Assembly: GCA_025360015.1 (NCBI GenBank)
Contig: JANYCZ010000059.1
Span: 124,001-188,000, forward strand
Length of the DNA stretch: 64,000 nt
From: Verrucomicrobiota bacterium
Lineage (GTDB): Bacteria; Verrucomicrobiota; Verrucomicrobiia; Verrucomicrobiales; Verrucomicrobiaceae
Reading direction: 5' to 3'
Within the stretch, counting starts at the first letter, position 1. Each line of letters begins with the position of its first letter. The notes under the pieces were generated by a model, which made no database searches, was not told the DNA's origin, and saw nothing but the letters and a program-made list of their open reading frames with translations. Below are positions 1 to 64,000 of the stretch, piece by piece. The position numbers and the translations under genes are program-made.

Positions 1-218
1 TACAAGGCGTTTGGATCGGGCACACAACTGGCTGCCGATGGAGTATAGTTTTTCACACTCCAACTCGGATGCTCCGGCACAATCATTCCGCTCGGCGACA
101 CCATCATACGGTGGGGCGCGCAGCTCACTCCCACAAATAAAAGTAGAACCAAGGCGAGTGTATTCAGCAGCTTTATTGCCCACTGTTTTCTCCGAAAACC
201 ACAGACTGTGTCGCTCAT
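1..218 (-). CDS. Putative lipoprotein, truncated at window edge
   Basis: Hand translation of minus strand from ATG at 218: MSDTVCGFRRKQWAIKLLNTLALVLLLFVGVSCAPHRMMVSPSGMIVPEHPSW..., with a lipobox-like VGVSC; no stop before position 1. Confidence 0.6.
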   Translation of the reverse strand, partial: MSDTVCGFRRKQWAIKLLNTLALVLLLFVGVSCAPHRMMVSPSGMIVPEHPSWSVKNYTPSAASCVPDPNAL

Positions 219-488
219 GGGTGTCGTTTTACATTCATTTGCCGTTCCTGAGCAACAAAATCTGGCGCTGCAACGGCATAGGAGGGTAAATTTTATGTAC
301 GAGCATTCCTAACCCCCGACTCAAACGGGAGGAACGGCTGCGCGGCGTAATGCGGCTGAAGCAGCACAGCAAGCGAACGAAAGAAAGAAGGCGCAATGTA
401 CAAATGCTATGCACCCCATTGCTGAGCTGTCTGGACTTACGGTGTTGGCTTCCAAATCCCATGTGAAGCCCCGCCTTGACGCCTTCCC

Positions 489-830
489 CTAAACCTGCGG
501 GATCAACTCACTCTCCCTCACTACCCTCGCGCGTTGCATCAAAAGCTGCCCCTCCTTGATGGTGAAAAATTCAAAATGGGGATCGATGGCATCATCGTCG
601 ATTTCGCAGCGCAGTTCGCCTTCGGCATCGCCGATGGTTTTGGCGACTGCCATGAACAGCTTCAGGATCACATGCCCACGCTCCGAGCCCATCCAGGAGA
701 ACTCCAAGGATTGCAGGGCCAGGTCCACCTCGATGCCGCTCTCGGCGAATAGGTCGTCCAGTTGGTCGGCGCTCTCACGGGAGAGGATTTTGAAAGTGAA
801 GTAGCCGTCGTAGGTTCTGATTTCGCTCAT
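489..830 (-). CDS. Hypothetical protein
   Basis: ORF 489..839, acidic small protein, alternative start MSEIRTYDG. Confidence 0.5.
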   Translation of the reverse strand: MSEIRTYDGYFTFKILSRESADQLDDLFAESGIEVDLALQSLEFSWMGSERGHVILKLFMAVAKTIGDAEGELRCEIDDDAIDPHFEFFTIKEGQLLMQRARVVRESELIPQV

Positions 831-1174
831 GCACCGCATGCTTGGCAGCTTTTTTCCCGGGAGCCACTTCTTAACTTCGATTCATCCCAGAAACTTTTAT
901 TTACCGCCGGGCTGCCTATTTAAGGTCCGGCGTTGGGGAGTTTGATCCTGCGCACCTGAAGCTCGAATTTGCCCTCTTCCGGCAGGTAACCATGGGGCTA
1001 CCGAGGCTTGCGCAGAGGCAGCGGGGTACGGAGGGCAACTACCTAACGCAGCTTAATATTGCTTTGGTTTGTATAAATAAAAGCCTGGTCACTTCTTTAC
1101 ATTTATTATGTTTTCCATATTTACAATGCTCTTACAATTACCCTGTCTCCACTGTCCATTACCGTTCGAACTCG

Positions 1175-2014
1175 ATGATCCGCCGCTCCCCCTACGCCCC
1201 TTGTGTCGCAACCTTCCTAGCTTGTGGCGTCTTTCTGCTGAGCCTAAACACTCACGGTGCGAATCCCTTAATTTTTAATGATCCCGTTCAGTCCACAAAT
1301 GGCAACTACAGCCTAGGGGCCTACTATTCCGGCACCACCATGGACTTCCTGAATGTGGGAACCGTGAATGGAAGCGCCATCGACATGCGCGTGACGGTGG
1401 CCAGCCCCGTGGGACCGTACAGTTACATCGGTCTGATGCCCAATGTCACCATGGGCTCCACCATTGCCGGTGACCTGGGGTTTCTTCATGAGGCCACCAG
1501 CGCAGGATTTGGCGGGGTTGATTATACCCTGACGTTTTATCAAGGCGGCGGAGTCTTCGCCCAAACGGTGGTCGTGCCGCAGCTGCACTGGATCATCAAT
1601 GATGTGGACGGCGAGGCCCACCAGTCAGAAACGGTGACTGCCTACAATGCCGATGGCCTGCAGTCCTACCAGGTGGGGAACGCCAGCAATCAGGTCACTG
1701 CAGCTATGTCCGCCAGCAGCGTGCTTTTCACCGGCCCTGGCGCCAATACCAATGAAAATGATCCGACGGGGGCCTTTGTGCTGACCTATGCAAACACCAG
1801 CGCCGTCACACTCAGCATGCGTTCGACCACCAGCAACAGTTCATCATTTCCTAATACCGTCTATACCGGTCTTGACGGAGACCTGAGCTCGAATCCCACC
1901 CTCACTGGCTTTGGCACGGCGGTGCTGGTGCCGGAGCCCGGCGGAGCGATCCTGATCGCCCTCGTGGGCATGCGGCTGCTCATGCGGCGGCGCAGAGTGC
2001 GGGCAACCGACTGA
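1175..2014 (+). CDS. PEP-CTERM sorting domain protein
   Basis: Signal peptide MIRRSPYAPCVATFLACGVFLLS; C-terminus VPEPGGAILIALVGMRLLMRRRRVRATD = PEP motif + TM + Arg-rich tail. Confidence 0.85.
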   Translation: MIRRSPYAPCVATFLACGVFLLSLNTHGANPLIFNDPVQSTNGNYSLGAYYSGTTMDFLNVGTVNGSAIDMRVTVASPVGPYSYIGLMPNVTMGSTIAGDLGFLHEATSAGFGGVDYTLTFYQGGGVFAQTVVVPQLHWIINDVDGEAHQSETVTAYNADGLQSYQVGNASNQVTAAMSASSVLFTGPGANTNENDPTGAFVLTYANTSAVTLSMRSTTSNSSSFPNTVYTGLDGDLSSNPTLTGFGTAVLVPEPGGAILIALVGMRLLMRRRRVRATD

Positions 2015-2019
2015 GATTT

Positions 2020-4968
2020 CTACCTGTCGGCGGCGATCACTGTTCTACCCGCAGTGCGCCCTTTGATGCGCCAGGTCTTCACCCCTTGCTTGAAAGCATC
2101 AAACACGTCAGCGCCTCCATACCTGCCGCTTACGTACATCTCGGCCATCCGCTCCATCTGCGCGGCGAGATCAGGACGCGCATGCGCCACGCGCTGCGCA
2201 AACGCCAGCGGTCCTTCGCTGGCGGCACCGGGCGGCACACCAGTACGAGCCAGGCGCCGGCGCAGGCGCTGCCACAGCCTCATCCACGGATCGGCATGGC
2301 GGGCAGGACGCCGCAGCCACCAGGCGATGAGCAGCCCCCCCACCAGCACAAAGGCGGAGCTCGGGATGAGCAGCACCAGCTTGCTCTGCCGCAGGCCGAT
2401 GCGCTCCAGCAGGCCGCGCTGGGCTTCCTGATTGTAGTCGATGACCTGGTTTTGCCAGCCGTAGTTCACGCTGTCCCACCACAGACGCAGGTGCTGCAGC
2501 GTACGCCCCAGCAGAGTACGGCGCTGGCGCTCTGCCTCCTCCGCACCGCCGGCCAGGAGGGCGCGCAGATCGGTGTTTACGCGGTCGGGTGCGAGCTCGG
2601 CGGTGGGGTCGATGCGCACCCAGCCGTACTTCTCCAGCCACACCTCCGTCCAAGCGTGCACATCACTTTGTTTCACGATGAGGTAGCCGCCGTTGTGATC
2701 CGAGTATTCGCCACCGAGATACCCGACGACGATGCGCGACGGCACGCCCGCCATGCGCATGAGCGTGGCAAAGCTGGCGCTGAAGTGTTCGCAGAAACCG
2801 ACGCGGCGGCGCAGAAAGAATTCTTCCAGCGCTTGCGGTCCCTTGTACTCCCCCGGCTCCAGCGAGTAGCTGAAACCTTGCGTCCGCACATAGCTGAGAC
2901 CGATCTGCACGAGTTGCTCGTCCGTTTGCGTCACCGATTCCCAGTAGTCGGTGAGCTGCCTGAGCTTGGGTGATATATTGGGCGGGAGCTGCAGCGCAGC
3001 TTCCCGATGACTCTCAGGCAGATCACTTACCTTTTCATTCCCTGTCGGCGGTTCGTAGCGCGAGACGACCTCGAAACGCTCCGAATTCTGCACCGCCATG
3101 GGAGAGACGAGCGTCTGATCGAATTCAGGAGACAGCTCCTCCCCGCGCACTCGGGCCATGAGCGGCAGATCCAGTGCGGGCAGCCAGCGTTTGCCATGCG
3201 CCTCCAGATCGATGGTCTGACGCACATCTCCCGCTTGCTTCGAACGCGGCAGCTGGGGCAGATAACTCAGACGGTCGCCGCGCGTCCAGCGCATGCCTTC
3301 GCAGTTCCAGAGGGTGAGGCAGCGCCAGTAGCGGGTTTCGGCCGAAGGCAGGACGCCACCTGGAAAACGTACGCGGAAGGACACGTTTGAACTCTGGGCC
3401 ACTTTCGCGATGTTGCCGGCATCGAGCACATTGTCGATGCCTGTTTCGCCAAAGCGGCTGCGCCCGAGCGCGGAGCCCAGATCCAGCAGCCCGCGCGGAA
3501 ACACAAAGAACAGCAGCACGGCCAGCGGCAGCGCCTGGGCAAACAGCATGCCGGTCACACGCACCGGCTCCCGCACCCCGGGAATGCTGCGGCGAAAGCG
3601 CACCATGCATGCGGTGATGAGCAGCACCACCACCACTGTCCACACGGCACGGGAGAGATGATTTTCCAGCAGCACCGCGCAGAAGGCGAGGAACCAGCCG
3701 ATGAGCGCGAGCACCTGAAACTCACGCGGCGTGCGGCTTTCCAGCATCTTGGCTCCGGCAAGCACGAGCAGCAGCGCGATGCCCGGCTCCATCCCTCCCA
3801 GCTCGCCGTAACTGAAATAAACCACTGCGGCACCTGCGATGATGACACCGATGCGGATGAGCAGATGCGGTACCGCCAGGCGCAGCACTCCACGCCAGAT
3901 CAGGCACAACGCACACACCACCAATGCACCCATGGCGATGTAGCCATGCAGCGGCAGGATGGCCAGCAGCAGCGCGAGACTCAGGAACAGCAGCGGTCGT
4001 TTGGGCAGGAAGGTGGACTGCTCCAAGCTCACACCACTGGCCCCTTTCCCCGCCTGCAATTCACTCGACGGCGCCGCTCCGGCATCCGCGCCCGATTGCG
4101 TGGAAAGGGCATCCAGGCAGCGCCGCAGATGCGCCGGACCATGACCGGCGCGGATGATGCGGCCGGGCACACGCAGCTCATAGGGCTTGCCTTCGTCTTC
4201 ACAGATTTCCATCCAGCGTGCGATCTGCCCCGCACGGGCAGCTTCATCCAGCGGCACGGTGTTCCAGTCCAGCACTACAACGCCTTGAACGCCGCTGCTC
4301 CATGATTTGACCATCAGCGCTCCCCCACGCGCCATGGACCGCCAGTCGATGTGACGCGGTGAATCACCCGCACGCCACTCGCGCAGCCCGGCAAAGTCAT
4401 CACCGCCACTGGTGTGCCCACGAGAAGAGGAAACAGCGATGGCATCTCCCTGGCGTGAAGTGTCAGGCGCAGGCAGCGGCAGATCCCCCGCAGGTTCAGG
4501 ATGGACGCGCCGCACCCAGGCGGTCTCGACCACGCACTCCGCCGTGAACAGGCCCAGCGGGTACACGCTGCGCACCAGCAGCTGCAAGGTGCCGCCCGCA
4601 TGCTGCAATGGCGGCGGCAGTTCGACGAATACGGCCTCTCCCGCTGGCACACGGTCAACAAACACCGGCAGGGCCGCACCGGCCACCAGCACTTCGAGTC
4701 CGCAGGGGGACACGGCCCCTTGGGCACGCAATTCTACCGGTATGCCCTTGGCGGCATCCTGCACCGCAGGCCTGGCACCCACCAGCCGCACGTTTAGCCC
4801 ACGCAGATTCGCCCGCGCATGCACCCAGGAGAGCAGGCCCAGCATCGCCGTGAGCAGCGCGATCAAATGCGCCGCCCCATTGGACTGCGCCTCCGCCGCA
4901 TACCACATGCCCGCCACGATGGCCAGCAGCGCCAGCGTGTGTCGGTTCCAGCGCACGCGCACTTTCAT
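2020..4968 (-). CDS. DUF58 domain fused to TgpA-like transglutaminase membrane protein
   Basis: N-terminal DUF58 motif FAGLREWRAGDSPRHIDWRSMARGG; multi-TM core; transglutaminase motif GFCEHFSASFATLMRMAGVPSRIVVGYLGGEY...HAWTEVWLEKYGWVRIDPT. Confidence 0.9.
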   Translation of the reverse strand: MKVRVRWNRHTLALLAIVAGMWYAAEAQSNGAAHLIALLTAMLGLLSWVHARANLRGLNVRLVGARPAVQDAAKGIPVELRAQGAVSPCGLEVLVAGAALPVFVDRVPAGEAVFVELPPPLQHAGGTLQLLVRSVYPLGLFTAECVVETAWVRRVHPEPAGDLPLPAPDTSRQGDAIAVSSSRGHTSGGDDFAGLREWRAGDSPRHIDWRSMARGGALMVKSWSSGVQGVVVLDWNTVPLDEAARAGQIARWMEICEDEGKPYELRVPGRIIRAGHGPAHLRRCLDALSTQSGADAGAAPSSELQAGKGASGVSLEQSTFLPKRPLLFLSLALLLAILPLHGYIAMGALVVCALCLIWRGVLRLAVPHLLIRIGVIIAGAAVVYFSYGELGGMEPGIALLLVLAGAKMLESRTPREFQVLALIGWFLAFCAVLLENHLSRAVWTVVVVLLITACMVRFRRSIPGVREPVRVTGMLFAQALPLAVLLFFVFPRGLLDLGSALGRSRFGETGIDNVLDAGNIAKVAQSSNVSFRVRFPGGVLPSAETRYWRCLTLWNCEGMRWTRGDRLSYLPQLPRSKQAGDVRQTIDLEAHGKRWLPALDLPLMARVRGEELSPEFDQTLVSPMAVQNSERFEVVSRYEPPTGNEKVSDLPESHREAALQLPPNISPKLRQLTDYWESVTQTDEQLVQIGLSYVRTQGFSYSLEPGEYKGPQALEEFFLRRRVGFCEHFSASFATLMRMAGVPSRIVVGYLGGEYSDHNGGYLIVKQSDVHAWTEVWLEKYGWVRIDPTAELAPDRVNTDLRALLAGGAEEAERQRRTLLGRTLQHLRLWWDSVNYGWQNQVIDYNQEAQRGLLERIGLRQSKLVLLIPSSAFVLVGGLLIAWWLRRPARHADPWMRLWQRLRRRLARTGVPPGAASEGPLAFAQRVAHARPDLAAQMERMAEMYVSGRYGGADVFDAFKQGVKTWRIKGRTAGRTVIAADR

Positions 4969-4972
4969 GGCA

Positions 4973-5902
4973 TCAGGGCACCGGGGTTTCAGCGATCAAC
5001 TGCCGCGCCAGTTCCACGCCCGTCATGCCATCGGCGGCATGTTCGAGACGATGCCCCATGACGACCACGGCAACGGCCTGGATGTCTTCCGGCAGCACCA
5101 TCGCCCGCCCGCTGAGCAGGGCCCAGGCACGGGAGGCGGCCAGCACGGAAAGCCCGGCACGCGGAGAGAGCCCGTGCCCCTGCACGCGGCTGGCAGCCAG
5201 CAGATCCTGCAAATAATCGAGCAGCGCAGGCGCGGCGTACACAGCACGCGTCCAGGTTTGCAACTGCTGCAGTTCGGTGAACGACATCGCCGGCTGCATG
5301 GCGCGCAGCAGCTCACGGCGCTCCTGGCCTTCCAGCAGCGCACGCTCAGCCGTACGGTCCGGCACCCCCAGCGCGAGGCGCATGAGAAAGCGGTCCATCT
5401 GCGACTCGGGCAGCATGAAGGTGCCGATTTGCGAGGAGGGATTCTGCGTGGCGATGACGAAGAACGGCTCCGGCAAGGGATGCGTGGCACCATCCGCAGT
5501 GATCTTGCCTTCCTCCATGGCTTCGAGCAGCGCGGACTGCGTCTTGGGCGTGGCGCGGTTGATCTCATCCGCCAGCAGCACCTGCGTGAAAACCGGCCCC
5601 TTGTGAAAATGAAACGCCGCCGTGTCCCGGTCATACACCGAAGCGCCGAGGATGTCCGCAGGCAGAAGATCGCTGGTGAACTGCACGCGGCGGAAGCCCA
5701 GACCCAGCGCCTGCGCGAGAGCCTGGGATAGCATCGTTTTGCCGACGCCGGGCTGATCCTCAAACAGCAGGTGTCCGCGTGCCAGCAGGCAGGTCACCGC
5801 GAGTCGTACGACATTCTCTTTGCCAAGAATGATCTGCGACACCCGCGCGATGATGGTTTCGATTTGTTGGGACGCTTGCAGAGCAGTGGCAGCAGGAAGC
5901 AT
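4973..5902 (-). CDS. MoxR family AAA ATPase
   Basis: Walker A GHLLFEDQPGVGKT, Walker B VLLADEINRATPKTQSALLEAMEE, ATQNP; start chosen at MLPAATALQ. Confidence 0.92.
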   Translation of the reverse strand: MLPAATALQASQQIETIIARVSQIILGKENVVRLAVTCLLARGHLLFEDQPGVGKTMLSQALAQALGLGFRRVQFTSDLLPADILGASVYDRDTAAFHFHKGPVFTQVLLADEINRATPKTQSALLEAMEEGKITADGATHPLPEPFFVIATQNPSSQIGTFMLPESQMDRFLMRLALGVPDRTAERALLEGQERRELLRAMQPAMSFTELQQLQTWTRAVYAAPALLDYLQDLLAASRVQGHGLSPRAGLSVLAASRAWALLSGRAMVLPEDIQAVAVVVMGHRLEHAADGMTGVELARQLIAETPVP

Positions 5903-6090
5903 GGCGTCGTTAGGGGAATGGAAGGCGCGTGAGGACACGAGTGGTGGGATTATACGCGCAAGTGTCGCCGATTGGTTGGCTGCAACGCAAGCCCGCATTC
6001 GTGCGCACCACAGAAAGTACTGCTGAGCTTTAGCTCAAACTAGGGACAACTCTCACCAACTTGAAATCTTAAACCTGTCACATTAAACTT

Positions 6091-6336
6091 TCAGATCTGC
6101 TGCAGCTTGTTCCGCTCATTCGGCGTACGGCACACCGGACAAATCGTCACGTCGATCTTGCGCTTGGCCTCGCAGGCATAGGCCGTACCGCAGATGCGGC
6201 ACTGGATGGCGATGCGCCGCCGATACACCTCGCGTTTGCGATCCCGCCAGAAGCTGTGAAACCACAGGACGCACACCGTGGTGACGCCGACGGCCATGAA
6301 CAGGATGATCAACCCCCCGAGAGGAATGGGAATCAT
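6091..6336 (-). CDS. Small membrane protein with zinc-ribbon
   Basis: N-terminal TM then CRICGTAYACEAKRKIDVTICPVC; ATGA overlap with upstream gene at 6333-6336. Confidence 0.7.
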   Translation of the reverse strand: MIPIPLGGLIILFMAVGVTTVCVLWFHSFWRDRKREVYRRRIAIQCRICGTAYACEAKRKIDVTICPVCRTPNERNKLQQI

Positions 6337-7073
6337 GGCGTGGTGGCCGCCTCCCAGCGGAAGGAGATTTCGCCCCACTCGACGCGCTTCGCCTCTCCAG
6401 GGGTGAAGCGTAGCGCGAGCACCGCGGCGTGGAGCTGCTGCATGATGTCAGCATCCTCCACACTGCTCAGCGGCAGGGCCGTGACAATCTGCCCGGCGCT
6501 GCCAATGGCGACGCGGAACTGCACACGCGGGGGCTGCGTGAGCTTGATGCCTTCCAGTTCCACATGGACCGGACCACGCTTCGCCAAGGCAGGACTCAAG
6601 ATGGCGTGCAGCTTCGCGGCGGAGGGCAAGGCCACGGAAGCCACCGTGCGGCGTGGCACCGGCGGGAGCACATCTGCGGCTGCGGTAAAGAGGCGTGGCT
6701 GGCGGATGGCGGCAGTCGCGGGCTCCAGTTCGCGCAGCTTGATCTCATGACCGGCAAAGGAGGGGTGAAAGGCCAGCAGCGGGCTTTCCGCAGGCGCCAC
6801 GGAGTCGGCATCGCTCAGCAGCGCAAAGCTGCGGTCCTGCGCCCGATGGATCAGCGCCAGCTCCGCCGGCTTGCTGGGATCCAGCGAGATCACATGCTGC
6901 GGCGTGACGGGCAGCCGCTGCGCCACCGGATGCACGATGCGGAAGATGAAAAAGAAACCGGCCATCGCAGCCATGAGCAGCAGCAGCGACCCAACCAGAT
7001 GCCACACCGAATAATCACGCACGTCCCACGCAAATATCAGCGCGGATTCGGACGGATGCGGTTTCGTGGACAT
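6333..7073 (-). CDS. Membrane-anchored protein with TonB-like C-terminus
   Basis: Single N-terminal TM; C-terminus VQFRVAIGSAGQIVTALPLSS...LHAAVLALRFTPGEAKRVEWGEISFRWE resembles the TonB C-terminal pattern; follows exbB/exbD. Confidence 0.6.
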   Translation of the reverse strand: MSTKPHPSESALIFAWDVRDYSVWHLVGSLLLLMAAMAGFFFIFRIVHPVAQRLPVTPQHVISLDPSKPAELALIHRAQDRSFALLSDADSVAPAESPLLAFHPSFAGHEIKLRELEPATAAIRQPRLFTAAADVLPPVPRRTVASVALPSAAKLHAILSPALAKRGPVHVELEGIKLTQPPRVQFRVAIGSAGQIVTALPLSSVEDADIMQQLHAAVLALRFTPGEAKRVEWGEISFRWEAATTP

Positions 7074-7089
7074 CGTGAACAGCGGTGTT

Positions 7090-7494
7090 TTACGCCTTGG
7101 GCGGCACGGTGGAATATGCCACCTCATAGCCGAGTTCGAGCGCGATGTTGCCGATCTCGATCACGCGGCCATGTGGTGCCTGTTTGGCGGCGTGAATGAT
7201 GGCGCGACGTTCTCCTTCGCGGTTCGCCTTCAGCTTGTCCCGCAGCTCCGCCAGGCTGGTGCGCACACCGTCAAAATAGAGCGTGTTCTCCAGCCCTGCT
7301 GGAACGGTGATGATGTGGGCCCGGTCAAACCCGGTGAGGCGGGAGCTCGACTGCGGAGCCTCCACCTTGATGCCGGACTGCACCACAAAGTTGCTGGTGA
7401 GGAGGAAATACACCAGCAGCAGCAGGATCGTGTTCAGCAGCGGCACCGTGTACAGCCAGGGGCTTTGCTTGGGCAGATGACTCTCGAGCTTCAT
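7090..7494 (-). CDS. ExbD/TolR family protein
   Basis: N-terminal TM LLNTILLLLVYFLLTSNFVVQSGIKVEAP, ExbD-like; adjacent to ExbB. Confidence 0.85.
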   Translation of the reverse strand: MKLESHLPKQSPWLYTVPLLNTILLLLVYFLLTSNFVVQSGIKVEAPQSSSRLTGFDRAHIITVPAGLENTLYFDGVRTSLAELRDKLKANREGERRAIIHAAKQAPHGRVIEIGNIALELGYEVAYSTVPPKA

Positions 7495-7566
7495 GGTTGA
7501 TACGGCGAAAGACGCAGTATTGGCGGCGCGGAGTGGTTGGGCCAGCCGAAACTGCGCTGCGGGCGC

Positions 7567-8256
7567 TTATCCTTTCATCCCGCGTCCGCGCGCCTTGGTC
7601 AGCGGCGGCGCAGCTTCCGCCTGGCGGAATTCCACGATGTTGTCAGTGCTGTTGGCGTCTTCGATCAAATTCACGATCTCAATGCCCGCGCGCTCCAGAT
7701 CATGCATCAGCGAGCGGGCCCGGGCGCTGAGAAAGGCAAAGGAGAGGTAGGCAGGAATCGCCACCACCAGACCCAGCGCTGAGGTGATGAGGCTCTGATA
7801 CACCCCGCGCGCCACATCCGCCTGTGTCGCGATGCCATTGGCGGAAGAAAGGCTGGTAAAGCTGTCCAGCAGGCCGATCACCGTGCCCAGCAGGCCAATG
7901 AGAGGGGCGGCATGCGCGATGGCGTTCAGAATGCCCAAAAAGCGCTCTAGCCGTGGAACTTCGAGCTGACCTGCCTCCTGCACGATTTCCTTGAGCTGAT
8001 TGCGCGGCGCGTGGTGCCGCAGCAGTGCCGCGTGGATCACTCGTCCGGCAGGCACCCGTGTGGCCACGCATTCCTGCAGCGCCTCCGCGAAGTTTTTGCG
8101 GCGGATCAGGCTGGCCAGCCCGGCCAGGAATTCGCCCACATTCATGCTCGCCCGGTGGAAGTAGGCCAGCCGCTCCATAAAGATGGCACCGGAAAAGCAC
8201 AGGCACCCGATGAGGAGCCAGACTAGCGGTCCGCCTTTGGAGATAAGGTCAATCAT
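7567..8256 (-). CDS. MotA/TolQ/ExbB proton channel family protein
   Basis: GGPLVWLLIGCLCFSGAIFMERL; LGILNAIAHAAPLIGLLGTVIGLLDSF; VARGVYQSLITSALGLVVAIPAYLSFAFL. Confidence 0.92.
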   Translation of the reverse strand: MIDLISKGGPLVWLLIGCLCFSGAIFMERLAYFHRASMNVGEFLAGLASLIRRKNFAEALQECVATRVPAGRVIHAALLRHHAPRNQLKEIVQEAGQLEVPRLERFLGILNAIAHAAPLIGLLGTVIGLLDSFTSLSSANGIATQADVARGVYQSLITSALGLVVAIPAYLSFAFLSARARSLMHDLERAGIEIVNLIEDANSTDNIVEFRQAEAAPPLTKARGRGMKG

Positions 8257-8567
8257 GAGTCGGAAAACAGAGAGTGATGGGGTGAAACCTGGCACCACAC
8301 GCCAGTTCGGGAGAAGCGTGAAATACCGAGCATGTTTTATGCCGAGACTGATAACTTGTAAACACTGGAAATTAACGAGATGAGCGGGCGAAGGTCAAGG
8401 AGGAAGAGATCAAGGCGTCGAGGCTGCGCCGTCACGGGGGTCAAGAGGTGGCTTTTTGCCAGGGCGGCCCGTGTTGACCGCTGCCCCCTTCCCCCACGTA
8501 ACATTCATATCACATCCCATCACCTCCCAGCCTTGATTCCCCTTCCCGAACCCGCTCCAATGCCTGC

Positions 8568-9473
8568 ATGAAACCTTTCGATCTCCAGGTCAATGGCTAC
8601 GCTGGCACCGACTTCAACAGCGACAACCTCACCGCCGAAGCCCTCCACCACGCCTGTGAAGCCCTGGCCGAGGACGGCTGCGAGGCCATTCTCGCCACCT
8701 TCATCACCGATGAAATCCCCACCCTGGAGCGCCGCATCGGCAAACTGGTCGAGTTGCGCGAGCAGGACGCCCTCGCCCGCCGCATCATCACCGGCATCCA
8801 TATTGAGGGCCCGTTCATCAATCCCATCAAAGGCTACGTCGGCGCGCACCCGCCCCACGCCGTCAAACCCGCGAATGTGGACGACGCCAAGCGCCTCCTC
8901 ACCGCCGCCGGTGGCCTCGCCAAGCTCGTCACCCTCGCCCCCGAGCACGACGCAGGCAGCCAGACCACGGCCTTCCTCGCCTCCCAGGGCGTCACCGTCT
9001 CCGCCGGTCATTGCGATCCCTCACTGGATCAACTCAACGCCGCCTGCGATGCCGGTCTGACCATGTTTACCCATCTAGGGAATGGCTGCCCCATCCAGAT
9101 GCACCGCCATGACAACATCATCCAGCGCGCCCTCAGCCTGAACGACCGCCTCTGGCTCTGCTTTATCCCGGACGGCGTGCACGTGCCCTTCTTTGTGCTG
9201 AAAAACTGGCTCGCCAGCATCGGCCTGGAGCGCACCATCTTCGTCACCGACGCCATCTCCGCCGCCCGCCTCGGCCCCGGCCGCTACACCCTCGCCGGCT
9301 GGGACATCCTCATCGGCGAAGACCTCGTCGCCCGCTCCCCCGACGCCACCCACTTCGTCGGCAGCACCGTCACCGTGCCGAGGATCAAGGCCAATGCGTG
9401 TGCCGAACTGGGCATGAGCGATGAAGATTTGAAGCAGGTGCTGGATGTGAATCCGAGGCTGGCGATCAACTAA
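8568..9473 (+). CDS. nagA: N-acetylglucosamine-6-phosphate deacetylase
   Basis: DLQVNGYAGTDFN; GIHIEGPFINP; TMFTHLGNGCPIQMHRHDN; FIPDGVHVP; FVTDAI. Confidence 0.88.
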   Translation: MKPFDLQVNGYAGTDFNSDNLTAEALHHACEALAEDGCEAILATFITDEIPTLERRIGKLVELREQDALARRIITGIHIEGPFINPIKGYVGAHPPHAVKPANVDDAKRLLTAAGGLAKLVTLAPEHDAGSQTTAFLASQGVTVSAGHCDPSLDQLNAACDAGLTMFTHLGNGCPIQMHRHDNIIQRALSLNDRLWLCFIPDGVHVPFFVLKNWLASIGLERTIFVTDAISAARLGPGRYTLAGWDILIGEDLVARSPDATHFVGSTVTVPRIKANACAELGMSDEDLKQVLDVNPRLAIN

Positions 9474-9810
9474 ACATCGAAAGCGAAACGGTCTGGGTCA
9501 AAGCAAGCGCGGCAGCGTCGTGGAGTGCGGTGACAGAGATGCAAGGCGGAAGCCTGCATCGGCGGCACCGCTTTCGCGGGGTGAAAGAACGTTCTCCGGC
9601 CTCACCCTGCCATTCGGCCGCGAAAGCGGCCTCGCGCTCAGGCTTGCCGCACGCACGCCAGACGCTTCGCGCACGCGCTGGCTCATGCCCGCATGCTGCC
9701 AGCAGAAAAATAGAATAAATGCCACGCCTCGTTCGCTGCCCGGAATCCATGCCACCCCGCCCAAAACTGGCGATTGCCGCAAATGTGAAGAGGGATCATG
9801 CTGCGTCCGG

Positions 9811-10182
9811 ATGACCCTCGACCCGACAGCAACCCTCCAATGGTGGGCAAGCCAGATGCCAAAATACAATCTCGGCCTGGCTGTGGCGGGAGTTCTGGCA
9901 TTCATCGCCTATGTGATCGTGGGTCTGGGGATGCTGCCGCCTGATGAAAAATTCGAGGTCACTGCTTTTACCATCACATTTCAAGGAGTCGGTTACTTGG
10001 TCATGATGGCCTTCGCAAACGTGTGCTACCTCATTGGCCCAGCCTCAGAAATCATGCTGCGACCAGATGACGTGAGCCTGTATCGCGAGAAGTGGTACAA
10101 ACTCGGCTGCCAGTTTTCCTTCAGCCTACCATTTTGTGTTCCTGCGCTGCTGCTCGTAGTCGCGCTGCTGCATGAATCATGA
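9811..10182 (+). CDS. Hypothetical membrane protein
   Basis: Internal start MTLDPTATLQWWASQM; three hydrophobic segments; overlaps the start of the next gene by 4 nt. Confidence 0.6.
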   Translation: MTLDPTATLQWWASQMPKYNLGLAVAGVLAFIAYVIVGLGMLPPDEKFEVTAFTITFQGVGYLVMMAFANVCYLIGPASEIMLRPDDVSLYREKWYKLGCQFSFSLPFCVPALLLVVALLHES

Positions 10183-11729
10183 ATCCCCTCCCCTGGCTCG
10201 AATCCCATCGCGGACGCTACACCGTCGTCCGCTGGCTCTTCCCACGTCTGCTGGCAGGCATCTACCTCATCGCCCTCATCTCCTGGGGTGTGCAGTATGA
10301 CGGCCTCGTGGGCGAAAACGGCATTCTTCCCGTGAAGACCCAGCTCGAAAACGTCCACGCCTTTGAAGAGCGCGAGCACCAGACTCTGTTCTGGCAGCTG
10401 CCCAGCGTGTTTCACTGGCACTACAGCGATGCCTTTGCCCACGGCTGCATCATCACCTGCTGCGTACTCGCAATACTCGTGATGGCAGGCGTGGCGCAGG
10501 GGCCGCTGCTGGCGCTGCTTTGGTTTGGCTACCTCTCCTTCGCCACCACGGGAGACATCTTCATGGGCTACCAGTGGGATGCGCTGCTGCTGGAGGTCGG
10601 ACTCCTCGCGCTGTTCATCGCACCATGGCGCTTGTGGTCCTGGCGCGGCCCGACGGAACCACCACGCGGAGCCATCTTCCTGCTGCACTGGCTGCTCTTC
10701 CGCCTGATGTTTCTCTCCGGCTATGTAAAAATCGGCGGTGGTGACCTGCCGTGGCATGACATGACTGCGCTGCTCTATCATTATGAAACGCAGCCGCTGC
10801 CCAATGGCCTGTCGTGGTTCGCTCATCACGCGCCGCGCTGGTTCCACGTGATGAGTTGCTGGATCATGTATGGCATCGAGCTCGGTCTGCCCTTCGCCAT
10901 TTTTCTCGGACGCTGGGGCCGCCTGGCCGCCGCGCTGGGTTTTCTCGTCCTAATGGCCCTGATCTCCGCCACGGGAAACTACAATTTCTTCGATCTCCTC
11001 ACCGCCGCACTCGCCATCTCGCTGCTGGATGACCGCTGGTTTCCCAAGCGCCTGCGCACCTGGCTGCGCATCGATCCCGAAGCCCCACGCCCCTCCATCA
11101 AACGCTGGACGCAATGGCCTGCGCTGGCGGTAGTGCTCCCGGTGATGCTGTTCACCCTGCTCGCGGCAGATTCCTTTTTGGCCGGGCGCATCCCCCATTT
11201 CAAGCCGATGCTTCCCACAGCACTTCACGAAAACCTCGATGCCCCCATCGCCCGCACCCGCAGCTTCAATGCCTACGGCCTCTTTCAGGACATGACCGAG
11301 GCGCGGCCCGAGATCGTCCTCGAAGTCAGCGATGATGGCGCGCTCTTCCTGCCGCTGGAGTTCAAGTACAAGCCGGGCGATCCCAAGCGCCGCCCGCCCT
11401 TCATCGCCCCGCATCAGCCACGGCTCGACTGGCAGATGTGGTTTGCCGCGCTCTATCCCGGCTACGACCCGCAGCGCGATGCAAACCCCAACTCCCCCAT
11501 GCACTGGTTCGGCCAGTTCTGCACCGCCCTGCTCCAGCACCGCCAGCCCGTCTGGGCCCTGCTGGAGCCCCCTCCCTTCCCTCTCGAAAAAATCACCCAC
11601 ATCCGCGCCAAGCTCTACCGCTACCACTTCACCAGCCCGGAAGTGCGCCAAGCCTCCGGCGAATGGTGGGAACGCGACCTGACCGGCCCATTCAGCGGCA
11701 CCATGTCGCTGAAAGCTCTTGGGAGGTGA
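10179..11729 (+). CDS. Lipase maturation factor (LMF1) family membrane protein
   Basis: GIYLIALISWGVQYDGLVGENGILPV; TGDIFMGYQWDALLLEVGLLALFIAPW; HWLLFRLMFLSGYVKIGGGDLPWHDMTALLYHYETQPLPN. Confidence 0.9.
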   Translation: MNPLPWLESHRGRYTVVRWLFPRLLAGIYLIALISWGVQYDGLVGENGILPVKTQLENVHAFEEREHQTLFWQLPSVFHWHYSDAFAHGCIITCCVLAILVMAGVAQGPLLALLWFGYLSFATTGDIFMGYQWDALLLEVGLLALFIAPWRLWSWRGPTEPPRGAIFLLHWLLFRLMFLSGYVKIGGGDLPWHDMTALLYHYETQPLPNGLSWFAHHAPRWFHVMSCWIMYGIELGLPFAIFLGRWGRLAAALGFLVLMALISATGNYNFFDLLTAALAISLLDDRWFPKRLRTWLRIDPEAPRPSIKRWTQWPALAVVLPVMLFTLLAADSFLAGRIPHFKPMLPTALHENLDAPIARTRSFNAYGLFQDMTEARPEIVLEVSDDGALFLPLEFKYKPGDPKRRPPFIAPHQPRLDWQMWFAALYPGYDPQRDANPNSPMHWFGQFCTALLQHRQPVWALLEPPPFPLEKITHIRAKLYRYHFTSPEVRQASGEWWERDLTGPFSGTMSLKALGR

Positions 11730-11824
11730 TTCATTCCACATTCCTTTCCTTTCTTCTTGCGTCTGTCTCAGACTGCGGCACTATCGCGACCCCTCGTTCG
11801 GTTTCGAATAAGGGATCAAAAATT

Positions 11825-11901
11825 CGGGGCGTAGCTCAGCCTGGTAGAGCGCTTGCTTTGGGAGCAAGAAGTCGTCAGTTCGAATCTGGCCGCCCCGACC
11901 A
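11825..11901 (+). tRNA. tRNA-Pro (anticodon TGG)
   Basis: Cloverleaf by eye: acceptor CGGGGCG/CGCCCCG, D arm GCTC..GAGC, anticodon arm CTTGC-TTTGGGA-GCAAG, T arm GTCAG-TTCGAAT-CTGGC, encoded CCA. Confidence 0.95.
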
Positions 11902-11964
11902 TCATTGCCCAAAGGGCATCAAGGATGGCATGTCAAAATGTACACTCCGCCTGTTTAACGCAGG

Positions 11965-12300
11965 TCAGGCTGCAACCGCTAACTCGGGCAGCTTCACAAT
12001 TTTGTCGTATTCGGCACCCTTCTCCGAACGAGCCAGCCGCATGTCGTAGTCGTGCTGAAGATTAAGCCACAGTTCGGGGCCGGTGCCGAATGCGGCTCCC
12101 AGGCGTATGGCCATATCAGGAGTGACGCCTCGCCGGCCTTTGATGAGATCGTTGATGCGGCTGACACTGATGCCGGTGGCTTGAGCAAGACGATACTGAC
12201 TGACATTGATCGGTTGAAGAAACTCCAGAAGCAGCATCTCACCGGGATGGGCGAGATGGAGGTTGGCGGTCTTTTTATTTTTAGTTTTGATGGCACTCAT
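11965..12300 (-). CDS. higA: HigA family antitoxin (HTH/XRE)
   Basis: HPGEMLLLEFLQPINVSQYRLAQATGISVSRINDLIKGRRGVTPDMAIRLGAAFGTGPELWLNLQHDYDM. Confidence 0.92.
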   Translation of the reverse strand: MSAIKTKNKKTANLHLAHPGEMLLLEFLQPINVSQYRLAQATGISVSRINDLIKGRRGVTPDMAIRLGAAFGTGPELWLNLQHDYDMRLARSEKGAEYDKIVKLPELAVAA

Positions 12301-12343
12301 GATCTTGATATTGGGGGGGGGGGAATTCAGGCGGATACACGGA

Positions 12344-12658
12344 CTAGTGGTAGTCCGTAAACATCGCGTTGCGAACTTCGAGCGGCGGCTCGGCACAGGT
12401 GAATGTGATGCGATACTGATCGTTGACGCGGATGCTCCAGAGGACGGGCTGACCCTTGCGCTGGCCGCCGAGTTTTTTGCAGTGAAGACTGGGCACGGCC
12501 TGCAGGCTGGCGATGGAAATGGCGTTATCCAGAAGGCGAAGCTTGCGAAAAGCACTCACCTGAATCTCGGTGGCAACCCGTTTGATGCGCTTGCCTGCGA
12601 AGAGGTCAGCTGTGTCTTGATTGCCGAAGTGAACGACCATGGGACCAATAATACCCAA
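12344..12658 (-). CDS. higB: HigB/RelE family toxin
   Basis: DLFAGKRIKR...RKLRLLDNAISIASLQAVPSLHCKKLGGQRKGQPVLWSIRVNDQYRITFTC; immediately upstream of higA. Confidence 0.9.
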   Translation of the reverse strand: MGIIGPMVVHFGNQDTADLFAGKRIKRVATEIQVSAFRKLRLLDNAISIASLQAVPSLHCKKLGGQRKGQPVLWSIRVNDQYRITFTCAEPPLEVRNAMFTDYH

Positions 12659-12859
12659 TTCGAGGAATTCCGCAGGTTTTTTCTTTCTTTATTTGGGTAT
12701 TTTAACCAGGCATAAGCGAGCACCATGCCGCTCGACTTCACTCTGCCCCTGTCGCCAGCAGCGGCAGCATACCACGTCCTCAAAACAGCCCCGCAAGGTC
12801 GTCAATGCTCTTGCTCCGTCCCACCACCTGCGCAGAATGATCCCCCAACATTCAGATGC

Positions 12860-12904
12860 CTTGGGATCAAGAAGCCATCCGTTCAAATCTGGCCGCCCGA
12901 TCCC
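12860..12904 (+). pseudogene. Decayed duplicate of tRNA-Pro 3' half (att-like remnant)
   Basis: cttgggatcaagaagccatccgttcaaatctggccgcccgatcc aligns with tttgggagcaagaagtcgtcagttcgaatctggccgccccgacc in tRNA-Pro with about 7 mismatches and one gap. Confidence 0.8.
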
Positions 12905-12939
12905 TCTAAATTTCAAATTCCAGATTTCAATCCCGCCGC

Positions 12940-13434
12940 ATGTCCGCTCTTTACGCCACCGCCCTGATCACCTTCAAGGAAATGGGCTGGCTCTACCGCG
13001 AAGTCCCCGAGCATTCCGTCATCGAGGCTGACTTTGAAGCGCATCACACCAAGATCCCGATGCATGTTCAGGTTTTTGGCGAGACGCACATCATCACCGT
13101 CGTCTCCAACTCCACGCTCCAGGTGCCGCTTACCCACCGCCTGCCGGTGTGCGAGCTGCTCATGCGCACCAACAAGGACCTGAACCTCGGCAATTTCGAG
13201 CTCGAATGGGAGAGCGGCCAGGTGATGTTTCGCGTCACCAATGTCTTCCCACCGAACCGCCATGATTCACGCATCATCGCCAGTCTCGTGCATTCCGCCG
13301 TGGCGGAGATGGACCGCCTCACGCCCTTTCTCGGCGAGATCATCCGCACGCCCAAAGGCGAGCTGCTGCTGCTCAAGGTGGCCGATCTGATGAAACGCGA
13401 GGATTTGCTGCCGCCCGCGCCCGAAGCAGAGTGA
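12940..13434 (+). CDS. YbjN domain-containing protein
   Basis: Size and ELLMRTNKDLNLGNFELEWESGQVMFRVTNVF pattern typical of YbjN-like proteins. Confidence 0.65.
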   Translation: MSALYATALITFKEMGWLYREVPEHSVIEADFEAHHTKIPMHVQVFGETHIITVVSNSTLQVPLTHRLPVCELLMRTNKDLNLGNFELEWESGQVMFRVTNVFPPNRHDSRIIASLVHSAVAEMDRLTPFLGEIIRTPKGELLLLKVADLMKREDLLPPAPEAE

Positions 13435-13491
13435 TTGGACGTGACACAGGCGGCCCGCCTGTGCTTCTTTGCCCGCGCACAGGCTTTTCTC

Positions 13492-14277
13492 ATGTCCGCC
13501 CGCTACACACTCCAGCAGCACCCGGCTTTCAGCGCTCCGCTGTCCAAGGAGGATCTGTACACACTCGTGGCCCGCGGCTCCCTCGCCCGGGGTGAGATGT
13601 GCCTGGATGAAGAAACCGGCCACATGCACACCGTGGGCGAGCTGGTCAGCGGCATGCGCCGCCCCAGCGCCAGCAGCGGCCAGGCTCGCATCGACCGCCC
13701 GATGTATCGCGAGATCGGCCCCGATACGGAGTTCCCCGAAGAGGAAGCCCCGGCTGAAGAAGAAGTAGAAGAGGAAATCGAAGAAACGCCACCCGCAGAG
13801 GATGAAGACGATGCTCGCAACTATTCCGCGAGCGGCGAAGTCATCCTGCACCATGCGCATCCCTCCTGGCTGGGCTACACCAAGGCGCTGCTCCTCTGCA
13901 TCCTGCTCGCCATTGCTGGCGGGTTGCTCTTCGTGATCCAGTTCGAGTACGCCATCATTGCCCTGCTCTGCGCCTCCTCCACACTCATCGCCATCGGCAT
14001 CTCGCGTTTCTCGCACGACTACATCGTCACGCGCGAACGCGTGGAGCTGATCTGGGGCATCATCGGCCGCAGCTCCAAAGAGGCCCGCATCTGCGACATC
14101 CGCAGCATCGACGTCTATGAAAGCGGCATCAAAGGCTTGCTCGGTCTCGGCACCATCGACTTCTCTACCGCCGCCAATGCCGGCATCGAAGTACAGTTCA
14201 AGGACATGCGCCGCGCCCACGTCGTGAAGGATCTCGTGCGCAAGCTGCAGCGCGGTGTGGACCCTACGGATGACTAA
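13492..14277 (+). CDS. PH (bPH) domain membrane protein with acidic linker
   Basis: Acidic EEEAPAEEEVEEEIEET linker, two TMs, then HDYIVTRERVELIWGIIGRSSKEARICDIRSIDVYESGIKGLLGLGTIDFSTA. Confidence 0.8.
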   Translation: MSARYTLQQHPAFSAPLSKEDLYTLVARGSLARGEMCLDEETGHMHTVGELVSGMRRPSASSGQARIDRPMYREIGPDTEFPEEEAPAEEEVEEEIEETPPAEDEDDARNYSASGEVILHHAHPSWLGYTKALLLCILLAIAGGLLFVIQFEYAIIALLCASSTLIAIGISRFSHDYIVTRERVELIWGIIGRSSKEARICDIRSIDVYESGIKGLLGLGTIDFSTAANAGIEVQFKDMRRAHVVKDLVRKLQRGVDPTDD

Positions 14278-16435
14278 AATGACGAATGCTGCGCCACATG
14301 CTCCCACATTGGGTCTTTGGCGTTTCGCCATCTCTGCGTCATTCGTCATTGCTTCGCTTCGCTCACTCCTTCGGAGCAGCACACGCTTCGCGGTGCTGGC
14401 TGTCTCGCTTTGCTCGGCTCTGCATTCGTCATTCGCCGCAGGCGCACCTCTCTCCCGCGCCATCGACATCCGCATGCTGCCGTATGAGCGCAGCTTGGAA
14501 AAACTGCCCGTCGATCTCACCGCCACGGTCGGCTTCGTCGAAAACGGCGGCACGGTCTTTGTCCAGGATGACACTGCGGGTACGCATCTGCACTTCAAAC
14601 CCACACGCAATGACCTGCGAGTCGGCGACCACGTGCGCATCCAGGGCACTACTACCGCCGGACTTTACTTTCCCGGTGTGGATGTCGCCCAGCTTCAACT
14701 CCTTGGCCATGAGGCTCCTCCCGCCGCTGTTCCCGCGAGCTACGATGACCTCGCCACGGGCCGTTTCCATTACCAACGCATCATCGTCGAAGGCCTCGGC
14801 CGCACACTGACACCGCTCGATGAAAACCGCTCGCTGCTGCGCCTCGCCATCGGCAGCCGGGTGTTGGAAGTGCGCGTGGATGCACCGCTCGAAACCGCCC
14901 CCGCGCTCATCGATGCCCGCCTCCGCATCACCGCACTCGCCGCCGGTGGCATCAATGACCGCCGCCAGCTCGTCTTTCCCTACATTCGCGTCACCGATTG
15001 GAATGATGTGGCGATCACCAAGGCTGCAGCACCTCCCACCGCATTGCCCATCACCTCCGTGGTCACGCTGCTGCAGTTCGGCGCTGCGGACGAGCCCCAC
15101 CACCGTGCCCGCATTCGCGGTACCGTGCTCGCGGCCTTCCCAGATGGCCGCGTGTTTTTGCGCGATGCCACTCCCCCACCACCGCCACGTGAGACAGCGA
15201 AGGATGCGGAGCCACACCCGCCTCAATCTCCCTCCATCGCGATTCGCCTCACATCTCCAGTCCATCTCACACCCGGTCAGCGCGCCGAAATCATCGGCTT
15301 TCCCATCATGGCCGGATTCAGCGCCTCGCTCGCCGATGCGCTCTTGCTCGCCACGGAGGCAGATGCCGCCCCTCTCGCCACAGTTGTTTCGCTCAAAGAA
15401 TTTCAACTCGGCTCCCATGATGCCGATCTCGTACACCTTACCACGCCGGCGGTGCTCAATGACTTCTTCCGCACCGTGGATGGCTTCGAACTCCGCCTCA
15501 CCTCCAATGGCACGCCGCTGCGCGCCTTCCTGCTGCAATCAGCACCGCCTGCGCTCGAAATCGGTGCGACCGTTGAACTCACTGGCATCTGTCTGGTCGA
15601 GTCTTCCACGGACAAAGGATTTCGTTCTCAGGCCGAGCGTGCCTCACTTCTTCTGCGTTCGGTGGATGACATTCAGGTGATCCATTCGGCACCGTTTTGG
15701 ACCGCAGGCCGCCTCGTCATCGCCAGCAGCATCCTTGCCGGTCTCGTGTTGCTGGCCTTCATCTGGATCGCCGCGCAGCGTCGGCAGATCAGCGCGCTCA
15801 GCAGCCGCATCGTGCAGCAGGCCACGCTTGAGGAGCGCCAGCGCATCGCGCGTGAGTTCCACGACACCCTGGAGCAGGAGCTCACCGGCCTCTCGCTGCG
15901 TCTGGATGCGGCCACCACACGGCCGCTCGAAGACAAAGCCCGCACCCTCATCGAAACCTCCCGCAGCCTCGTCTCCCGCATTCAAAGCGAAGCACGCAAT
16001 CTCGTCGCCGATCTGCGCGACACCGAGCAGCTGCATGACCTCCTCAGCTCGCTGCGGGAAATCCAGGCCCGGATGCCGCCGAATGCACCGGCATTGCACC
16101 TCGATCTCCATCCCATTCCGCCCATCTCCGGCCCCGTCTCTCATCACCTGCGCATGATCGCCCAGGAAGCCATCACCAACGCGCTCAAGCACGCACAAGC
16201 CACGGAGCTCACCCTGCACCTCTCCGCCACCACCCACACACTCACCCTCCGCATCTCCGACAACGGCCACGGCTTCGCCCCCGCTGCCGCCACCACCGGC
16301 CAGCCCGGCCACTTCGGCTGCATGGGCATCCGCGAACGAGTCCGGAAAATCGGTGCCACCGTTGATTGGCAAAGCGAACCCGCTCAAGGCACCCTCGTTA
16401 CCCTCACGCTCCCTCTTGCCCTCTTGACTCCTTGA
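14255..16435 (+). CDS. Sensor histidine kinase (HisKA_3 type) with OB-fold-like extracytoplasmic region
   Basis: EERQRIAREFHDTLEQELTGLSLRLDAA; HATPase ITNALKHAQATELTLHL...ISDNGHGF; repeated OB-like segments upstream; start uncertain. Confidence 0.88.
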   Translation: MWTLRMTKMTNAAPHAPTLGLWRFAISASFVIASLRSLLRSSTRFAVLAVSLCSALHSSFAAGAPLSRAIDIRMLPYERSLEKLPVDLTATVGFVENGGTVFVQDDTAGTHLHFKPTRNDLRVGDHVRIQGTTTAGLYFPGVDVAQLQLLGHEAPPAAVPASYDDLATGRFHYQRIIVEGLGRTLTPLDENRSLLRLAIGSRVLEVRVDAPLETAPALIDARLRITALAAGGINDRRQLVFPYIRVTDWNDVAITKAAAPPTALPITSVVTLLQFGAADEPHHRARIRGTVLAAFPDGRVFLRDATPPPPPRETAKDAEPHPPQSPSIAIRLTSPVHLTPGQRAEIIGFPIMAGFSASLADALLLATEADAAPLATVVSLKEFQLGSHDADLVHLTTPAVLNDFFRTVDGFELRLTSNGTPLRAFLLQSAPPALEIGATVELTGICLVESSTDKGFRSQAERASLLLRSVDDIQVIHSAPFWTAGRLVIASSILAGLVLLAFIWIAAQRRQISALSSRIVQQATLEERQRIAREFHDTLEQELTGLSLRLDAATTRPLEDKARTLIETSRSLVSRIQSEARNLVADLRDTEQLHDLLSSLREIQARMPPNAPALHLDLHPIPPISGPVSHHLRMIAQEAITNALKHAQATELTLHLSATTHTLTLRISDNGHGFAPAAATTGQPGHFGCMGIRERVRKIGATVDWQSEPAQGTLVTLTLPLALLTP

Positions 16436-16447
16436 CCTGCTCCCACC

Positions 16448-17074
16448 GTGCCCGCCTCACCCATCTCCCTGCTCCTCATCGACGACCACTTCGTCGTCCG
16501 CAGCGGCCTCGTCGCCTCGCTGGAGCTTGAGGACGACCTCAAAGTCGTGGGCGAAACCGACCTTGGCGAAGACGCCTCCGCACTCTTTGCCAAAAAGAAA
16601 CCCGACGTCGTCCTCATGGATCTGCAACTGCCCGGCATCAGCGGCATCGAGGCCACGGCAGCGCTGCTGCGCGATCATGCCAGCGCCCGCATCCTCATCT
16701 TCTCCACTTTTGCCCGCGATGAGGAAATCCAGGCCGCGCTCAAGGCGGGCGCCCTCGGTTATCTGCAAAAGTCCTCTTCCCGAGACTCACTGCTCACCGC
16801 CATCCGCACCGTGGCCAAAGGCGAACGCAGCCTGCCCAGCGACATCGCCCAGCGGCTCAAGGACCGCCTCGCAGAGCCGGAGATCACGCCACGCGAGCGC
16901 GAGATCCTGGCACTCGTCACCCGTGGCAACGCCAACAAAGAAATCGCCGCCATCCTCGGCATCGGTGAAGACACCGTAAAGCAGCACGTCAGCCGCATCC
17001 TCATGAAGCTCAAAGTCAACGACCGCGCCCAGGCCACGGCGGAAGCGATTCGCCGTGGGTTGGTCCAGGTGTAG
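16448..17074 (+). CDS. NarL/FixJ family response regulator
   Basis: SLLLIDDHFVVRSGL, DVVLMDLQLPGISGIEA, LuxR HTH TPREREILALVTRGNANKEIAAILGIGEDTVKQHVSRILMKLKV. Confidence 0.95.
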   Translation: MPASPISLLLIDDHFVVRSGLVASLELEDDLKVVGETDLGEDASALFAKKKPDVVLMDLQLPGISGIEATAALLRDHASARILIFSTFARDEEIQAALKAGALGYLQKSSSRDSLLTAIRTVAKGERSLPSDIAQRLKDRLAEPEITPREREILALVTRGNANKEIAAILGIGEDTVKQHVSRILMKLKVNDRAQATAEAIRRGLVQV

Positions 17075-17108
17075 AATGAGCCTCCACCAGAGATGGCTCA
17101 GGGTGTCG

Positions 17109-17504
17109 TCAAGTAGCCACCGCCAGCAGCAGCAGCCCATGCGGCACGAACTTCTCAAAATTCGCAATGTTCCGCGTCGCCACCCGCACATTCCTCGTCA
17201 ACGCACACGCGGCGATCATGCAATCCGCATGGCTCCCCCGCTTACGGCCCGTATAATGAAACAAGCGCGACGCCTGCTCGGCCTCCTTGGCCGTGAAATC
17301 TAAAATACGTCCTTCCACAATCGCCTGCACAGCGTCCTTCTGCGCCTTGCTGTGCGGCCCATTCAAAAACTCCGACCACGCAATAGCGGAAACCGCCAGC
17401 TCCTCCCCCTCTTCCAGCCACTGACGGATCACCGCGATGTGCGGCGATCCGATGGTGACGAGATCAATCAGGAGATTCGTGTCCAGGTGGATCATGCTTC
17501 CCAC
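17109..17504 (-). CDS. vapC: PIN domain toxin (VapC-like)
   Basis: IHLDTNLLIDL...AWSEFLNGP...GSHADCMIAACALTRNVRVATRNIANFEKF. Confidence 0.9.
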   Translation of the reverse strand: MGSMIHLDTNLLIDLVTIGSPHIAVIRQWLEEGEELAVSAIAWSEFLNGPHSKAQKDAVQAIVEGRILDFTAKEAEQASRLFHYTGRKRGSHADCMIAACALTRNVRVATRNIANFEKFVPHGLLLLAVAT

Positions 17505-17773
17505 CAGTAGCGTTTACCATCTCGTTCAGCCTGCACTTCGTCGCGGAAGGCGTTAGCTTCCTGCACATTCATACCGCCGCCGTTTTGCAGCCAGTCGAGG
17601 GCTTTGAGTGGTTTGGGGCATTGGTCTTTCATGTCTTCTTCCTCCTTGATGTGTCTCACTGCTCTGCGCATGACCTCTGCTTTGGGAACACCCCATTTTT
17701 TGGCAAGCAGATCCAGGACACTGATCGTGAACTGATCCAAAGCCATACTGGTTCGGGTAAGCGCGTAACTCAT
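17492..17773 (-). CDS. VapB-like antitoxin
   Basis: MSYALTRTSMALDQFTISVLDLLAKKWGVPKAEVMRRAVRHIKEEEDM (RHH-like) ending in overlap with the PIN gene; real start is internal to the long ORF. Confidence 0.75.
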   Translation of the reverse strand: MSYALTRTSMALDQFTISVLDLLAKKWGVPKAEVMRRAVRHIKEEEDMKDQCPKPLKALDWLQNGGGMNVQEANAFRDEVQAERDGKRYWWEA

Positions 17774-17829
17774 GTGGTAACTGGTTATGCATCCCCCTTC
17801 ATTTTTCAAGTGCTTTTTCGCTTCACCCT

Positions 17830-17878
17830 CACGAAAGTGGGGTGCCTGAAATGCTGAAAGCAGCGGCAAACAGGCGTT
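17830..17878 (+). promoter_or_regulatory. Shared upstream element A (CACGAAAGTG-g-GGTGCC-N8-TGAAA-N15-CGTT)
   Basis: Identical blocks with identical spacing to 22093..22141; located 9 bp before ATG 17888. Confidence 0.7.
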
Positions 17879-17887
17879 GATAGCGGC

Positions 17888-20800
17888 ATGACGCGCTTCG
17901 TCCTTGCCACCATCCTGCTCACCTCCCTCGCCTCTGCTCAAAACGACAGCGGCGGCAATGACACCACGGACAAGCCGCAGGCCACACCCGTCATGCAGTG
18001 GCGCTTTGACGAGGCAAAAGATCCCGGCCCGCGCGCGCCCACCTTCCCCGGCTTCACGAAGGACAACACCGCCCAGCGCTTCAACCGCGACGGCAAAAAA
18101 TCCGCCATCACGATCCCTGATAGCGAAGCGCTGCGTTTTGGCCTGCTTGAAACCATCACCCTCGAAGCCTGGGTGAAGTCGGCAGACATGAGCGGCACCC
18201 CTTACATCCTTGGCAAAGGCCGCCTCGGCACCAAGGAATTCGGCACGGAAAATCAAAACTACGCGCTGCGCCTCCAGACAGCCAAAGGCGGCGCACAGAT
18301 CGGCTTCCTCTTCCACAGCGCGGATGTCCCCGGCAAGAAGGGCGACTGGCATCGCTGGTGGTCCAAGGACACCCTGCCCACCGCTGGCTGGCACCACATC
18401 GCCGTCACCTACACCTTCGGCAAACTCAAGAGCATCAAAGGCTTCATCGACGGTCGCGAAACCGACGGTCTGTGGGACATGGGCGGCGAGACAGATCGTG
18501 CGCCAGTCACCGATGGCGATTCCCTCATGCTCGGCAGCGGCTCCACGCTCGCCGCCCCCCACTCGCTGAATGGCTGGCTCGACAACGTGGCGATCTATCG
18601 CGGCCCGCTCGACGTCAGCGCGCTGAAGGCGAAGTATCAGTTTGTGCCACCGCCGCCGCCCGTCGCCAAGAAGCAGGTGCCTGCCGGACGCGTACTCGTC
18701 CAATTGGCCGAAGAAGGCGTCCCCGAAGCCAATGCCTGGCCAAGCGAACACCCCAAAGTCGCCGAGACCTACACGGAGGACGTCTTCGGCTTCTTCGAGG
18801 TGCCGCAGAAGTATGTGGATACCGGCGTGCGTGGGGAGCGCCACGTCCCCTTCCTGCTGCGTGCGGCCGCTAGCGTGACCTTTCCCAAAGGCAAGCACCG
18901 CCTGCTGCTGCGCGCCCGGGGCGCCACGAATCTCTACATCGACAACAAGACCATCCTCACCACGCCATTTCCACCCAGTGACAGCGACGGCCATCATCTG
19001 GTAGCCGATCAACACGACTACCTCGATCTCGGCAGCGACTTCCGCTTTGCACCTCCCGGCAATCGCGAATCGTGGTGTGAGTTCGAAGGCACCGGCAAGC
19101 CGCAGTTCATCGTGCTCGAAACACTGGTGGGCAGCTATACCGGCAAATCCGCACGCCGCCCCGAGCTTGGCGAAACCATCGTCGCCTGGTCACCTCAAGG
19201 CAGCGAAACATGGAAGCTCATCACCCCCGGCAAACGCGAAGTCGCCTACAACGACGCTGGCTGGACCGCCTACGAACTGGAGCGCAATGCGCACTATGCG
19301 GAGATGAACACCCAGAAGCGCGCCGAACTGCGTGCGCAGTCCGCGCCGTACTGGGCCACGCGTCGCAAAGCCGCAGAAGCATGGCTGGCGAAAAACCCTG
19401 CCGGTGAAGGCAGTATCGACGCCTTCATCGCGGCGAAGATCGACAGCGTGAAATCCCAGGACGCGCACAAAGGCACCATCGACTACTTCAAAGACATCCA
19501 GCCCATCCTCGAAACCAAATGCACCGAATGCCATCGCGGCGCAAAAGCCAAAGGCGGCCTGCACCTTGACTCGCTCGCAGACGCCATCAAAGGCGGCAAA
19601 GCCGACGGTGCGGCGGTCGATCCTGGCAAGCCCGATCACAGCTCCATCATCGCCCGCATCACTTCCACCGATGAAGATGAGATCATGCCTCCCAAGGGCA
19701 AGCCATTGACCAAAGACGAAATCGCCCTGCTCACCACCTGGATCAAAGAAGGCGCACACTGGCCTGAGATCCGCGCTGATCACCTCACTCTCACACCGCT
19801 GACAGACGATCTAACCTTCCTGCGCCGCGTGTATCTCGACACCGTGGGTGTGCCGCCCTCACTCGAAGACATTGCCGCATTTCAGAAGAGCCCGGATCGC
19901 AAAGCAGTCATCGACAAACTTCTCCAAGACCCCCGCTGGGCCGACAACTGGATGGGCTACTGGCAGGACGTGCTCGCCGAAAATCCGAACATCCTCAATC
20001 CCACGCTCAACAACACCGGCCCCTTCCGCTGGTGGTTGCATGAGTCCCTGCTGGACAACAAGCCCATGGATTTCTTCGTCACCGAACTCCTGCGCATGCG
20101 CGGCAGCGAGCGCCTCGGCGGCCCCGCCGGATTTAGCACCGCCTCCCAGAATGATGTACCCATGGCCGCCAAGGGCACCATCGTCAGCACCGCCTTCCTC
20201 GGTGTGGAAATGAAGTGCGCCCGCTGTCATGACTCGCCCACCGGCAAATCATTGCAGCAGGATCTCTTCGAACTCGCCGCCATGCTCGGCACCAAGGAAA
20301 TCGAAGTTCCCAAAACCAGCAGCGTGCCCATGGACAAAATCCACGCCGGTGGCCGCAAGCCGCTGATCCAGGTAACCCTGCAACCCGGCACCAAAGTGCA
20401 GCCCAAGTGGCCCTTCGCCGAGTTTTGCGATGAAGCCGCAGCCAAGCTCGCTGAAGACCCGAAAGACAGCCGCGACATGCTCGCCGCCATGATCACCGCG
20501 CCGCAGAATGAGCGCTTTGCCCGGGTCATCGCCAACCGCGTCTGGGCCCGCTTCATGGGCCGTGGCATCGTCGAACCCATCGAGGACTGGGAGAAGGGCA
20601 AACCCACGCATCCCGAGATGTTGAAATGGCTCGGCCGCGAATTCGTCAGCGGTGGTTATGACATGAAGCACCTCGCCCGCCTCATCTTAAACAGCCAGGC
20701 CTACCAGCGCGCCACCGATCCTACCCTGAAGCAAACCAGCCCACTCTTCACCAGCCCCGCGCCACGCCGCCTGCAGGCTGAGCAGATTGTCGATTCCCTC

Positions 20801-21508
20801 TTTGCCGCCACCGGCAAGCCCTTCCACACCGAAGAAGTCTGCCTCGACATCGACAACACCCGCGACCTCAAAAACGCCATCCACATGGGCAAACCAACCC
20901 GCAGTTGGATGCTCACTAGCACCAGCAACGAACGCGACCGCCCCAGCCTCGCCCTGCCTCGCATCCAGGCCGTCACGGATGTGCTCGGCGCCTTCGGCTG
21001 GCGCGGCTCACGTCAGGACCCCATCAGCAAACGCGACGCCGACCCGAACGTGCTCCAGCCCGCCATCCTCAGCAACGGCACCCTCGGCATCTGGCTCACC
21101 CGCCTCAGCGATGACCACGGCATCACCACCCTCGCCCTGCAAAACGAATCCCTCGATTCATTCATCGACCAGCTCTTCCTCAAGCTCCTCACCCGTCACC
21201 CCACCGCCAAAGAGCGCGCCCTTTACACCAAGCACCTCAGCACCGGCTTCGCCACCCGCATCCAGCCTCCGGGTCCGGGATCCAGCAACGAGCATCCAGC
21301 ATCCAGCATCCAGACTCGCACCCGCGAAAAATACGTGAGCTGGTCCAACCACCTCGACGGCGAAGCCACCACCGTCCGCATGGCCCAGGAAGCCGCCGCC
21401 CGCGCCGGAGATCCCCCCACCGAAAAGCTCACCCCCTCATGGCGCGGCCGCATGGAAGACGTCCTCTGGGCCCTCCTCAACGCGCCGGAATGGGAGTTTA
21501 CTCCTTGA
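17888..21508 (+). CDS. LamG + planctomycete-type cytochrome (PSCyt1) + DUF1549/DUF1553 protein
   Basis: Signal peptide; LamG-like region; CTECHRG haem motif; FLRRVYLDTVGVPPSLEDIAAF; EMKCARCHDSP; FARVIANRVWARFMGRGIVEPIEDW; RRLQAEQIVDSLFAATG. Confidence 0.93.
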   Translation: MTRFVLATILLTSLASAQNDSGGNDTTDKPQATPVMQWRFDEAKDPGPRAPTFPGFTKDNTAQRFNRDGKKSAITIPDSEALRFGLLETITLEAWVKSADMSGTPYILGKGRLGTKEFGTENQNYALRLQTAKGGAQIGFLFHSADVPGKKGDWHRWWSKDTLPTAGWHHIAVTYTFGKLKSIKGFIDGRETDGLWDMGGETDRAPVTDGDSLMLGSGSTLAAPHSLNGWLDNVAIYRGPLDVSALKAKYQFVPPPPPVAKKQVPAGRVLVQLAEEGVPEANAWPSEHPKVAETYTEDVFGFFEVPQKYVDTGVRGERHVPFLLRAAASVTFPKGKHRLLLRARGATNLYIDNKTILTTPFPPSDSDGHHLVADQHDYLDLGSDFRFAPPGNRESWCEFEGTGKPQFIVLETLVGSYTGKSARRPELGETIVAWSPQGSETWKLITPGKREVAYNDAGWTAYELERNAHYAEMNTQKRAELRAQSAPYWATRRKAAEAWLAKNPAGEGSIDAFIAAKIDSVKSQDAHKGTIDYFKDIQPILETKCTECHRGAKAKGGLHLDSLADAIKGGKADGAAVDPGKPDHSSIIARITSTDEDEIMPPKGKPLTKDEIALLTTWIKEGAHWPEIRADHLTLTPLTDDLTFLRRVYLDTVGVPPSLEDIAAFQKSPDRKAVIDKLLQDPRWADNWMGYWQDVLAENPNILNPTLNNTGPFRWWLHESLLDNKPMDFFVTELLRMRGSERLGGPAGFSTASQNDVPMAAKGTIVSTAFLGVEMKCARCHDSPTGKSLQQDLFELAAMLGTKEIEVPKTSSVPMDKIHAGGRKPLIQVTLQPGTKVQPKWPFAEFCDEAAAKLAEDPKDSRDMLAAMITAPQNERFARVIANRVWARFMGRGIVEPIEDWEKGKPTHPEMLKWLGREFVSGGYDMKHLARLILNSQAYQRATDPTLKQTSPLFTSPAPRRLQAEQIVDSLFAATGKPFHTEEVCLDIDNTRDLKNAIHMGKPTRSWMLTSTSNERDRPSLALPRIQAVTDVLGAFGWRGSRQDPISKRDADPNVLQPAILSNGTLGIWLTRLSDDHGITTLALQNESLDSFIDQLFLKLLTRHPTAKERALYTKHLSTGFATRIQPPGPGSSNEHPASSIQTRTREKYVSWSNHLDGEATTVRMAQEAAARAGDPPTEKLTPSWRGRMEDVLWALLNAPEWEFTP

Positions 21509-21539
21509 GGACGTCGGTAAAAATGGATACACTACTTGC

Positions 21540-21797
21540 ATGAGCACTCAAACTGCTGCCATTCTCGAACAAGTTCACCAGTTACCCCAGTCGGAGCGGG
21601 AAGAGCTCTACTGGCAGCTTGGAGACAGCCTCTTTGACAAGGCTGGGCAGCAAGAGGCTGGGGATGATGAACTGAAAGCCACACTTGATCGGCGTTGGAA
21701 TGAAATCACCTCGGGAGCTGTACAGTGTCAGGACGCCTTCAAAGTGCTGAACAAAATCGAAGCCAGGCTCCATGCGACAATTGCTGCTGCATCCTGA
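21540..21797 (+). CDS. Addiction module antitoxin (RelB/CHP02574-like)
   Basis: QVHQLPQSEREELYWQLGDSLFD; overlaps a downstream ParE/RelE toxin. Confidence 0.8.
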   Translation: MSTQTAAILEQVHQLPQSEREELYWQLGDSLFDKAGQQEAGDDELKATLDRRWNEITSGAVQCQDAFKVLNKIEARLHATIAAAS

Positions 21798-22080
21798 AGT
21801 CGAGGATGAAATCGAAAGCTGGGCGATGATTCTGGCTAAGCGCAGTGATCGTTCACCTACCCGATTTATTTTAGAAGTACGGGCTGGCTTCCACCGCATC
21901 CGTGAGAGGCCAACACATGCACACTTCATCTATCAGAGTTATCGCAGGCTGAATCTTGATCGCTTTTCCCACGTGGTCGTTTACCGCGAGTATGGTGACG
22001 CTGTTTACGTCATCGCAGTGGCTCACGAGAAGCGCCATCCCGATTATTGGAAGCGTCGCATCATTGACGACATCGGCTGA
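21772..22080 (+). CDS. ParE/RelE family toxin
   Basis: LLLHPEVEDEIESWAMILAKRS...RRLNLDRFSHVVVYREYGDAVYVIAVAHEKRHPDYWKRR. Confidence 0.9.
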   Translation: MRQLLLHPEVEDEIESWAMILAKRSDRSPTRFILEVRAGFHRIRERPTHAHFIYQSYRRLNLDRFSHVVVYREYGDAVYVIAVAHEKRHPDYWKRRIIDDIG

Positions 22081-22092
22081 TCACCACCACCC

Positions 22093-22141
22093 CACGAAAG
22101 TGAGGTGCCGCCAAAAGTGAAAACCTCCCGCATTTAGCGTT
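22093..22141 (+). promoter_or_regulatory. Shared upstream element B (CACGAAAGTG-a-GGTGCC-N8-TGAAA-N15-CGTT)
   Basis: Matches element at 17830..17878 block for block; 14 bp before ATG 22156. Confidence 0.7.
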
Positions 22142-22155
22142 TATAACGCAAAACC

Positions 22156-23421
22156 ATGAACCGCCGCTCCTTCCTCACCTCCGCCGCCGCATTTGGCGCG
22201 GCACCGTTGTTTGCGAACAACACGCCCGTCCACATGCCCAAGGGCAAGGCGGAGCACTGCATCTTCATCTGGCTGGGCGGCGGCATGGCGCAGATCGACA
22301 CCTTTGATCCCAAGAAGATCGGCAACAACACCGACAAGTCCAAGGTCGCAGGCTCGCTCTACAAAGCCATCGACACCACCGTGCCCGGCGTGCAGGTCAC
22401 CGAGCACCTGAGCAAAACCGCGAAAGTAATGGAGCACGTCACCGTCATGCGCACGGTGAATCATCACGTCATCGACGAACACGCCTTCGCCACCAACATG
22501 GTCCACACCGGCCGCATGGTCTCCGGCAACGTCGTCTATCCCAGCATCGGCTCCATCATCTCGCATGAGCGCGGCGCCGTGGGTGGCGAGGTGCCGCCTT
22601 ACATCCTCATCGGTTATCCCAATGTCAGCCGCGGCCCCGGCTTCCTCGGCGCGAAGGCCGGTTACGTCTATCTCACCGACACCGCCACCGGCCCCGCTGG
22701 ATTCACGCGCCCGGATTTCGTCGATGAAAAACGTGCGCTCACTCGCGAGCAGCTCCTCGCTCCGCTCATGGCTCGTGCACCGAAAGAATCCGTCATCGCC
22801 GACTACAAGACCGCGCAGGAGCAGGCGCTCAGCCTCTCCGGCCCGCAGTTCATGCGCCATTTCAATCTCAAGGAAGAACCCGCCACCCTGCGCAACGAAT
22901 ACGGCGGCGAATTCGGCCAGCGCTGCCTGCTCTCCCGCCGTCTCGTACAGGCAGGCGTGCGCTTCATCGAGGTCTCGCACAACCTCAACTTCATGAACGG
23001 CACCGGTTGGGACATTCACAACGAAGGCTACAAAAACCAGCACCTCCTCATCCAGGAGCTCGACACCGCCCTCGCCGCCCTTATTCGCGATCTCAAAGAC
23101 AAGAAGCTCCTCGACAAAACCCTCATCGTCGTCGGCACCGAATTCGGCCGCCCACCCGAATTCGATGGTCGCGGCGGACGCGGCCACCAAGGCACCACCT
23201 TCTCCATGGTCCTCGCCGGCGGCGGCCTCAACCACTGCGGCGCGTATGGCGTAACAGACGAACTCTCCAAAAAGCCCCTCGAAAACCCCGTCCCCCTCGT
23301 CGATTTCCACGCCACCATCCACGCCGCCATGGGCATCGACCCCACCAAGGAACTCATGGACGGCACCCGCCCCGTGCCCATCACCGATGGCGGCAAGCCA
23401 GTCGCCGCGCTGTTTGGGTGA
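22156..23421 (+). CDS. DUF1501 domain-containing protein (Tat-like signal)
   Basis: [70 protein letters not shown]. Confidence 0.93.
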
Positions 23422-23427
23422 GTGGAG

Positions 23428-23457
23428 CCAAGGTGTGGGGGTCTCCCGCCCCCCAGT
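23428..23457 (+). repeat. REP family 1 (variant)
   Basis: ccaaggtgtgggggtctcccgccccccagt. Confidence 0.75.
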
Positions 23458-23587
23458 CCGCACCGCCAACGGTGCAAAATCGTCCTCGTCCTCCTACTCG
23501 AACTCGTCCTCGATCCTCCTGCTCCGCAAACACCCAAGACAACGCGGAATCGAGCATCACCGAATTCAGAGTTCGGTTCTTCGCACT

Positions 23588-23643
23588 GTAGTCCCGGCTT
23601 TAGCCGGTTCCGGTTCTTCGTTCGTAGTTCGGGCTTCAGCCCG
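23588..23643 (+). repeat. REP family 2, two tandem copies
   Basis: gtagtcccggctttagccgg and cgtagttcgggcttcagcccg palindromes. Confidence 0.75.
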
Positions 23644-23763
23644 TTCTGGAAACGCCGCCTCAAAACGAAACTACAAAACAGTTCTGAGCCTCCGCTCCCA
23701 TCTTGCGCCCACCTCCACACATTCCCTGCGAATCCCCGCCCTCCACCTCCGTACCCTTCGCAC

Positions 23764-24960
23764 ATGAAATCCGTCGCTCTCCTCTGCGCCCTCGCCTTCT
23801 CCACCGCGCTCCATTCCCACGCCGCCGATGACTCAGGCTTCGTCCCCATGTTCAACGGCAAAGACCTCAGCGGCTGGGTGAACGCCAACTGCGCACCCGA
23901 AACCTGGAGCATCAAAGACGGCGTCATCAGTTGCACCGGCATCCCCACCGGAGCCATGCGCACCGCGAAGCAGTACGAGAACTTCATCCTGGAGTGCGAG
24001 TGGCGGCACCTCACCAGCGGCGGCAATTCCGGCGTCTTCATCTGGGGCAGCCCCATCTCCGCACCCGGCGTACCCTTCCTGCGCGGAATCGAGGTCCAGG
24101 TGCTCGACCACGGCTACATGAAGCACGCCGACCCCAAGAAGCCGCGCTGGTTCACCACCCATGGCGATGTCTTCCCCATCCACGGCGCCACCATGGAGCC
24201 GCACGGCGACCACAGCGGCCAGCGCAGCTTTCCCAGCGAAGAACGCAGCAAGCCCTCGCCCGAGTGGAATCACTACCGCATCACCGGCAACAACGGCACC
24301 CTCACTCTCGCCGTGAATGGCAAGGTCGTCAGCGGTGGCGACAAATGCTTCTGGCGCAAAGGCTACCTCGCCCTCGAATCCGAAGGCGCACCCGTCGAGT
24401 TCCGCAACGTCCGCATCAAAGAACTCCCCTCCACCGGTGCCACCGCAGCCGACTCCGCCCCGCTCGATCAAAGCTGGAAACACCTCTACAACGGCCTCGA
24501 CCTCCGCGGCTGGAAAGTCACCTCAGGCACCGAAGCACGCTGGAAACCCTCCAACTGGAATCTCAAACTCGAAGCCACCGACGGCCAGGAAGCCACCCCT
24601 CTCTGGAGCGAAACCGAAATCGCCAACGGCGAATTCATCGCCGATTTCCAGCTCCCCAAATCCGCCGATCTCACCAAGCTCTGCACCGGCTTCTGCGTCC
24701 GTGGCGAAAAGAATCCCGCCGTCCTCATCGGCACCGGCAGAGCCCCCATCGTCTTCGGTCCCGACCAAGTGAAGCCCGGCAAATGGTACCGCCTCCACCT
24801 CAAACTCGAAGGCCCCAAAGCCACCGCCACCCTGACCGAAACGCAGGAAGCCAATCCACAAACGATGGAGGCGACGCTGGAAGGCGCTGCGAAAGGGCCT
24901 GTGGGTGTGGAGGATTTTGGAACACCGGTGACGTTCGCGAATGTATTTGTGCGGGAGTGA
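23764..24960 (+). CDS. DUF1080 (3-keto-disaccharide hydrolase) family protein, two domains
   Basis: Signal peptide; FVPMFNGKDLSGWVNAN; second copy KHLYNGLDLRGWKV. Confidence 0.9.
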   Translation: MKSVALLCALAFSTALHSHAADDSGFVPMFNGKDLSGWVNANCAPETWSIKDGVISCTGIPTGAMRTAKQYENFILECEWRHLTSGGNSGVFIWGSPISAPGVPFLRGIEVQVLDHGYMKHADPKKPRWFTTHGDVFPIHGATMEPHGDHSGQRSFPSEERSKPSPEWNHYRITGNNGTLTLAVNGKVVSGGDKCFWRKGYLALESEGAPVEFRNVRIKELPSTGATAADSAPLDQSWKHLYNGLDLRGWKVTSGTEARWKPSNWNLKLEATDGQEATPLWSETEIANGEFIADFQLPKSADLTKLCTGFCVRGEKNPAVLIGTGRAPIVFGPDQVKPGKWYRLHLKLEGPKATATLTETQEANPQTMEATLEGAAKGPVGVEDFGTPVTFANVFVRE

Positions 24961-25053
24961 TCGAAAGCACGATGGACACTTCTGTCCGTCGATCAGCGCG
25001 CCCGCCACACCGGACGGACAAGAATGTCCATCGTACTTTTCCAAACCGCGCTC

Positions 25054-27153
25054 TCACATCCCCAGCGCCCTCACCAAAAACGCCCACTCATCCGCCGTCT
25101 TCTCAATCGTCTTGTTCAGCGCCGTCCCAGCCCCATGCCCCGCGCTGGTTTCAATGCGGATCAGCGTAGGTGGCCCATCCTTCGCCTGACACCCCTGCAA
25201 CCGCGCACCAAACTTAAAGCTGTGCGCAGGCACCACACGGTCATCATGATCGCTCGTCAGCACCAGCGTGGCCGGGTACCGCGTGCCAGGCTTGAGATTG
25301 TGATAAGGCGAATACTTCAGCAACGCCCCAAACTCCGCCTCGTTTTCCACGCTGCCGTAGTCGCTCTTCCAGCCCCAGCCGATGGTGAATTTTTCAAAGC
25401 GCAGCATGTCGAGCACGCCCACGGCGGGAAGAGCGGCAGCATAGAGTTCCGGACGCTGCGTCATGCACGCACCCACGAGCAGCCCCCCATTGCTGCCCCC
25501 CTGGATCGCAAGCTTGGCGCTCGTCGTGTACTTGTTCGCGATGAGCCATTCCGCTGCGGCGATGAAATCATCGAACACGTTCTGCTTGCCCAGCTTGATG
25601 CCCGCCTGATGCCACTCGCGGCCATACTCGCCACCGCCGCGCAGATTCGGCATGGCAAACACGCCCCCCATCTCCAGCCACACCGCGCGTGACACCGAAA
25701 AGCCGGGCGTCAGGTTGATGTTAAACCCGCCGTAGCCGTACAGCAGCGTCGGATTCGAGCCATCAAGCTTTAGCCCTTTTTTGTGCACGATGAACATCGG
25801 CACCTTCGTGCCGTCCTTGCTGTGATAAAACACCTGCTGCGTCTCAAAGGCTGAGCCGTCGAAGTCCACCTGCGGCTTCCTCCACAGCCTGCTCTCACCC
25901 GTTTTCAAATCCATGCGATAGATCGCTCCCGGCTCGGTGAAGCCGGTGAACGTGAAGAAGGTGGACGTGTCATGCCGATGCCCGCCAAAGCCCATCGCCG
26001 TGCCGATGCCAGGCAGTGTCACTTCACGAATAAGTTTCCCTTCGAAGTCGATGCACTTCACCTCGGTCTTGGCATCGCGCAAATACTCGCAAAACATCTG
26101 CCCGCCCACCGTGCTCACACCTTCCAATAGCACCTTCGGCACTTCTGGCACCACGATGCGCCAGTTGCCACGCTCCGGCTTGCGCACATCGATGGCGATG
26201 ACCTTGTAGCAGGGCGCAGCCAGATCCGTGCGGAAGTAGAAAACCGGCCCGTCATTGTCGATGAAATCATAGCGCGCATCATTGTCCTTCAGCAGTTCCA
26301 CCACAGGCCCACCACCGGCGATCTTCTCGTAAAACACCCGGTTCTTCGGCTCCGTGCCCAGCCACACCTGAATGACGAGATACTCACCATCCTCCGTCAC
26401 CCCGCCGCCAAAACCCCACTTCGGCTCGTCTTTGCGTTCGTAGATGAGCAGGTCTTCGCTCTGCGGCTTGCCCAGTGCGTGGAAGTAGAGCTTGTGAAAT
26501 TCGTTCTTCGCCGTCAGCGCCGCCCCAGCCTTCGGCTCGTCATAGCGTGAGTAGTAGAAGCCGCTGCCATCCTTGCGCCATGACACGCCGCTGAACTTCA
26601 CCCACTTCACCACCTCGTCCAGATCACGACCCGTGGCGATGTCGCGCACACGGATCGTCGTCCAGTCGCTGCCCGCCTCAGACACACCATAAGCCATGAG
26701 CTTGCCATCCTCGCTCGGCGAGTAATCAGACAGCGATGTCGTCCCATCTTTCGACATCGCATTCGGATCCAGCAGCACCTTCCCCTCTCCTTCCAGCGAC
26801 TCCGTCGTCATCAGCACCGCCTGATTCTGCAGGCCCGAATTGTGCGTGAAAAACCACCGCCCGCCGCGCTCAAACGGCTGCCCCACTCGCTCGTAGTTCC
26901 ACAGCTTCTGCAGCCGCGTCTTGATCTCTTCCCGCCGCGGCAGCTTTTCCAGATACGCAAACGTCACCTCATTCTCCGCCTTCACCCAGGCCTTCGTCTC
27001 CTCCGAGTTGTCATCCTCCAGCCAGCGGTACGGATCGGCAACCTTCACCCCATGATGCGTGTCCACCACATCCTCCTTCCGCGTCTGGGGATAGGTTAAA
27101 ACTTCGGCAGAGAGTGCGGCAGTGGTCATGAGGAAAAAGAATGCGTTACGCAT
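25054..27153 (-). CDS. Prolyl oligopeptidase family serine peptidase
   Basis: YPQTRKEDVVDTHHGVKVADPYRWLEDDNSEE; IQGGSNGGLLVGACMTQRPELY; SDHDDRVVPAHSFKF; SAGHGAG. Confidence 0.96.
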   Translation of the reverse strand: MRNAFFFLMTTAALSAEVLTYPQTRKEDVVDTHHGVKVADPYRWLEDDNSEETKAWVKAENEVTFAYLEKLPRREEIKTRLQKLWNYERVGQPFERGGRWFFTHNSGLQNQAVLMTTESLEGEGKVLLDPNAMSKDGTTSLSDYSPSEDGKLMAYGVSEAGSDWTTIRVRDIATGRDLDEVVKWVKFSGVSWRKDGSGFYYSRYDEPKAGAALTAKNEFHKLYFHALGKPQSEDLLIYERKDEPKWGFGGGVTEDGEYLVIQVWLGTEPKNRVFYEKIAGGGPVVELLKDNDARYDFIDNDGPVFYFRTDLAAPCYKVIAIDVRKPERGNWRIVVPEVPKVLLEGVSTVGGQMFCEYLRDAKTEVKCIDFEGKLIREVTLPGIGTAMGFGGHRHDTSTFFTFTGFTEPGAIYRMDLKTGESRLWRKPQVDFDGSAFETQQVFYHSKDGTKVPMFIVHKKGLKLDGSNPTLLYGYGGFNINLTPGFSVSRAVWLEMGGVFAMPNLRGGGEYGREWHQAGIKLGKQNVFDDFIAAAEWLIANKYTTSAKLAIQGGSNGGLLVGACMTQRPELYAAALPAVGVLDMLRFEKFTIGWGWKSDYGSVENEAEFGALLKYSPYHNLKPGTRYPATLVLTSDHDDRVVPAHSFKFGARLQGCQAKDGPPTLIRIETSAGHGAGTALNKTIEKTADEWAFLVRALGM

Positions 27154-27197
27154 GGTGGCACCCTGTCAGGTGAGACATGGATTGCAAACAGCAGCCC

Positions 27198-27602
27198 TCA
27201 CATTTTGGGCGAGGTCATCGCCCTTCGTTCTTCCAACCGGGCGGCAGCATTGAATTGCAGCAGTCTTGCCGTGGCTTTGCCAATATCAGAAATGCCTACA
27301 ATACGCAGACCATGGAATCTGAAATGTCCATGCCACTCATTCCGTCGTGGATGAAACAAAGGAACCAGCTTCTTGCGGCCATCGAGCGTCGCGATATCTG
27401 GCCCTTTGTGTCGGTTACAATAGGCACAGCAGTAAGCCAGATTGCTCAGGCTGGTTTTGCCTCCATGCTTTTCGCTGATGACATGATCCACTTCGCAACC
27501 CCAGAAGCAATCATCCTCATGGATCAGGCAATACTCACAGCGCCGGGAGGCACGGGCTGCAACCTTGCGACGAAGCGCGGCGGCAATGTGTGATTTACTC
27601 AC
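27198..27602 (-). CDS. HNH endonuclease family protein
   Basis: CEYCLIHEDDCFWGCEVDHVISEKHGGKTSLSNLAYCCAYCNRHKG. Confidence 0.9.
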   Translation of the reverse strand: MSKSHIAAALRRKVAARASRRCEYCLIHEDDCFWGCEVDHVISEKHGGKTSLSNLAYCCAYCNRHKGPDIATLDGRKKLVPLFHPRRNEWHGHFRFHGLRIVGISDIGKATARLLQFNAAARLEERRAMTSPKM

Positions 27603-27831
27603 GACTGAGGAGCTGGCGTGCCCGCGCTTTGGCGAGCCTCATCAGATGTTCGAGTTGCATGTACTCATCCAGTTCACGCTTTTCCTCGGGCATCAGGCCT
27701 ATCGTTTTTTCCTTTGCGATCAATCCCGTGACCCTCTTCCGCGCCTTGGCGGAAGGTTTGAACGAAGCAACGTCCGCGCTGGTCACCCCACCGGCAACGA
27801 ATTCGATGATCTCCTGATGCGCTTTGGTCAT
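27595..27831 (-). CDS. Small hypothetical protein overlapping the HNH gene
   Basis: 78 aa ORF MTKAHQEIIEFVAGGVTSADVASFKPSAKARKRV..., 8-nt overlap with HNH gene. Confidence 0.65.
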   Translation of the reverse strand: MTKAHQEIIEFVAGGVTSADVASFKPSAKARKRVTGLIAKEKTIGLMPEEKRELDEYMQLEHLMRLAKARARQLLSRE

Positions 27832-27907
27832 GGGGCTATCTTAACCCTCAATTTCCACTTTGCAATCCCACCTCCGCCCGCCACGCTGATTTCGTCATTT
27901 CCCCACC

Positions 27908-30319
27908 ATGCCCATCTCACCTGATCAATACGAAAAGCTCGGCACCTTCTACCTCGGCCGCGAATACGATCTCGCTTCCAAGCAGGTCAAAGACGACCTC
28001 ATCCTCTACGATTCAAAGGACCTGGTGACCCACGGCGTCGTCCTCGGCATGACCGGCTCCGGCAAGACCGGCCTCTGCCTCGCCCTCCTCGAAGAAGCCG
28101 CCATGGATGGCGTGCCCGTCATCGCCATCGATCCCAAGGGTGACATCGGCAATGCACTGCTCACCTTCCCCAATCTCACGCCGCAGGAGTTTCGCCCCTG
28201 GATCAATGAAGACGAAGCACGCCGCGAAGGGCAGTCGCCAGATGAGTACGCAGCCGCTCAATCCGCGATGTGGCAAAAGGGCCTCGGCGACTGGGGCCAA
28301 AGCGCCGACCGCATCAAAAAACTGCGCGCCACCGTGGACATGGCCATCTACACGCCCGGCAGCAATGCCGGCCTGCCCGTCTCCATTCTCAGCTCGCTGA
28401 ACTGCCCGCCTGCCGAAGTGATGGACGATGCTGAAGCGCTCGGCGATCGCATCGAGAGCACCGTGTCCTCCATGCTGGGCCTGCTCAACGTCAATGCCGA
28501 TCCCATCCAGTCGCCGGAGCACATCCTGCTCAGCAACATCGTCGCATTCTGCTGGAAGAAGGGCCAAAACATCACGCTGGAAAATCTCGTGCGCCAGATC
28601 CAGCAGCCACCGATTCGCAAAGTCGGCGTCGTCGATCTCGACAGCTTCATGCCCGAGGCCAAGCGCACCGCGCTCGCCATGAAGCTGAACAACCTGCTCG
28701 CATCTCCCGGCTTCAGCTCCTGGCTCGAAGGCGAGGCGCTCGACATCCAGCGCATGTACTACACGCCCCAGGGCAAGCCGCGCATCACCATCTTCTGCAT
28801 CGCCCATCTCAGCGACACCGAGCGCATGTTCTTCGTCTCGCTGCTGATGAATCAGCTCCTCGGCTGGATGCGCACGCAGCAGGGCACCACATCCCTGCGC
28901 GCCATGTTCTACATGGACGAAATCTACGGCTACTTGCCACCGACCGCGATGCCGCCCTCGAAGAAGCCGCTCATGATTTTGCTCAAGCAGGCGCGCGCCT
29001 TTGGTCTCGGCATCCTTCTCGCCACACAAAACCCTGCTGACCTCGACTACAAGGCCCTCGCAAACATCGGCACCTGGTGGCTCGGCCGCCTGCAAACCGA
29101 GCGCGACAAAATGCGCGTGCTCGAAGGCCTCGAAGGCGCGGCCAACACCGCAGGCGGCAAGTTTGACCGTCAGCAGATGGAGCAGACACTGGCCGGACTG
29201 GGCAATCGCGTCTTCCTCATGAACAACGTGCATGAAGACCACCCCGTCGTCTTCACCGTCCGCTGGCTCATGAGCTACCTCAGCGGCCCGCTTTCCCGCC
29301 CGCAGATCAAGGCCCTCATGGACCCCATCCGCCCAAAGGCAGGAGTAAAGACAACCGCAGCTGCCGAAGACGATGGCTTCGCACCTCCCGGTGCCAGCAG
29401 CGCCACCACCGCCGACCGCAACACCCTGCGTCCCAAGCTGCCCGACGGCGCCACCGAACTCTTCCAGCCCAGCGACGACGACGGCGAACGCCTCACCTAC
29501 ACCCCCGCCATTCTGCGCAGCGCCACGATCATGTTTGACGATGCGAAGCGGAAGATCACCGGCCGCAGCATTGTCACTCTCGTCAACGAGATCGACATCG
29601 AAAAGCAAAGGGTCCTCTGGGACAAGTTTGTCGATGTCCCGAAAGACGATGATCTCTCCAAGTATGAAAGCGAACCCAAGGAGAACGCCGCCTACGCCGA
29701 TCTCCCCGGCCCCGCGCTGAAAACGACCACCTACACCAGCATCAAAAAAGACTTCACCGACTGGGTCTTTGCCAATCACAGCCTCGAACTCTTCTTCTCA
29801 CCCTTGCTGGAGGCCTATTCCAATCCCGGCGAAAAGCAGGACGAGTTCAAAGTCCGCATCACCCAGACCACCCGCGAGCAGCGCGATGCCGCCATCGAAG
29901 AGCTGCGCACCAAGACCGCGAAGACGATGAAATCACTGCAGGACAAGGCCGAGAAAGCCGCCAGCAAAGTCGATGTGCAGCAGGCCCAGTCCAGCGGAGC
30001 CAAGCTGAGCGCCGCCGTGGAGATCGGCGGCAGCATCCTCGGTGCCATCTTCGGCCGCAAGACCAGCCTCATGAAAGCCAGCACCATCAACAGCGCCTCC
30101 CGCGCCTGGAAAGAAGGCGCCGACGTCAAAGCCGCCGAGCACGAACTGGACTCCCTCAAAGCCGACATCGCGGAACTGGAAAAGCAAATCGCCGACGACA
30201 CCCAAAAAATCCGCGATCAATACGACCCCGCCATCCTCACCTTCGAGCCTTTCAAGCTCAGCCCAGCAAAGAAAAACATCCAGGTGACCGCCACGGGAAT
30301 TTTGTGGCTGGCGAAGTAG
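27908..30319 (+). CDS. HerA/DUF853-like ATP-binding protein
   Basis: GVVLGMTGSGKTGLCLALLEEA; IAIDPKGDIGNALLTFPNL; LRAMFYMDEIYGYLPP; LLATQNPADLDYKALANIGTWWLGRLQTERDK; C-terminal coiled coil. Confidence 0.88.
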   Translation: MPISPDQYEKLGTFYLGREYDLASKQVKDDLILYDSKDLVTHGVVLGMTGSGKTGLCLALLEEAAMDGVPVIAIDPKGDIGNALLTFPNLTPQEFRPWINEDEARREGQSPDEYAAAQSAMWQKGLGDWGQSADRIKKLRATVDMAIYTPGSNAGLPVSILSSLNCPPAEVMDDAEALGDRIESTVSSMLGLLNVNADPIQSPEHILLSNIVAFCWKKGQNITLENLVRQIQQPPIRKVGVVDLDSFMPEAKRTALAMKLNNLLASPGFSSWLEGEALDIQRMYYTPQGKPRITIFCIAHLSDTERMFFVSLLMNQLLGWMRTQQGTTSLRAMFYMDEIYGYLPPTAMPPSKKPLMILLKQARAFGLGILLATQNPADLDYKALANIGTWWLGRLQTERDKMRVLEGLEGAANTAGGKFDRQQMEQTLAGLGNRVFLMNNVHEDHPVVFTVRWLMSYLSGPLSRPQIKALMDPIRPKAGVKTTAAAEDDGFAPPGASSATTADRNTLRPKLPDGATELFQPSDDDGERLTYTPAILRSATIMFDDAKRKITGRSIVTLVNEIDIEKQRVLWDKFVDVPKDDDLSKYESEPKENAAYADLPGPALKTTTYTSIKKDFTDWVFANHSLELFFSPLLEAYSNPGEKQDEFKVRITQTTREQRDAAIEELRTKTAKTMKSLQDKAEKAASKVDVQQAQSSGAKLSAAVEIGGSILGAIFGRKTSLMKASTINSASRAWKEGADVKAAEHELDSLKADIAELEKQIADDTQKIRDQYDPAILTFEPFKLSPAKKNIQVTATGILWLAK

Positions 30320-30322
30320 AAG

Positions 30323-30351
30323 CCAAAGCGACGGGGTCTCCCGACCCCGTT
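30323..30351 (+). repeat. REP family 1
   Basis: ccaaagcgacggggtctcccgaccccgtt. Confidence 0.8.
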
Positions 30352-30356
30352 CCGAG

Positions 30357-30384
30357 CAAGGTGACGGGGTCTCCTGACCCCGTC
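30357..30384 (+). repeat. REP family 1
   Basis: caaggtgacggggtctcctgaccccgtc. Confidence 0.85.
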
Positions 30385-30433
30385 CGAAACTCTGGAAGTC
30401 AAGAGCCTCCCCACACCTTAAAAAACCAGTCTC

Positions 30434-31072
30434 ATGTCCTGGAACGACCTCCAGTTCTTCAACCCATTCGCAGACATCATCCACACCGCGAATAGGCTTC
30501 CCCACTGGCAGCAGCCCGGCGCGACTTATTTCATCACCTTCCGTCTCGGCGACTCCATTCCAGCCACACTGCGCCGCCAGTGGGAAACAGAACGGGATCA
30601 ATGGCGGCTGCTGCATCCACAGCCATGGTCAGCCGAAACTGAGGCCGAATATCACACGCGTTTCAGCGGACAAATCGACCAGTGGCTCGACGCAGGGCAT
30701 GGAGCCTGCCTGCTGCGCGATCCTGATACCCGGCACATCGTGGAAAACAGCCTGCGCCATTTTGATGGCCATCAGCACCTTCACCATGCTTGGGTGATCA
30801 TGCCCAACCATGTGCATTGCCTCACCACGCTTGCTCCAGCAGCACGACTCGAAAAGATCATCAAAAGCTGGAAAGGCTTTTCAGCCACGAGCATCAACAA
30901 GCACTCGGGTCGTACCGGCCCGCTCTGGCAGGAGGACTATTTTGATCGCCTGATCCGCGATGCCGATCACTTCGCCAACTGCGTGCGCTACGTCCGCCGT
31001 AATCCCACAAAGGCGGGTTTGAAAGCAGGCGCGTTCACGCATTTCAAAAGCGAGTTCGCGAAGCGCCTCTGA
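30434..31072 (+). mobile_element. REP-associated tyrosine transposase (RAYT, Y1_Tnp/IS200-like)
   Basis: GATYFITFRLGDSIP; HHAWVIMPNHVHCLTTL (HUH-type motif); KIIKSWKGFSATSINKHSGRTGPLWQEDYFDRLIRDADHFANCVRYVRRNPTKAGL; flanked by palindromic repeats. Confidence 0.93.
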
Positions 31073-31073
31073 A

Positions 31074-31101
31074 CCAAGGTGCCGGGGTCTCCGACCCCGT
31101 C
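31074..31101 (+). repeat. REP family 1
   Basis: ccaaggtgccggggtctccgaccccgtc directly after RAYT stop. Confidence 0.85.
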
Positions 31102-31110
31102 TGGAACTCC

Positions 31111-31144
31111 GGAGTGGGGGTCGGGAGACCCCCACTCCTTGGGG
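31111..31144 (-). repeat. REP family 1, inverted copy
   Basis: Reverse complement ccccaaggagtgggggtctcccgacccccactcc; perfect 12-bp arms. Confidence 0.85.
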
Positions 31145-31166
31145 CAGGAGCCCCGTACTTCACACC

Positions 31167-32330
31167 TCAATACACATCCCGGCGATACCTCTTCGCCTCC
31201 CTCATCGCATGCACATACGCAGCGGCTTCCTCAGCCGTCTTGCCGCCTTCCTTTTCCACGATGGTATGCAGCGCCTTGTCCACATCGCTCGCCATGCGCG
31301 CCGCATCACCGCACACATAAAAGATCGCCCCCTGCTCCAGCCAGGCCCACAGCTCAGCGCTGTTCTCCAGCATCTTGTTCTGCACGTAGATCTTCTCAGC
31401 CTGATCCCGGCTCCACGCTGTGCTGAATTTGGTCAGCGTGCCATCAGCAAGATAACCATCAAACTCCTCCTTGTAGAAGAAGCACGATTTCGCGCTCACC
31501 TCACCAAAGAACAGCCAGGCCTTGCCCTTCGCACCCGTCGCCTTCCGCTCTTCCAGGAACGCACGAAACGGCGCGATGCCCGTCCCCGGTCCGCACATGA
31601 TGATCGGCGTCTCTTCCTGCGGCTCCGGCAGGCGGAAGCCCTTGCCATGATTCACAAAGCACGGGATCAGCGTTTCATTCGGCGTCACGCGCTCAGCCAA
31701 AAACGTGGAGGCCACACCGCCACGCGCACGGTTATGGCTCGTGTAGCGCACCGTGGCAATGGTGAGATGCACCTCCGTCGGATGCGCCTTCTGGCTGCTG
31801 CTGATCGAGTACAGGCGGATGTTTAGCTTCTTCTGCGTCAGCATGAACTCCTGCGGCGTGAACTTCGCGATCGGATTCTCCAGCAGCAGGTCCACCACAA
31901 ACCGGCCCCACAGGTACTCTTTGAGTGCCTCTTTTTTCTCTGGCACACTCAGGTCGGCCAGCAGCGTATCGCCCTGCGTCTTTTCGACGATGGCCTTGAT
32001 GAGCTTGTGGTCGATCTCCGTGATGAGCGTCCCTTCGATCAAGGCCTGGCGGATCGGCACCTCGGCCGCCGTCTTCGGATGCTTCACGATTTCGTCACCC
32101 GTGAAACCCAGCGCAGCGAGCGTGTCATCCACCAGCGCCGGATCATTCGTCGGCTGCACCGCCAGCGAGTCCCCCGGGGTGTACTCCAAGCCTGAAGCGC
32201 CCAGGTCGATCTCATAATGCGCTGTGTGCTTCGGCGCATCCGGGCCGGAAAGATTGTACATCCGCTTCACCTTCGCGATGCAGGGATTCTTGACGTTGTA
32301 AACGGGCTTTCCGGCTTCAGGAGTACTCAT
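31167..32330 (-). CDS. Sulfite reductase flavoprotein-like FAD/NAD(P)H reductase (no flavodoxin domain)
   Basis: YTPGDSLAVQPTND; RLYSISSSQKAHPTEVHLTI; RGGVASTFLAERV; PIIMCGPGTGIAPFRAFLEER; IFYVCGDAARMASDVDKAL. Confidence 0.92.
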   Translation of the reverse strand: MSTPEAGKPVYNVKNPCIAKVKRMYNLSGPDAPKHTAHYEIDLGASGLEYTPGDSLAVQPTNDPALVDDTLAALGFTGDEIVKHPKTAAEVPIRQALIEGTLITEIDHKLIKAIVEKTQGDTLLADLSVPEKKEALKEYLWGRFVVDLLLENPIAKFTPQEFMLTQKKLNIRLYSISSSQKAHPTEVHLTIATVRYTSHNRARGGVASTFLAERVTPNETLIPCFVNHGKGFRLPEPQEETPIIMCGPGTGIAPFRAFLEERKATGAKGKAWLFFGEVSAKSCFFYKEEFDGYLADGTLTKFSTAWSRDQAEKIYVQNKMLENSAELWAWLEQGAIFYVCGDAARMASDVDKALHTIVEKEGGKTAEEAAAYVHAMREAKRYRRDVY

Positions 32331-32378
32331 GGGCCGGAGAGACTAGGAGGCCGGGCGATCTTGTCAAACCTGCGCGAC

Positions 32379-33806
32379 TCAGGCTGGCAGAATCAGCATC
32401 GCCTTCGCCCCGGCCACACCCTCACGATTCGCCAGCTCCACACTGCCGCCGTGCAGTTGAGCCACTTCTTTGACAAAGCACAGGCCGAGGCCGGTGCTCT
32501 TCTTGCCGCTGTCAGGGCGCGGCAGCGAGTAGAAGCGCTCAAAGACCCGCGCGCAGGCGTAGTCCGGCATGCCTGGGCCGCAGTCTTCTACCTCAAACAC
32601 AATCTTCGCCTCAAAACAAAATCCCCGCACACTGATGGCGCTTCCCCTGGGCGCAAAGTCCAGCGCGTTTTGCAGCAAATTCCCCACCGCCAGCTCCAGC
32701 AGCCACGGATCTCCCTGCACCACCAGCGCCCCGGCCACCTCACGCTCCAGCCGCACCTCTTTGCCCAGAGCTACGAGCGCCAGATGATCCCACGCACGAT
32801 CAATGACACTCACGAGATCCACCGCTTCATTCGTTTCCAGCTTCTTCTGTTTTTCAATCGCCGCGAGGTGCAGCAGACGCTCCAGCAGATCTCGCAGCCG
32901 CCCGGCCTCAGCACGGATGTTTTGCAGAAATCGTGCCCGCTTCGGCTCCGGCACATCGCCCTGCAAAATCTCACCCGCCCCAAGAATCGCAGCCACGGGG
33001 CTCTTCAGCTCATGCGTGAGGCTCTGCACGTAGTGCTCCACATACTCGCGCCCTTCCAGCGCATCCCGCATGTCTTCGAGCGCTTTCGCCAGCGTCTTCA
33101 TCTGGTGCCCCGGCATGCGTGGTGAGGTGGATCTCTCGCCACGCCCAACCGCCAGCGCATGCTGCGTCAGCACTTCCAGCGGCCGCGTGGCCCACCGCGC
33201 CGCCAGGTAGATGCCCAGCAGCATCAGCACCACCGTGGTGAGGATGGACCACTTCAGCCACCGCTCAGTCTCCCACACAAATGCCAGCACCCCACGCTGC
33301 GGCTTCGCCACGCTCAGCATGCCAAGGGTCCGGCCCTCATGCCGGATGGGTGCGCCCACGTACATCACGATGGAAAGCGGATCGCGCTCACTGGCACGGG
33401 AAGAGCGCGCACCGTATTGCCCCATCAGCGTGAGGTTCACATCGCGATGATTGGAGATCTCTCCGGGCTTCTCAATGCCAGCGGAGTCAAACAGCACACG
33501 CCCCTGCGCATCCGTCACATAGACCTGCATGTCCACCCTGGTTTTGCTGAGGTTATAGATCTGCGCTTGCAGCTGCCGCTGCTGCGCGGCGCGCACCGCC
33601 CGCTCCACCGCCTGCGGCTTGAGCACGCCTCCTTCCGCATCTCCGCCGATGACTTCCGCGAGGATGTTCGCCACATCGACCATCGGCTCCTCGACGGCTT
33701 CAAAGTACTGCCTCTCCACGCGGTGAATGAGCTGGGTGGAGAGCACAAACAAACCCAGCGTCGCCACCACGGCGAATCCCAGTAAAAAGCGTGCGGTCAG
33801 GCTCAT
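32379..33806 (-). CDS. creC: CreC-like sensor histidine kinase
   Basis: DAQGRVLFDSAG, LTLMGQYGARSSR, VMYVGAPI, YVEHYVQSLTHELKSPVAAILGAGEIL, PDYACARVFERFYSLPRPDSGKKSTGLGLCFV. Confidence 0.9.
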   Translation of the reverse strand: MSLTARFLLGFAVVATLGLFVLSTQLIHRVERQYFEAVEEPMVDVANILAEVIGGDAEGGVLKPQAVERAVRAAQQRQLQAQIYNLSKTRVDMQVYVTDAQGRVLFDSAGIEKPGEISNHRDVNLTLMGQYGARSSRASERDPLSIVMYVGAPIRHEGRTLGMLSVAKPQRGVLAFVWETERWLKWSILTTVVLMLLGIYLAARWATRPLEVLTQHALAVGRGERSTSPRMPGHQMKTLAKALEDMRDALEGREYVEHYVQSLTHELKSPVAAILGAGEILQGDVPEPKRARFLQNIRAEAGRLRDLLERLLHLAAIEKQKKLETNEAVDLVSVIDRAWDHLALVALGKEVRLEREVAGALVVQGDPWLLELAVGNLLQNALDFAPRGSAISVRGFCFEAKIVFEVEDCGPGMPDYACARVFERFYSLPRPDSGKKSTGLGLCFVKEVAQLHGGSVELANREGVAGAKAMLILPA

Positions 33807-34501
33807 ACCTCGGGCCAGGTTTCAAGCAGTGAGTAGCCCATGCCGCGATGCGTGACGATGGGGTCCAGCCCCTCGCGCGCACCACGCATGCGCGCCCGCA
33901 GGGTTTTCACGTGCGTATCCACCGTGCGCTCCATCGAGGCATCCGGTTCTTCGGAAGCTTGGTCCATGAGCTGCTCACGGCTGAACACCCGCCCCGGATG
34001 CGCCGCAAAAGCCTTGAGCATGCGAAACTCATAGCGCGACAGATTCAAAGCCGTGCCGAAGTAGATGGCCTGGCAGCGCGTTTCATCAATGACGAGAGGA
34101 CCGGCAGCGTCCACAACAGGCGCAGGCAGCGGCACCGCCGAAACACGCCGCAGGATGGCTCGCACCCGCGCGACCAGCTCACGCGGGCTGAAGGGCTTCA
34201 GCACGTAGTCATCCCCCCCGATCTCCAGCCCCACCACGCGATCCACTTCGCTGGAGCGCGCAGTGAGAAAGAGGATCGGCAGCGACCGCGTCTTGCGGAT
34301 CGTTTTGCACACTTCAAAGCCCGTCATGTCCGGCAGGCCGACATCGAGAATGACAAGGCTGAAGTCCTGCGCCTCCAGCTGCTCCAGCGCCTTCCGCCCC
34401 GTGCCCGCGCTCGTCACGGCAAAGCCGTCGGCTTCGAGCGCATAAACCACGTTTTCGCAGATGGAAGGTTCGTCTTCGACGATGAGTATTTTGGCAGGCA
34501 T
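33803..34501 (-). CDS. creB: CreB-like OmpR-family response regulator
   Basis: MPAKILIVEDEPSICENVVYALEADGF...LVILDVGLPDMTGFEVCKTIRKTRSLPILFLTARSSEVDRVVGLEIGGDDYVLKPFSPRELVARVRAILRR; ATGA overlap with creC; start at internal ATG. Confidence 0.9.
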   Translation of the reverse strand: MPAKILIVEDEPSICENVVYALEADGFAVTSAGTGRKALEQLEAQDFSLVILDVGLPDMTGFEVCKTIRKTRSLPILFLTARSSEVDRVVGLEIGGDDYVLKPFSPRELVARVRAILRRVSAVPLPAPVVDAAGPLVIDETRCQAIYFGTALNLSRYEFRMLKAFAAHPGRVFSREQLMDQASEEPDASMERTVDTHVKTLRARMRGAREGLDPIVTHRGMGYSLLETWPEV

Positions 34502-34619
34502 TTCGACTGGGGTGAATGTTTGAACCGCTGATGTGATGATGACAAGACGCTTGTTCAGAATCTCAGACAAGGCAGCAGCACGGAGAATGGTTTCAGCGAC
34601 GTCCCTGTTCAAAACAGCC

Positions 34620-34657
34620 ATGAAACCTTGATGAAGCGAAGATGAAATGCATGTGAA
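34620..34657 (-). promoter_or_regulatory. Array of four TTCAY boxes, 11-bp period (cre-tag-like) upstream of creBC
   Basis: Minus strand TTCAC-atgcat-TTCAT-cttcgc-TTCAT-caaggt-TTCAT. Confidence 0.85.
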
Positions 34658-34663
34658 AAAGCA

Positions 34664-34693
34664 AAGTACTCCAGAGCTTTAGCTCGCTCTGGA
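34664..34693 (+). repeat. REP-like family 3
   Basis: aaagtactccagagctttagctcgctctgg. Confidence 0.75.
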
Positions 34694-34759
34694 GACCCCC
34701 CGCACGCCTTGCCTCAAATAAAATTCACCCATCACATCGCAGACCACAAACCACGTATT

Positions 34760-34779
34760 GTAGTACCGGCTTCAGCCGG
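34760..34779 (+). repeat. REP family 2
   Basis: gtagtaccggcttcagccgg. Confidence 0.8.
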
Positions 34780-34881
34780 AATCTGGACAGCGCGACCGAA
34801 CCCGTCACTAGAATGAGGAAAGCTTAAACGCAGAAAAATCAATCCAGTTCCTGCCTTCCTCATTCACATCAGTGCTTGGAC

Positions 34882-36066
34882 TCACGCCAGCCGTGGCGAA
34901 ACCGCCCCAAGCCTCTGACTCCAGTCCACCTTCGCCGTCAACGCCATCAAAACACCCAGCGTGACAATCCCACCCACCGTCAGCGTCAGTCCCGTCAGCC
35001 CTTTGAAGAAAAAGCTGTAGCTAAACAGCACCATATAAGCCGTCTGCGCCACGACCGCGACTCGGAACAAAAATTCTCCCGCAGCCGCGCGCAGATACCC
35101 ACACACCAGCATTAGCGATGCAGCAGCGGCAATCACAAAGCTCAGATGCACAGGCACCACATCCAGCATGTAGGAGAACAGCAGCGGAAAGGCAAAGAAA
35201 CCAGCGGCTAGGAAAAAGTAGTTCACCGGATGCAGCGACACACCGCGCGAAGTGGCCGTGATGATGATCACCACGAAGAACAGCAGCAGCGACAGCGGTG
35301 CATAGAAGGAGATCTGCGCGGCCACCGGTCCGGCATTGAGCTCACGCGGCATTTCCAGGCTGATGCCCGGCGCAGAAATGGCGTCTTCATATTTCCAGAT
35401 CAGCTCCATCCCTTTTTCAGTCGGCTTGCGATCCGTGGGTGAACTGATGGGAAAATTCACATCGGTAAAGTCGGTGTTAATGACGAGATTAAAATCGCGG
35501 ATGCGGCTGGCATCGGCAAAAGCATAGCCCCAAATATTCATACCACGACATTCGTAGCTGACGCTGATCGGAATGCTTTCCCCGGGCGCAAGCTGCACGC
35601 TGTCGGTGATCACCCCCTCCAGCGGCGCAGCCATCGAGCGGCGCGCAGAGGCCCCCTCGCCCAGAGTGAAGCGTATCTTGTCGAGCAGCGTGTTTCCAGC
35701 AGGCAGGGCAAAGCCAAGGTAGAGCGTCTGTGTGATGGCCGTCGTGTTGGTGAAAGTGTAGCCCCCTTCAAACTTCACGCTGTACGTGCGGTGCCAGAGC
35801 AGCCCCATTTTGACGGGCTGATAGGCGACCTGCACTTTGACATCACTCTTCGCTGGCTGAAGCACCAGCGTGGAACCGCTCGAGGCAGTGTAGCGTGCCA
35901 CAGGATGCTTCTGCACGAGCTGCGGCCCCCAGCGCCCGCTGACATCGTCTCCGGTTTGATAGCCCACCTGGGCGGTGCGCTGGGTGATGATGCCGCCAAG
36001 CAGCCACCAGGCGATGGTGGTGCAGACAAAGATAACAGCGATGGTGGTGAGATGAGTGAGTTTCAT
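34882..36066 (-). CDS. creD: CreD-like inner membrane protein
   Basis: Large extracytoplasmic region then HPVNYFFLAAGFFAFPLLFSYMLDVVPVHLSFVIAAAASLMLVCGYL...GLTLTVGGIVTLGVLMALTAKVDW, CreD-like C-terminal TM array. Confidence 0.8.
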   Translation of the reverse strand: MKLTHLTTIAVIFVCTTIAWWLLGGIITQRTAQVGYQTGDDVSGRWGPQLVQKHPVARYTASSGSTLVLQPAKSDVKVQVAYQPVKMGLLWHRTYSVKFEGGYTFTNTTAITQTLYLGFALPAGNTLLDKIRFTLGEGASARRSMAAPLEGVITDSVQLAPGESIPISVSYECRGMNIWGYAFADASRIRDFNLVINTDFTDVNFPISSPTDRKPTEKGMELIWKYEDAISAPGISLEMPRELNAGPVAAQISFYAPLSLLLFFVVIIITATSRGVSLHPVNYFFLAAGFFAFPLLFSYMLDVVPVHLSFVIAAAASLMLVCGYLRAAAGEFLFRVAVVAQTAYMVLFSYSFFFKGLTGLTLTVGGIVTLGVLMALTAKVDWSQRLGAVSPRLA

Positions 36067-36101
36067 GGCAATGGTGAGTGAGGTTGAGATGTGTGGGGAA
36101 A

Positions 36102-37244
36102 TCAGTTCGTGGTGCGCTTGCGATAAGTGATGCGAGCCTGCGGTTGTTGATCGCGGCAGAGAGATTTGCGCAGGTGCAGGCCCGGCGCGGTAGCCTTGTC
36201 GGTGATGGGATCAACGTTGCCGCTGAAGCTGAGGTCGTAAGTGGCGGGAAGCTGCACATTCCAGTCGATCTGCTTCGCAAACAGCGCCGTCTGCGGCAGC
36301 GCAAGATCGAGCTCCCCCTCGGCAATCTGCAACGGAGCAAGCACTGCGGTGAAGGAGAGCTTCACCTCCGACTCCGCTCCATCAGTGGCGGGGTCATCGA
36401 GTGGAATTTCCACGCGATTGGCTTCACCAAGTGTGGGACGCACAGGATCCCCATTCACATGACACTGCAGCAGCTTGGCAGCCTCAGGCAGTTGCAGCAC
36501 CAGTTTGGCCGGGTGATCGTGGCGCACGGTGATCACGCCCTCCGTCAGTGCAGAGCCATCACGAACGACCTGTGTGGTGTATAGAGCGGTGGAGACGATG
36601 GCGTCATCCGTGAGACTGGCGCTGGGCGGCTGCACCGCCTTGCGTGCATCCTCAAATGCAAAGGTCACATCGCCACCCGCCGCTGGCAGCGCGGCGAGTC
36701 CCGCGCTGCTATAAGTCTCGGTCGTGGTTCCGTGTTGCAGCCGCAGCACTTTGCCCTCTGGCAGCTCTTTGATCGCAATCGAGGCGATGGGTGATGCGGC
36801 AAGATGCAGCGTGGTCCCCTGCCCCGCCTTGGCGAGCGCGAAGGTCAGCTTCACCCTCTGCGCCCCCGCTTTGTCCGTGATGAGGCAGAGATGATCATCC
36901 GCGACGACAAGGCGCGCGTCCTTGGGTTCCACGGTCAGCACCCCCGTGCCTGCACCCGCAAGAGGAACCGCATGCCAGGCGCCATCAAAGTTCTCGACCT
37001 GCATCTCAGCCGTGATTGAAGAAGCCCGAGGGTCCAACTGATACAGCGCAGAGACCAGCGCCGCCGGAACCGGTGGCGTTGGCTTGATCGCTGGCGGCGG
37101 CGGCTCCTTCGGCAGCGTCGCCGCGACGAGGCGCTTCAACTCGCCATAAGTAATTCGGACCTCGCTCTCATCGAGCGTGGCACTGGTGATAGACTGTGCC
37201 AGCAAAGCGCTGGTCCCGAGCAGGAGTAGAATGAGTGGTTTCAT
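36102..37244 (-). CDS. Secreted protein of unknown function in creD operon
   Basis: Signal peptide MKPLILLLLGTSALLAQ; no recognised domain; 35 bp upstream of creD-like gene. Confidence 0.75.
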   Translation of the reverse strand: MKPLILLLLGTSALLAQSITSATLDESEVRITYGELKRLVAATLPKEPPPPAIKPTPPVPAALVSALYQLDPRASSITAEMQVENFDGAWHAVPLAGAGTGVLTVEPKDARLVVADDHLCLITDKAGAQRVKLTFALAKAGQGTTLHLAASPIASIAIKELPEGKVLRLQHGTTTETYSSAGLAALPAAGGDVTFAFEDARKAVQPPSASLTDDAIVSTALYTTQVVRDGSALTEGVITVRHDHPAKLVLQLPEAAKLLQCHVNGDPVRPTLGEANRVEIPLDDPATDGAESEVKLSFTAVLAPLQIAEGELDLALPQTALFAKQIDWNVQLPATYDLSFSGNVDPITDKATAPGLHLRKSLCRDQQPQARITYRKRTTN

Positions 37245-37267
37245 CGACACCCAAACTCAAAAGCAGC

Positions 37268-37305
37268 GTGAAACCTTGATGAACCCAGAATGAAATGACG
37301 GTGAA
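37268..37305 (-). promoter_or_regulatory. Array of four TTCAY boxes, 11-bp period (cre-tag-like) upstream of secreted-protein/creD operon
   Basis: Minus strand TTCAC-cgtcat-TTCAT-tctggg-TTCAT-caaggt-TTCAC. Confidence 0.85.
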
Positions 37306-37310
37306 AAAAT

Positions 37311-37340
37311 AAAGCCTCCAGAGCTTCAGTTCGTTCTGAA
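37311..37340 (+). repeat. REP-like family 3 (diverged)
   Basis: aaagcctccagagcttcagttcgttctgaa. Confidence 0.65.
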
Positions 37341-37404
37341 AACTCTCGCCCACCATGCCACAAACAAACACCCCCATCACATCGCAGACCACAAACCACG
37401 TAAT

Positions 37405-37424
37405 GTAGTACCGGCATCAGCCGG
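37405..37424 (+). repeat. REP family 2
   Basis: gtagtaccggcatcagccgg. Confidence 0.75.
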
Positions 37425-37558
37425 TTCCGGCCCGCGCCACCAAAACCAACTCCCACTCCAGAACAGTCCAGCAGGTTGAACCCTCATTCCACAAATTCGC
37501 ATTCACCCCAAAGGAAGCCGCATCCCATCAGCGTTGGTCTCCCCTCTCCTCATCCGTC

Positions 37559-39988
37559 ATGCCAAGACTCATCCTGCCCCTCCTCCTTTGCACCAGCATT
37601 CTCAATGCCGTCGAAGTACCAACAGCCTTGCGTGACCAAGTCCTGCCCGACGCCGCCCACCTCCTGGACGGTCAAGGCCGTGACAACGGCGTGCGCTTTG
37701 TCGATCTCAACGGCGATGGCCACGAAGACATCGTGCTTTCCAACACCCGCGAATACGGCGTGTTCCTCTTTGTACCAAAGGAGCGGGCCAAAAAGAATCT
37801 GCAATGGAACGAAGGCTGGTCCCAGGTGATGCGCGAAGGCAAGTCGGGCGATGCCAACAGTCTCCCGCTCATCGTGCGCGCGGACGGCAGCGATACTGGC
37901 GTCTCCTTTCATGATGCCGCCATGTGGAGCTCAACAACGAAGCAACGCATTCCCTATACCGAACTTCTGAAAGTTCCCGGCCACGCCCCGAAGTCGCCAC
38001 AGGAATCCCTCAAGGCGCTGCACGTTAAGCCCGGCTTTGAAGCCATGCTGGTGGCGGCCGAACCCCTCGTACAAGATCCCGTCTTCATCGACTGGGATGC
38101 GAAAGGCCGCATGTGGGTCGTTGAAATGGGCGACTACCCCTTTGCCCCCGGCGAAAAGACGAAGGATGGCAGCGTGGGACAGGACAAGGTTTCCGCACTG
38201 CAAGCAGGCCGCGTGAAAATTCTCGAAGACACGAATGGCGATGGTGTGTACGACAAGTCCACCTTGTTCCTCGACGGCCTCAAGCATCCCACCGGCCTCG
38301 CACCCTGGAAGAACGGCGTCTTCATCGCCAACATTCCCGACATCTTCTACGCCGAAGACACCGATGGCGACGGCAAATTCGACAAACGCGAAACCTGGTA
38401 CACCGGCTTCACCGCCGGCAATCCGCAGCATCTGGTGAACGGCTTCTGCTGGGGGCTGGACGGCTGGTTCTACGGTGCGAATGGCGACAGCGGCGGCGAC
38501 ATCATCTGCGTGAAGACCGGCAAAAAGATCACCTTGGGCACGAACGACTTCCGCTTCAATCCACGCACCGGGGAGTTCGCGCTGGAAGGCGGTCGCAGCC
38601 AGTATGGCAAGTGGCGCGATGATTTCGGCAACTGGTTTGGCAACAACAACAGCACCATCGGCTGGCACTACTGGCTGCCATTTCGTTATCTCGAACGCCA
38701 TCCCGAAGTCATCTCGAAATCCATTCGCAGCGACATGAATGCGGAGAAGCGCATCTACCCCGCAAGCCCGCCCGTGCGCCGTTTCAATCAGGGCAGCGCC
38801 ATCAACACCCTGACCTCCGGCTGCTCGCCCATGCCCTTCCGCGACACCACCTTCGGCACCGATGGCGAGCACGTCATGTTCATCTGCGAACCCGCCAACA
38901 ATCTGGTGCACCGCGAAGTGCTGAACTATGATGCCGGCACCATCACCAGCCATCGCCACCCAGACGATACCGAAAGCGAGTTCATCGCCAGCGAAGACAC
39001 CTGGTTCCGGCCCAGCATGGCACGCACCGGCCCGGATGGAGCGCTGTATGTGGTGGACATGTACCGCCTCGTCTTGGAACACCCGGAATGGATTCCTGCT
39101 GAGATCGCACGCGGCCTGGATCTGCGCGCAGGTGAAGATCGCGGGAGAATCTACCGCATCAGCAAAACAGGCTCGATTAAGTCCGTCACTCCACCAATGG
39201 CCTCCTCCAATGGCTGGATGCGTGACACCGCCCAGCGTTTGTTGATTGAGCGAAATGAAACCTCAGCAGTGCCAGAATTGAAAAAGCTTCTAGCCGCAGC
39301 ACCTCCGGTACGAATCCAGGCCGCATTCACGCTGATGCAACTCGGTGGCATGAGCGCCGATGAAGTGTTTGCCTTGATCCAGCCGCTGGCTCCGCAGGTG
39401 CGTGCCGGTGCCTTGACGGCGACAGAATCGAAGTCAGATGCGGTGTTCAATGAGGCTGAAAAGGCGTTGTTAAATCAGGCACCGCACGAAGTGCCTGCCA
39501 AGGTGGTGATGCCGGTGATCACAAACCACAATCCGAACCGGCAGAAGGTCGTCGGTCAGTATGTGGCGGAGGTGGCCAAACTCAGCGGCGATGCAAAGCG
39601 TGGTGCCGCCGTGTTTCAGAAGGCATGCATGGTCTGCCACAAGGTGCGTGATCTGGGCGTGGAAGTAGGCCCCGATCTGACCACCGTGGCCACCAAGCCA
39701 CGCGAGCAGCTCATCGAAGCCATCTTCGATCCCAATCGCGCCGTGGAGCAGCGCAATGCGGCCACACGCGTGACAAGGCAAGACCAGACGCTGGTCGTCG
39801 GTCAGCTCGTCGCCGAAACACCGGGCAACATCACCCTCCGCCTGCCCGGCGGTGCTGACATCGTTGTTCTGCGCAGCGACATCCACGAACTCAAAACCCT
39901 GACAACCTCCCTCATGCCCGAAGGATTGGAGAGCGTGCTCACCGCCCAGGATGTGGCCGATGTGCTCGCATTCATCTGCAGCAAGTAA
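37559..39988 (+). CDS. PVC-type haem-binding CxxCH protein (membrane-bound dehydrogenase-like)
   Basis: Signal peptide; HVKPGFEAMLVAAEPLVQDPVFIDWDAKGRMWVVEMGDYP; RRGAAVFQKACMVCHKV-type region with CMVCH. Confidence 0.93.
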   Translation: MPRLILPLLLCTSILNAVEVPTALRDQVLPDAAHLLDGQGRDNGVRFVDLNGDGHEDIVLSNTREYGVFLFVPKERAKKNLQWNEGWSQVMREGKSGDANSLPLIVRADGSDTGVSFHDAAMWSSTTKQRIPYTELLKVPGHAPKSPQESLKALHVKPGFEAMLVAAEPLVQDPVFIDWDAKGRMWVVEMGDYPFAPGEKTKDGSVGQDKVSALQAGRVKILEDTNGDGVYDKSTLFLDGLKHPTGLAPWKNGVFIANIPDIFYAEDTDGDGKFDKRETWYTGFTAGNPQHLVNGFCWGLDGWFYGANGDSGGDIICVKTGKKITLGTNDFRFNPRTGEFALEGGRSQYGKWRDDFGNWFGNNNSTIGWHYWLPFRYLERHPEVISKSIRSDMNAEKRIYPASPPVRRFNQGSAINTLTSGCSPMPFRDTTFGTDGEHVMFICEPANNLVHREVLNYDAGTITSHRHPDDTESEFIASEDTWFRPSMARTGPDGALYVVDMYRLVLEHPEWIPAEIARGLDLRAGEDRGRIYRISKTGSIKSVTPPMASSNGWMRDTAQRLLIERNETSAVPELKKLLAAAPPVRIQAAFTLMQLGGMSADEVFALIQPLAPQVRAGALTATESKSDAVFNEAEKALLNQAPHEVPAKVVMPVITNHNPNRQKVVGQYVAEVAKLSGDAKRGAAVFQKACMVCHKVRDLGVEVGPDLTTVATKPREQLIEAIFDPNRAVEQRNAATRVTRQDQTLVVGQLVAETPGNITLRLPGGADIVVLRSDIHELKTLTTSLMPEGLESVLTAQDVADVLAFICSK

Positions 39989-40001
39989 AGCAGTCCTCAG
40001 G

Positions 40002-40026
40002 CCAAGGTGTCGGGCGGCGAAGCCCC
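40002..40026 (+). repeat. REP family 1, degenerate
   Basis: ccaaggtgtcgggcggcgaagcccc after stop of 37559..39988. Confidence 0.45.
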
Positions 40027-40035
40027 TTTCCACCG

Positions 40036-41259
40036 CTACTTCACATCACGCCACAGCCAGCGCAGCGCCTCGGGCAGGTTCGGCGCCATGCCTTTGCTGC
40101 CGTGGAAGCACGGCGTCCAGTCGATGCGGAAGTCGTAGTCCTTGTACTTCAGCGCCGCAGCCATCTGCTTGTTGGCGATGGGCCAGTTGCCAAATTTGTT
40201 GTCGAGATCGTTTTCGCCATCGAGCAGGTACAGGCGGATGGGTTTGCGCTCCGCGAGGCGGATGAGCGAGGGATACACATGCCCGCCTTTCAGATCGACG
40301 AAGGACCCGACCCAGGAGAGGACTTTGCGAAATTTGTCCGGCCGCTCCCACGCGACCGTGAAGGAGCAGATGCCGCCGGAGGACCCGCCTGCAATGGCCC
40401 AGGCTTCAGGCTGCGGGCGAAACTGGGTCTGATAGCGCTTTTCAACTTCAGGCAGGATCTCGTTGATCAAAAAGCGCGAATAGGCATCGCCCACGGAGTC
40501 GTACTCAAAGCCACGATTGGCCGCCTTCTCACCGGCTTTTTGCTTCGTCATGCGCCCCGGATCAATGAAGACGCCCACCGTGCGTGGCATCTCCTTTTTG
40601 TGGATGAGATTGTCAAAGACCACGGAGGCACGCATGCTCCCATTGGGATCAACGTGGCGCGAGCCATCCTGCCAGACCATGAGGCAGGTTTCCTCGCCAG
40701 CTTTGAAATCTGCCGGCAGATAGACGGTCACATCGCGCACGGTATCAGGGAAGACCTTGCTCGTATTCCATTCAAACTTCTCCAGCCTGCCCTTTGGCAC
40801 GTCCTTCTGCGGCAGGCTGTCGGCGGTGTATTCAAAATACTCCACATGCACAGTGCCGGCCATGTGCGGCATGCCTTCCGATTCCACTCGGTAGCCGGTT
40901 TCGCTAAAGTTGGGCATGTCAGTGACGAGTACCTGCAGGCCGTCATCGCCCAGCGCTGTCATCTCGCCAATCAAAGTACCATCCTGCTGCACGACACGCG
41001 CCGGCTTGGGATCGATGATGGCCCAGGCGACCGTGGTGGCCTCGATCTTCGCGGCGCCCCTGCCCTGCGTCAGCTTTTGCCGGCCAAAGAGCCGCACGAC
41101 CTGATCATGCAATGTCGCTTTTTGCACCTCTGATTGCGATGCTTTTTTCAAGCCCTCACCAATCTGCCTGGGGGTGATGGGCGGCTGTGCACCCGGCTTG
41201 TTTTGTGCAGCACTGAAAGTGACGATGAAGAAAAGCGACGAAAGGAGGGCAAGGCGCAT
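40036..41259 (-). CDS. Esterase family protein (Fes/esterase D-like), secreted
   Basis: Signal peptide MRLALLSSLFFIVTFSAAQ; VTVYLPADFKAGEETCLMVWQDG; AIAGGSSGGICSFTVAWERPDKFRKVLSWVGSF. Confidence 0.88.
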   Translation of the reverse strand: MRLALLSSLFFIVTFSAAQNKPGAQPPITPRQIGEGLKKASQSEVQKATLHDQVVRLFGRQKLTQGRGAAKIEATTVAWAIIDPKPARVVQQDGTLIGEMTALGDDGLQVLVTDMPNFSETGYRVESEGMPHMAGTVHVEYFEYTADSLPQKDVPKGRLEKFEWNTSKVFPDTVRDVTVYLPADFKAGEETCLMVWQDGSRHVDPNGSMRASVVFDNLIHKKEMPRTVGVFIDPGRMTKQKAGEKAANRGFEYDSVGDAYSRFLINEILPEVEKRYQTQFRPQPEAWAIAGGSSGGICSFTVAWERPDKFRKVLSWVGSFVDLKGGHVYPSLIRLAERKPIRLYLLDGENDLDNKFGNWPIANKQMAAALKYKDYDFRIDWTPCFHGSKGMAPNLPEALRWLWRDVK

Positions 41260-41327
41260 GAATGCGGGCTCTAACGCCAGCTTGAGACAAAGAATATCGT
41301 AGATTTCCCCGCGCTGCAGATTTCGCA

Positions 41328-41355
41328 CCAAGGTGCCGGGGTCTCCGACCCCGTC
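41328..41355 (+). repeat. REP family 1
   Basis: ccaaggtgccggggtctccgaccccgtc. Confidence 0.85.
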
Positions 41356-41420
41356 CGGTTCTGGATGGCTCTTTACACCAAAGTCTAAAACGGGGTCAAA
41401 GCCCCCCCGACTCCCCTGTG

Positions 41421-42140
41421 TTACAGCGCCGCAGTAAACGGCATCCTGCCAGTAGGGGTTCTTGCGGTGCGCAGTCGCGCCTCGATGCCCTCCATCATGG
41501 CGCGGACGTGGCGCCATTTCGTGCGGTCGCGCATGAGCTCCATGCTCCTTTCATACGATCCCCATTTGATGACTTCGATGTCCACATGACGCACGCCCCA
41601 GGTGTCCATCATGGTGCGGCTGGGCTTGTACAAATCGATGGTGCCAGTGCCAACCAAGGCGCTGCCATAGTCATCGACCACATAGGTAACTCCGGGCTGC
41701 CCCGCGATGCGGAACTGCGTGCCGACCGGAAAGCGCGACCAGTCTGCCGCAGCACTGCGCACGCTGCCAAATCTCAAATTCGTACCGATTGCGTTCTTCA
41801 CTCCATAGACAATGTGATCACTCTCATCGTGCGTATAGGCAGTCGTCCGCACGCGCATCTGAGAATTGCGATGCAAATTTGTACCCGCAAGCATCACTGG
41901 AACTCTTGGGTCATCCAGGACGAACGTGTAGCGCTTGATCGCGCTTGGGCGGAAGGGCACCCCAGTCGCCAAAGCCTTGCGCACCTCGTATTTGACGCCT
42001 GTTTGCAAAGGGGTGACAGCGCTTTTACTCCGCATCTCTTTCCAGTAGGTCAGCAGCGACTGCTTGGGCAGAGCGCAGGCGGAAAGTGTGGTCAGCAAGA
42101 CACCGCAGAGGCCAGAGGTGATCAAACGTGAGTTGTACAT
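41421..42140 (-). CDS. 3D-domain lipoprotein
   Basis: Lipobox LTTLSAC; RVRTTAYTHDESDH...GTQFRIAGQPGVTYVVDDYGSALVGTGTIDLYKPSRTMMDTWGVRHVDIEVIKWG. Confidence 0.8.
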   Translation of the reverse strand: MYNSRLITSGLCGVLLTTLSACALPKQSLLTYWKEMRSKSAVTPLQTGVKYEVRKALATGVPFRPSAIKRYTFVLDDPRVPVMLAGTNLHRNSQMRVRTTAYTHDESDHIVYGVKNAIGTNLRFGSVRSAAADWSRFPVGTQFRIAGQPGVTYVVDDYGSALVGTGTIDLYKPSRTMMDTWGVRHVDIEVIKWGSYERSMELMRDRTKWRHVRAMMEGIEARLRTARTPTGRMPFTAAL

Positions 42141-42284
42141 GGCGATATTTTTGTAATTACAAACAAATCTGCCATAAATCTTAGACATCTTCAATATAAA
42201 AAGAATAATTTACATATTTGTGAAGTTTAACATAACTTAATAACCCGCATTTCAACTCCTCTACTCCCCTCCCCGTAAAATCGG

Positions 42285-43643
42285 TTATTCCGCGTGCTCT
42301 TCCCACAGCTTCCGCCAGTGATCGAGTCGCTCTTTAATACGGCCTTCGAGACCATTCGCGGTGGGGTCATAGTACTGCTTCCCGCCCTCCAGGCAGCGCT
42401 GCGGCACAAAGCCGCCCTCGTAGTTGTGCGGATAGAGGTAGCCTTCCCCATGGCCAAACTCCTTCGCAGCCTTTTTGTGGTGCGCATCCCGCAGGTGCTT
42501 GGGCACCGGCAGGGTCCGGCCGTTCTTCACATCTTCCAGCGCAGCATCGATCGCGGTGTAGGAGCGGTTGCTCTTCGGCGCGGTGGCATTGTAAATCGTC
42601 GCATGCGCCAGGATGATGCGCGCCTCCGGCATGCCGATGAATTCGACCGCCTGCTGCGCAGCGACAGCAACGCGCAGAGCGTTACTATCCGCCATCCCGA
42701 TGTCCTCGCTCGCGGCAATGACAATGCGCCGGGCGATGAACCGAATGTCCTCCCCGGCATAGAGCATTTTGGCCAGCCAGTACAGCGCCGCGTCAGGATC
42801 TGAGGCACGCATGCTTTTGATGAAGGCGCTGATCGTGTCGTAGTGCGCATCGCCGTCCCCGTCATACACCACGGTCTTTTGCTGCACAGATTCCTCCGCA
42901 GCGTTCAGCGTGATGACGATCTCTCCCGCCGCATCCGGCTGTGTCGAGAGCACGGCAAGCTCCAGTGCATTCAGGCAGCGGCGCGCATCCCCATCCGCCA
43001 CGGTGGCAAGGTGCAGCCGTGCGTCCGGCTCGATGCGCGCCTTCATGCCGCCTAGTCCGCGCTCCGTGTCGCTCAAGGCGCGGTCCATCAGCGCTTCGAG
43101 GTCTAGGATGCCCAGCGGCTCCAGCGTGAAGACCTGCGAGCGGCTCACCAGCGGGCTGTTCACATAAAAGAACGGATTGTGCGTCGTCGCGCCGATGAAG
43201 CGCAGCGTGCCGCGCTCCAGGTGCGGCAGCAGCACATCCTGCTGCGCCTTGTTGAAGCGGTGAATCTCATCCACAAACAGGATGGTCGTCTTATTGTACA
43301 GCCGGATGTGATGCCCGGCGTTCTCTGCCTCCTTGCGGATGTCCGCCACACTGCTCTCCACCCCGCTGAGCGTCACGAAGCGCGATTTCGTCTCCTGGGA
43401 GATGATGTGCGCCAGCGTCGTCTTGCCCACCCCGGGCGGCCCGTAGAGGATGAGTGAGGAAAAGCGGTCCGCCTGCACCGCACGGCGCAGCAGCTTGCCC
43501 TCCGCCAGGATGTGCTGCTGCCCGGCATACTCCTCCAGCGTACGCGGCCGCATGCGCGAGGCCAGCGGCGCCCCGGCATGGTGCATCGCTGCGCCCGCGC
43601 GCGGCGGTTCAGGGGGCGGAGAGGCAAAAAAGTCGTCGGCCAT
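42285..43643 (-). CDS. rarA: Replication-associated recombination protein A (RarA/MgsA)
   Basis: LASRMRPRTLEEYAGQQHIL; LILYGPPGVGKTTLAHIIS; TILFVDEIHRFNKAQQDVLLPHLERGTLRFIGATTHNPFF. Confidence 0.96.
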   Translation of the reverse strand: MADDFFASPPPEPPRAGAAMHHAGAPLASRMRPRTLEEYAGQQHILAEGKLLRRAVQADRFSSLILYGPPGVGKTTLAHIISQETKSRFVTLSGVESSVADIRKEAENAGHHIRLYNKTTILFVDEIHRFNKAQQDVLLPHLERGTLRFIGATTHNPFFYVNSPLVSRSQVFTLEPLGILDLEALMDRALSDTERGLGGMKARIEPDARLHLATVADGDARRCLNALELAVLSTQPDAAGEIVITLNAAEESVQQKTVVYDGDGDAHYDTISAFIKSMRASDPDAALYWLAKMLYAGEDIRFIARRIVIAASEDIGMADSNALRVAVAAQQAVEFIGMPEARIILAHATIYNATAPKSNRSYTAIDAALEDVKNGRTLPVPKHLRDAHHKKAAKEFGHGEGYLYPHNYEGGFVPQRCLEGGKQYYDPTANGLEGRIKERLDHWRKLWEEHAE

Positions 43644-43743
43644 TCAGGTCAGAGGTGATAACGATGAATGAAGCCGATTGGCCGCAACGGCAAATCGCAG
43701 TTTGCACCTGTTCTTGATATGCGGCATTACATGGCCAACGGTC

Positions 43744-44556
43744 ATGAAGCTCGAGAACCCCTTCCCTGGCATGAATCCCTGGCTCGAAATCGGCTGGGAA
43801 AACACACATGCGACTCTGCTGACGTACATCAAGGACGCGCTCAACGAATCCTTGCCGCCGGATCTCCGAGTGCGCACCGAGGAGGGCGTGACCATTGGCT
43901 CTGGAGATGCTGAAACGGGCCATGGAACCAGACGTCGCCCAGACGTATCCGTGACAGAGTCCTGGAAACTCGGCAAGCCTCCGCAATGGCAGCCTGAGGC
44001 AGCCAACGGTAGCACTCTGCTCGCAGAGCCTGACCAGATCGTGCAGGAAGACCATGTACCGCCACGCTGGCTGGAGATCACGGATAGCACCGGCAGGCTG
44101 GTCACCGTGATCGAACTGCTAAGTCCCTCCAACAAGACCTATGACCGGCAGGAGTACAAGCTGCGCCAGCACCGCTATCTGGAGTGCCATGTGAATCTCG
44201 TGGAAATCGATCTTCTGCTCTCGGGAGCGCACACGGTGGCCGTTTCCCCAGACCTGCTGAAACCTGCGGACGGCAGTGCCCGCTACATGGTCTGCTCTGC
44301 CCGTGCGGCCATGCCCAGCCAGCGGGAGATCTACCTGCTGCCGCTGCGGGAGCGGCTGAAACCTGTGAGAATCCCTCTGCGTGCCACGGACAAGGACGTC
44401 ATTCTGGACCTGCAGCCCCTCATCGACCGCTGCTACCAGACCGGCCGCTACTGGCAGACAGACTACACGCGGCCGCTGCCCCAGCCCCTGAATGACGCAG
44501 ACACTGCGTGGGCCAGAGAACTGCTGAAAGAGGCTGGGCTGCTTAACTGCCCATGA
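43744..44556 (+). CDS. DUF4058 family protein
   Basis: NPFPGMNPWLE; RRPDVSVTE; VTVIELLSPSNKTYDRQEYKLRQHRYLECHVNLVEIDLLLSG. Confidence 0.88.
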   Translation: MKLENPFPGMNPWLEIGWENTHATLLTYIKDALNESLPPDLRVRTEEGVTIGSGDAETGHGTRRRPDVSVTESWKLGKPPQWQPEAANGSTLLAEPDQIVQEDHVPPRWLEITDSTGRLVTVIELLSPSNKTYDRQEYKLRQHRYLECHVNLVEIDLLLSGAHTVAVSPDLLKPADGSARYMVCSARAAMPSQREIYLLPLRERLKPVRIPLRATDKDVILDLQPLIDRCYQTGRYWQTDYTRPLPQPLNDADTAWARELLKEAGLLNCP

Positions 44557-44960
44557 AGCTCTCCAAAAAAGCCGAATACGCCCTCCGCGCCCTCGTGGCG
44601 ATGGGCCGTGAGCGCGAGGGCACAAATTTCTCCATCCAGGATCTCGCCAGCAGCGAGCACATCCCGCTCAAGTTCCTTGAGCAAATCCTGCTCGCCCTCA
44701 AAAACGGCGGCCTCCTGCGCAGCAAGCGCGGGGTGGGCGGCGGCTACCAGCTCGTCACCCCTCCATCCCGCATCACCTTGGGGGAAGTCGTCACACTGTT
44801 CGACGGTCCCTTTGATCCCCTCCCCGGCGCAGACCAGGATGCCCTGGGCCAGGTCTTCAGCGGCCTGCGAGATCAGGTGGCCCAGTGGTTCGCCGAGCAC
44901 ACCGTGGCCCAGATCATCGCCAAAGATCGCTCCCGCGAGACCGTGTCGTTTGATATTTGA
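44553..44960 (+). CDS. Rrf2 family transcriptional regulator
   Basis: MKLSKKAEYALRALVAMGRE...SIQDLASSEHIPLKFLEQILLALKNGGLLRSKRGVGGGYQL; ATGA overlap with DUF4058 gene. Confidence 0.95.
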   Translation: MKLSKKAEYALRALVAMGREREGTNFSIQDLASSEHIPLKFLEQILLALKNGGLLRSKRGVGGGYQLVTPPSRITLGEVVTLFDGPFDPLPGADQDALGQVFSGLRDQVAQWFAEHTVAQIIAKDRSRETVSFDI

Positions 44961-44978
44961 CCAAGGACCATCCGGCGC

Positions 44979-46190
44979 TCACTTCCCAAACAGCCACAGC
45001 GCCAGCACAAGTGTCCACGCGATGTTAAAAACCTGCCCGCCAATGAAAGCCAGCGCAGGCTTCCCCTCGCCCAGCGTGAAGAGCTCCCCCAGCCGCGTCT
45101 CCAGGCCGATGCACACAAACGCCGCGGCAAACCACACATCCCTGAAATTCTTGATCGGGTCCTTGGCAGCCTTCAGCGCATCTGCCGGGATGAAGTAGGA
45201 AAACGCGATGGATGCCAGGACAAAGCCGATCACAAACTTCGGAAATCGTTCCCAGATCACATAGGCAGACACCCTTTGGCCGGACGCCTTGCCGCCGCGC
45301 ATCGTCCACCAGATGGACAGGAGAAACGCCGCCACCCCGATCAGCACATTTTGCGACATCTTCACGATGGATCCCGTCGTCACCGCCACCTCCCCCACCG
45401 ACTTCGTCGCCGCAGTCACAGACGCCGTGGTGTCCAGCGTCCCGCCCAGCCATGCGCCCGCCACCTCGCCAGAAAGCCCCATCACCTGCGTCACCCAGGG
45501 CATGAAGATGATCATCGGCAGCGCGCACACCAGCACCAGAGAGGTCACATAGGACAGCTTCTTTTTGTCTCCCTGAATCGCTCCGCAGGCCGCGATGGCG
45601 GCCGACACACCACAGATGGACACGGCCGTGGAAAGCATCACCGCAAATTCATCATCCACCTTCAGCTTCCGCGCCAAAAAGAAGCAGACATACCACACCA
45701 CGGGGATCACCAGCGCGGCCTGCAGCATGCCCGGCACCCCCGCCTTCATGATTTCCGGCAGCGCGATCGTGGCCCCATGGATGACGATCCCCACCTTGAT
45801 GAAAAACTCCGCACGCGCCGCGCCCTTCAGCCACTGCGGCATCGGCAGCAGGTGGCTCCAGGCCAGCCCCAGCGCCAGTGCAAACACCACATACTCCAGA
45901 CCCCACGCCTTGATGCCCGGAACTGCCGCGATCTGCTGCGAACCCCACGCCAGCGCCAGCACCACCACCGCGCCAAACAGAACCCGTGGCCCGAAGAACA
46001 GCGCCGCAAAAATCGCCAGTGTGCCCATCATCACCCACACCGAAGGATTCCAACCCGCCGCCAGCGCTCCCGGGATCGGCAACCCCGCCAAAACGGCCAG
46101 CCAGTCTTCATTTTCCCACCAACGTGGGGCGGCAGGTGCGGGAGCGGGAGAGGAAGTTGCGGAGTCGGCTGCGGCAGAATGGACGGGCAT
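44979..46190 (-). CDS. YeiH/UPF0324 family putative sulfate exporter
   Basis: Multi-TM; KVGIVIHGATIALPEIMKAG, VSICGVSAAIAACGAI, AGAWLGGTLDTTASVTAA. Confidence 0.88.
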   Translation of the reverse strand: MPVHSAAADSATSSPAPAPAAPRWWENEDWLAVLAGLPIPGALAAGWNPSVWVMMGTLAIFAALFFGPRVLFGAVVVLALAWGSQQIAAVPGIKAWGLEYVVFALALGLAWSHLLPMPQWLKGAARAEFFIKVGIVIHGATIALPEIMKAGVPGMLQAALVIPVVWYVCFFLARKLKVDDEFAVMLSTAVSICGVSAAIAACGAIQGDKKKLSYVTSLVLVCALPMIIFMPWVTQVMGLSGEVAGAWLGGTLDTTASVTAATKSVGEVAVTTGSIVKMSQNVLIGVAAFLLSIWWTMRGGKASGQRVSAYVIWERFPKFVIGFVLASIAFSYFIPADALKAAKDPIKNFRDVWFAAAFVCIGLETRLGELFTLGEGKPALAFIGGQVFNIAWTLVLALWLFGK

Positions 46191-46201
46191 GATGAATGGG
46201 T

Positions 46202-46235
46202 AAAAAGAAATCGCGGCGGGACAACCGCCGCGATT
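46202..46235 (-). terminator. Rho-independent terminator for 46260..46790 gene
   Basis: Perfect 11-bp stem AATCGCGGCGG/CCGCCGCGATT followed on the minus strand by TCTTTTT. Confidence 0.85.
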
Positions 46236-46259
46236 CAAACGCCCGCCATCAGACTTCTT

Positions 46260-46790
46260 TTACTGCCAGTTGCCAAAGGCATACGGATTGTTGGGATTCG
46301 TCGGAGGCTGCTGGCTGTAGGAATTGCCATTGCCTGGGTAGTAGCTGGACTGCTGGCTGTAGCCACCGTAACCCGACTGCTGACCGGAACCGTAATAGGA
46401 CTGCTGGCCGCCACCGTAGTTCGACGGGTAATTGCTGTTCTGCTGGCTGTAGCCCTGGCCATAGCCCTGACCGTAACCCTGCTGACCATAGCCTTGCTGC
46501 GCATACCCCTGCTGCTGGGGGTAGCCACGCTGGCCGCTGCTCATCAGGCTGCCGGCCAAGGCACCGAGGATCCCACCGATGGCCGCACCTTCCAGACCGC
46601 GATGGCGCTGATTGCCAATGATGCCGCCGGCTCCCGCGCCAAGCAGCGCGCCTGCCACGGTGCCGCCACCTCCGCCCCCGTACCCGCCGCCATATCCTCC
46701 GCCGTAGCCGTAGGGACTCACGCAGGAGGTGAGAGAGAGAGTCAGCAGAAGGGTGCCCAGTGTAAGCGTCCGAACGAGAGAGGTCTTCAT
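46260..46790 (-). CDS. Glycine-zipper lipoprotein with YGQ-rich low-complexity tail
   Basis: Lipobox LSLTSC; GGTVAGALLGAGAGGIIGNQRHRGLEGAAIGGILGALAG; QQGYGQQGYGQGYGQGYSQQNSNYPSNYGGGQQSYYGSGQQ. Confidence 0.88.
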   Translation of the reverse strand: MKTSLVRTLTLGTLLLTLSLTSCVSPYGYGGGYGGGYGGGGGGTVAGALLGAGAGGIIGNQRHRGLEGAAIGGILGALAGSLMSSGQRGYPQQQGYAQQGYGQQGYGQGYGQGYSQQNSNYPSNYGGGQQSYYGSGQQSGYGGYSQQSSYYPGNGNSYSQQPPTNPNNPYAFGNWQ

Positions 46791-46871
46791 GAAGTAATGG
46801 TGTGAATCTTGTCCTGCACTCTGACGCTCTCTTTAACGGACTATTCGATTATTTTTTTCAACCCATCTCGG

Positions 46872-46990
46872 AAAGTACTCCGCAAAGTGCTCCCGAGCTT
46901 TAGCTCGCTCTGGAAAAAGTACTCATGAGCTTTAGCTCGCTCTGGAAACGCCGCACACCTCCCCAGAACCCCGAACGAGCTAAAACCCCT
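46872..46990 (+). repeat. REP-like family 3 cluster (two direct + one inverted copy)
   Basis: gagctttagctcgctctgg twice, then ccagaaccccgaacgagctaaaa. Confidence 0.75.
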
Positions 46991-47101
46991 CAAGCACATC
47001 TCCCAGCACTCATCAGGAGAAAAGGAAAATCCCTCCGGTTTCGAATCTCTGCTGCCAACAAGTTGCAAAACCCCGCGCCTGCGGCTGGGTGCCGGCCCAC
47101 C

Positions 47102-49183
47102 ATGAAGTTCCTCCCAACCCTCCTGCTTGCCACGCTCGCCGCTGCCGCCCCGCTCGCGGCGGCAGATTCGTATGACATCGTCGTCTATGGCGGCTCCTCG
47201 GGCGGCATCACGGCGGCCATCCAGGCCGCACGCATGGGCAAGACCGCCGTGCTCATCGAACCCACCAAATTCCTCGGTGGCCTGACCACCGGCGGCCTCG
47301 GCGCGACGGACATCGGCAACAAGAAAGCCATCGGCGGCATGTCGCGTGAGTTCTACGCCAATGTCTTCAAGCACTACAACGACCCCGCCAAGTGGCAGCA
47401 CCAGACCCGTGAGGGATACTTTGCCAAAAAGCAGCACGGCAACACCGGCAGCGAAGACACCATGTGGACCTTCGAGCCGCATGTCGCCACGGAGATCTAC
47501 GACACCATGCTCGCCACCGTGAAGGACAAGGTGACCGTCGTTTTCAGCGAGCGCCTGGACCTGAAAAAAGGCGTCATCAAAACCGGAGCGCGCATTTCAA
47601 AAATCATCATGGAAAGCGGGCGCGAGTTCACGGGCAAGATGTTCATCGACGCCACCTATGAGGGCGACTTGATGGCCAAGGCCGGCGTGAGCTACGCCGT
47701 GGGCCGCGAGCCGAATGCGCAGTTTGGCGAGACGATCAACGGCGTGCAAAAGGTCAAAACCATCCACCATCAGTTCACCAAGAACGTCGATCCCTACGTG
47801 AAGCCCGGCGATCCAAAAAGCGGCGTGCTGCCCGGCATTGATCCCGGCGACATCGGCGAGGACGAAAGCGGCGACCGCAAGCTGCAGGCCTACAACTTCC
47901 GCATGTGTACCACCGACGTGCCGGAAAACCGCCTCGACTGGGAAAAGCCCGCCAACTACGATGAGAAGTGGTTCGAGCTGGCCCTGCGCAATGTCGAAGC
48001 CGGTGACGACCGCATCTCATGGGCACCCACCGGGATGCCAAACCGCAAGACCGACACCAACAACAACTTCGCCATCAGCACCGACTTCATCGGCCAAAAC
48101 TTCGACTATCCCGACGCCGACTACGCCACCCGCGCCAAGATCTGGCAGGCCCACGAAGACTGGCAGAAGGGCCTCATGTGGACCTACGCCCACCATCCCC
48201 GCGTGCCGGAAAAAATCCGCGCAGCCTTCCAGAAATTCGGCCTCGCCAAGGATGAATTCAACGACAACGGCAACTGGCCGCGCCAGCTCTACGTGCGCGA
48301 GGCACGCCGCATGATCGGCGGCTACGTCATGAGCGAGAAAAACTGCAAGCGCCGCGAGATCGTGGAGGACAGTGTCGGCATGGGTGCCTACAACATGGAC
48401 TCGCACAACGTGCAGCGTTACATCACCAAGGAAGGTTTCGTGCGCAATGAGGGCGACATCCAGATCGGCACCCGCCCCTACCCCATCAGCTACCGCAGCA
48501 TCACGCCGAAGGCCGAGGAGTGCACCAATCTCCTCGTCCCGGTCTGCCTGAGCGCCACGCACATCGCCTACGGCAGCATCCGCATGGAGCCCGTCTTCAT
48601 GGTCATGGGCCAGAGCTCCGCCACCGCCGCTGTCATCGCCATCGACTCCGGCAAAGACCTGCAACAGATCGACTTGGCCAAGCTCAAAGAGAAGCTCCTC
48701 GCCGATGGTCAGATGCTCGACTTTGAGTCTCCTCCTGTCCCAGAACATGTCTCGCTCACCAAGGAAAAGCTCGGCGGCATCGTCGTCGATGACAGCGAAG
48801 CCGAACTCACCGGCTTCACCACCGAAGGCCACACCACCCCCGGCTACGTCGGCGCAGGCTACCGCCACGATGGCGACACTGCCAAAGGCGAACAAAAAGC
48901 CCGCTACACCCCCGACCTTCCCGCCGCAGGGCAGTACCGCGTCGCCATCACCTACACCGCGCTGGCCAATCGTGCCGACAACGTTCCCATCATCATCCAT
49001 CATGCCGATGGCGAGGCTACCGTGGTCGTGAACCAAAAGAAGAAAGCTCCCGAGAAAGATGCTCTTCTCCCCCTCGGCACCTACCGCTTTGAAAAAGGCA
49101 AGTCCGGCTGGCTCGAAATCCGCAACGATGGCACAAAAGGCCATGTCATCATTGATGCAGCGCAGTGGCTGAAGCAGCAATAA
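47102..49183 (+). CDS. FAD-dependent oxidoreductase with golvesin-type C-terminal domain
   Basis: YDIVVYGGSSGGITAAIQAARMGKTAVLIEPTKFLGGLTTGGLGATD; GKMFIDATYEGDLMAKAGVSYAVGRE; C-terminal GYRHDGDTAKGEQKARYTPDLPAAGQYRVAITYTA. Confidence 0.9.
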   Translation: MKFLPTLLLATLAAAAPLAAADSYDIVVYGGSSGGITAAIQAARMGKTAVLIEPTKFLGGLTTGGLGATDIGNKKAIGGMSREFYANVFKHYNDPAKWQHQTREGYFAKKQHGNTGSEDTMWTFEPHVATEIYDTMLATVKDKVTVVFSERLDLKKGVIKTGARISKIIMESGREFTGKMFIDATYEGDLMAKAGVSYAVGREPNAQFGETINGVQKVKTIHHQFTKNVDPYVKPGDPKSGVLPGIDPGDIGEDESGDRKLQAYNFRMCTTDVPENRLDWEKPANYDEKWFELALRNVEAGDDRISWAPTGMPNRKTDTNNNFAISTDFIGQNFDYPDADYATRAKIWQAHEDWQKGLMWTYAHHPRVPEKIRAAFQKFGLAKDEFNDNGNWPRQLYVREARRMIGGYVMSEKNCKRREIVEDSVGMGAYNMDSHNVQRYITKEGFVRNEGDIQIGTRPYPISYRSITPKAEECTNLLVPVCLSATHIAYGSIRMEPVFMVMGQSSATAAVIAIDSGKDLQQIDLAKLKEKLLADGQMLDFESPPVPEHVSLTKEKLGGIVVDDSEAELTGFTTEGHTTPGYVGAGYRHDGDTAKGEQKARYTPDLPAAGQYRVAITYTALANRADNVPIIIHHADGEATVVVNQKKKAPEKDALLPLGTYRFEKGKSGWLEIRNDGTKGHVIIDAAQWLKQQ

Positions 49184-49364
49184 AACAACGACGGAACCGC
49201 GCAGGAAGGCAAACTTCTTTGGTCGCCTGCCTCCTCATCCGCCGTTCTGTCGGAGCACCCAGCATGAGGGCTGCCTCCAAAGATAGAACACAGCAGCAGC
49301 AGCGTTTCCAGTGTTCCGCCCGCTGAGCTTTGATCGTTCAGCATCAACCCAAGGAATTCCCACC

Positions 49365-50378
49365 ATGACCATCCGACCATTGAATCGTATTGCCTGCTTG
49401 CTGGCAGGCTGCTGCTTCTGGAACACCGGCTTGACGAGCAAGGCGGAAGTGAGTAGCCCGATCACAGAGTTCGTGGTGCCTACCGAGGGGGCCTGGCCGC
49501 AGGCCATTGTCACCGGTTCTGACGGCAACTTGTGGTGCGTGGAATCGCGCAAGCGCAAAGTCATCCGCATCACGCCCAAGGGCGAGATCACCGAATTCTC
49601 CGTGCCAGGTGACAATGTGCTCCTTCTGCAGAGCATCACCTCCGGGGCGGACGGCAACCTCTGGTTCACATCGCCTTCGGATAACACGATCCGCCGCATC
49701 AGCACCAAAGGCGAATTCAACGGCGAGTTCAAGATTCCGACCATTTCGCCCAGGTCCCCCAAGCAGGACACCTCGTGGCCGCGCGGCATCGTCACCGGCC
49801 CGGATGGCAACGTCTGGTTCGCTGAACTTTACGGCAACAAGATTGGCCGGCTCACTCCGAAGGGTGAACTGACCGAGTTCCCGCTTTCGATGGCGGGCAG
49901 CGGGCCGTATATCCCAACCTTCGACAAAACCGGGAAGGTGTGGTTTTGCGAGAGCCTGGCCGGAATAATCGGCCGACTCGATCCGGCCACCGGAACGATT
50001 GAACGGTTTCCGCTGCCGAACGCCAAGTGTCTGCCGCGCGACATGACGACGGGTCCCGACGGCAACATCTGGTTCAGTGAGAACCAGACAGACAGCATTG
50101 GCCGCATCACGTTAACCGGGGAAATCACGGAGTTTCCCGTGCCGCAGGGAAGCCGCCCGGTGGGAATCACGGCAGGACCGGACGGCAACATCTGGTTTTC
50201 CGGTTTCGGCATCAGCAAAATCGGCCGCCTGACGATGGAGGGAAAAGTGACGATGTTCGACATCCCAACGGCAAAAGCCCAACCGTTCGGGCTGACCGTA
50301 GGGCCGGACGGCAACATCTGGTTTGCCGGGCAAGCCAGGCTGATCGGGAAGTTGGATCTCAAGGCCGTTGGGAAATGA
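49365..50378 (+). CDS. Vgb (virginiamycin B lyase)-like beta-propeller protein, secreted
   Basis: Repeated GPDGNIWF motifs (about seven blades), N-terminal signal sequence. Confidence 0.85.
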   Translation: MTIRPLNRIACLLAGCCFWNTGLTSKAEVSSPITEFVVPTEGAWPQAIVTGSDGNLWCVESRKRKVIRITPKGEITEFSVPGDNVLLLQSITSGADGNLWFTSPSDNTIRRISTKGEFNGEFKIPTISPRSPKQDTSWPRGIVTGPDGNVWFAELYGNKIGRLTPKGELTEFPLSMAGSGPYIPTFDKTGKVWFCESLAGIIGRLDPATGTIERFPLPNAKCLPRDMTTGPDGNIWFSENQTDSIGRITLTGEITEFPVPQGSRPVGITAGPDGNIWFSGFGISKIGRLTMEGKVTMFDIPTAKAQPFGLTVGPDGNIWFAGQARLIGKLDLKAVGK

Positions 50379-50478
50379 CTCCGCTGGTTGAATGGCGGGC
50401 ATTGCTTCTCATGCTCTCGATGCACCGCACACTTTGCGCGTGCAGTTGAGTTCCATGAGAACGTGGAGATCACCTCTT

Positions 50479-51081
50479 TTACCTCGGCCGCTTCATCTCA
50501 AACATCTCCCGCGTCCGGCAGTACCAGTTCGGACTCTGCATCCGTCCAATCGGTCGATAATTCCCCGGCTTCACCAGCCACGTCTCAGGATCCAGAATGC
50601 CATCGCGCACATGCACCCGCAGCACCTCCCCAATGATCAGCCGGTTGTCTCCGATCTCGATGATGCTGTGGCTGCGGCATTCTAAGCTGACAGGCGCCTC
50701 AGCAATGCGCGGCGGCTTGACCACGCTGCTCGGCACAGCAGTCAGCCCCGCATGCAGCAGCTCATTTTCACCCGGCGGCAGCGTGGCCGCACACAGGTTC
50801 ATTTTCTCCGCCAGCGCTTCATCCACCAGATTGACGACAAACTCATGCGTCAGACGGATGTTGCGCGCCGTGTCCTTCGGTACGCCAGCAGAACGGTCAC
50901 CAGGACAAAGCCCCACGATGGGAGGTGAATCGCCCAGTACATTGAAGAAGCTGAACGGCGCCGCATTCACACGCCCTTCAGGATCAACGGTAGTCGTGAG
51001 AGCAATCGGACGCGGAGTGACGAGTCCTGCGAGGATCATGTAAGCGTCTTCGCGCAGAGGGCCGGTGAGGTCGAGTTCCAT
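50479..51081 (-). CDS. Flavin reductase family protein
   Basis: ILAGLVTPRPIALTTTVDPEGRVNAAPFSFFNVLGDSPPIVGLCPG. Confidence 0.92.
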   Translation of the reverse strand: MELDLTGPLREDAYMILAGLVTPRPIALTTTVDPEGRVNAAPFSFFNVLGDSPPIVGLCPGDRSAGVPKDTARNIRLTHEFVVNLVDEALAEKMNLCAATLPPGENELLHAGLTAVPSSVVKPPRIAEAPVSLECRSHSIIEIGDNRLIIGEVLRVHVRDGILDPETWLVKPGNYRPIGRMQSPNWYCRTREMFEMKRPR

Positions 51082-51100
51082 AAGAGGGGTCAGCGTTTTA

Positions 51101-51128
51101 CAAGGTGACGGGGTCTCCCGACCCCGTC
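51101..51128 (+). repeat. REP family 1 (consensus copy)
   Basis: caaggtgacggggtctcccgaccccgtc. Confidence 0.9.
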
Positions 51129-51140
51129 TCAAAATCAGGG

Positions 51141-52478
51141 TCAGACTGCGGAGCCGCGTAGCAAAATTTCAGCCCCACGTTCAGCACGATACGCCTGCGC
51201 CAGCAAAGTCACCGGCTGTGTGACCTCATGACAAGGATGCTCCCCACAAGCCCGCAATCCATTGGCGATCTGCAAATGACACCCAGGATTGCTCGTGGCA
51301 ACTACAGGTGCCCCAGCCTGCCGCAAGTTCGCGACCTTCCGGTCCAGCAGTTTCTGACTCTGCTCAGGCTGCGTGATGTTGTAAATGCCCGCGCTGCCGC
51401 AGCACCAGTTCGACTCTGGCAGCTCCTTGAACACAAGCCCCGGAATGCTGTTGAGAATTTGCCGTGGCTGCGAGACGACCTTCTGCCCATGGCAAAGGTG
51501 GCAGCTTTCATGATACGTGACCTCGCCCACACCCGCACCCGCCGTCGGTTTGCGGAAGCGGATCTGCACCAGCCATTCATGAATGTCCTTCACCTTCTTA
51601 TCCCACTGCTTTCCCTTGGCTGCGTAAAAAGGATCATCATGCAGCAGATGTCCATAGGTCTTCAAATGCGAGCCGCACCCCCCGGCGTTGGTGATGATCG
51701 CATCGAGTTCATCGAGATCAAAGCTGTCGATCTGCCTTCGCGCAAGTTCACGGGCCAGCTCCAGCTCCCCATTATGCGCATGCAGCGAACCGCAGCAGCT
51801 TTGTGAGCGCGGCGTGATCACCTCGCAGCCATTCGCCAGCAGGACATCGACGGTGTCGCGATTGATGTTCGAAAACGCGAGATCCTGAATGCACCCCGTG
51901 AGCAAACCCACACGATAGCTCCTGCCTCCCTTCGGCGTCTCCTCCGGCCAGATCAGGTCATCCGAAAACTGCGCCGCAATGTGCGGCGTCTGCGGCTCCA
52001 GCGCCGCCAGCGAGCGCGGCATGAGCCCAAAGAAATGCACCTTGCGCATCAGTTTCTCCAGCCCGGTGCTTTGATACACACGCAGCACCCGCCCGATCAA
52101 CCGCAGCAGCCAGGGCCGCATGAAAATAACGTTCAGCGAAAGCCAGCGCCAGAACCCGCGCTGCATGCCGTCATTCACCTGCGCCTGCTCCACTTCAGCA
52201 CGCGCGGTCTCAAACAGCTCCGCATAATTGACACCCGCCGGGCACGCCGTCTGGCAGGCCAGGCAGCCGAGGCAGTAGTACATCTCGTCAGAGAGCGCCT
52301 TGGAAACTTCGAGCTCGCCATCCGCCACCGCCCGCATGAGCGAGATGCGGCCACGCGGGCTGTTTCGCTCCATCTTCGTCTCCACATAGGTGGGACAAGT
52401 CGGCAGGCACATGCCGCAGTGCATGCACTGCTGCAGCACGGAGTAGTCGATAGATTTGAGGAGATTGGCAGATGGCAT
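51141..52478 (-). CDS. glcF: Glycolate oxidase iron-sulfur subunit (GlcF-like)
   Basis: CMHCGMCLPTCPTY and CLGCLACQTACPAGV ferredoxin motifs; CCF-type GCIQDLAF, SQSCCGSLHAHNG, ESNWCCGSAGIYN. Confidence 0.92.
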   Translation of the reverse strand: MPSANLLKSIDYSVLQQCMHCGMCLPTCPTYVETKMERNSPRGRISLMRAVADGELEVSKALSDEMYYCLGCLACQTACPAGVNYAELFETARAEVEQAQVNDGMQRGFWRWLSLNVIFMRPWLLRLIGRVLRVYQSTGLEKLMRKVHFFGLMPRSLAALEPQTPHIAAQFSDDLIWPEETPKGGRSYRVGLLTGCIQDLAFSNINRDTVDVLLANGCEVITPRSQSCCGSLHAHNGELELARELARRQIDSFDLDELDAIITNAGGCGSHLKTYGHLLHDDPFYAAKGKQWDKKVKDIHEWLVQIRFRKPTAGAGVGEVTYHESCHLCHGQKVVSQPRQILNSIPGLVFKELPESNWCCGSAGIYNITQPEQSQKLLDRKVANLRQAGAPVVATSNPGCHLQIANGLRACGEHPCHEVTQPVTLLAQAYRAERGAEILLRGSAV

Positions 52479-52480
52479 GA

Positions 52481-53884
52481 TCAGTTCCTCGGATCAAAAA
52501 TCTTCCCCGGATTCAGCAGCCCCTGAGGATCCAGCGCGTGTTTGATGCTGCGCATGAGTTCGTAGCTGCCTTCACCGAGCTGGCGTTTGAGGAAGGCTTT
52601 TTTGGCGAGGCCGACGCCATGCTCTCCAGTGACAGTGCCGCCGAGGCGAATGGTTTCATCCACGATTTCTTCGAGCGCGATTTCAATGCGGTGCATCTCT
52701 TCAAGATCACGTTCGTTGGTGAGGAAGGTGGGATGCAGGTTGCCATCGCCCAGGTGGCCGAAGGTGCCGATCTGCAACTTGTGCTTCTTCGCCACGCTGT
52801 CGATGAAGGCGACCATCGTGGCAAGTTCGCTGCGTGGCACGGTCACGTCTTCGAGAATCGTGGTCGGGCGCACGCGGGCCAGCGCGGAGAACGCATTGCG
52901 GCGGGCGGCGGCGAGCTTGGCACCTTCGGCTTCATCCGCAGCAGCTCGCACATCGCGTGCGCCATTGGCTCTGGCGAGCGCCATCATCTGCGCAGCTTCT
53001 TCTTCGACAACGACGGGATGTCCGTCCGTCTCCATGAGCACGAGCGCTTCCACATCCGTGGGCAGGCCGATCTTCGCATAATCTTCCACGCACTGCACCG
53101 TGACACGGTCCAGGAACTCCAGCGTGCAGGGAATGATCTTGGCGGCGATGATCGCGGAGATCGTCTTCGCAGCGGCGTCCATCGAATCATACAGCGCCAG
53201 CATCGTTTTGCGCGCCTTGGGGCGCGGCAGGATTTTCAGGATGACCTCCGTGATGATCCCCAGCGTGCCTTCGCTGCCGATGAAAATGTCCTTCATCGAG
53301 TAACCCGCGACGTCCTTGACGCACTTGTTGCCGAGGAAGGTCAGCGTGCCGTCTGGCAGCACGACTTCCATGCCCATGACATAATCACGCGTGACGCCGT
53401 ATTTGAGACCGCGCAGTCCGCCGGAGTTTTCAGCCACATTGCCGCCGATGGTGGAGATCTTCATCGAGCCGGGGTCAGGCGGATAAAACAGGCCGACCTT
53501 CGCAGCCGCATCGTCGATCTCTTTGGTGATGACGCCGCTCTGCGCACGCAACGTGAGATTCTTCTCATCCACCTCGATGAGCTTGTCCATCTTCACGAGG
53601 CAGATCACCAGACAGCCAGACAGCGGCACGCTGCCACCGCTCAATCCAGTGCCGGAGCCACGCGTGACGACGGGCACGTTGTTTCTACGTGCGAGCTTCA
53701 CGCATTCGGACACCTCCTCAGCGGTCAGCGGAAAAACGACCGCGCCTGGACGCTGCTTGAGGGCGGCAGTGCCATCGAAACTGTAGGGCACAATGTCCTC
53801 GGCTGCGGTAAGCACTCGATCCGGAGGTAAGATTTCCTTCAGAGACTGAATAAAGGTGGCTTCAATTTGGTTCACAGCGGGCAT
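52481..53884 (-). CDS. glcD: FAD-linked oxidase, glycolate oxidase GlcD-like
   Basis: VVTRGSGTGLSGGSVPLSGCLVICLVKMDKLIEVDEKNLTLRAQSGV; GGNVAENSGGLRGLKYGVTRDYVMGMEVVLPDG; FGHLGDGNLHPTFL; GEHGVGLAKK. Confidence 0.95.
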   Translation of the reverse strand: MPAVNQIEATFIQSLKEILPPDRVLTAAEDIVPYSFDGTAALKQRPGAVVFPLTAEEVSECVKLARRNNVPVVTRGSGTGLSGGSVPLSGCLVICLVKMDKLIEVDEKNLTLRAQSGVITKEIDDAAAKVGLFYPPDPGSMKISTIGGNVAENSGGLRGLKYGVTRDYVMGMEVVLPDGTLTFLGNKCVKDVAGYSMKDIFIGSEGTLGIITEVILKILPRPKARKTMLALYDSMDAAAKTISAIIAAKIIPCTLEFLDRVTVQCVEDYAKIGLPTDVEALVLMETDGHPVVVEEEAAQMMALARANGARDVRAAADEAEGAKLAAARRNAFSALARVRPTTILEDVTVPRSELATMVAFIDSVAKKHKLQIGTFGHLGDGNLHPTFLTNERDLEEMHRIEIALEEIVDETIRLGGTVTGEHGVGLAKKAFLKRQLGEGSYELMRSIKHALDPQGLLNPGKIFDPRN

Positions 53885-53937
53885 TCTGGCGAGTTCGTGG
53901 TAGAGCGTCAACGCAGGCTGTGGTTGATTATGATCAC

Positions 53938-54882
53938 ATGAAATTCAAGCACCTCATTCGTTTCACTCCCATTTATCAAAGCCGCGTCTGGGGTGGCCGC
54001 CGCATGGAGACTCTGCTGGGTGCCACGCTGCCGGACGCCACGACTCCCTTTGGCGAAGCCTGGGCCGTGTGTGACCGCCCCGAGGCCCCAAGTGTGACGG
54101 CTGATGGCGTGTCTCTGCATGAGCTGTGGACGAACCACCGCGAGGAAGTGTTTGGCAAAGCGCTGCTGAAGTCCACCAGCCCCACCTTCCCCCTGCTCAT
54201 GAAGATTCTCGATGCCTGCGATGATCTTTCCATCCAGGTGCATCCACCCGCGAGCATGGCGGCGAAATTGAAAGGCGAGCCAAAAACGGAGATGTGGTAC
54301 ATCGCGCATGCCGACGCGGGCGCGAAAATCTACGCCGGTCTGAAACCCGGAGCGACGCGGGCGCAGTTCGAAACCGCCCTGCAAAACGGCACCGTGGCCG
54401 ATGTGGTCCATGTCATCGAAGCCCGCACCGGCGACTGTCTCTTCATCCCAAGTGGCCGGGTTCACGCCATCGGCGCAGGCTTGCTGATCTATGAAATCCA
54501 GCAGAACAGCGACACCACCTATCGCGTCTTTGACTGGAACCGCGTCGGGCTGGACGGCAAACCGCGCGACCTGCACGTGCAGGAGTCCATGCAGAGCATC
54601 GACTTCACCGATTTCGAGCCAGGCGTGCAGCAGATCAAGCCCGACGGCACGCTCGTGAAGTGCGAGTACTTTGACGTCAAAGTGCTCAGTGGATCCAAGC
54701 AGGCAGGTACTGCGGGCGAAAGCCTCACCCTCGCCGTCGTCAGCGGCAAGATCAGCGTCGGCGGCACCACCCTCAAAGCAGGCGACTTTGCGCTGGTGCC
54801 TGCAACGATGGATGCCGCCGCACGCCTCGTGAAGCCTGCAGATGCAAAGAGCCAGTGGCTGGAGATTCGCGTGCCAGCGTGA
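53938..54882 (+). CDS. manA: Class I mannose-6-phosphate isomerase
   Basis: RFTPIYQSRVWGGRRME; FPLLMKILDACDDLSIQVHP; KTEMWYIAHADAGAKIYAGL; IPSGRVHAIGAGLLIYEIQQNSDTTYRVFDW. Confidence 0.92.
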   Translation: MKFKHLIRFTPIYQSRVWGGRRMETLLGATLPDATTPFGEAWAVCDRPEAPSVTADGVSLHELWTNHREEVFGKALLKSTSPTFPLLMKILDACDDLSIQVHPPASMAAKLKGEPKTEMWYIAHADAGAKIYAGLKPGATRAQFETALQNGTVADVVHVIEARTGDCLFIPSGRVHAIGAGLLIYEIQQNSDTTYRVFDWNRVGLDGKPRDLHVQESMQSIDFTDFEPGVQQIKPDGTLVKCEYFDVKVLSGSKQAGTAGESLTLAVVSGKISVGGTTLKAGDFALVPATMDAAARLVKPADAKSQWLEIRVPA

Positions 54883-54900
54883 GGCTTCGCCTTCGGGAAC

Positions 54901-54984
54901 AAAGTACTCCAGAGCTTTAGCTCGTTCTGGAAAACGCCACGCATCTCCCAGAACCCGGAACGAGCTAAAGCTCTGAACTACTTT
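54901..54984. repeat. REP-like family 3 inverted pair
   Basis: aaagtactccagagctttagctcgttctgg ... gaacccggaacgagctaaagctctgaactacttt. Confidence 0.85.
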
Positions 54985-54992
54985 GACGCCCG

Positions 54993-55322
54993 CTACTGCT
55001 GCGCGCCTGCGGGTGCGGCCTTCTTGATCTCAAGAGCAGGCTGCTCTGCAGGCTTGGTCTCGACCGCAGGCACTGCTGCTTTCTTCGTCTCTATCACTGG
55101 CTTCTCTACCTCAGGATCTTTCGGCGTGCTGGGCACCGCGATGAACTTCGCCTTCTCCGGATCCATCTGCGGCAGCTTTCCTTGCGGCACAGGCGGCAGC
55201 TCTTTTTTCACCGGAGCCGGTTTGGGCACTGCAACAGCAGCCTTGGCCTTCGCCTCAGGTTGAGGCTCTTCCTTGCGACAGGCAACGAGCAGCAGAGCAA
55301 TCAGGCACAAGGCGTGTTTCAT
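54993..55322 (-). CDS. Small KPE-rich lipoprotein
   Basis: MKHALCLIALLLVACRKEEPQPEAKAKAAVAVPKPAPVKKELPP. Confidence 0.75.
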   Translation of the reverse strand: MKHALCLIALLLVACRKEEPQPEAKAKAAVAVPKPAPVKKELPPVPQGKLPQMDPEKAKFIAVPSTPKDPEVEKPVIETKKAAVPAVETKPAEQPALEIKKAAPAGAQQ

Positions 55323-56605
55323 GAGGCACGAATAGACACCGAACGCGCGTGCGCATCAAGCCCCTCAACTGCGCTGATCGCGCTGACGATGGGCTCAGAC
55401 TTCGCGCAGCTCTCGCGATCCAGCCGAATAATGCTGGTGCGCCGCTGAAACATGTCCGCCGTGATGCCAGGAAACGATTTGCCAGATCCACCCGTGGGCA
55501 GCGTGTGGCTGGGACCCGCAAGAAAGTCACCCACGGCGACCGGCGAGTGATTGCCCAGGAAGATCGCACCCGCCGTGCGAATGAGCGGCAGGATCGCCTC
55601 TTCACGCGTGGTGATCAGCGTCAGATGCTCCGGCGCAAAATCGTTCGCGAGGCGCGCTCCGTCCTCCAAGCTCGGCACCAGCATAAGAAACACCCCCTTC
55701 TCCAGCACCGGTGCCAGTTGAGCCTGACGACTCAGCGTCTTGGACTGCTCCCCCACCTGCGCGACCACGGCATCCAGCAGCGCGGCATCATCCGTGAGAA
55801 ATCCCGCCATGCTGTCCTTGCCATGCTCGGCCTGCGCCAGGATGTCTGCAGCGATGAAGGCGGGATTGCCAGACTGGTCAGCGAGAATGAGCACTTCACT
55901 CGGTCCCGGCAGCAGATCGATCGAGACAACGCCAAAGCTCTGGCGTTTGGCCTCCACCACATAGCTGTTCCCCGGCCCGAAAATTTTGACCGCGGGACGA
56001 ATCGTCTCCGTGCCAAAAGCCAGTGCGGCAATGGCCTGGGATCCTCCAATCTTGTAAACCTCAGTAGCTCCCGCGAGCTTCAGCGCGGCCAGCAGTCCCG
56101 GATTCACCGTACCATCGCGCCCGCAAGGCGTGCAGACCACGATCTCCGGTACACCCGCAGCCGCGGCGATGGCCACGGTCATGATGGAGGTGGAAACCAG
56201 CGGCGCAGTACCACCTGGCACGTAGCAGCCCACGCGCTCGAAGGGATGATACACTTCGCCGACCTCGGCTCCCTGCTCGTTGATAAAACTCCACCCCTCT
56301 CGCAGGCTGCGCTGCGCAAAGGCCGCCACATTGCGGTGGGAGGATTCCAGGGCGCTCTTAAACGTCGCATCGGCGGCCTCCCACGCGGCATCAATCTCCG
56401 CCTGTGGCACCCGCATCTGCGCGGCACTGAGTTGGGCCCCGTCAAATTTCTCCGTGAGCTCCAGCACAGCCGCATCCCCACGCTCGCGCACGGCCTTGAT
56501 GACGCCTGCCACCACTTCACGCACCGCATCACTGGCCTCCGCACGGCGGTTGAGGGCGGCAGCAGCGGCGGCGTAGTCGGGATCGGTGTGGCGGATGATC
56601 TTCAT
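55319..56605 (-). CDS. hisD: Histidinol dehydrogenase
   Basis: FERVGCYVPGGTAPLVSTSIMTVAIAAAAGVPEIVVCTP; KIFGPGNSYVVEAKRQSFGVVSIDLLPGPSEVLILAD; FAPEHL; GPSHTLPTGGSGKSF. Confidence 0.97.
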   Translation of the reverse strand: MKIIRHTDPDYAAAAAALNRRAEASDAVREVVAGVIKAVRERGDAAVLELTEKFDGAQLSAAQMRVPQAEIDAAWEAADATFKSALESSHRNVAAFAQRSLREGWSFINEQGAEVGEVYHPFERVGCYVPGGTAPLVSTSIMTVAIAAAAGVPEIVVCTPCGRDGTVNPGLLAALKLAGATEVYKIGGSQAIAALAFGTETIRPAVKIFGPGNSYVVEAKRQSFGVVSIDLLPGPSEVLILADQSGNPAFIAADILAQAEHGKDSMAGFLTDDAALLDAVVAQVGEQSKTLSRQAQLAPVLEKGVFLMLVPSLEDGARLANDFAPEHLTLITTREEAILPLIRTAGAIFLGNHSPVAVGDFLAGPSHTLPTGGSGKSFPGITADMFQRRTSIIRLDRESCAKSEPIVSAISAVEGLDAHARSVSIRAS

Positions 56606-56716
56606 CGTGTTGGTTTACGTGGCAGGCGCGGAGTTGAAGTCAAGAAAAGGTCAAGGCGTCTCCACCTTGACCATCACTTGATCTCTTGACCCCGTCGCCT
56701 TGACCTCGGCTTGGCC

Positions 56717-57682
56717 TTACGGCACCACCTCACCCGAGCCCGTATAAACCCACTTCTCCACGCGCCCGTTCTTGATGCGGGCCTGCGCTTCGGTTTCGAA
56801 TTTGCCAAACATGGTCTGCGTTTCGTACTTCACGTTCACAGTCCAGTACTCAGCCCCGTCGATTTTTTCCTGCGCCGGATCGCCCCAGGATTTGACGTTG
56901 TCAGGTTTGACCTCCGTGACTTCGCCGGCCTTCATGCTGGCAAGCAGCAGCGGGTAGGCGCCCTCGGCATTCTTGGTGGGCTTGTCATTGCTGCTGCCGC
57001 CACCGCCACCTGAAGCAGGGGCGGGTGCATTTTTGGCACGGTCAGCCGCAGCAAGGCGGTACTCGTGCGCTTTGCGGGCGTTCTCTGTCTGCACAATCTT
57101 CACCTGCTCATAAGCGGCGGCGAAAACATCTTTAAAGTCCGTGTCGTCCATGGCGACCTGGCCGCGCATCGGCGAGCCAGCGGAGGCTCCCACCACAAGG
57201 TTTGTCCCTTCCTGCCCCATCACAAAGATTTTCGCGCCAGCCTTGAAGGTCGTGGCCGCAGTGGCCTTGCCCATCTGCATCTTCATCTCCAGGTCTTTCT
57301 TCATCGTCACCTGCTTGGGCGTATTGAAAAATCCTTTGGGCACCACTGCCCAGTTCTGCGTGACTTCATCCAAGGGCGGGAACACGGGCGCTACGAAGGC
57401 GTTCGGGTCTACCGGCGTCGGCTCGGGTGCCTTGGGCATTTCGGGTTTCGGCTCCTCAGGCTTCATCTCCGGCTTCGGCTCGGGCTTGGGCTCCACCATG
57501 ACGACCTTCGGCTCTTTTTTCACCGGCTTCGGCACCGGCGCGACCACGATTTCCTGCTTCGGCTCCTCCTTTTTGGGAACGTGCTTGGTAAACTTCATGG
57601 CATCAGCGAGCGGCGGATACACATACTCATAGGAGACGTAACCGACGGCGAGGGCCAGGATGATGACAATAAGGGGTTTCAT
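56717..57682 (-). CDS. Membrane-anchored protein with Pro/Lys/Glu-rich linker
   Basis: N-terminal TM MKPLIVIILALAVGYVSYEYVYPP then KPKPEPKPEMKPEEPKPEMPKAPEPTP linker. Confidence 0.75.
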   Translation of the reverse strand: MKPLIVIILALAVGYVSYEYVYPPLADAMKFTKHVPKKEEPKQEIVVAPVPKPVKKEPKVVMVEPKPEPKPEMKPEEPKPEMPKAPEPTPVDPNAFVAPVFPPLDEVTQNWAVVPKGFFNTPKQVTMKKDLEMKMQMGKATAATTFKAGAKIFVMGQEGTNLVVGASAGSPMRGQVAMDDTDFKDVFAAAYEQVKIVQTENARKAHEYRLAAADRAKNAPAPASGGGGGSSNDKPTKNAEGAYPLLLASMKAGEVTEVKPDNVKSWGDPAQEKIDGAEYWTVNVKYETQTMFGKFETEAQARIKNGRVEKWVYTGSGEVVP

Positions 57683-57807
57683 GGCAAGAAGTGACTCTAG
57701 AAGAGAGGTCGGCGATAATCAACCGCCCTCATGCACCATTCTGAAACGGGCGAGACGGGCTTTTCTTGGGCTTGATCTCCCCTCCCCCACGCGGCTTGTG
57801 TGTACCC

Positions 57808-60702
57808 ATGCCTCAAGACGTGATCCGCGTGCGTGGCGCACGGCAGCACAACCTCCAAAACATCGACGTGGACATCCCACGCCACCAGCTCGTGGTCCTG
57901 ACCGGCGTCAGCGGCAGCGGCAAGTCATCCCTGGCGTTCGATACCCTCTTTGCCGAAGGCCAGCGCCGCTACGTGCAGAGCCTCTCCGCCTACGCCCGCC
58001 AGTTCCTCGGCCAGATGGAAAAGCCGGACGTGGACTTCATCGAGGGCCTGTCCCCAGCCGTAGCCATCGAGCAGGTGCATTCGAATCCAAATCCGCGCAG
58101 CACCATCGCCACCGTCACGGAAATCTACGACTACCTGCGCGTGCTCTACGCCGTGGCCGGCCAGCCCTACGATCCCACCACCGGTGAAAAGCTCCACCGC
58201 AGCACCCCGCCCGAGATCGCCGACAAAGTCCTCGCCCTCGGTGAAGGCACCCGCGTCATGGTCCTCTCCCCCCAGCCACTGGCCAGCGGCGCAGACACCC
58301 GCACCCTGTTTGAAAAGCTCAAGCGCCAGGGCTTCGTTCGCGTCCGGTTGAACGCCACCGTGGTGGAGCTGGAGGACTCCCTCACACTGGAGGACGCAGA
58401 AACCCAGCAGGTCCAAATCGTCATCGACCGCCTGGTCGTGCGCGCAGACTCCCGCCAGCGCCTCATGGAGGCCATCGAAAGCTCCCTCCACTGGAACGAG
58501 CGCGAAGTGCAGTTCCTCGTCAATCTCGACGGCAGCGAGGAAACCCTCAGCTACACCACCGCCTTTGCCAATCCCCGCACCGGCTACGTCATCGAGCGCC
58601 TCACGCCACAGCATTTCTCCTTCAACACCCACCTCGGCGCCTGCCCCGTCTGCGAAGGCACCGGCACCACACCCACGCCCGACCCCACCTTGCTGGTTCC
58701 GGACGAGACCAAATCGCTCGACGATGGCGCGATCAAGGCGTGGTGGGCGCGCCACCCCAAGGTGAAGCAGATTTTCAATCAAGGCATCGAAGCCCTGGCC
58801 AAACACTTCGGCGCAGCGATGGACGTCCCGTTTCAAGATCTGCCGAAGCCTTTTAAACAGGCCCTCTTCCATGGCACCGGCACCGTGCCCATCAGCACCG
58901 GCTGGAAAAAAACCGAGAACAAACGCAGCGTTGCCAAGCCCTTCGAAGGCCTCCTGCCCGAAATCGCCCGCATGTATCAAAACGCCGAGAGCGACGTCCT
59001 CCGCGCCGCCCTCACGCGCCTGATGAACCCTCAACCCTGCGCAGCCTGTGCAGGCCAGAGGCTCAAGCCAGAGTCACTCGCCGTCCGGCTCAGCTCCAAC
59101 TTTAAACTTGAACCTTTAAACTTGGAACCCGGCCTTGACCTGAACATCCACGACTTCACCGCCCTCCAAACCCGCGATGCCCTGCAGTGGATGCGCGAGC
59201 TCGAAGTGACCGAGCAGCAGAAAGCCTACGTCGGCGAACTCCAGCGCGAAATCTCCAAGCGCATCGAATTCCTTGAACAGGTCGGCCTCGGCTATCTCGC
59301 CCTGAACCGCGAAAGCGGCACCCTCTCCGGCGGCGAGATGCAGCGCATCCGCCTCGCCTCACAAATCGGGGCCGGACTCGCCGGCGTGCTCTATGTGCTG
59401 GACGAGCCCAGCATCGGCCTGCATCCCAGCGACAACGAGCGCCTCATCCAAACCCTCCTCCGCCTACGCGACCTCGGCAATACAGTCCTCGTCGTCGAGC
59501 ATGACGAGGCCACCATGCGCGCCGCAGATCACATCATCGAGCTCGGCCCCGGTGCCGGACAGCTCGGCGGCAAGATCACCGCGCAAGGCACGCCGGCAGA
59601 GATCGCCGCCAATCCCCACTCCATCACCGGCGGCTACTTGAGCGGCAGGGTTCGCATCGAAGCGAAAGCCCTGCCCCAAACGCTGCTCACCGAACCGGCG
59701 GGACCGCGCTCCAAGCACTCGCTCACCATTCACGGTGCCACCGAGCACAACCTGCGCAACGTCACCGCCGCCTTCCCCCTCGGCAGTTTCACCTGCGTCA
59801 CCGGTCCCTCCGGCAGTGGCAAATCGACCCTCGTCGATGACATCCTCATGCGCGCCCTGCGCCGCCATTTTTACGATGCCAAAGACATCCCCGGCGCCCA
59901 CGAAAAAATCACTGGCCTGGAGCAGCTCGACAAAGTCGTCGTCATCGATCAGTCACCCATCGGCCGCAGCCCGCGCTCCAATCCCGCCACCTACACCGGT
60001 GCCTTCGGCCCCATCCGCGAACTCTTCGCGCAGCTCCCGCTCGCCCGCATGCGCGGCTACGACGCCGGACGCTTCAGCTTCAACACCCCCGGCGGCCGCT
60101 GCGAAAAATGCGAAGGCGATGGCGTCATCAAGATCGACATGCATTTCCTCGCCGATGTCTATGTCACCTGCGAATCCTGCAAAGGCCGCCGCTACGGCGC
60201 GGAGACCCTCGAAGTTACCTTCAAAGGCAAGAACATCGCCGACGTGCTCGACATGACCGTCAGCGAAGCCGTGCGCTTCTTTGACCGCAGCACCACCATC
60301 GGCCCCAAGCTGCGCACGCTGGAAGAAACCGGCCTCGGTTACATCCGTCTCGGCCAGAGCGGAGCCTCACTCTCTGGCGGCGAAGCGCAGCGCATCAAGC
60401 TCAGCGCCGAACTCGCCAAACGCAGCACCGGCCGCACCCTCTACGTCCTCGACGAGCCCACCACCGGCCTCCACAGCGCCGACATCCAGACCCTCCTCGG
60501 CGTCCTCCTCCGCCTGCGCGATGCCGGCAACACCCTCATCGTCATCGAACACCACATCGACGTCATCCGCTGCGCCGACTGGATCATCGACCTCGGCCCC
60601 GGCGGAGGTACCGAAGGCGGCTACATTTTAGCCACCGGCACTCCACAGCAAGTGGCAAAGAATAAGAAAAGCGTGACGGGAAAGTTTCTGGATCCAAGGT
60701 GA
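57808..60702 (+). CDS. uvrA: Excinuclease ABC subunit UvrA
   Basis: IRVRGARQHNLQNIDVDIPRHQLVVLTGVSGSGKSSLAFDTLFAEGQRRYVQSLSAYARQFLGQMEKPDVDFIEGLSPAVAIEQ; two LSGGE motifs; CEKCEGDGVIKIDMHFLADVYVTCESCKGRRY. Confidence 0.98.
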   Translation: MPQDVIRVRGARQHNLQNIDVDIPRHQLVVLTGVSGSGKSSLAFDTLFAEGQRRYVQSLSAYARQFLGQMEKPDVDFIEGLSPAVAIEQVHSNPNPRSTIATVTEIYDYLRVLYAVAGQPYDPTTGEKLHRSTPPEIADKVLALGEGTRVMVLSPQPLASGADTRTLFEKLKRQGFVRVRLNATVVELEDSLTLEDAETQQVQIVIDRLVVRADSRQRLMEAIESSLHWNEREVQFLVNLDGSEETLSYTTAFANPRTGYVIERLTPQHFSFNTHLGACPVCEGTGTTPTPDPTLLVPDETKSLDDGAIKAWWARHPKVKQIFNQGIEALAKHFGAAMDVPFQDLPKPFKQALFHGTGTVPISTGWKKTENKRSVAKPFEGLLPEIARMYQNAESDVLRAALTRLMNPQPCAACAGQRLKPESLAVRLSSNFKLEPLNLEPGLDLNIHDFTALQTRDALQWMRELEVTEQQKAYVGELQREISKRIEFLEQVGLGYLALNRESGTLSGGEMQRIRLASQIGAGLAGVLYVLDEPSIGLHPSDNERLIQTLLRLRDLGNTVLVVEHDEATMRAADHIIELGPGAGQLGGKITAQGTPAEIAANPHSITGGYLSGRVRIEAKALPQTLLTEPAGPRSKHSLTIHGATEHNLRNVTAAFPLGSFTCVTGPSGSGKSTLVDDILMRALRRHFYDAKDIPGAHEKITGLEQLDKVVVIDQSPIGRSPRSNPATYTGAFGPIRELFAQLPLARMRGYDAGRFSFNTPGGRCEKCEGDGVIKIDMHFLADVYVTCESCKGRRYGAETLEVTFKGKNIADVLDMTVSEAVRFFDRSTTIGPKLRTLEETGLGYIRLGQSGASLSGGEAQRIKLSAELAKRSTGRTLYVLDEPTTGLHSADIQTLLGVLLRLRDAGNTLIVIEHHIDVIRCADWIIDLGPGGGTEGGYILATGTPQQVAKNKKSVTGKFLDPR

Positions 60703-60722
60703 CGGGGTCTCCCGACCCCGTC
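60694..60722 (+). repeat. REP family 1 (consensus copy) containing the uvrA stop codon
   Basis: ccaaggtgacggggtctcccgaccccgtc. Confidence 0.9.
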
Positions 60723-60839
60723 TCTGGCACAAGGCTTCGACCCCTGCGCTAAGCGTCTTGAAGCGCGTGAGGCAAGCCCGAGAAACGCAACTGCAATCTC
60801 CCTCTTGCCCCTCTCGCCGCAGAAAGCCATAATGCAGGC

Positions 60840-61055
60840 ATGTCTTCCGCCCAACTTGCCCAAGCCGTGCGTTTGCTGCCACCAGCGGAGCATCATGCTT
60901 TTCTCGATGCCTTGCTGGCCTTCGACGCGGACGCCATTCGCAAACGCCTGGAGGATCTGGATGACATCCGCGATGCGCGTGCTGTGCTCCAGGAAGAAAC
61001 GGAATGGACTCCTTGGGAGAAAGTGAAGGAGGAGCTGCGTGACGTGGCAGGTTAG
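60840..61055 (+). CDS. Putative antitoxin of RelE-type pair
   Basis: 71 aa ORF overlapping downstream RelE-like toxin by 17 nt. Confidence 0.65.
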   Translation: MSSAQLAQAVRLLPPAEHHAFLDALLAFDADAIRKRLEDLDDIRDARAVLQEETEWTPWEKVKEELRDVAG

Positions 61056-61299
61056 CCTCAGCAATCAGGCGCGGAAGTTTCTGCGTGACCTCCGTGACGC
61101 CCGGTTGCTTGAGCGACTCGAAAAAGAGATCGACGCCCTCGCAATCAACCCACGACCACCGGGCATGAAGCAGCTCACCGCCAGCGACGGCATCCACCGT
61201 GTGCGAGTCGGTGACCACCGCATTCTTTACGCAGTGAAAGATGCAGAACTGCTCGTCCTTGTGGTGAAGATCGCACACCGGCGTGAAGTTTACCGGTGA
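61039..61299 (+). CDS. relE: RelE family toxin
   Basis: WQVSLSNQARKFLRDL...MKQLTASDGIHRVRVGDHRILYAVKDAELLVLVVKIAHRREVYR. Confidence 0.95.
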   Translation: MTWQVSLSNQARKFLRDLRDARLLERLEKEIDALAINPRPPGMKQLTASDGIHRVRVGDHRILYAVKDAELLVLVVKIAHRREVYR

Positions 61300-61363
61300 A
61301 GGGTCATGTGTTCACCGCTTCATCAAACGCAAGCAGAACCAAGGCGAGGCGAAGCTCCTTAAG

Positions 61364-61392
61364 CCAAGGTGACGGGGTCTCCTGACCCCGTC
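61364..61392 (+). repeat. REP family 1
   Basis: ccaaggtgacggggtctcctgaccccgtc. Confidence 0.9.
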
Positions 61393-61440
61393 TAACGTAT
61401 GGCGCGCGAAGCCCTGCATGTTGAATGAACCACGAGGTGG

Positions 61441-61458
61441 GGAGACCCCGTCACCTTG
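61441..61458 (-). repeat. REP family 1, partial inverted copy
   Basis: Reverse complement caaggtgacggggtctcc. Confidence 0.75.
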
Positions 61459-61462
61459 CCCA

Positions 61463-63115
61463 TCATTTCAGCGCCCTCACCAGCGGCTTCCCCATGCACA
61501 TCGGCGGCTCCTGAATCCCCAGCCCCGCCGAAAGGGTCGGCGCGAGATCCGTGATGCTAAACTCATCCGCATACCGCCCCGCCTTAAAACGCGCGCCATA
61601 AAAAATCACCGGCACATGCGTGTCATACGAGAACGGCGAACCATGCGTCGTCCCCGTCGCCGCCTTCCCCGTGCCCGCGATCATCCAGGGCTTGAGAATC
61701 AGCACCACATCGCCGCTGCGCTCGCCATTGAACCCATTGGCGATGCGCTGGCCGATCACGCCCGGCGCGCGGCCTTCCAGCAGTTGCTCACGGCCATACA
61801 CGGCATGAAACACCCCCGTGGACAGCGCCCATTCGCGGATGAACCCAGTCAGTGTCTCCGGCAGCAGCTTCTTCTCCTCCAGCACCGCGTGGTCATAGTA
61901 GAGATTCCCATCCACCAGACGTGGTTTCAGACTGCCTTTCGGAGACAGAAAGTACCGTCCAAGGCCAAAGCGTTCCGCTGCCTTGCCCTGCAGTTCCACG
62001 AGCATATCCGAGACGGCTGGGCGGCCTCCATCCAGCCCCTGCTCCTTCGCATTTTCAGGCGTCGGCGCCACGCCATGGTCCGCCGTCAGCACCATCACCA
62101 CATTCGCCAGTCCCACCTTCTTGTCGAGATAGGCAAACAGCTCCTTCAACTGCCGGTCCAGCCGCAGCGTGATGTCCTGCACCTCTTGCGAATACGGCCC
62201 AAACTTATGTCCGCAGTAGTCGATGGATGAAAACGACACACACAGCAGATCCGGCTTGTCCCCCTGCCCCAGTCCCTCGCCTTCGATCGCCGCCTTCGCA
62301 AACTCCGCCAGCAGCTGGTTTCCAAACGGCGTCGAAAGAATGGGCTCATAACCCTCCGCCTCTTCCTTGATGACCTTGTGCGGAAACGTGCTCGTCGTTT
62401 CACCCGCCAGATGGCTTTCACCCGCCGCCGCATCCGGCACCGGATACTGCTTCTCATCCAGCAGCCGCTCCCAAGTCTGGCCCACAAAGGCATCCGGTCG
62501 CTTGCTGTCATTGAAGGCCTTCACCCAGGCCGGCAGCTCCTTTTGATAGTAGCTGCTGGTGATAAAATTGCCCGAAGCAGACTCAAACCAATAAGCCCCC
62601 GTGGGTTTTTTCCCGGCTGGCAAAATGGCACCGCGATCCTTCACCGACATGCTCACCACCTTGGAGCCCCAGTGCAGCCGCATCTGATCCGCCACCGTGC
62701 CGCCGATGAAATTGCGCGGCGACATCTTGCCCGCCTTCGCATCCGGCTTCGTACCCACGCCCGTCACATCAGCATCCCCCACGCAGTACATCATTTCCCC
62801 GCTGCGCTTGTCGAACCAGTCATTGGCGATCACCCCATGCATCATCGGCGAGCTGCCGCTGAAAAAGCTCGCATGCCCCGGTGCCGTGATGGTGGGATAA
62901 TAATTGTACTGGGCGAAGGTCATGAAGGCCCCCTTGTCCGTCAGCTCACGAAACCCACCCTCAACAAACTGATGGTGAAAACGGTCCAGGTAGTCGTAGC
63001 GCAGCTGATCCACGAGAATGGCCACGACGAGCTTCGGAGCCTTCGGCGGCGCAGCCTGGGCACCCACCGAGCATGCAGCAAGGGCAACGAGAGAAATCAA
63101 GGTGTGATACTTCAT
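61463..63115 (-). CDS. Alkaline phosphatase family protein (PafA/nucleotide pyrophosphatase-like), secreted
   Basis: Signal peptide; KLVVAILVDQLRYDYLDRF; YYPTITAPGHASFFSGSSPMMHGVIANDWFD; SFSSIDYCGHKFGPYS; VLTADHGVAPTPE. Confidence 0.93.
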   Translation of the reverse strand: MKYHTLISLVALAACSVGAQAAPPKAPKLVVAILVDQLRYDYLDRFHHQFVEGGFRELTDKGAFMTFAQYNYYPTITAPGHASFFSGSSPMMHGVIANDWFDKRSGEMMYCVGDADVTGVGTKPDAKAGKMSPRNFIGGTVADQMRLHWGSKVVSMSVKDRGAILPAGKKPTGAYWFESASGNFITSSYYQKELPAWVKAFNDSKRPDAFVGQTWERLLDEKQYPVPDAAAGESHLAGETTSTFPHKVIKEEAEGYEPILSTPFGNQLLAEFAKAAIEGEGLGQGDKPDLLCVSFSSIDYCGHKFGPYSQEVQDITLRLDRQLKELFAYLDKKVGLANVVMVLTADHGVAPTPENAKEQGLDGGRPAVSDMLVELQGKAAERFGLGRYFLSPKGSLKPRLVDGNLYYDHAVLEEKKLLPETLTGFIREWALSTGVFHAVYGREQLLEGRAPGVIGQRIANGFNGERSGDVVLILKPWMIAGTGKAATGTTHGSPFSYDTHVPVIFYGARFKAGRYADEFSITDLAPTLSAGLGIQEPPMCMGKPLVRALK

Positions 63116-63177
63116 AAAAAGATTGGGGGCGCAGTAAACAACCCCAAGGCCAGGAAAGTTTCAACAAGTGACGCCCC

Positions 63178-63206
63178 CCAAGGTGACGGGGTCTCCCGAC
63201 CCCGTC
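63178..63206 (+). repeat. REP family 1 (consensus copy)
   Basis: ccaaggtgacggggtctcccgaccccgtc. Confidence 0.9.
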
Positions 63207-63390
63207 TGGGGTATGGAAGCAGCAGCCCCCGATACCAAGAATGAACCACGCCGACGCGCAGCCCCCCGTCCATAAGTTGCCAACCTCTTGAGACGGGATC
63301 AAACACCCCGCCTCCTTGGCCTTGGGCACACTCCTCACTTGAACTCTCAATCAACCGCAGCCATCAGCACTGCGTAGGAATTCCAAACGA

Positions 63391-64000
63391 ATGAACAACG
63401 GTGACTCCAGCCAGCTCGCAGCGCATGTGAAGGGCATTTCCAAAAGCTTCGGCGACGGTGGCTCTCGTCTCCAGGTGCTGAAGGAGATCAATCTCGAGGT
63501 GCGCCGTGGCGATATCACCATGCTCGTAGGCCCCTCCGGCTGCGGCAAAACCACGCTCATCAGCATCATCGCCGGCACGCTGCGGGCGGATGCGGGAGAG
63601 CTGAGTGTGTTTGGCCATGACTTGCGCAAGATGTCCACCGCAGCAATCACGCGCTTCCGTTCGCGCCACATCGGCTTCATCTTCCAGTCCTTCAATCTCA
63701 TCCCCACACTCACCTGCGCGGAAAACGTCAGCGTACCCCTGCTGATCCAGGGCGTGTCCGCCTCCAAGGCAGAAAAGCGGGCCAAGGAAGTACTGGACCA
63801 AGTAGGCCTTGGCGACCGCTTCAAAAACCGCCCCTCCCAGCTCTCCGGCGGCCAGCAGCAGCGCGTCGCCATCGCCCGTGCCCTGGTACATGAGCCGCAG
63901 CTCATCATCTGCGACGAACCCACCGCAGCGCTGGACGCCAAGAACGGCCACGTCGTGATGGAACTCTTCGAAAACGTAGCCCGTGGCAAAGACCGCGCGG
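63391..64000 (+). CDS. ABC transporter ATP-binding protein (LolD/MacB-like), truncated at window end
   Basis: Hand translation from ATG 63391: MNNGDSSQLAAHVKGISKSFGDGGSRLQVLKEINLEVRRGDITMLVGPSGCGKTTL...LSGGQQQRVAIARALVHEPQLIICDEPTAALDAKNG; no stop before window end, absent from ORF track. Confidence 0.93.
   Translation, partial: MNNGDSSQLAAHVKGISKSFGDGGSRLQVLKEINLEVRRGDITMLVGPSGCGKTTLISIIAGTLRADAGELSVFGHDLRKMSTAAITRFRSRHIGFIFQSFNLIPTLTCAENVSVPLLIQGVSASKAEKRAKEVLDQVGLGDRFKNRPSQLSGGQQQRVAIARALVHEPQLIICDEPTAALDAKNGHVVMELFENVARGKDRA

Follow-up and report, generated by a model that had tools for sequence, protein, structure and literature searches.

The window, by which is meant the whole 64-kb stretch of DNA that was analyzed, contains a cre locus on its minus strand in the order sec, creD-like gene, creB and creC (Table 1). 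The creB and creC products share 51% and 41% identity, respectively, with their E. coli counterparts, and both exceed the cut-offs of the NCBIfam equivalog models, which upholds the identities proposed for them in an earlier sequence-only reading of this DNA. The recognition-helix (DNA-binding) region is nearly identical in the CreB of the window (TVDTHVKTLRARMR) and that of E. coli (TVDTHIKTLRAKLR). An in-frame ATG at 34621, which overlaps the last box of the creB-side array, would lengthen CreB by 40 residues to 272; comparison with relatives and homology to CreB favor 34501 as the probable start. A CreD-like membrane partner had also been proposed, and the protein does score above the gathering cut-off of Pfam PF06123 (36.5 against 23 bits). 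Because that match is confined to the C-terminal membrane part and the score is far under the cut-off of the NCBIfam CreD equivalog NF008712 (30.3 against 275 bits), the protein is called CreD-like here and is not assigned as a CreD equivalog. Among named records with this creD, the nearest bear the titles Prosthecobacter or Verrucomicrobiaceae. The sec product has a signal-peptide-like N-terminal stretch and no match in Pfam or NCBIfam. Its AlphaFold model (made with 17 relatives; mean pLDDT 83) has two beta-sandwich domains, for which the best Foldseek matches were ribophorin I/Ost1 (oligosaccharyltransferase) and the beta domains of M1 peptidases, with E down to 7.6e-11 and TM-scores below 0.4.

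Table 1. Features of the cre locus, in window coordinates.
Feature	Position	Strand	Remarks
creC, sensor histidine kinase	32379..33806	-	NCBIfam NF008312, 518.1 bits (cut-off 356)
creB, OmpR/PhoB-family response regulator	33803..34501	-	NCBIfam NF008296, 314.3 bits (cut-off 273)
Possible relic of sec start and signal peptide (CTG AAA CCA TTC... ending TGA)	34555..34596	-	From the alignment of the two copies
Copy of the sec promoter segment (promoter cassette)	34585..34779	-	79% identical to 37233-37424; no other such pair genome-wide
Decayed -10 of the creB copy, GAACAG	34605..34610	-	Final T lost; GAGCTT in G001 and G028
Second four-box TTCAY array, creD-creB gap	34620..34657	-	Elsewhere in the genus in G001 and G028 only
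creD-like, inner-membrane protein, 394 aa	34882..36066	-	Pfam CreD PF06123, E=3.4e-9
sec, secreted protein, 380 aa, first gene of the operon	36102..37244	-	Open reading frame; mRNA predicted to be leaderless or nearly so
Parental sec promoter segment	37233..37424	-	Paralogue of 34585-34779, about 190 bp
Predicted -10 hexamer GAGTTT (xAxxxT)	37253..37258	-	10-15 nt past the last sec box
Four-box TTCAY array, predicted CreB operator of sec-creD	37268..37305	-	11-bp period; near-fixed distance in relatives

Two arrays of four TTCAY boxes with an exact 11-bp period are present, as the sequence-only reading had described. The array before sec (minus strand, 37305-37268) reads TTCAC-cgtcat-TTCAT-tctggg-TTCAT-caaggt-TTCAC, and that between creD and creB (minus strand, 34657-34620) reads TTCAC-atgcat-TTCAT-cttcgc-TTCAT-caaggt-TTCAT. 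The last box is separated from the start codon by 23 nt in the case of sec (ATG at 37244) and by 118 nt in the case of creB (ATG at 34501). A 3-box pattern gave four overlapping matches in the window, two per array, compared to none in 100 dinucleotide-preserving shuffles. The 6.6-Mb genome contained six matches to this pattern, four of them from the two arrays, and none to a reversed control pattern; the absence of shuffle matches and the small genomic total argue that the arrays did not arise by chance. A genome scan for phased boxes had been suggested, and it placed four-box arrays at the cre locus only, before sec-creD and before creB. The two isolated 3-box matches were left out of the core system: one (L208) lies 64 nt ahead of a gene whose secreted product carries an AP_endonuc_2 (xylose isomerase-like) domain, and no gene start is clear in the vicinity of the other, although similar sequences recur in G001 and G028. 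REP-like hairpins (CTCCAGAGC...GCTCTGGAG and CCGGCTGAAGCCGGTACTACA), dispersed in about 50 copies in the genome, are found upstream of both arrays (34669-34696 and 34759-34779; 37316-37343 and 37404-37424).

The array before sec is conserved, and arrays co-occur with creC. Among all 143 related genomes, a 3-box array was found in 64 of the 67 that are creC-positive versus 21 of the 76 that are creC-negative (p=3.8e-18, Fisher's test, which ignores phylogeny), and several of those 21 matches are simple repeats. Within the genus, where the contrast is among close relatives, the figures were 25/25 and 5/23 (p=4.6e-9, same test). Verrucomicrobiae sec-creD loci with sufficient upstream DNA, some of which were judged from match coordinates only, have an array before sec, mostly 20-25 nt from the ATG. 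Where an exact array was not present, the locus was cut by a contig end or had a degenerate array (17-18 of 20 matches) at the expected place (G041, G062 and G097). Comparison with related intergenic regions thus showed the sec-creD array to be kept in relatives that retain creBCD, as the sequence-only reading would have it. When all fetched loci were scanned with the array anchored on the ATG, the background peaked at 8-9 matches, and a distinct cluster appeared at 17-20; these loci were partly picked by the pattern, and the scan accordingly speaks to position and not to frequency. Genus promoters aligned on the ATG had pairwise identities of 87% in the boxes, 70% in the spacers and 35% in the 29 nt upstream. 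Many arrays lie away from creD at varying distances, so the distance rule is not kept by all arrays. CreD-like proteins in loci of Acidobacteria and Eremiobacterota (L251-L264), with no creBC detected nearby, were also without TTCAY arrays.

Spacing between the last box and the ATG peaks at 22-23 nt and, for sec in Verrucomicrobiae, is mostly 20-26 nt. A -10 signal was sought as xAxxxT, which fixes just the best-conserved A and T of a -10 hexamer, spaced by four positions. It occurred 10-16 nt past the last box in 14 of 21 non-redundant promoters, compared to an expectation of 1.6 (p=5e-5, the lowest value that the test can give); the offset had been spotted by eye before testing, and the p-value is therefore indicative. 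At offsets further from the last box, the motif was near expectation. Loci fetched later from outside Verrucomicrobiae (creD loci of the Lentisphaerae group, Spirochaetes and Hydrogenedentota) featured a TAnnnT hexamer (TACATT, TATCAT, TACGTT, TACCGT or TAGAAT) at an offset of 10-16 nt in 5 of 6 cases; in several of them, the ATG is at about 40 nt and is preceded by GGAGG. The hexamers of the genus match TATAAT poorly, and the ATG follows the predicted -10 by about 7-10 nt. Some promoters have purine-rich stretches ahead of the ATG that could be Shine-Dalgarno sequences. From the box-to--10 and box-to-ATG spacings, we infer class II activation by CreB, with the sec ATG of Verrucomicrobiae at or within a few nucleotides of the predicted transcription start and a leaderless or nearly leaderless sec-creD mRNA. 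Nothing specific on leaderless messages was found in the open-licence literature.

The array before creB has a different history. It lies in the copied promoter cassette, a duplication that the sequence-only reading had missed, and the spacers of the two arrays agree at 11 of 18 positions. The creD-creB gap is 42-121 bp long and array-free in most genus relatives; in close relatives it is about 90 bp, against which the cassette of the window is extra DNA. Among 20 other genus genomes with a readable gap, an array was present there in two (G001 and G028). The gaps that hold a second four-box array measure 383 bp (window), 714 bp (G001) and 618 bp (G028); that of G041 measures 547 bp and has no array. 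The window, G001 and G028 share a similar junction, and the apparent relic of the sec start is ATG in the latter two and CTG in the window. In G001 (L043), the cassette stands in tandem, the first copy having lost most of its array and the second being intact. Arrays near creB were also found elsewhere: in G125 and G142, the creB ATG is preceded at 22 nt by a 3-box array, and in G048, G058 and G064, arrays lie about 100 nt ahead of the creB open reading frame. A single clean clade of creB-array genomes was not recovered on the creD tree (weak support). These genomes may reflect one origin with losses or recurrent spread; the similar junction favors one event. In the creD-creB gap of relatives (L039/L041-L046), there is an inverted repeat, AACCGCTGAT...ATCAGCGGTT, which might act as an attenuator or as a processing hairpin. 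Of this repeat, the window has the 3' arm alone (34522-34532, minus strand), the promoter copy having replaced the 5' arm.

Most genus relatives appear to have one sec-creD-creB-creC operon, whose only array precedes sec. Because the creB array duplicates the sec promoter and is mostly absent in relatives with equal gene order, it is, by this comparison, derived: a late, lineage-limited duplication, the predicted autoregulation through the operon being older. The sequence-only reading had proposed an operator shared by two transcription units and an autoregulated CreBC. The first part of this proposal stands for sec-creD, where the array is conserved, but the creB array is a partly decayed copy of restricted occurrence in the genus. 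Autoregulation as such is retained; it is better explained by an ancestral sec-creD-creB-creC operon with one array than by a separate, late array before creB.

How much the second array contributes is the point on which the strongest alternative turns. The arrays may be CreB sites while the creB-side copy of the window is a non-functional relic, with creBC expressed by read-through from sec or from another promoter. This alternative bears on the creB array alone and does not conflict with the main explanation of the sec array; we regard it as a substantial possibility, albeit short of an even chance. The short, array-free creD-creB gaps of most genus relatives point toward it, as do the losses of the final T of the -10 and of the ancestral ATG in the window copy and the already decayed array in the tandem of G001. 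Against it, the window, G001 and G028 each have a full set of four intact boxes (20/20), despite the divergence of the window's spacers; G001 and G028 retain an intact xAxxxT in the creB-side copy; and separate creB arrays occur in other genera.

The preferred reading, which we consider likely, is that the arrays are operators of phosphorylated CreB in class II geometry. CreB is named as the regulator on the strength of the equivalog scores, the near-identity of its DNA-binding helix to that of E. coli CreB, the published tag and the co-occurrence with creC. Binding, activation, transcription as an operon, the start site and leaderless translation are predictions from sequence. CreB would line up head-to-tail along the four helically phased boxes, as PhoB does on tandem pho boxes. 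The last box would stand in for the -35 element, and CreB would recruit RNA polymerase to the weak -10 hexamer 10-16 nt further on. With the sec ATG 20-26 nt past the last box (23 nt in the window), the sec-creD message would be leaderless or nearly so. One promoter would drive sec-creD-creB-creC in most genus relatives, with positive autoregulation as the outcome. Copying of the promoter segment into the creD-creB gap, in the lineage of the window and in two others, would then have given creBC its own CreB array; the partly decayed copy in the window may be weak.

It is improbable that the arrays bind a different regulator of the OmpR/PhoB family or serve as repressor sites. Tandem 11-bp direct repeats are common across that family, CreB binding here is predicted from sequence, and some creC-negative genomes (21/76) have a 3-box match, several of these being simple repeats. 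However, the array co-occurs with creC and is linked to creD across phyla, the box sequence is that of the published CreB tag, the recognition helix is nearly that of E. coli CreB, and the -10 geometry is typical of activators. An origin by chance or as part of a dispersed repeat with no regulatory role, which the hairpins beside both arrays and the duplication of one segment might suggest, was rejected as having a negligible probability, given the shuffles (0/100), the six genome matches, the dispersed copies that carry hairpins alone and no boxes, and the hairpin-free arrays conserved at an equal place in other genera.

With the arrays taken as CreB operators, similar arrays suggest a wider regulon. 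They were found before genes for secreted VIT/vWA proteins (G059, G058, G053 and G074), a VanZ-like protein (G053) and a 187-residue membrane protein with no assigned name (G049 and G059); a conserved 3-box array also precedes the ATG of an ECF-type sigma factor gene by 26 nt in G011 and G029 (L213 and L204). The VIT and vWA secreted proteins of L189, L197, L219 and L224 have three- to five-box arrays, and two have weak PEP-CTERM-like tails. Two tandem copies of the creD-like gene are present in L102 (G049) and L100 (G059), where the adjoining creB-like match spans the receiver domain alone. We tentatively propose, with slightly less confidence than doubt, a cross-phylum CreB promoter code in which three to five phased boxes stand for the -35 element, the -10 has a fixed offset and, in Verrucomicrobiae, the ATG is at the transcription start. 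This code would control the conserved pairing of CreD with a secreted, ribophorin-I-like protein; in some genera, it would reach a broader envelope regulon (VIT/vWA, VanZ-like, ECF sigma) not known for CreBC elsewhere. The CreBC regulator is poorly understood, and its targets in E. coli have "proved very elusive" (PMC3962086). An operator that is long, positionally rigid and kept across many genera would allow candidate CreB targets to be recognized by sequence inspection only. It links CreD with a secreted protein that is itself conserved, opens a CreB regulon beyond the Proteobacteria to testing, and, through its fixed spacing, predicts leaderless messages from an activator-dependent promoter.

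The locus resembles E. coli creABCD in that homologues of creB, creC and creD are linked. It differs in that no creA is in the cluster, creD precedes creBC, the secreted gene sec is added, and the similarity to CreD is significant over the C-terminal membrane part alone. In the tandem pho boxes of PhoB (pstS-type, class II), 11-bp direct repeats are positioned such that the last box is at the -35 place and the -10 follows about 10 nt later. The period, the replacement of the -35 element by the last box and the box-to--10 spacing are as at pstS; the box is TGTCA there and TTCAY here, and the regulator here is predicted to be CreB. The closest likeness is to the cre/blr tag of E. coli CreB, TTCAC-N6-TTCAC (PMC4689548, PMC3660660), for which binding by, or dependence on, CreB/BlrA before creD has been reported in E. 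coli, Aeromonas (BlrA), Pseudomonas and Stenotrophomonas (PMC4689548, PMC3660660, PMC3962086). No report of CreB arrays in Verrucomicrobia was found in the open-licence literature. The boxes match this tag, as had been recognized from the sequence, and share with it a direct repeat with N6 upstream of creD, present as four TTCAY copies before sec-creD in the window. The known version has two boxes, whereas three to five are found here; its first gene is creD, whereas here it is sec; and strict TTCAC in all boxes fails in the window, where TTCAT and TTCAC are mixed. At E. coli creD, two boxes are 61 nt from the ATG, with CATAGT 11-16 nt past a following TTCAA, and the distance is about 65 nt in Stenotrophomonas; the 20-26 nt found here would leave no room for a Shine-Dalgarno leader. 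The arrays of Prosthecobacter and related bacteria look like a long (three- to four-box) variant of the known cre/blr tag and a strongly conserved on-switch of the CreBC envelope-signalling system.
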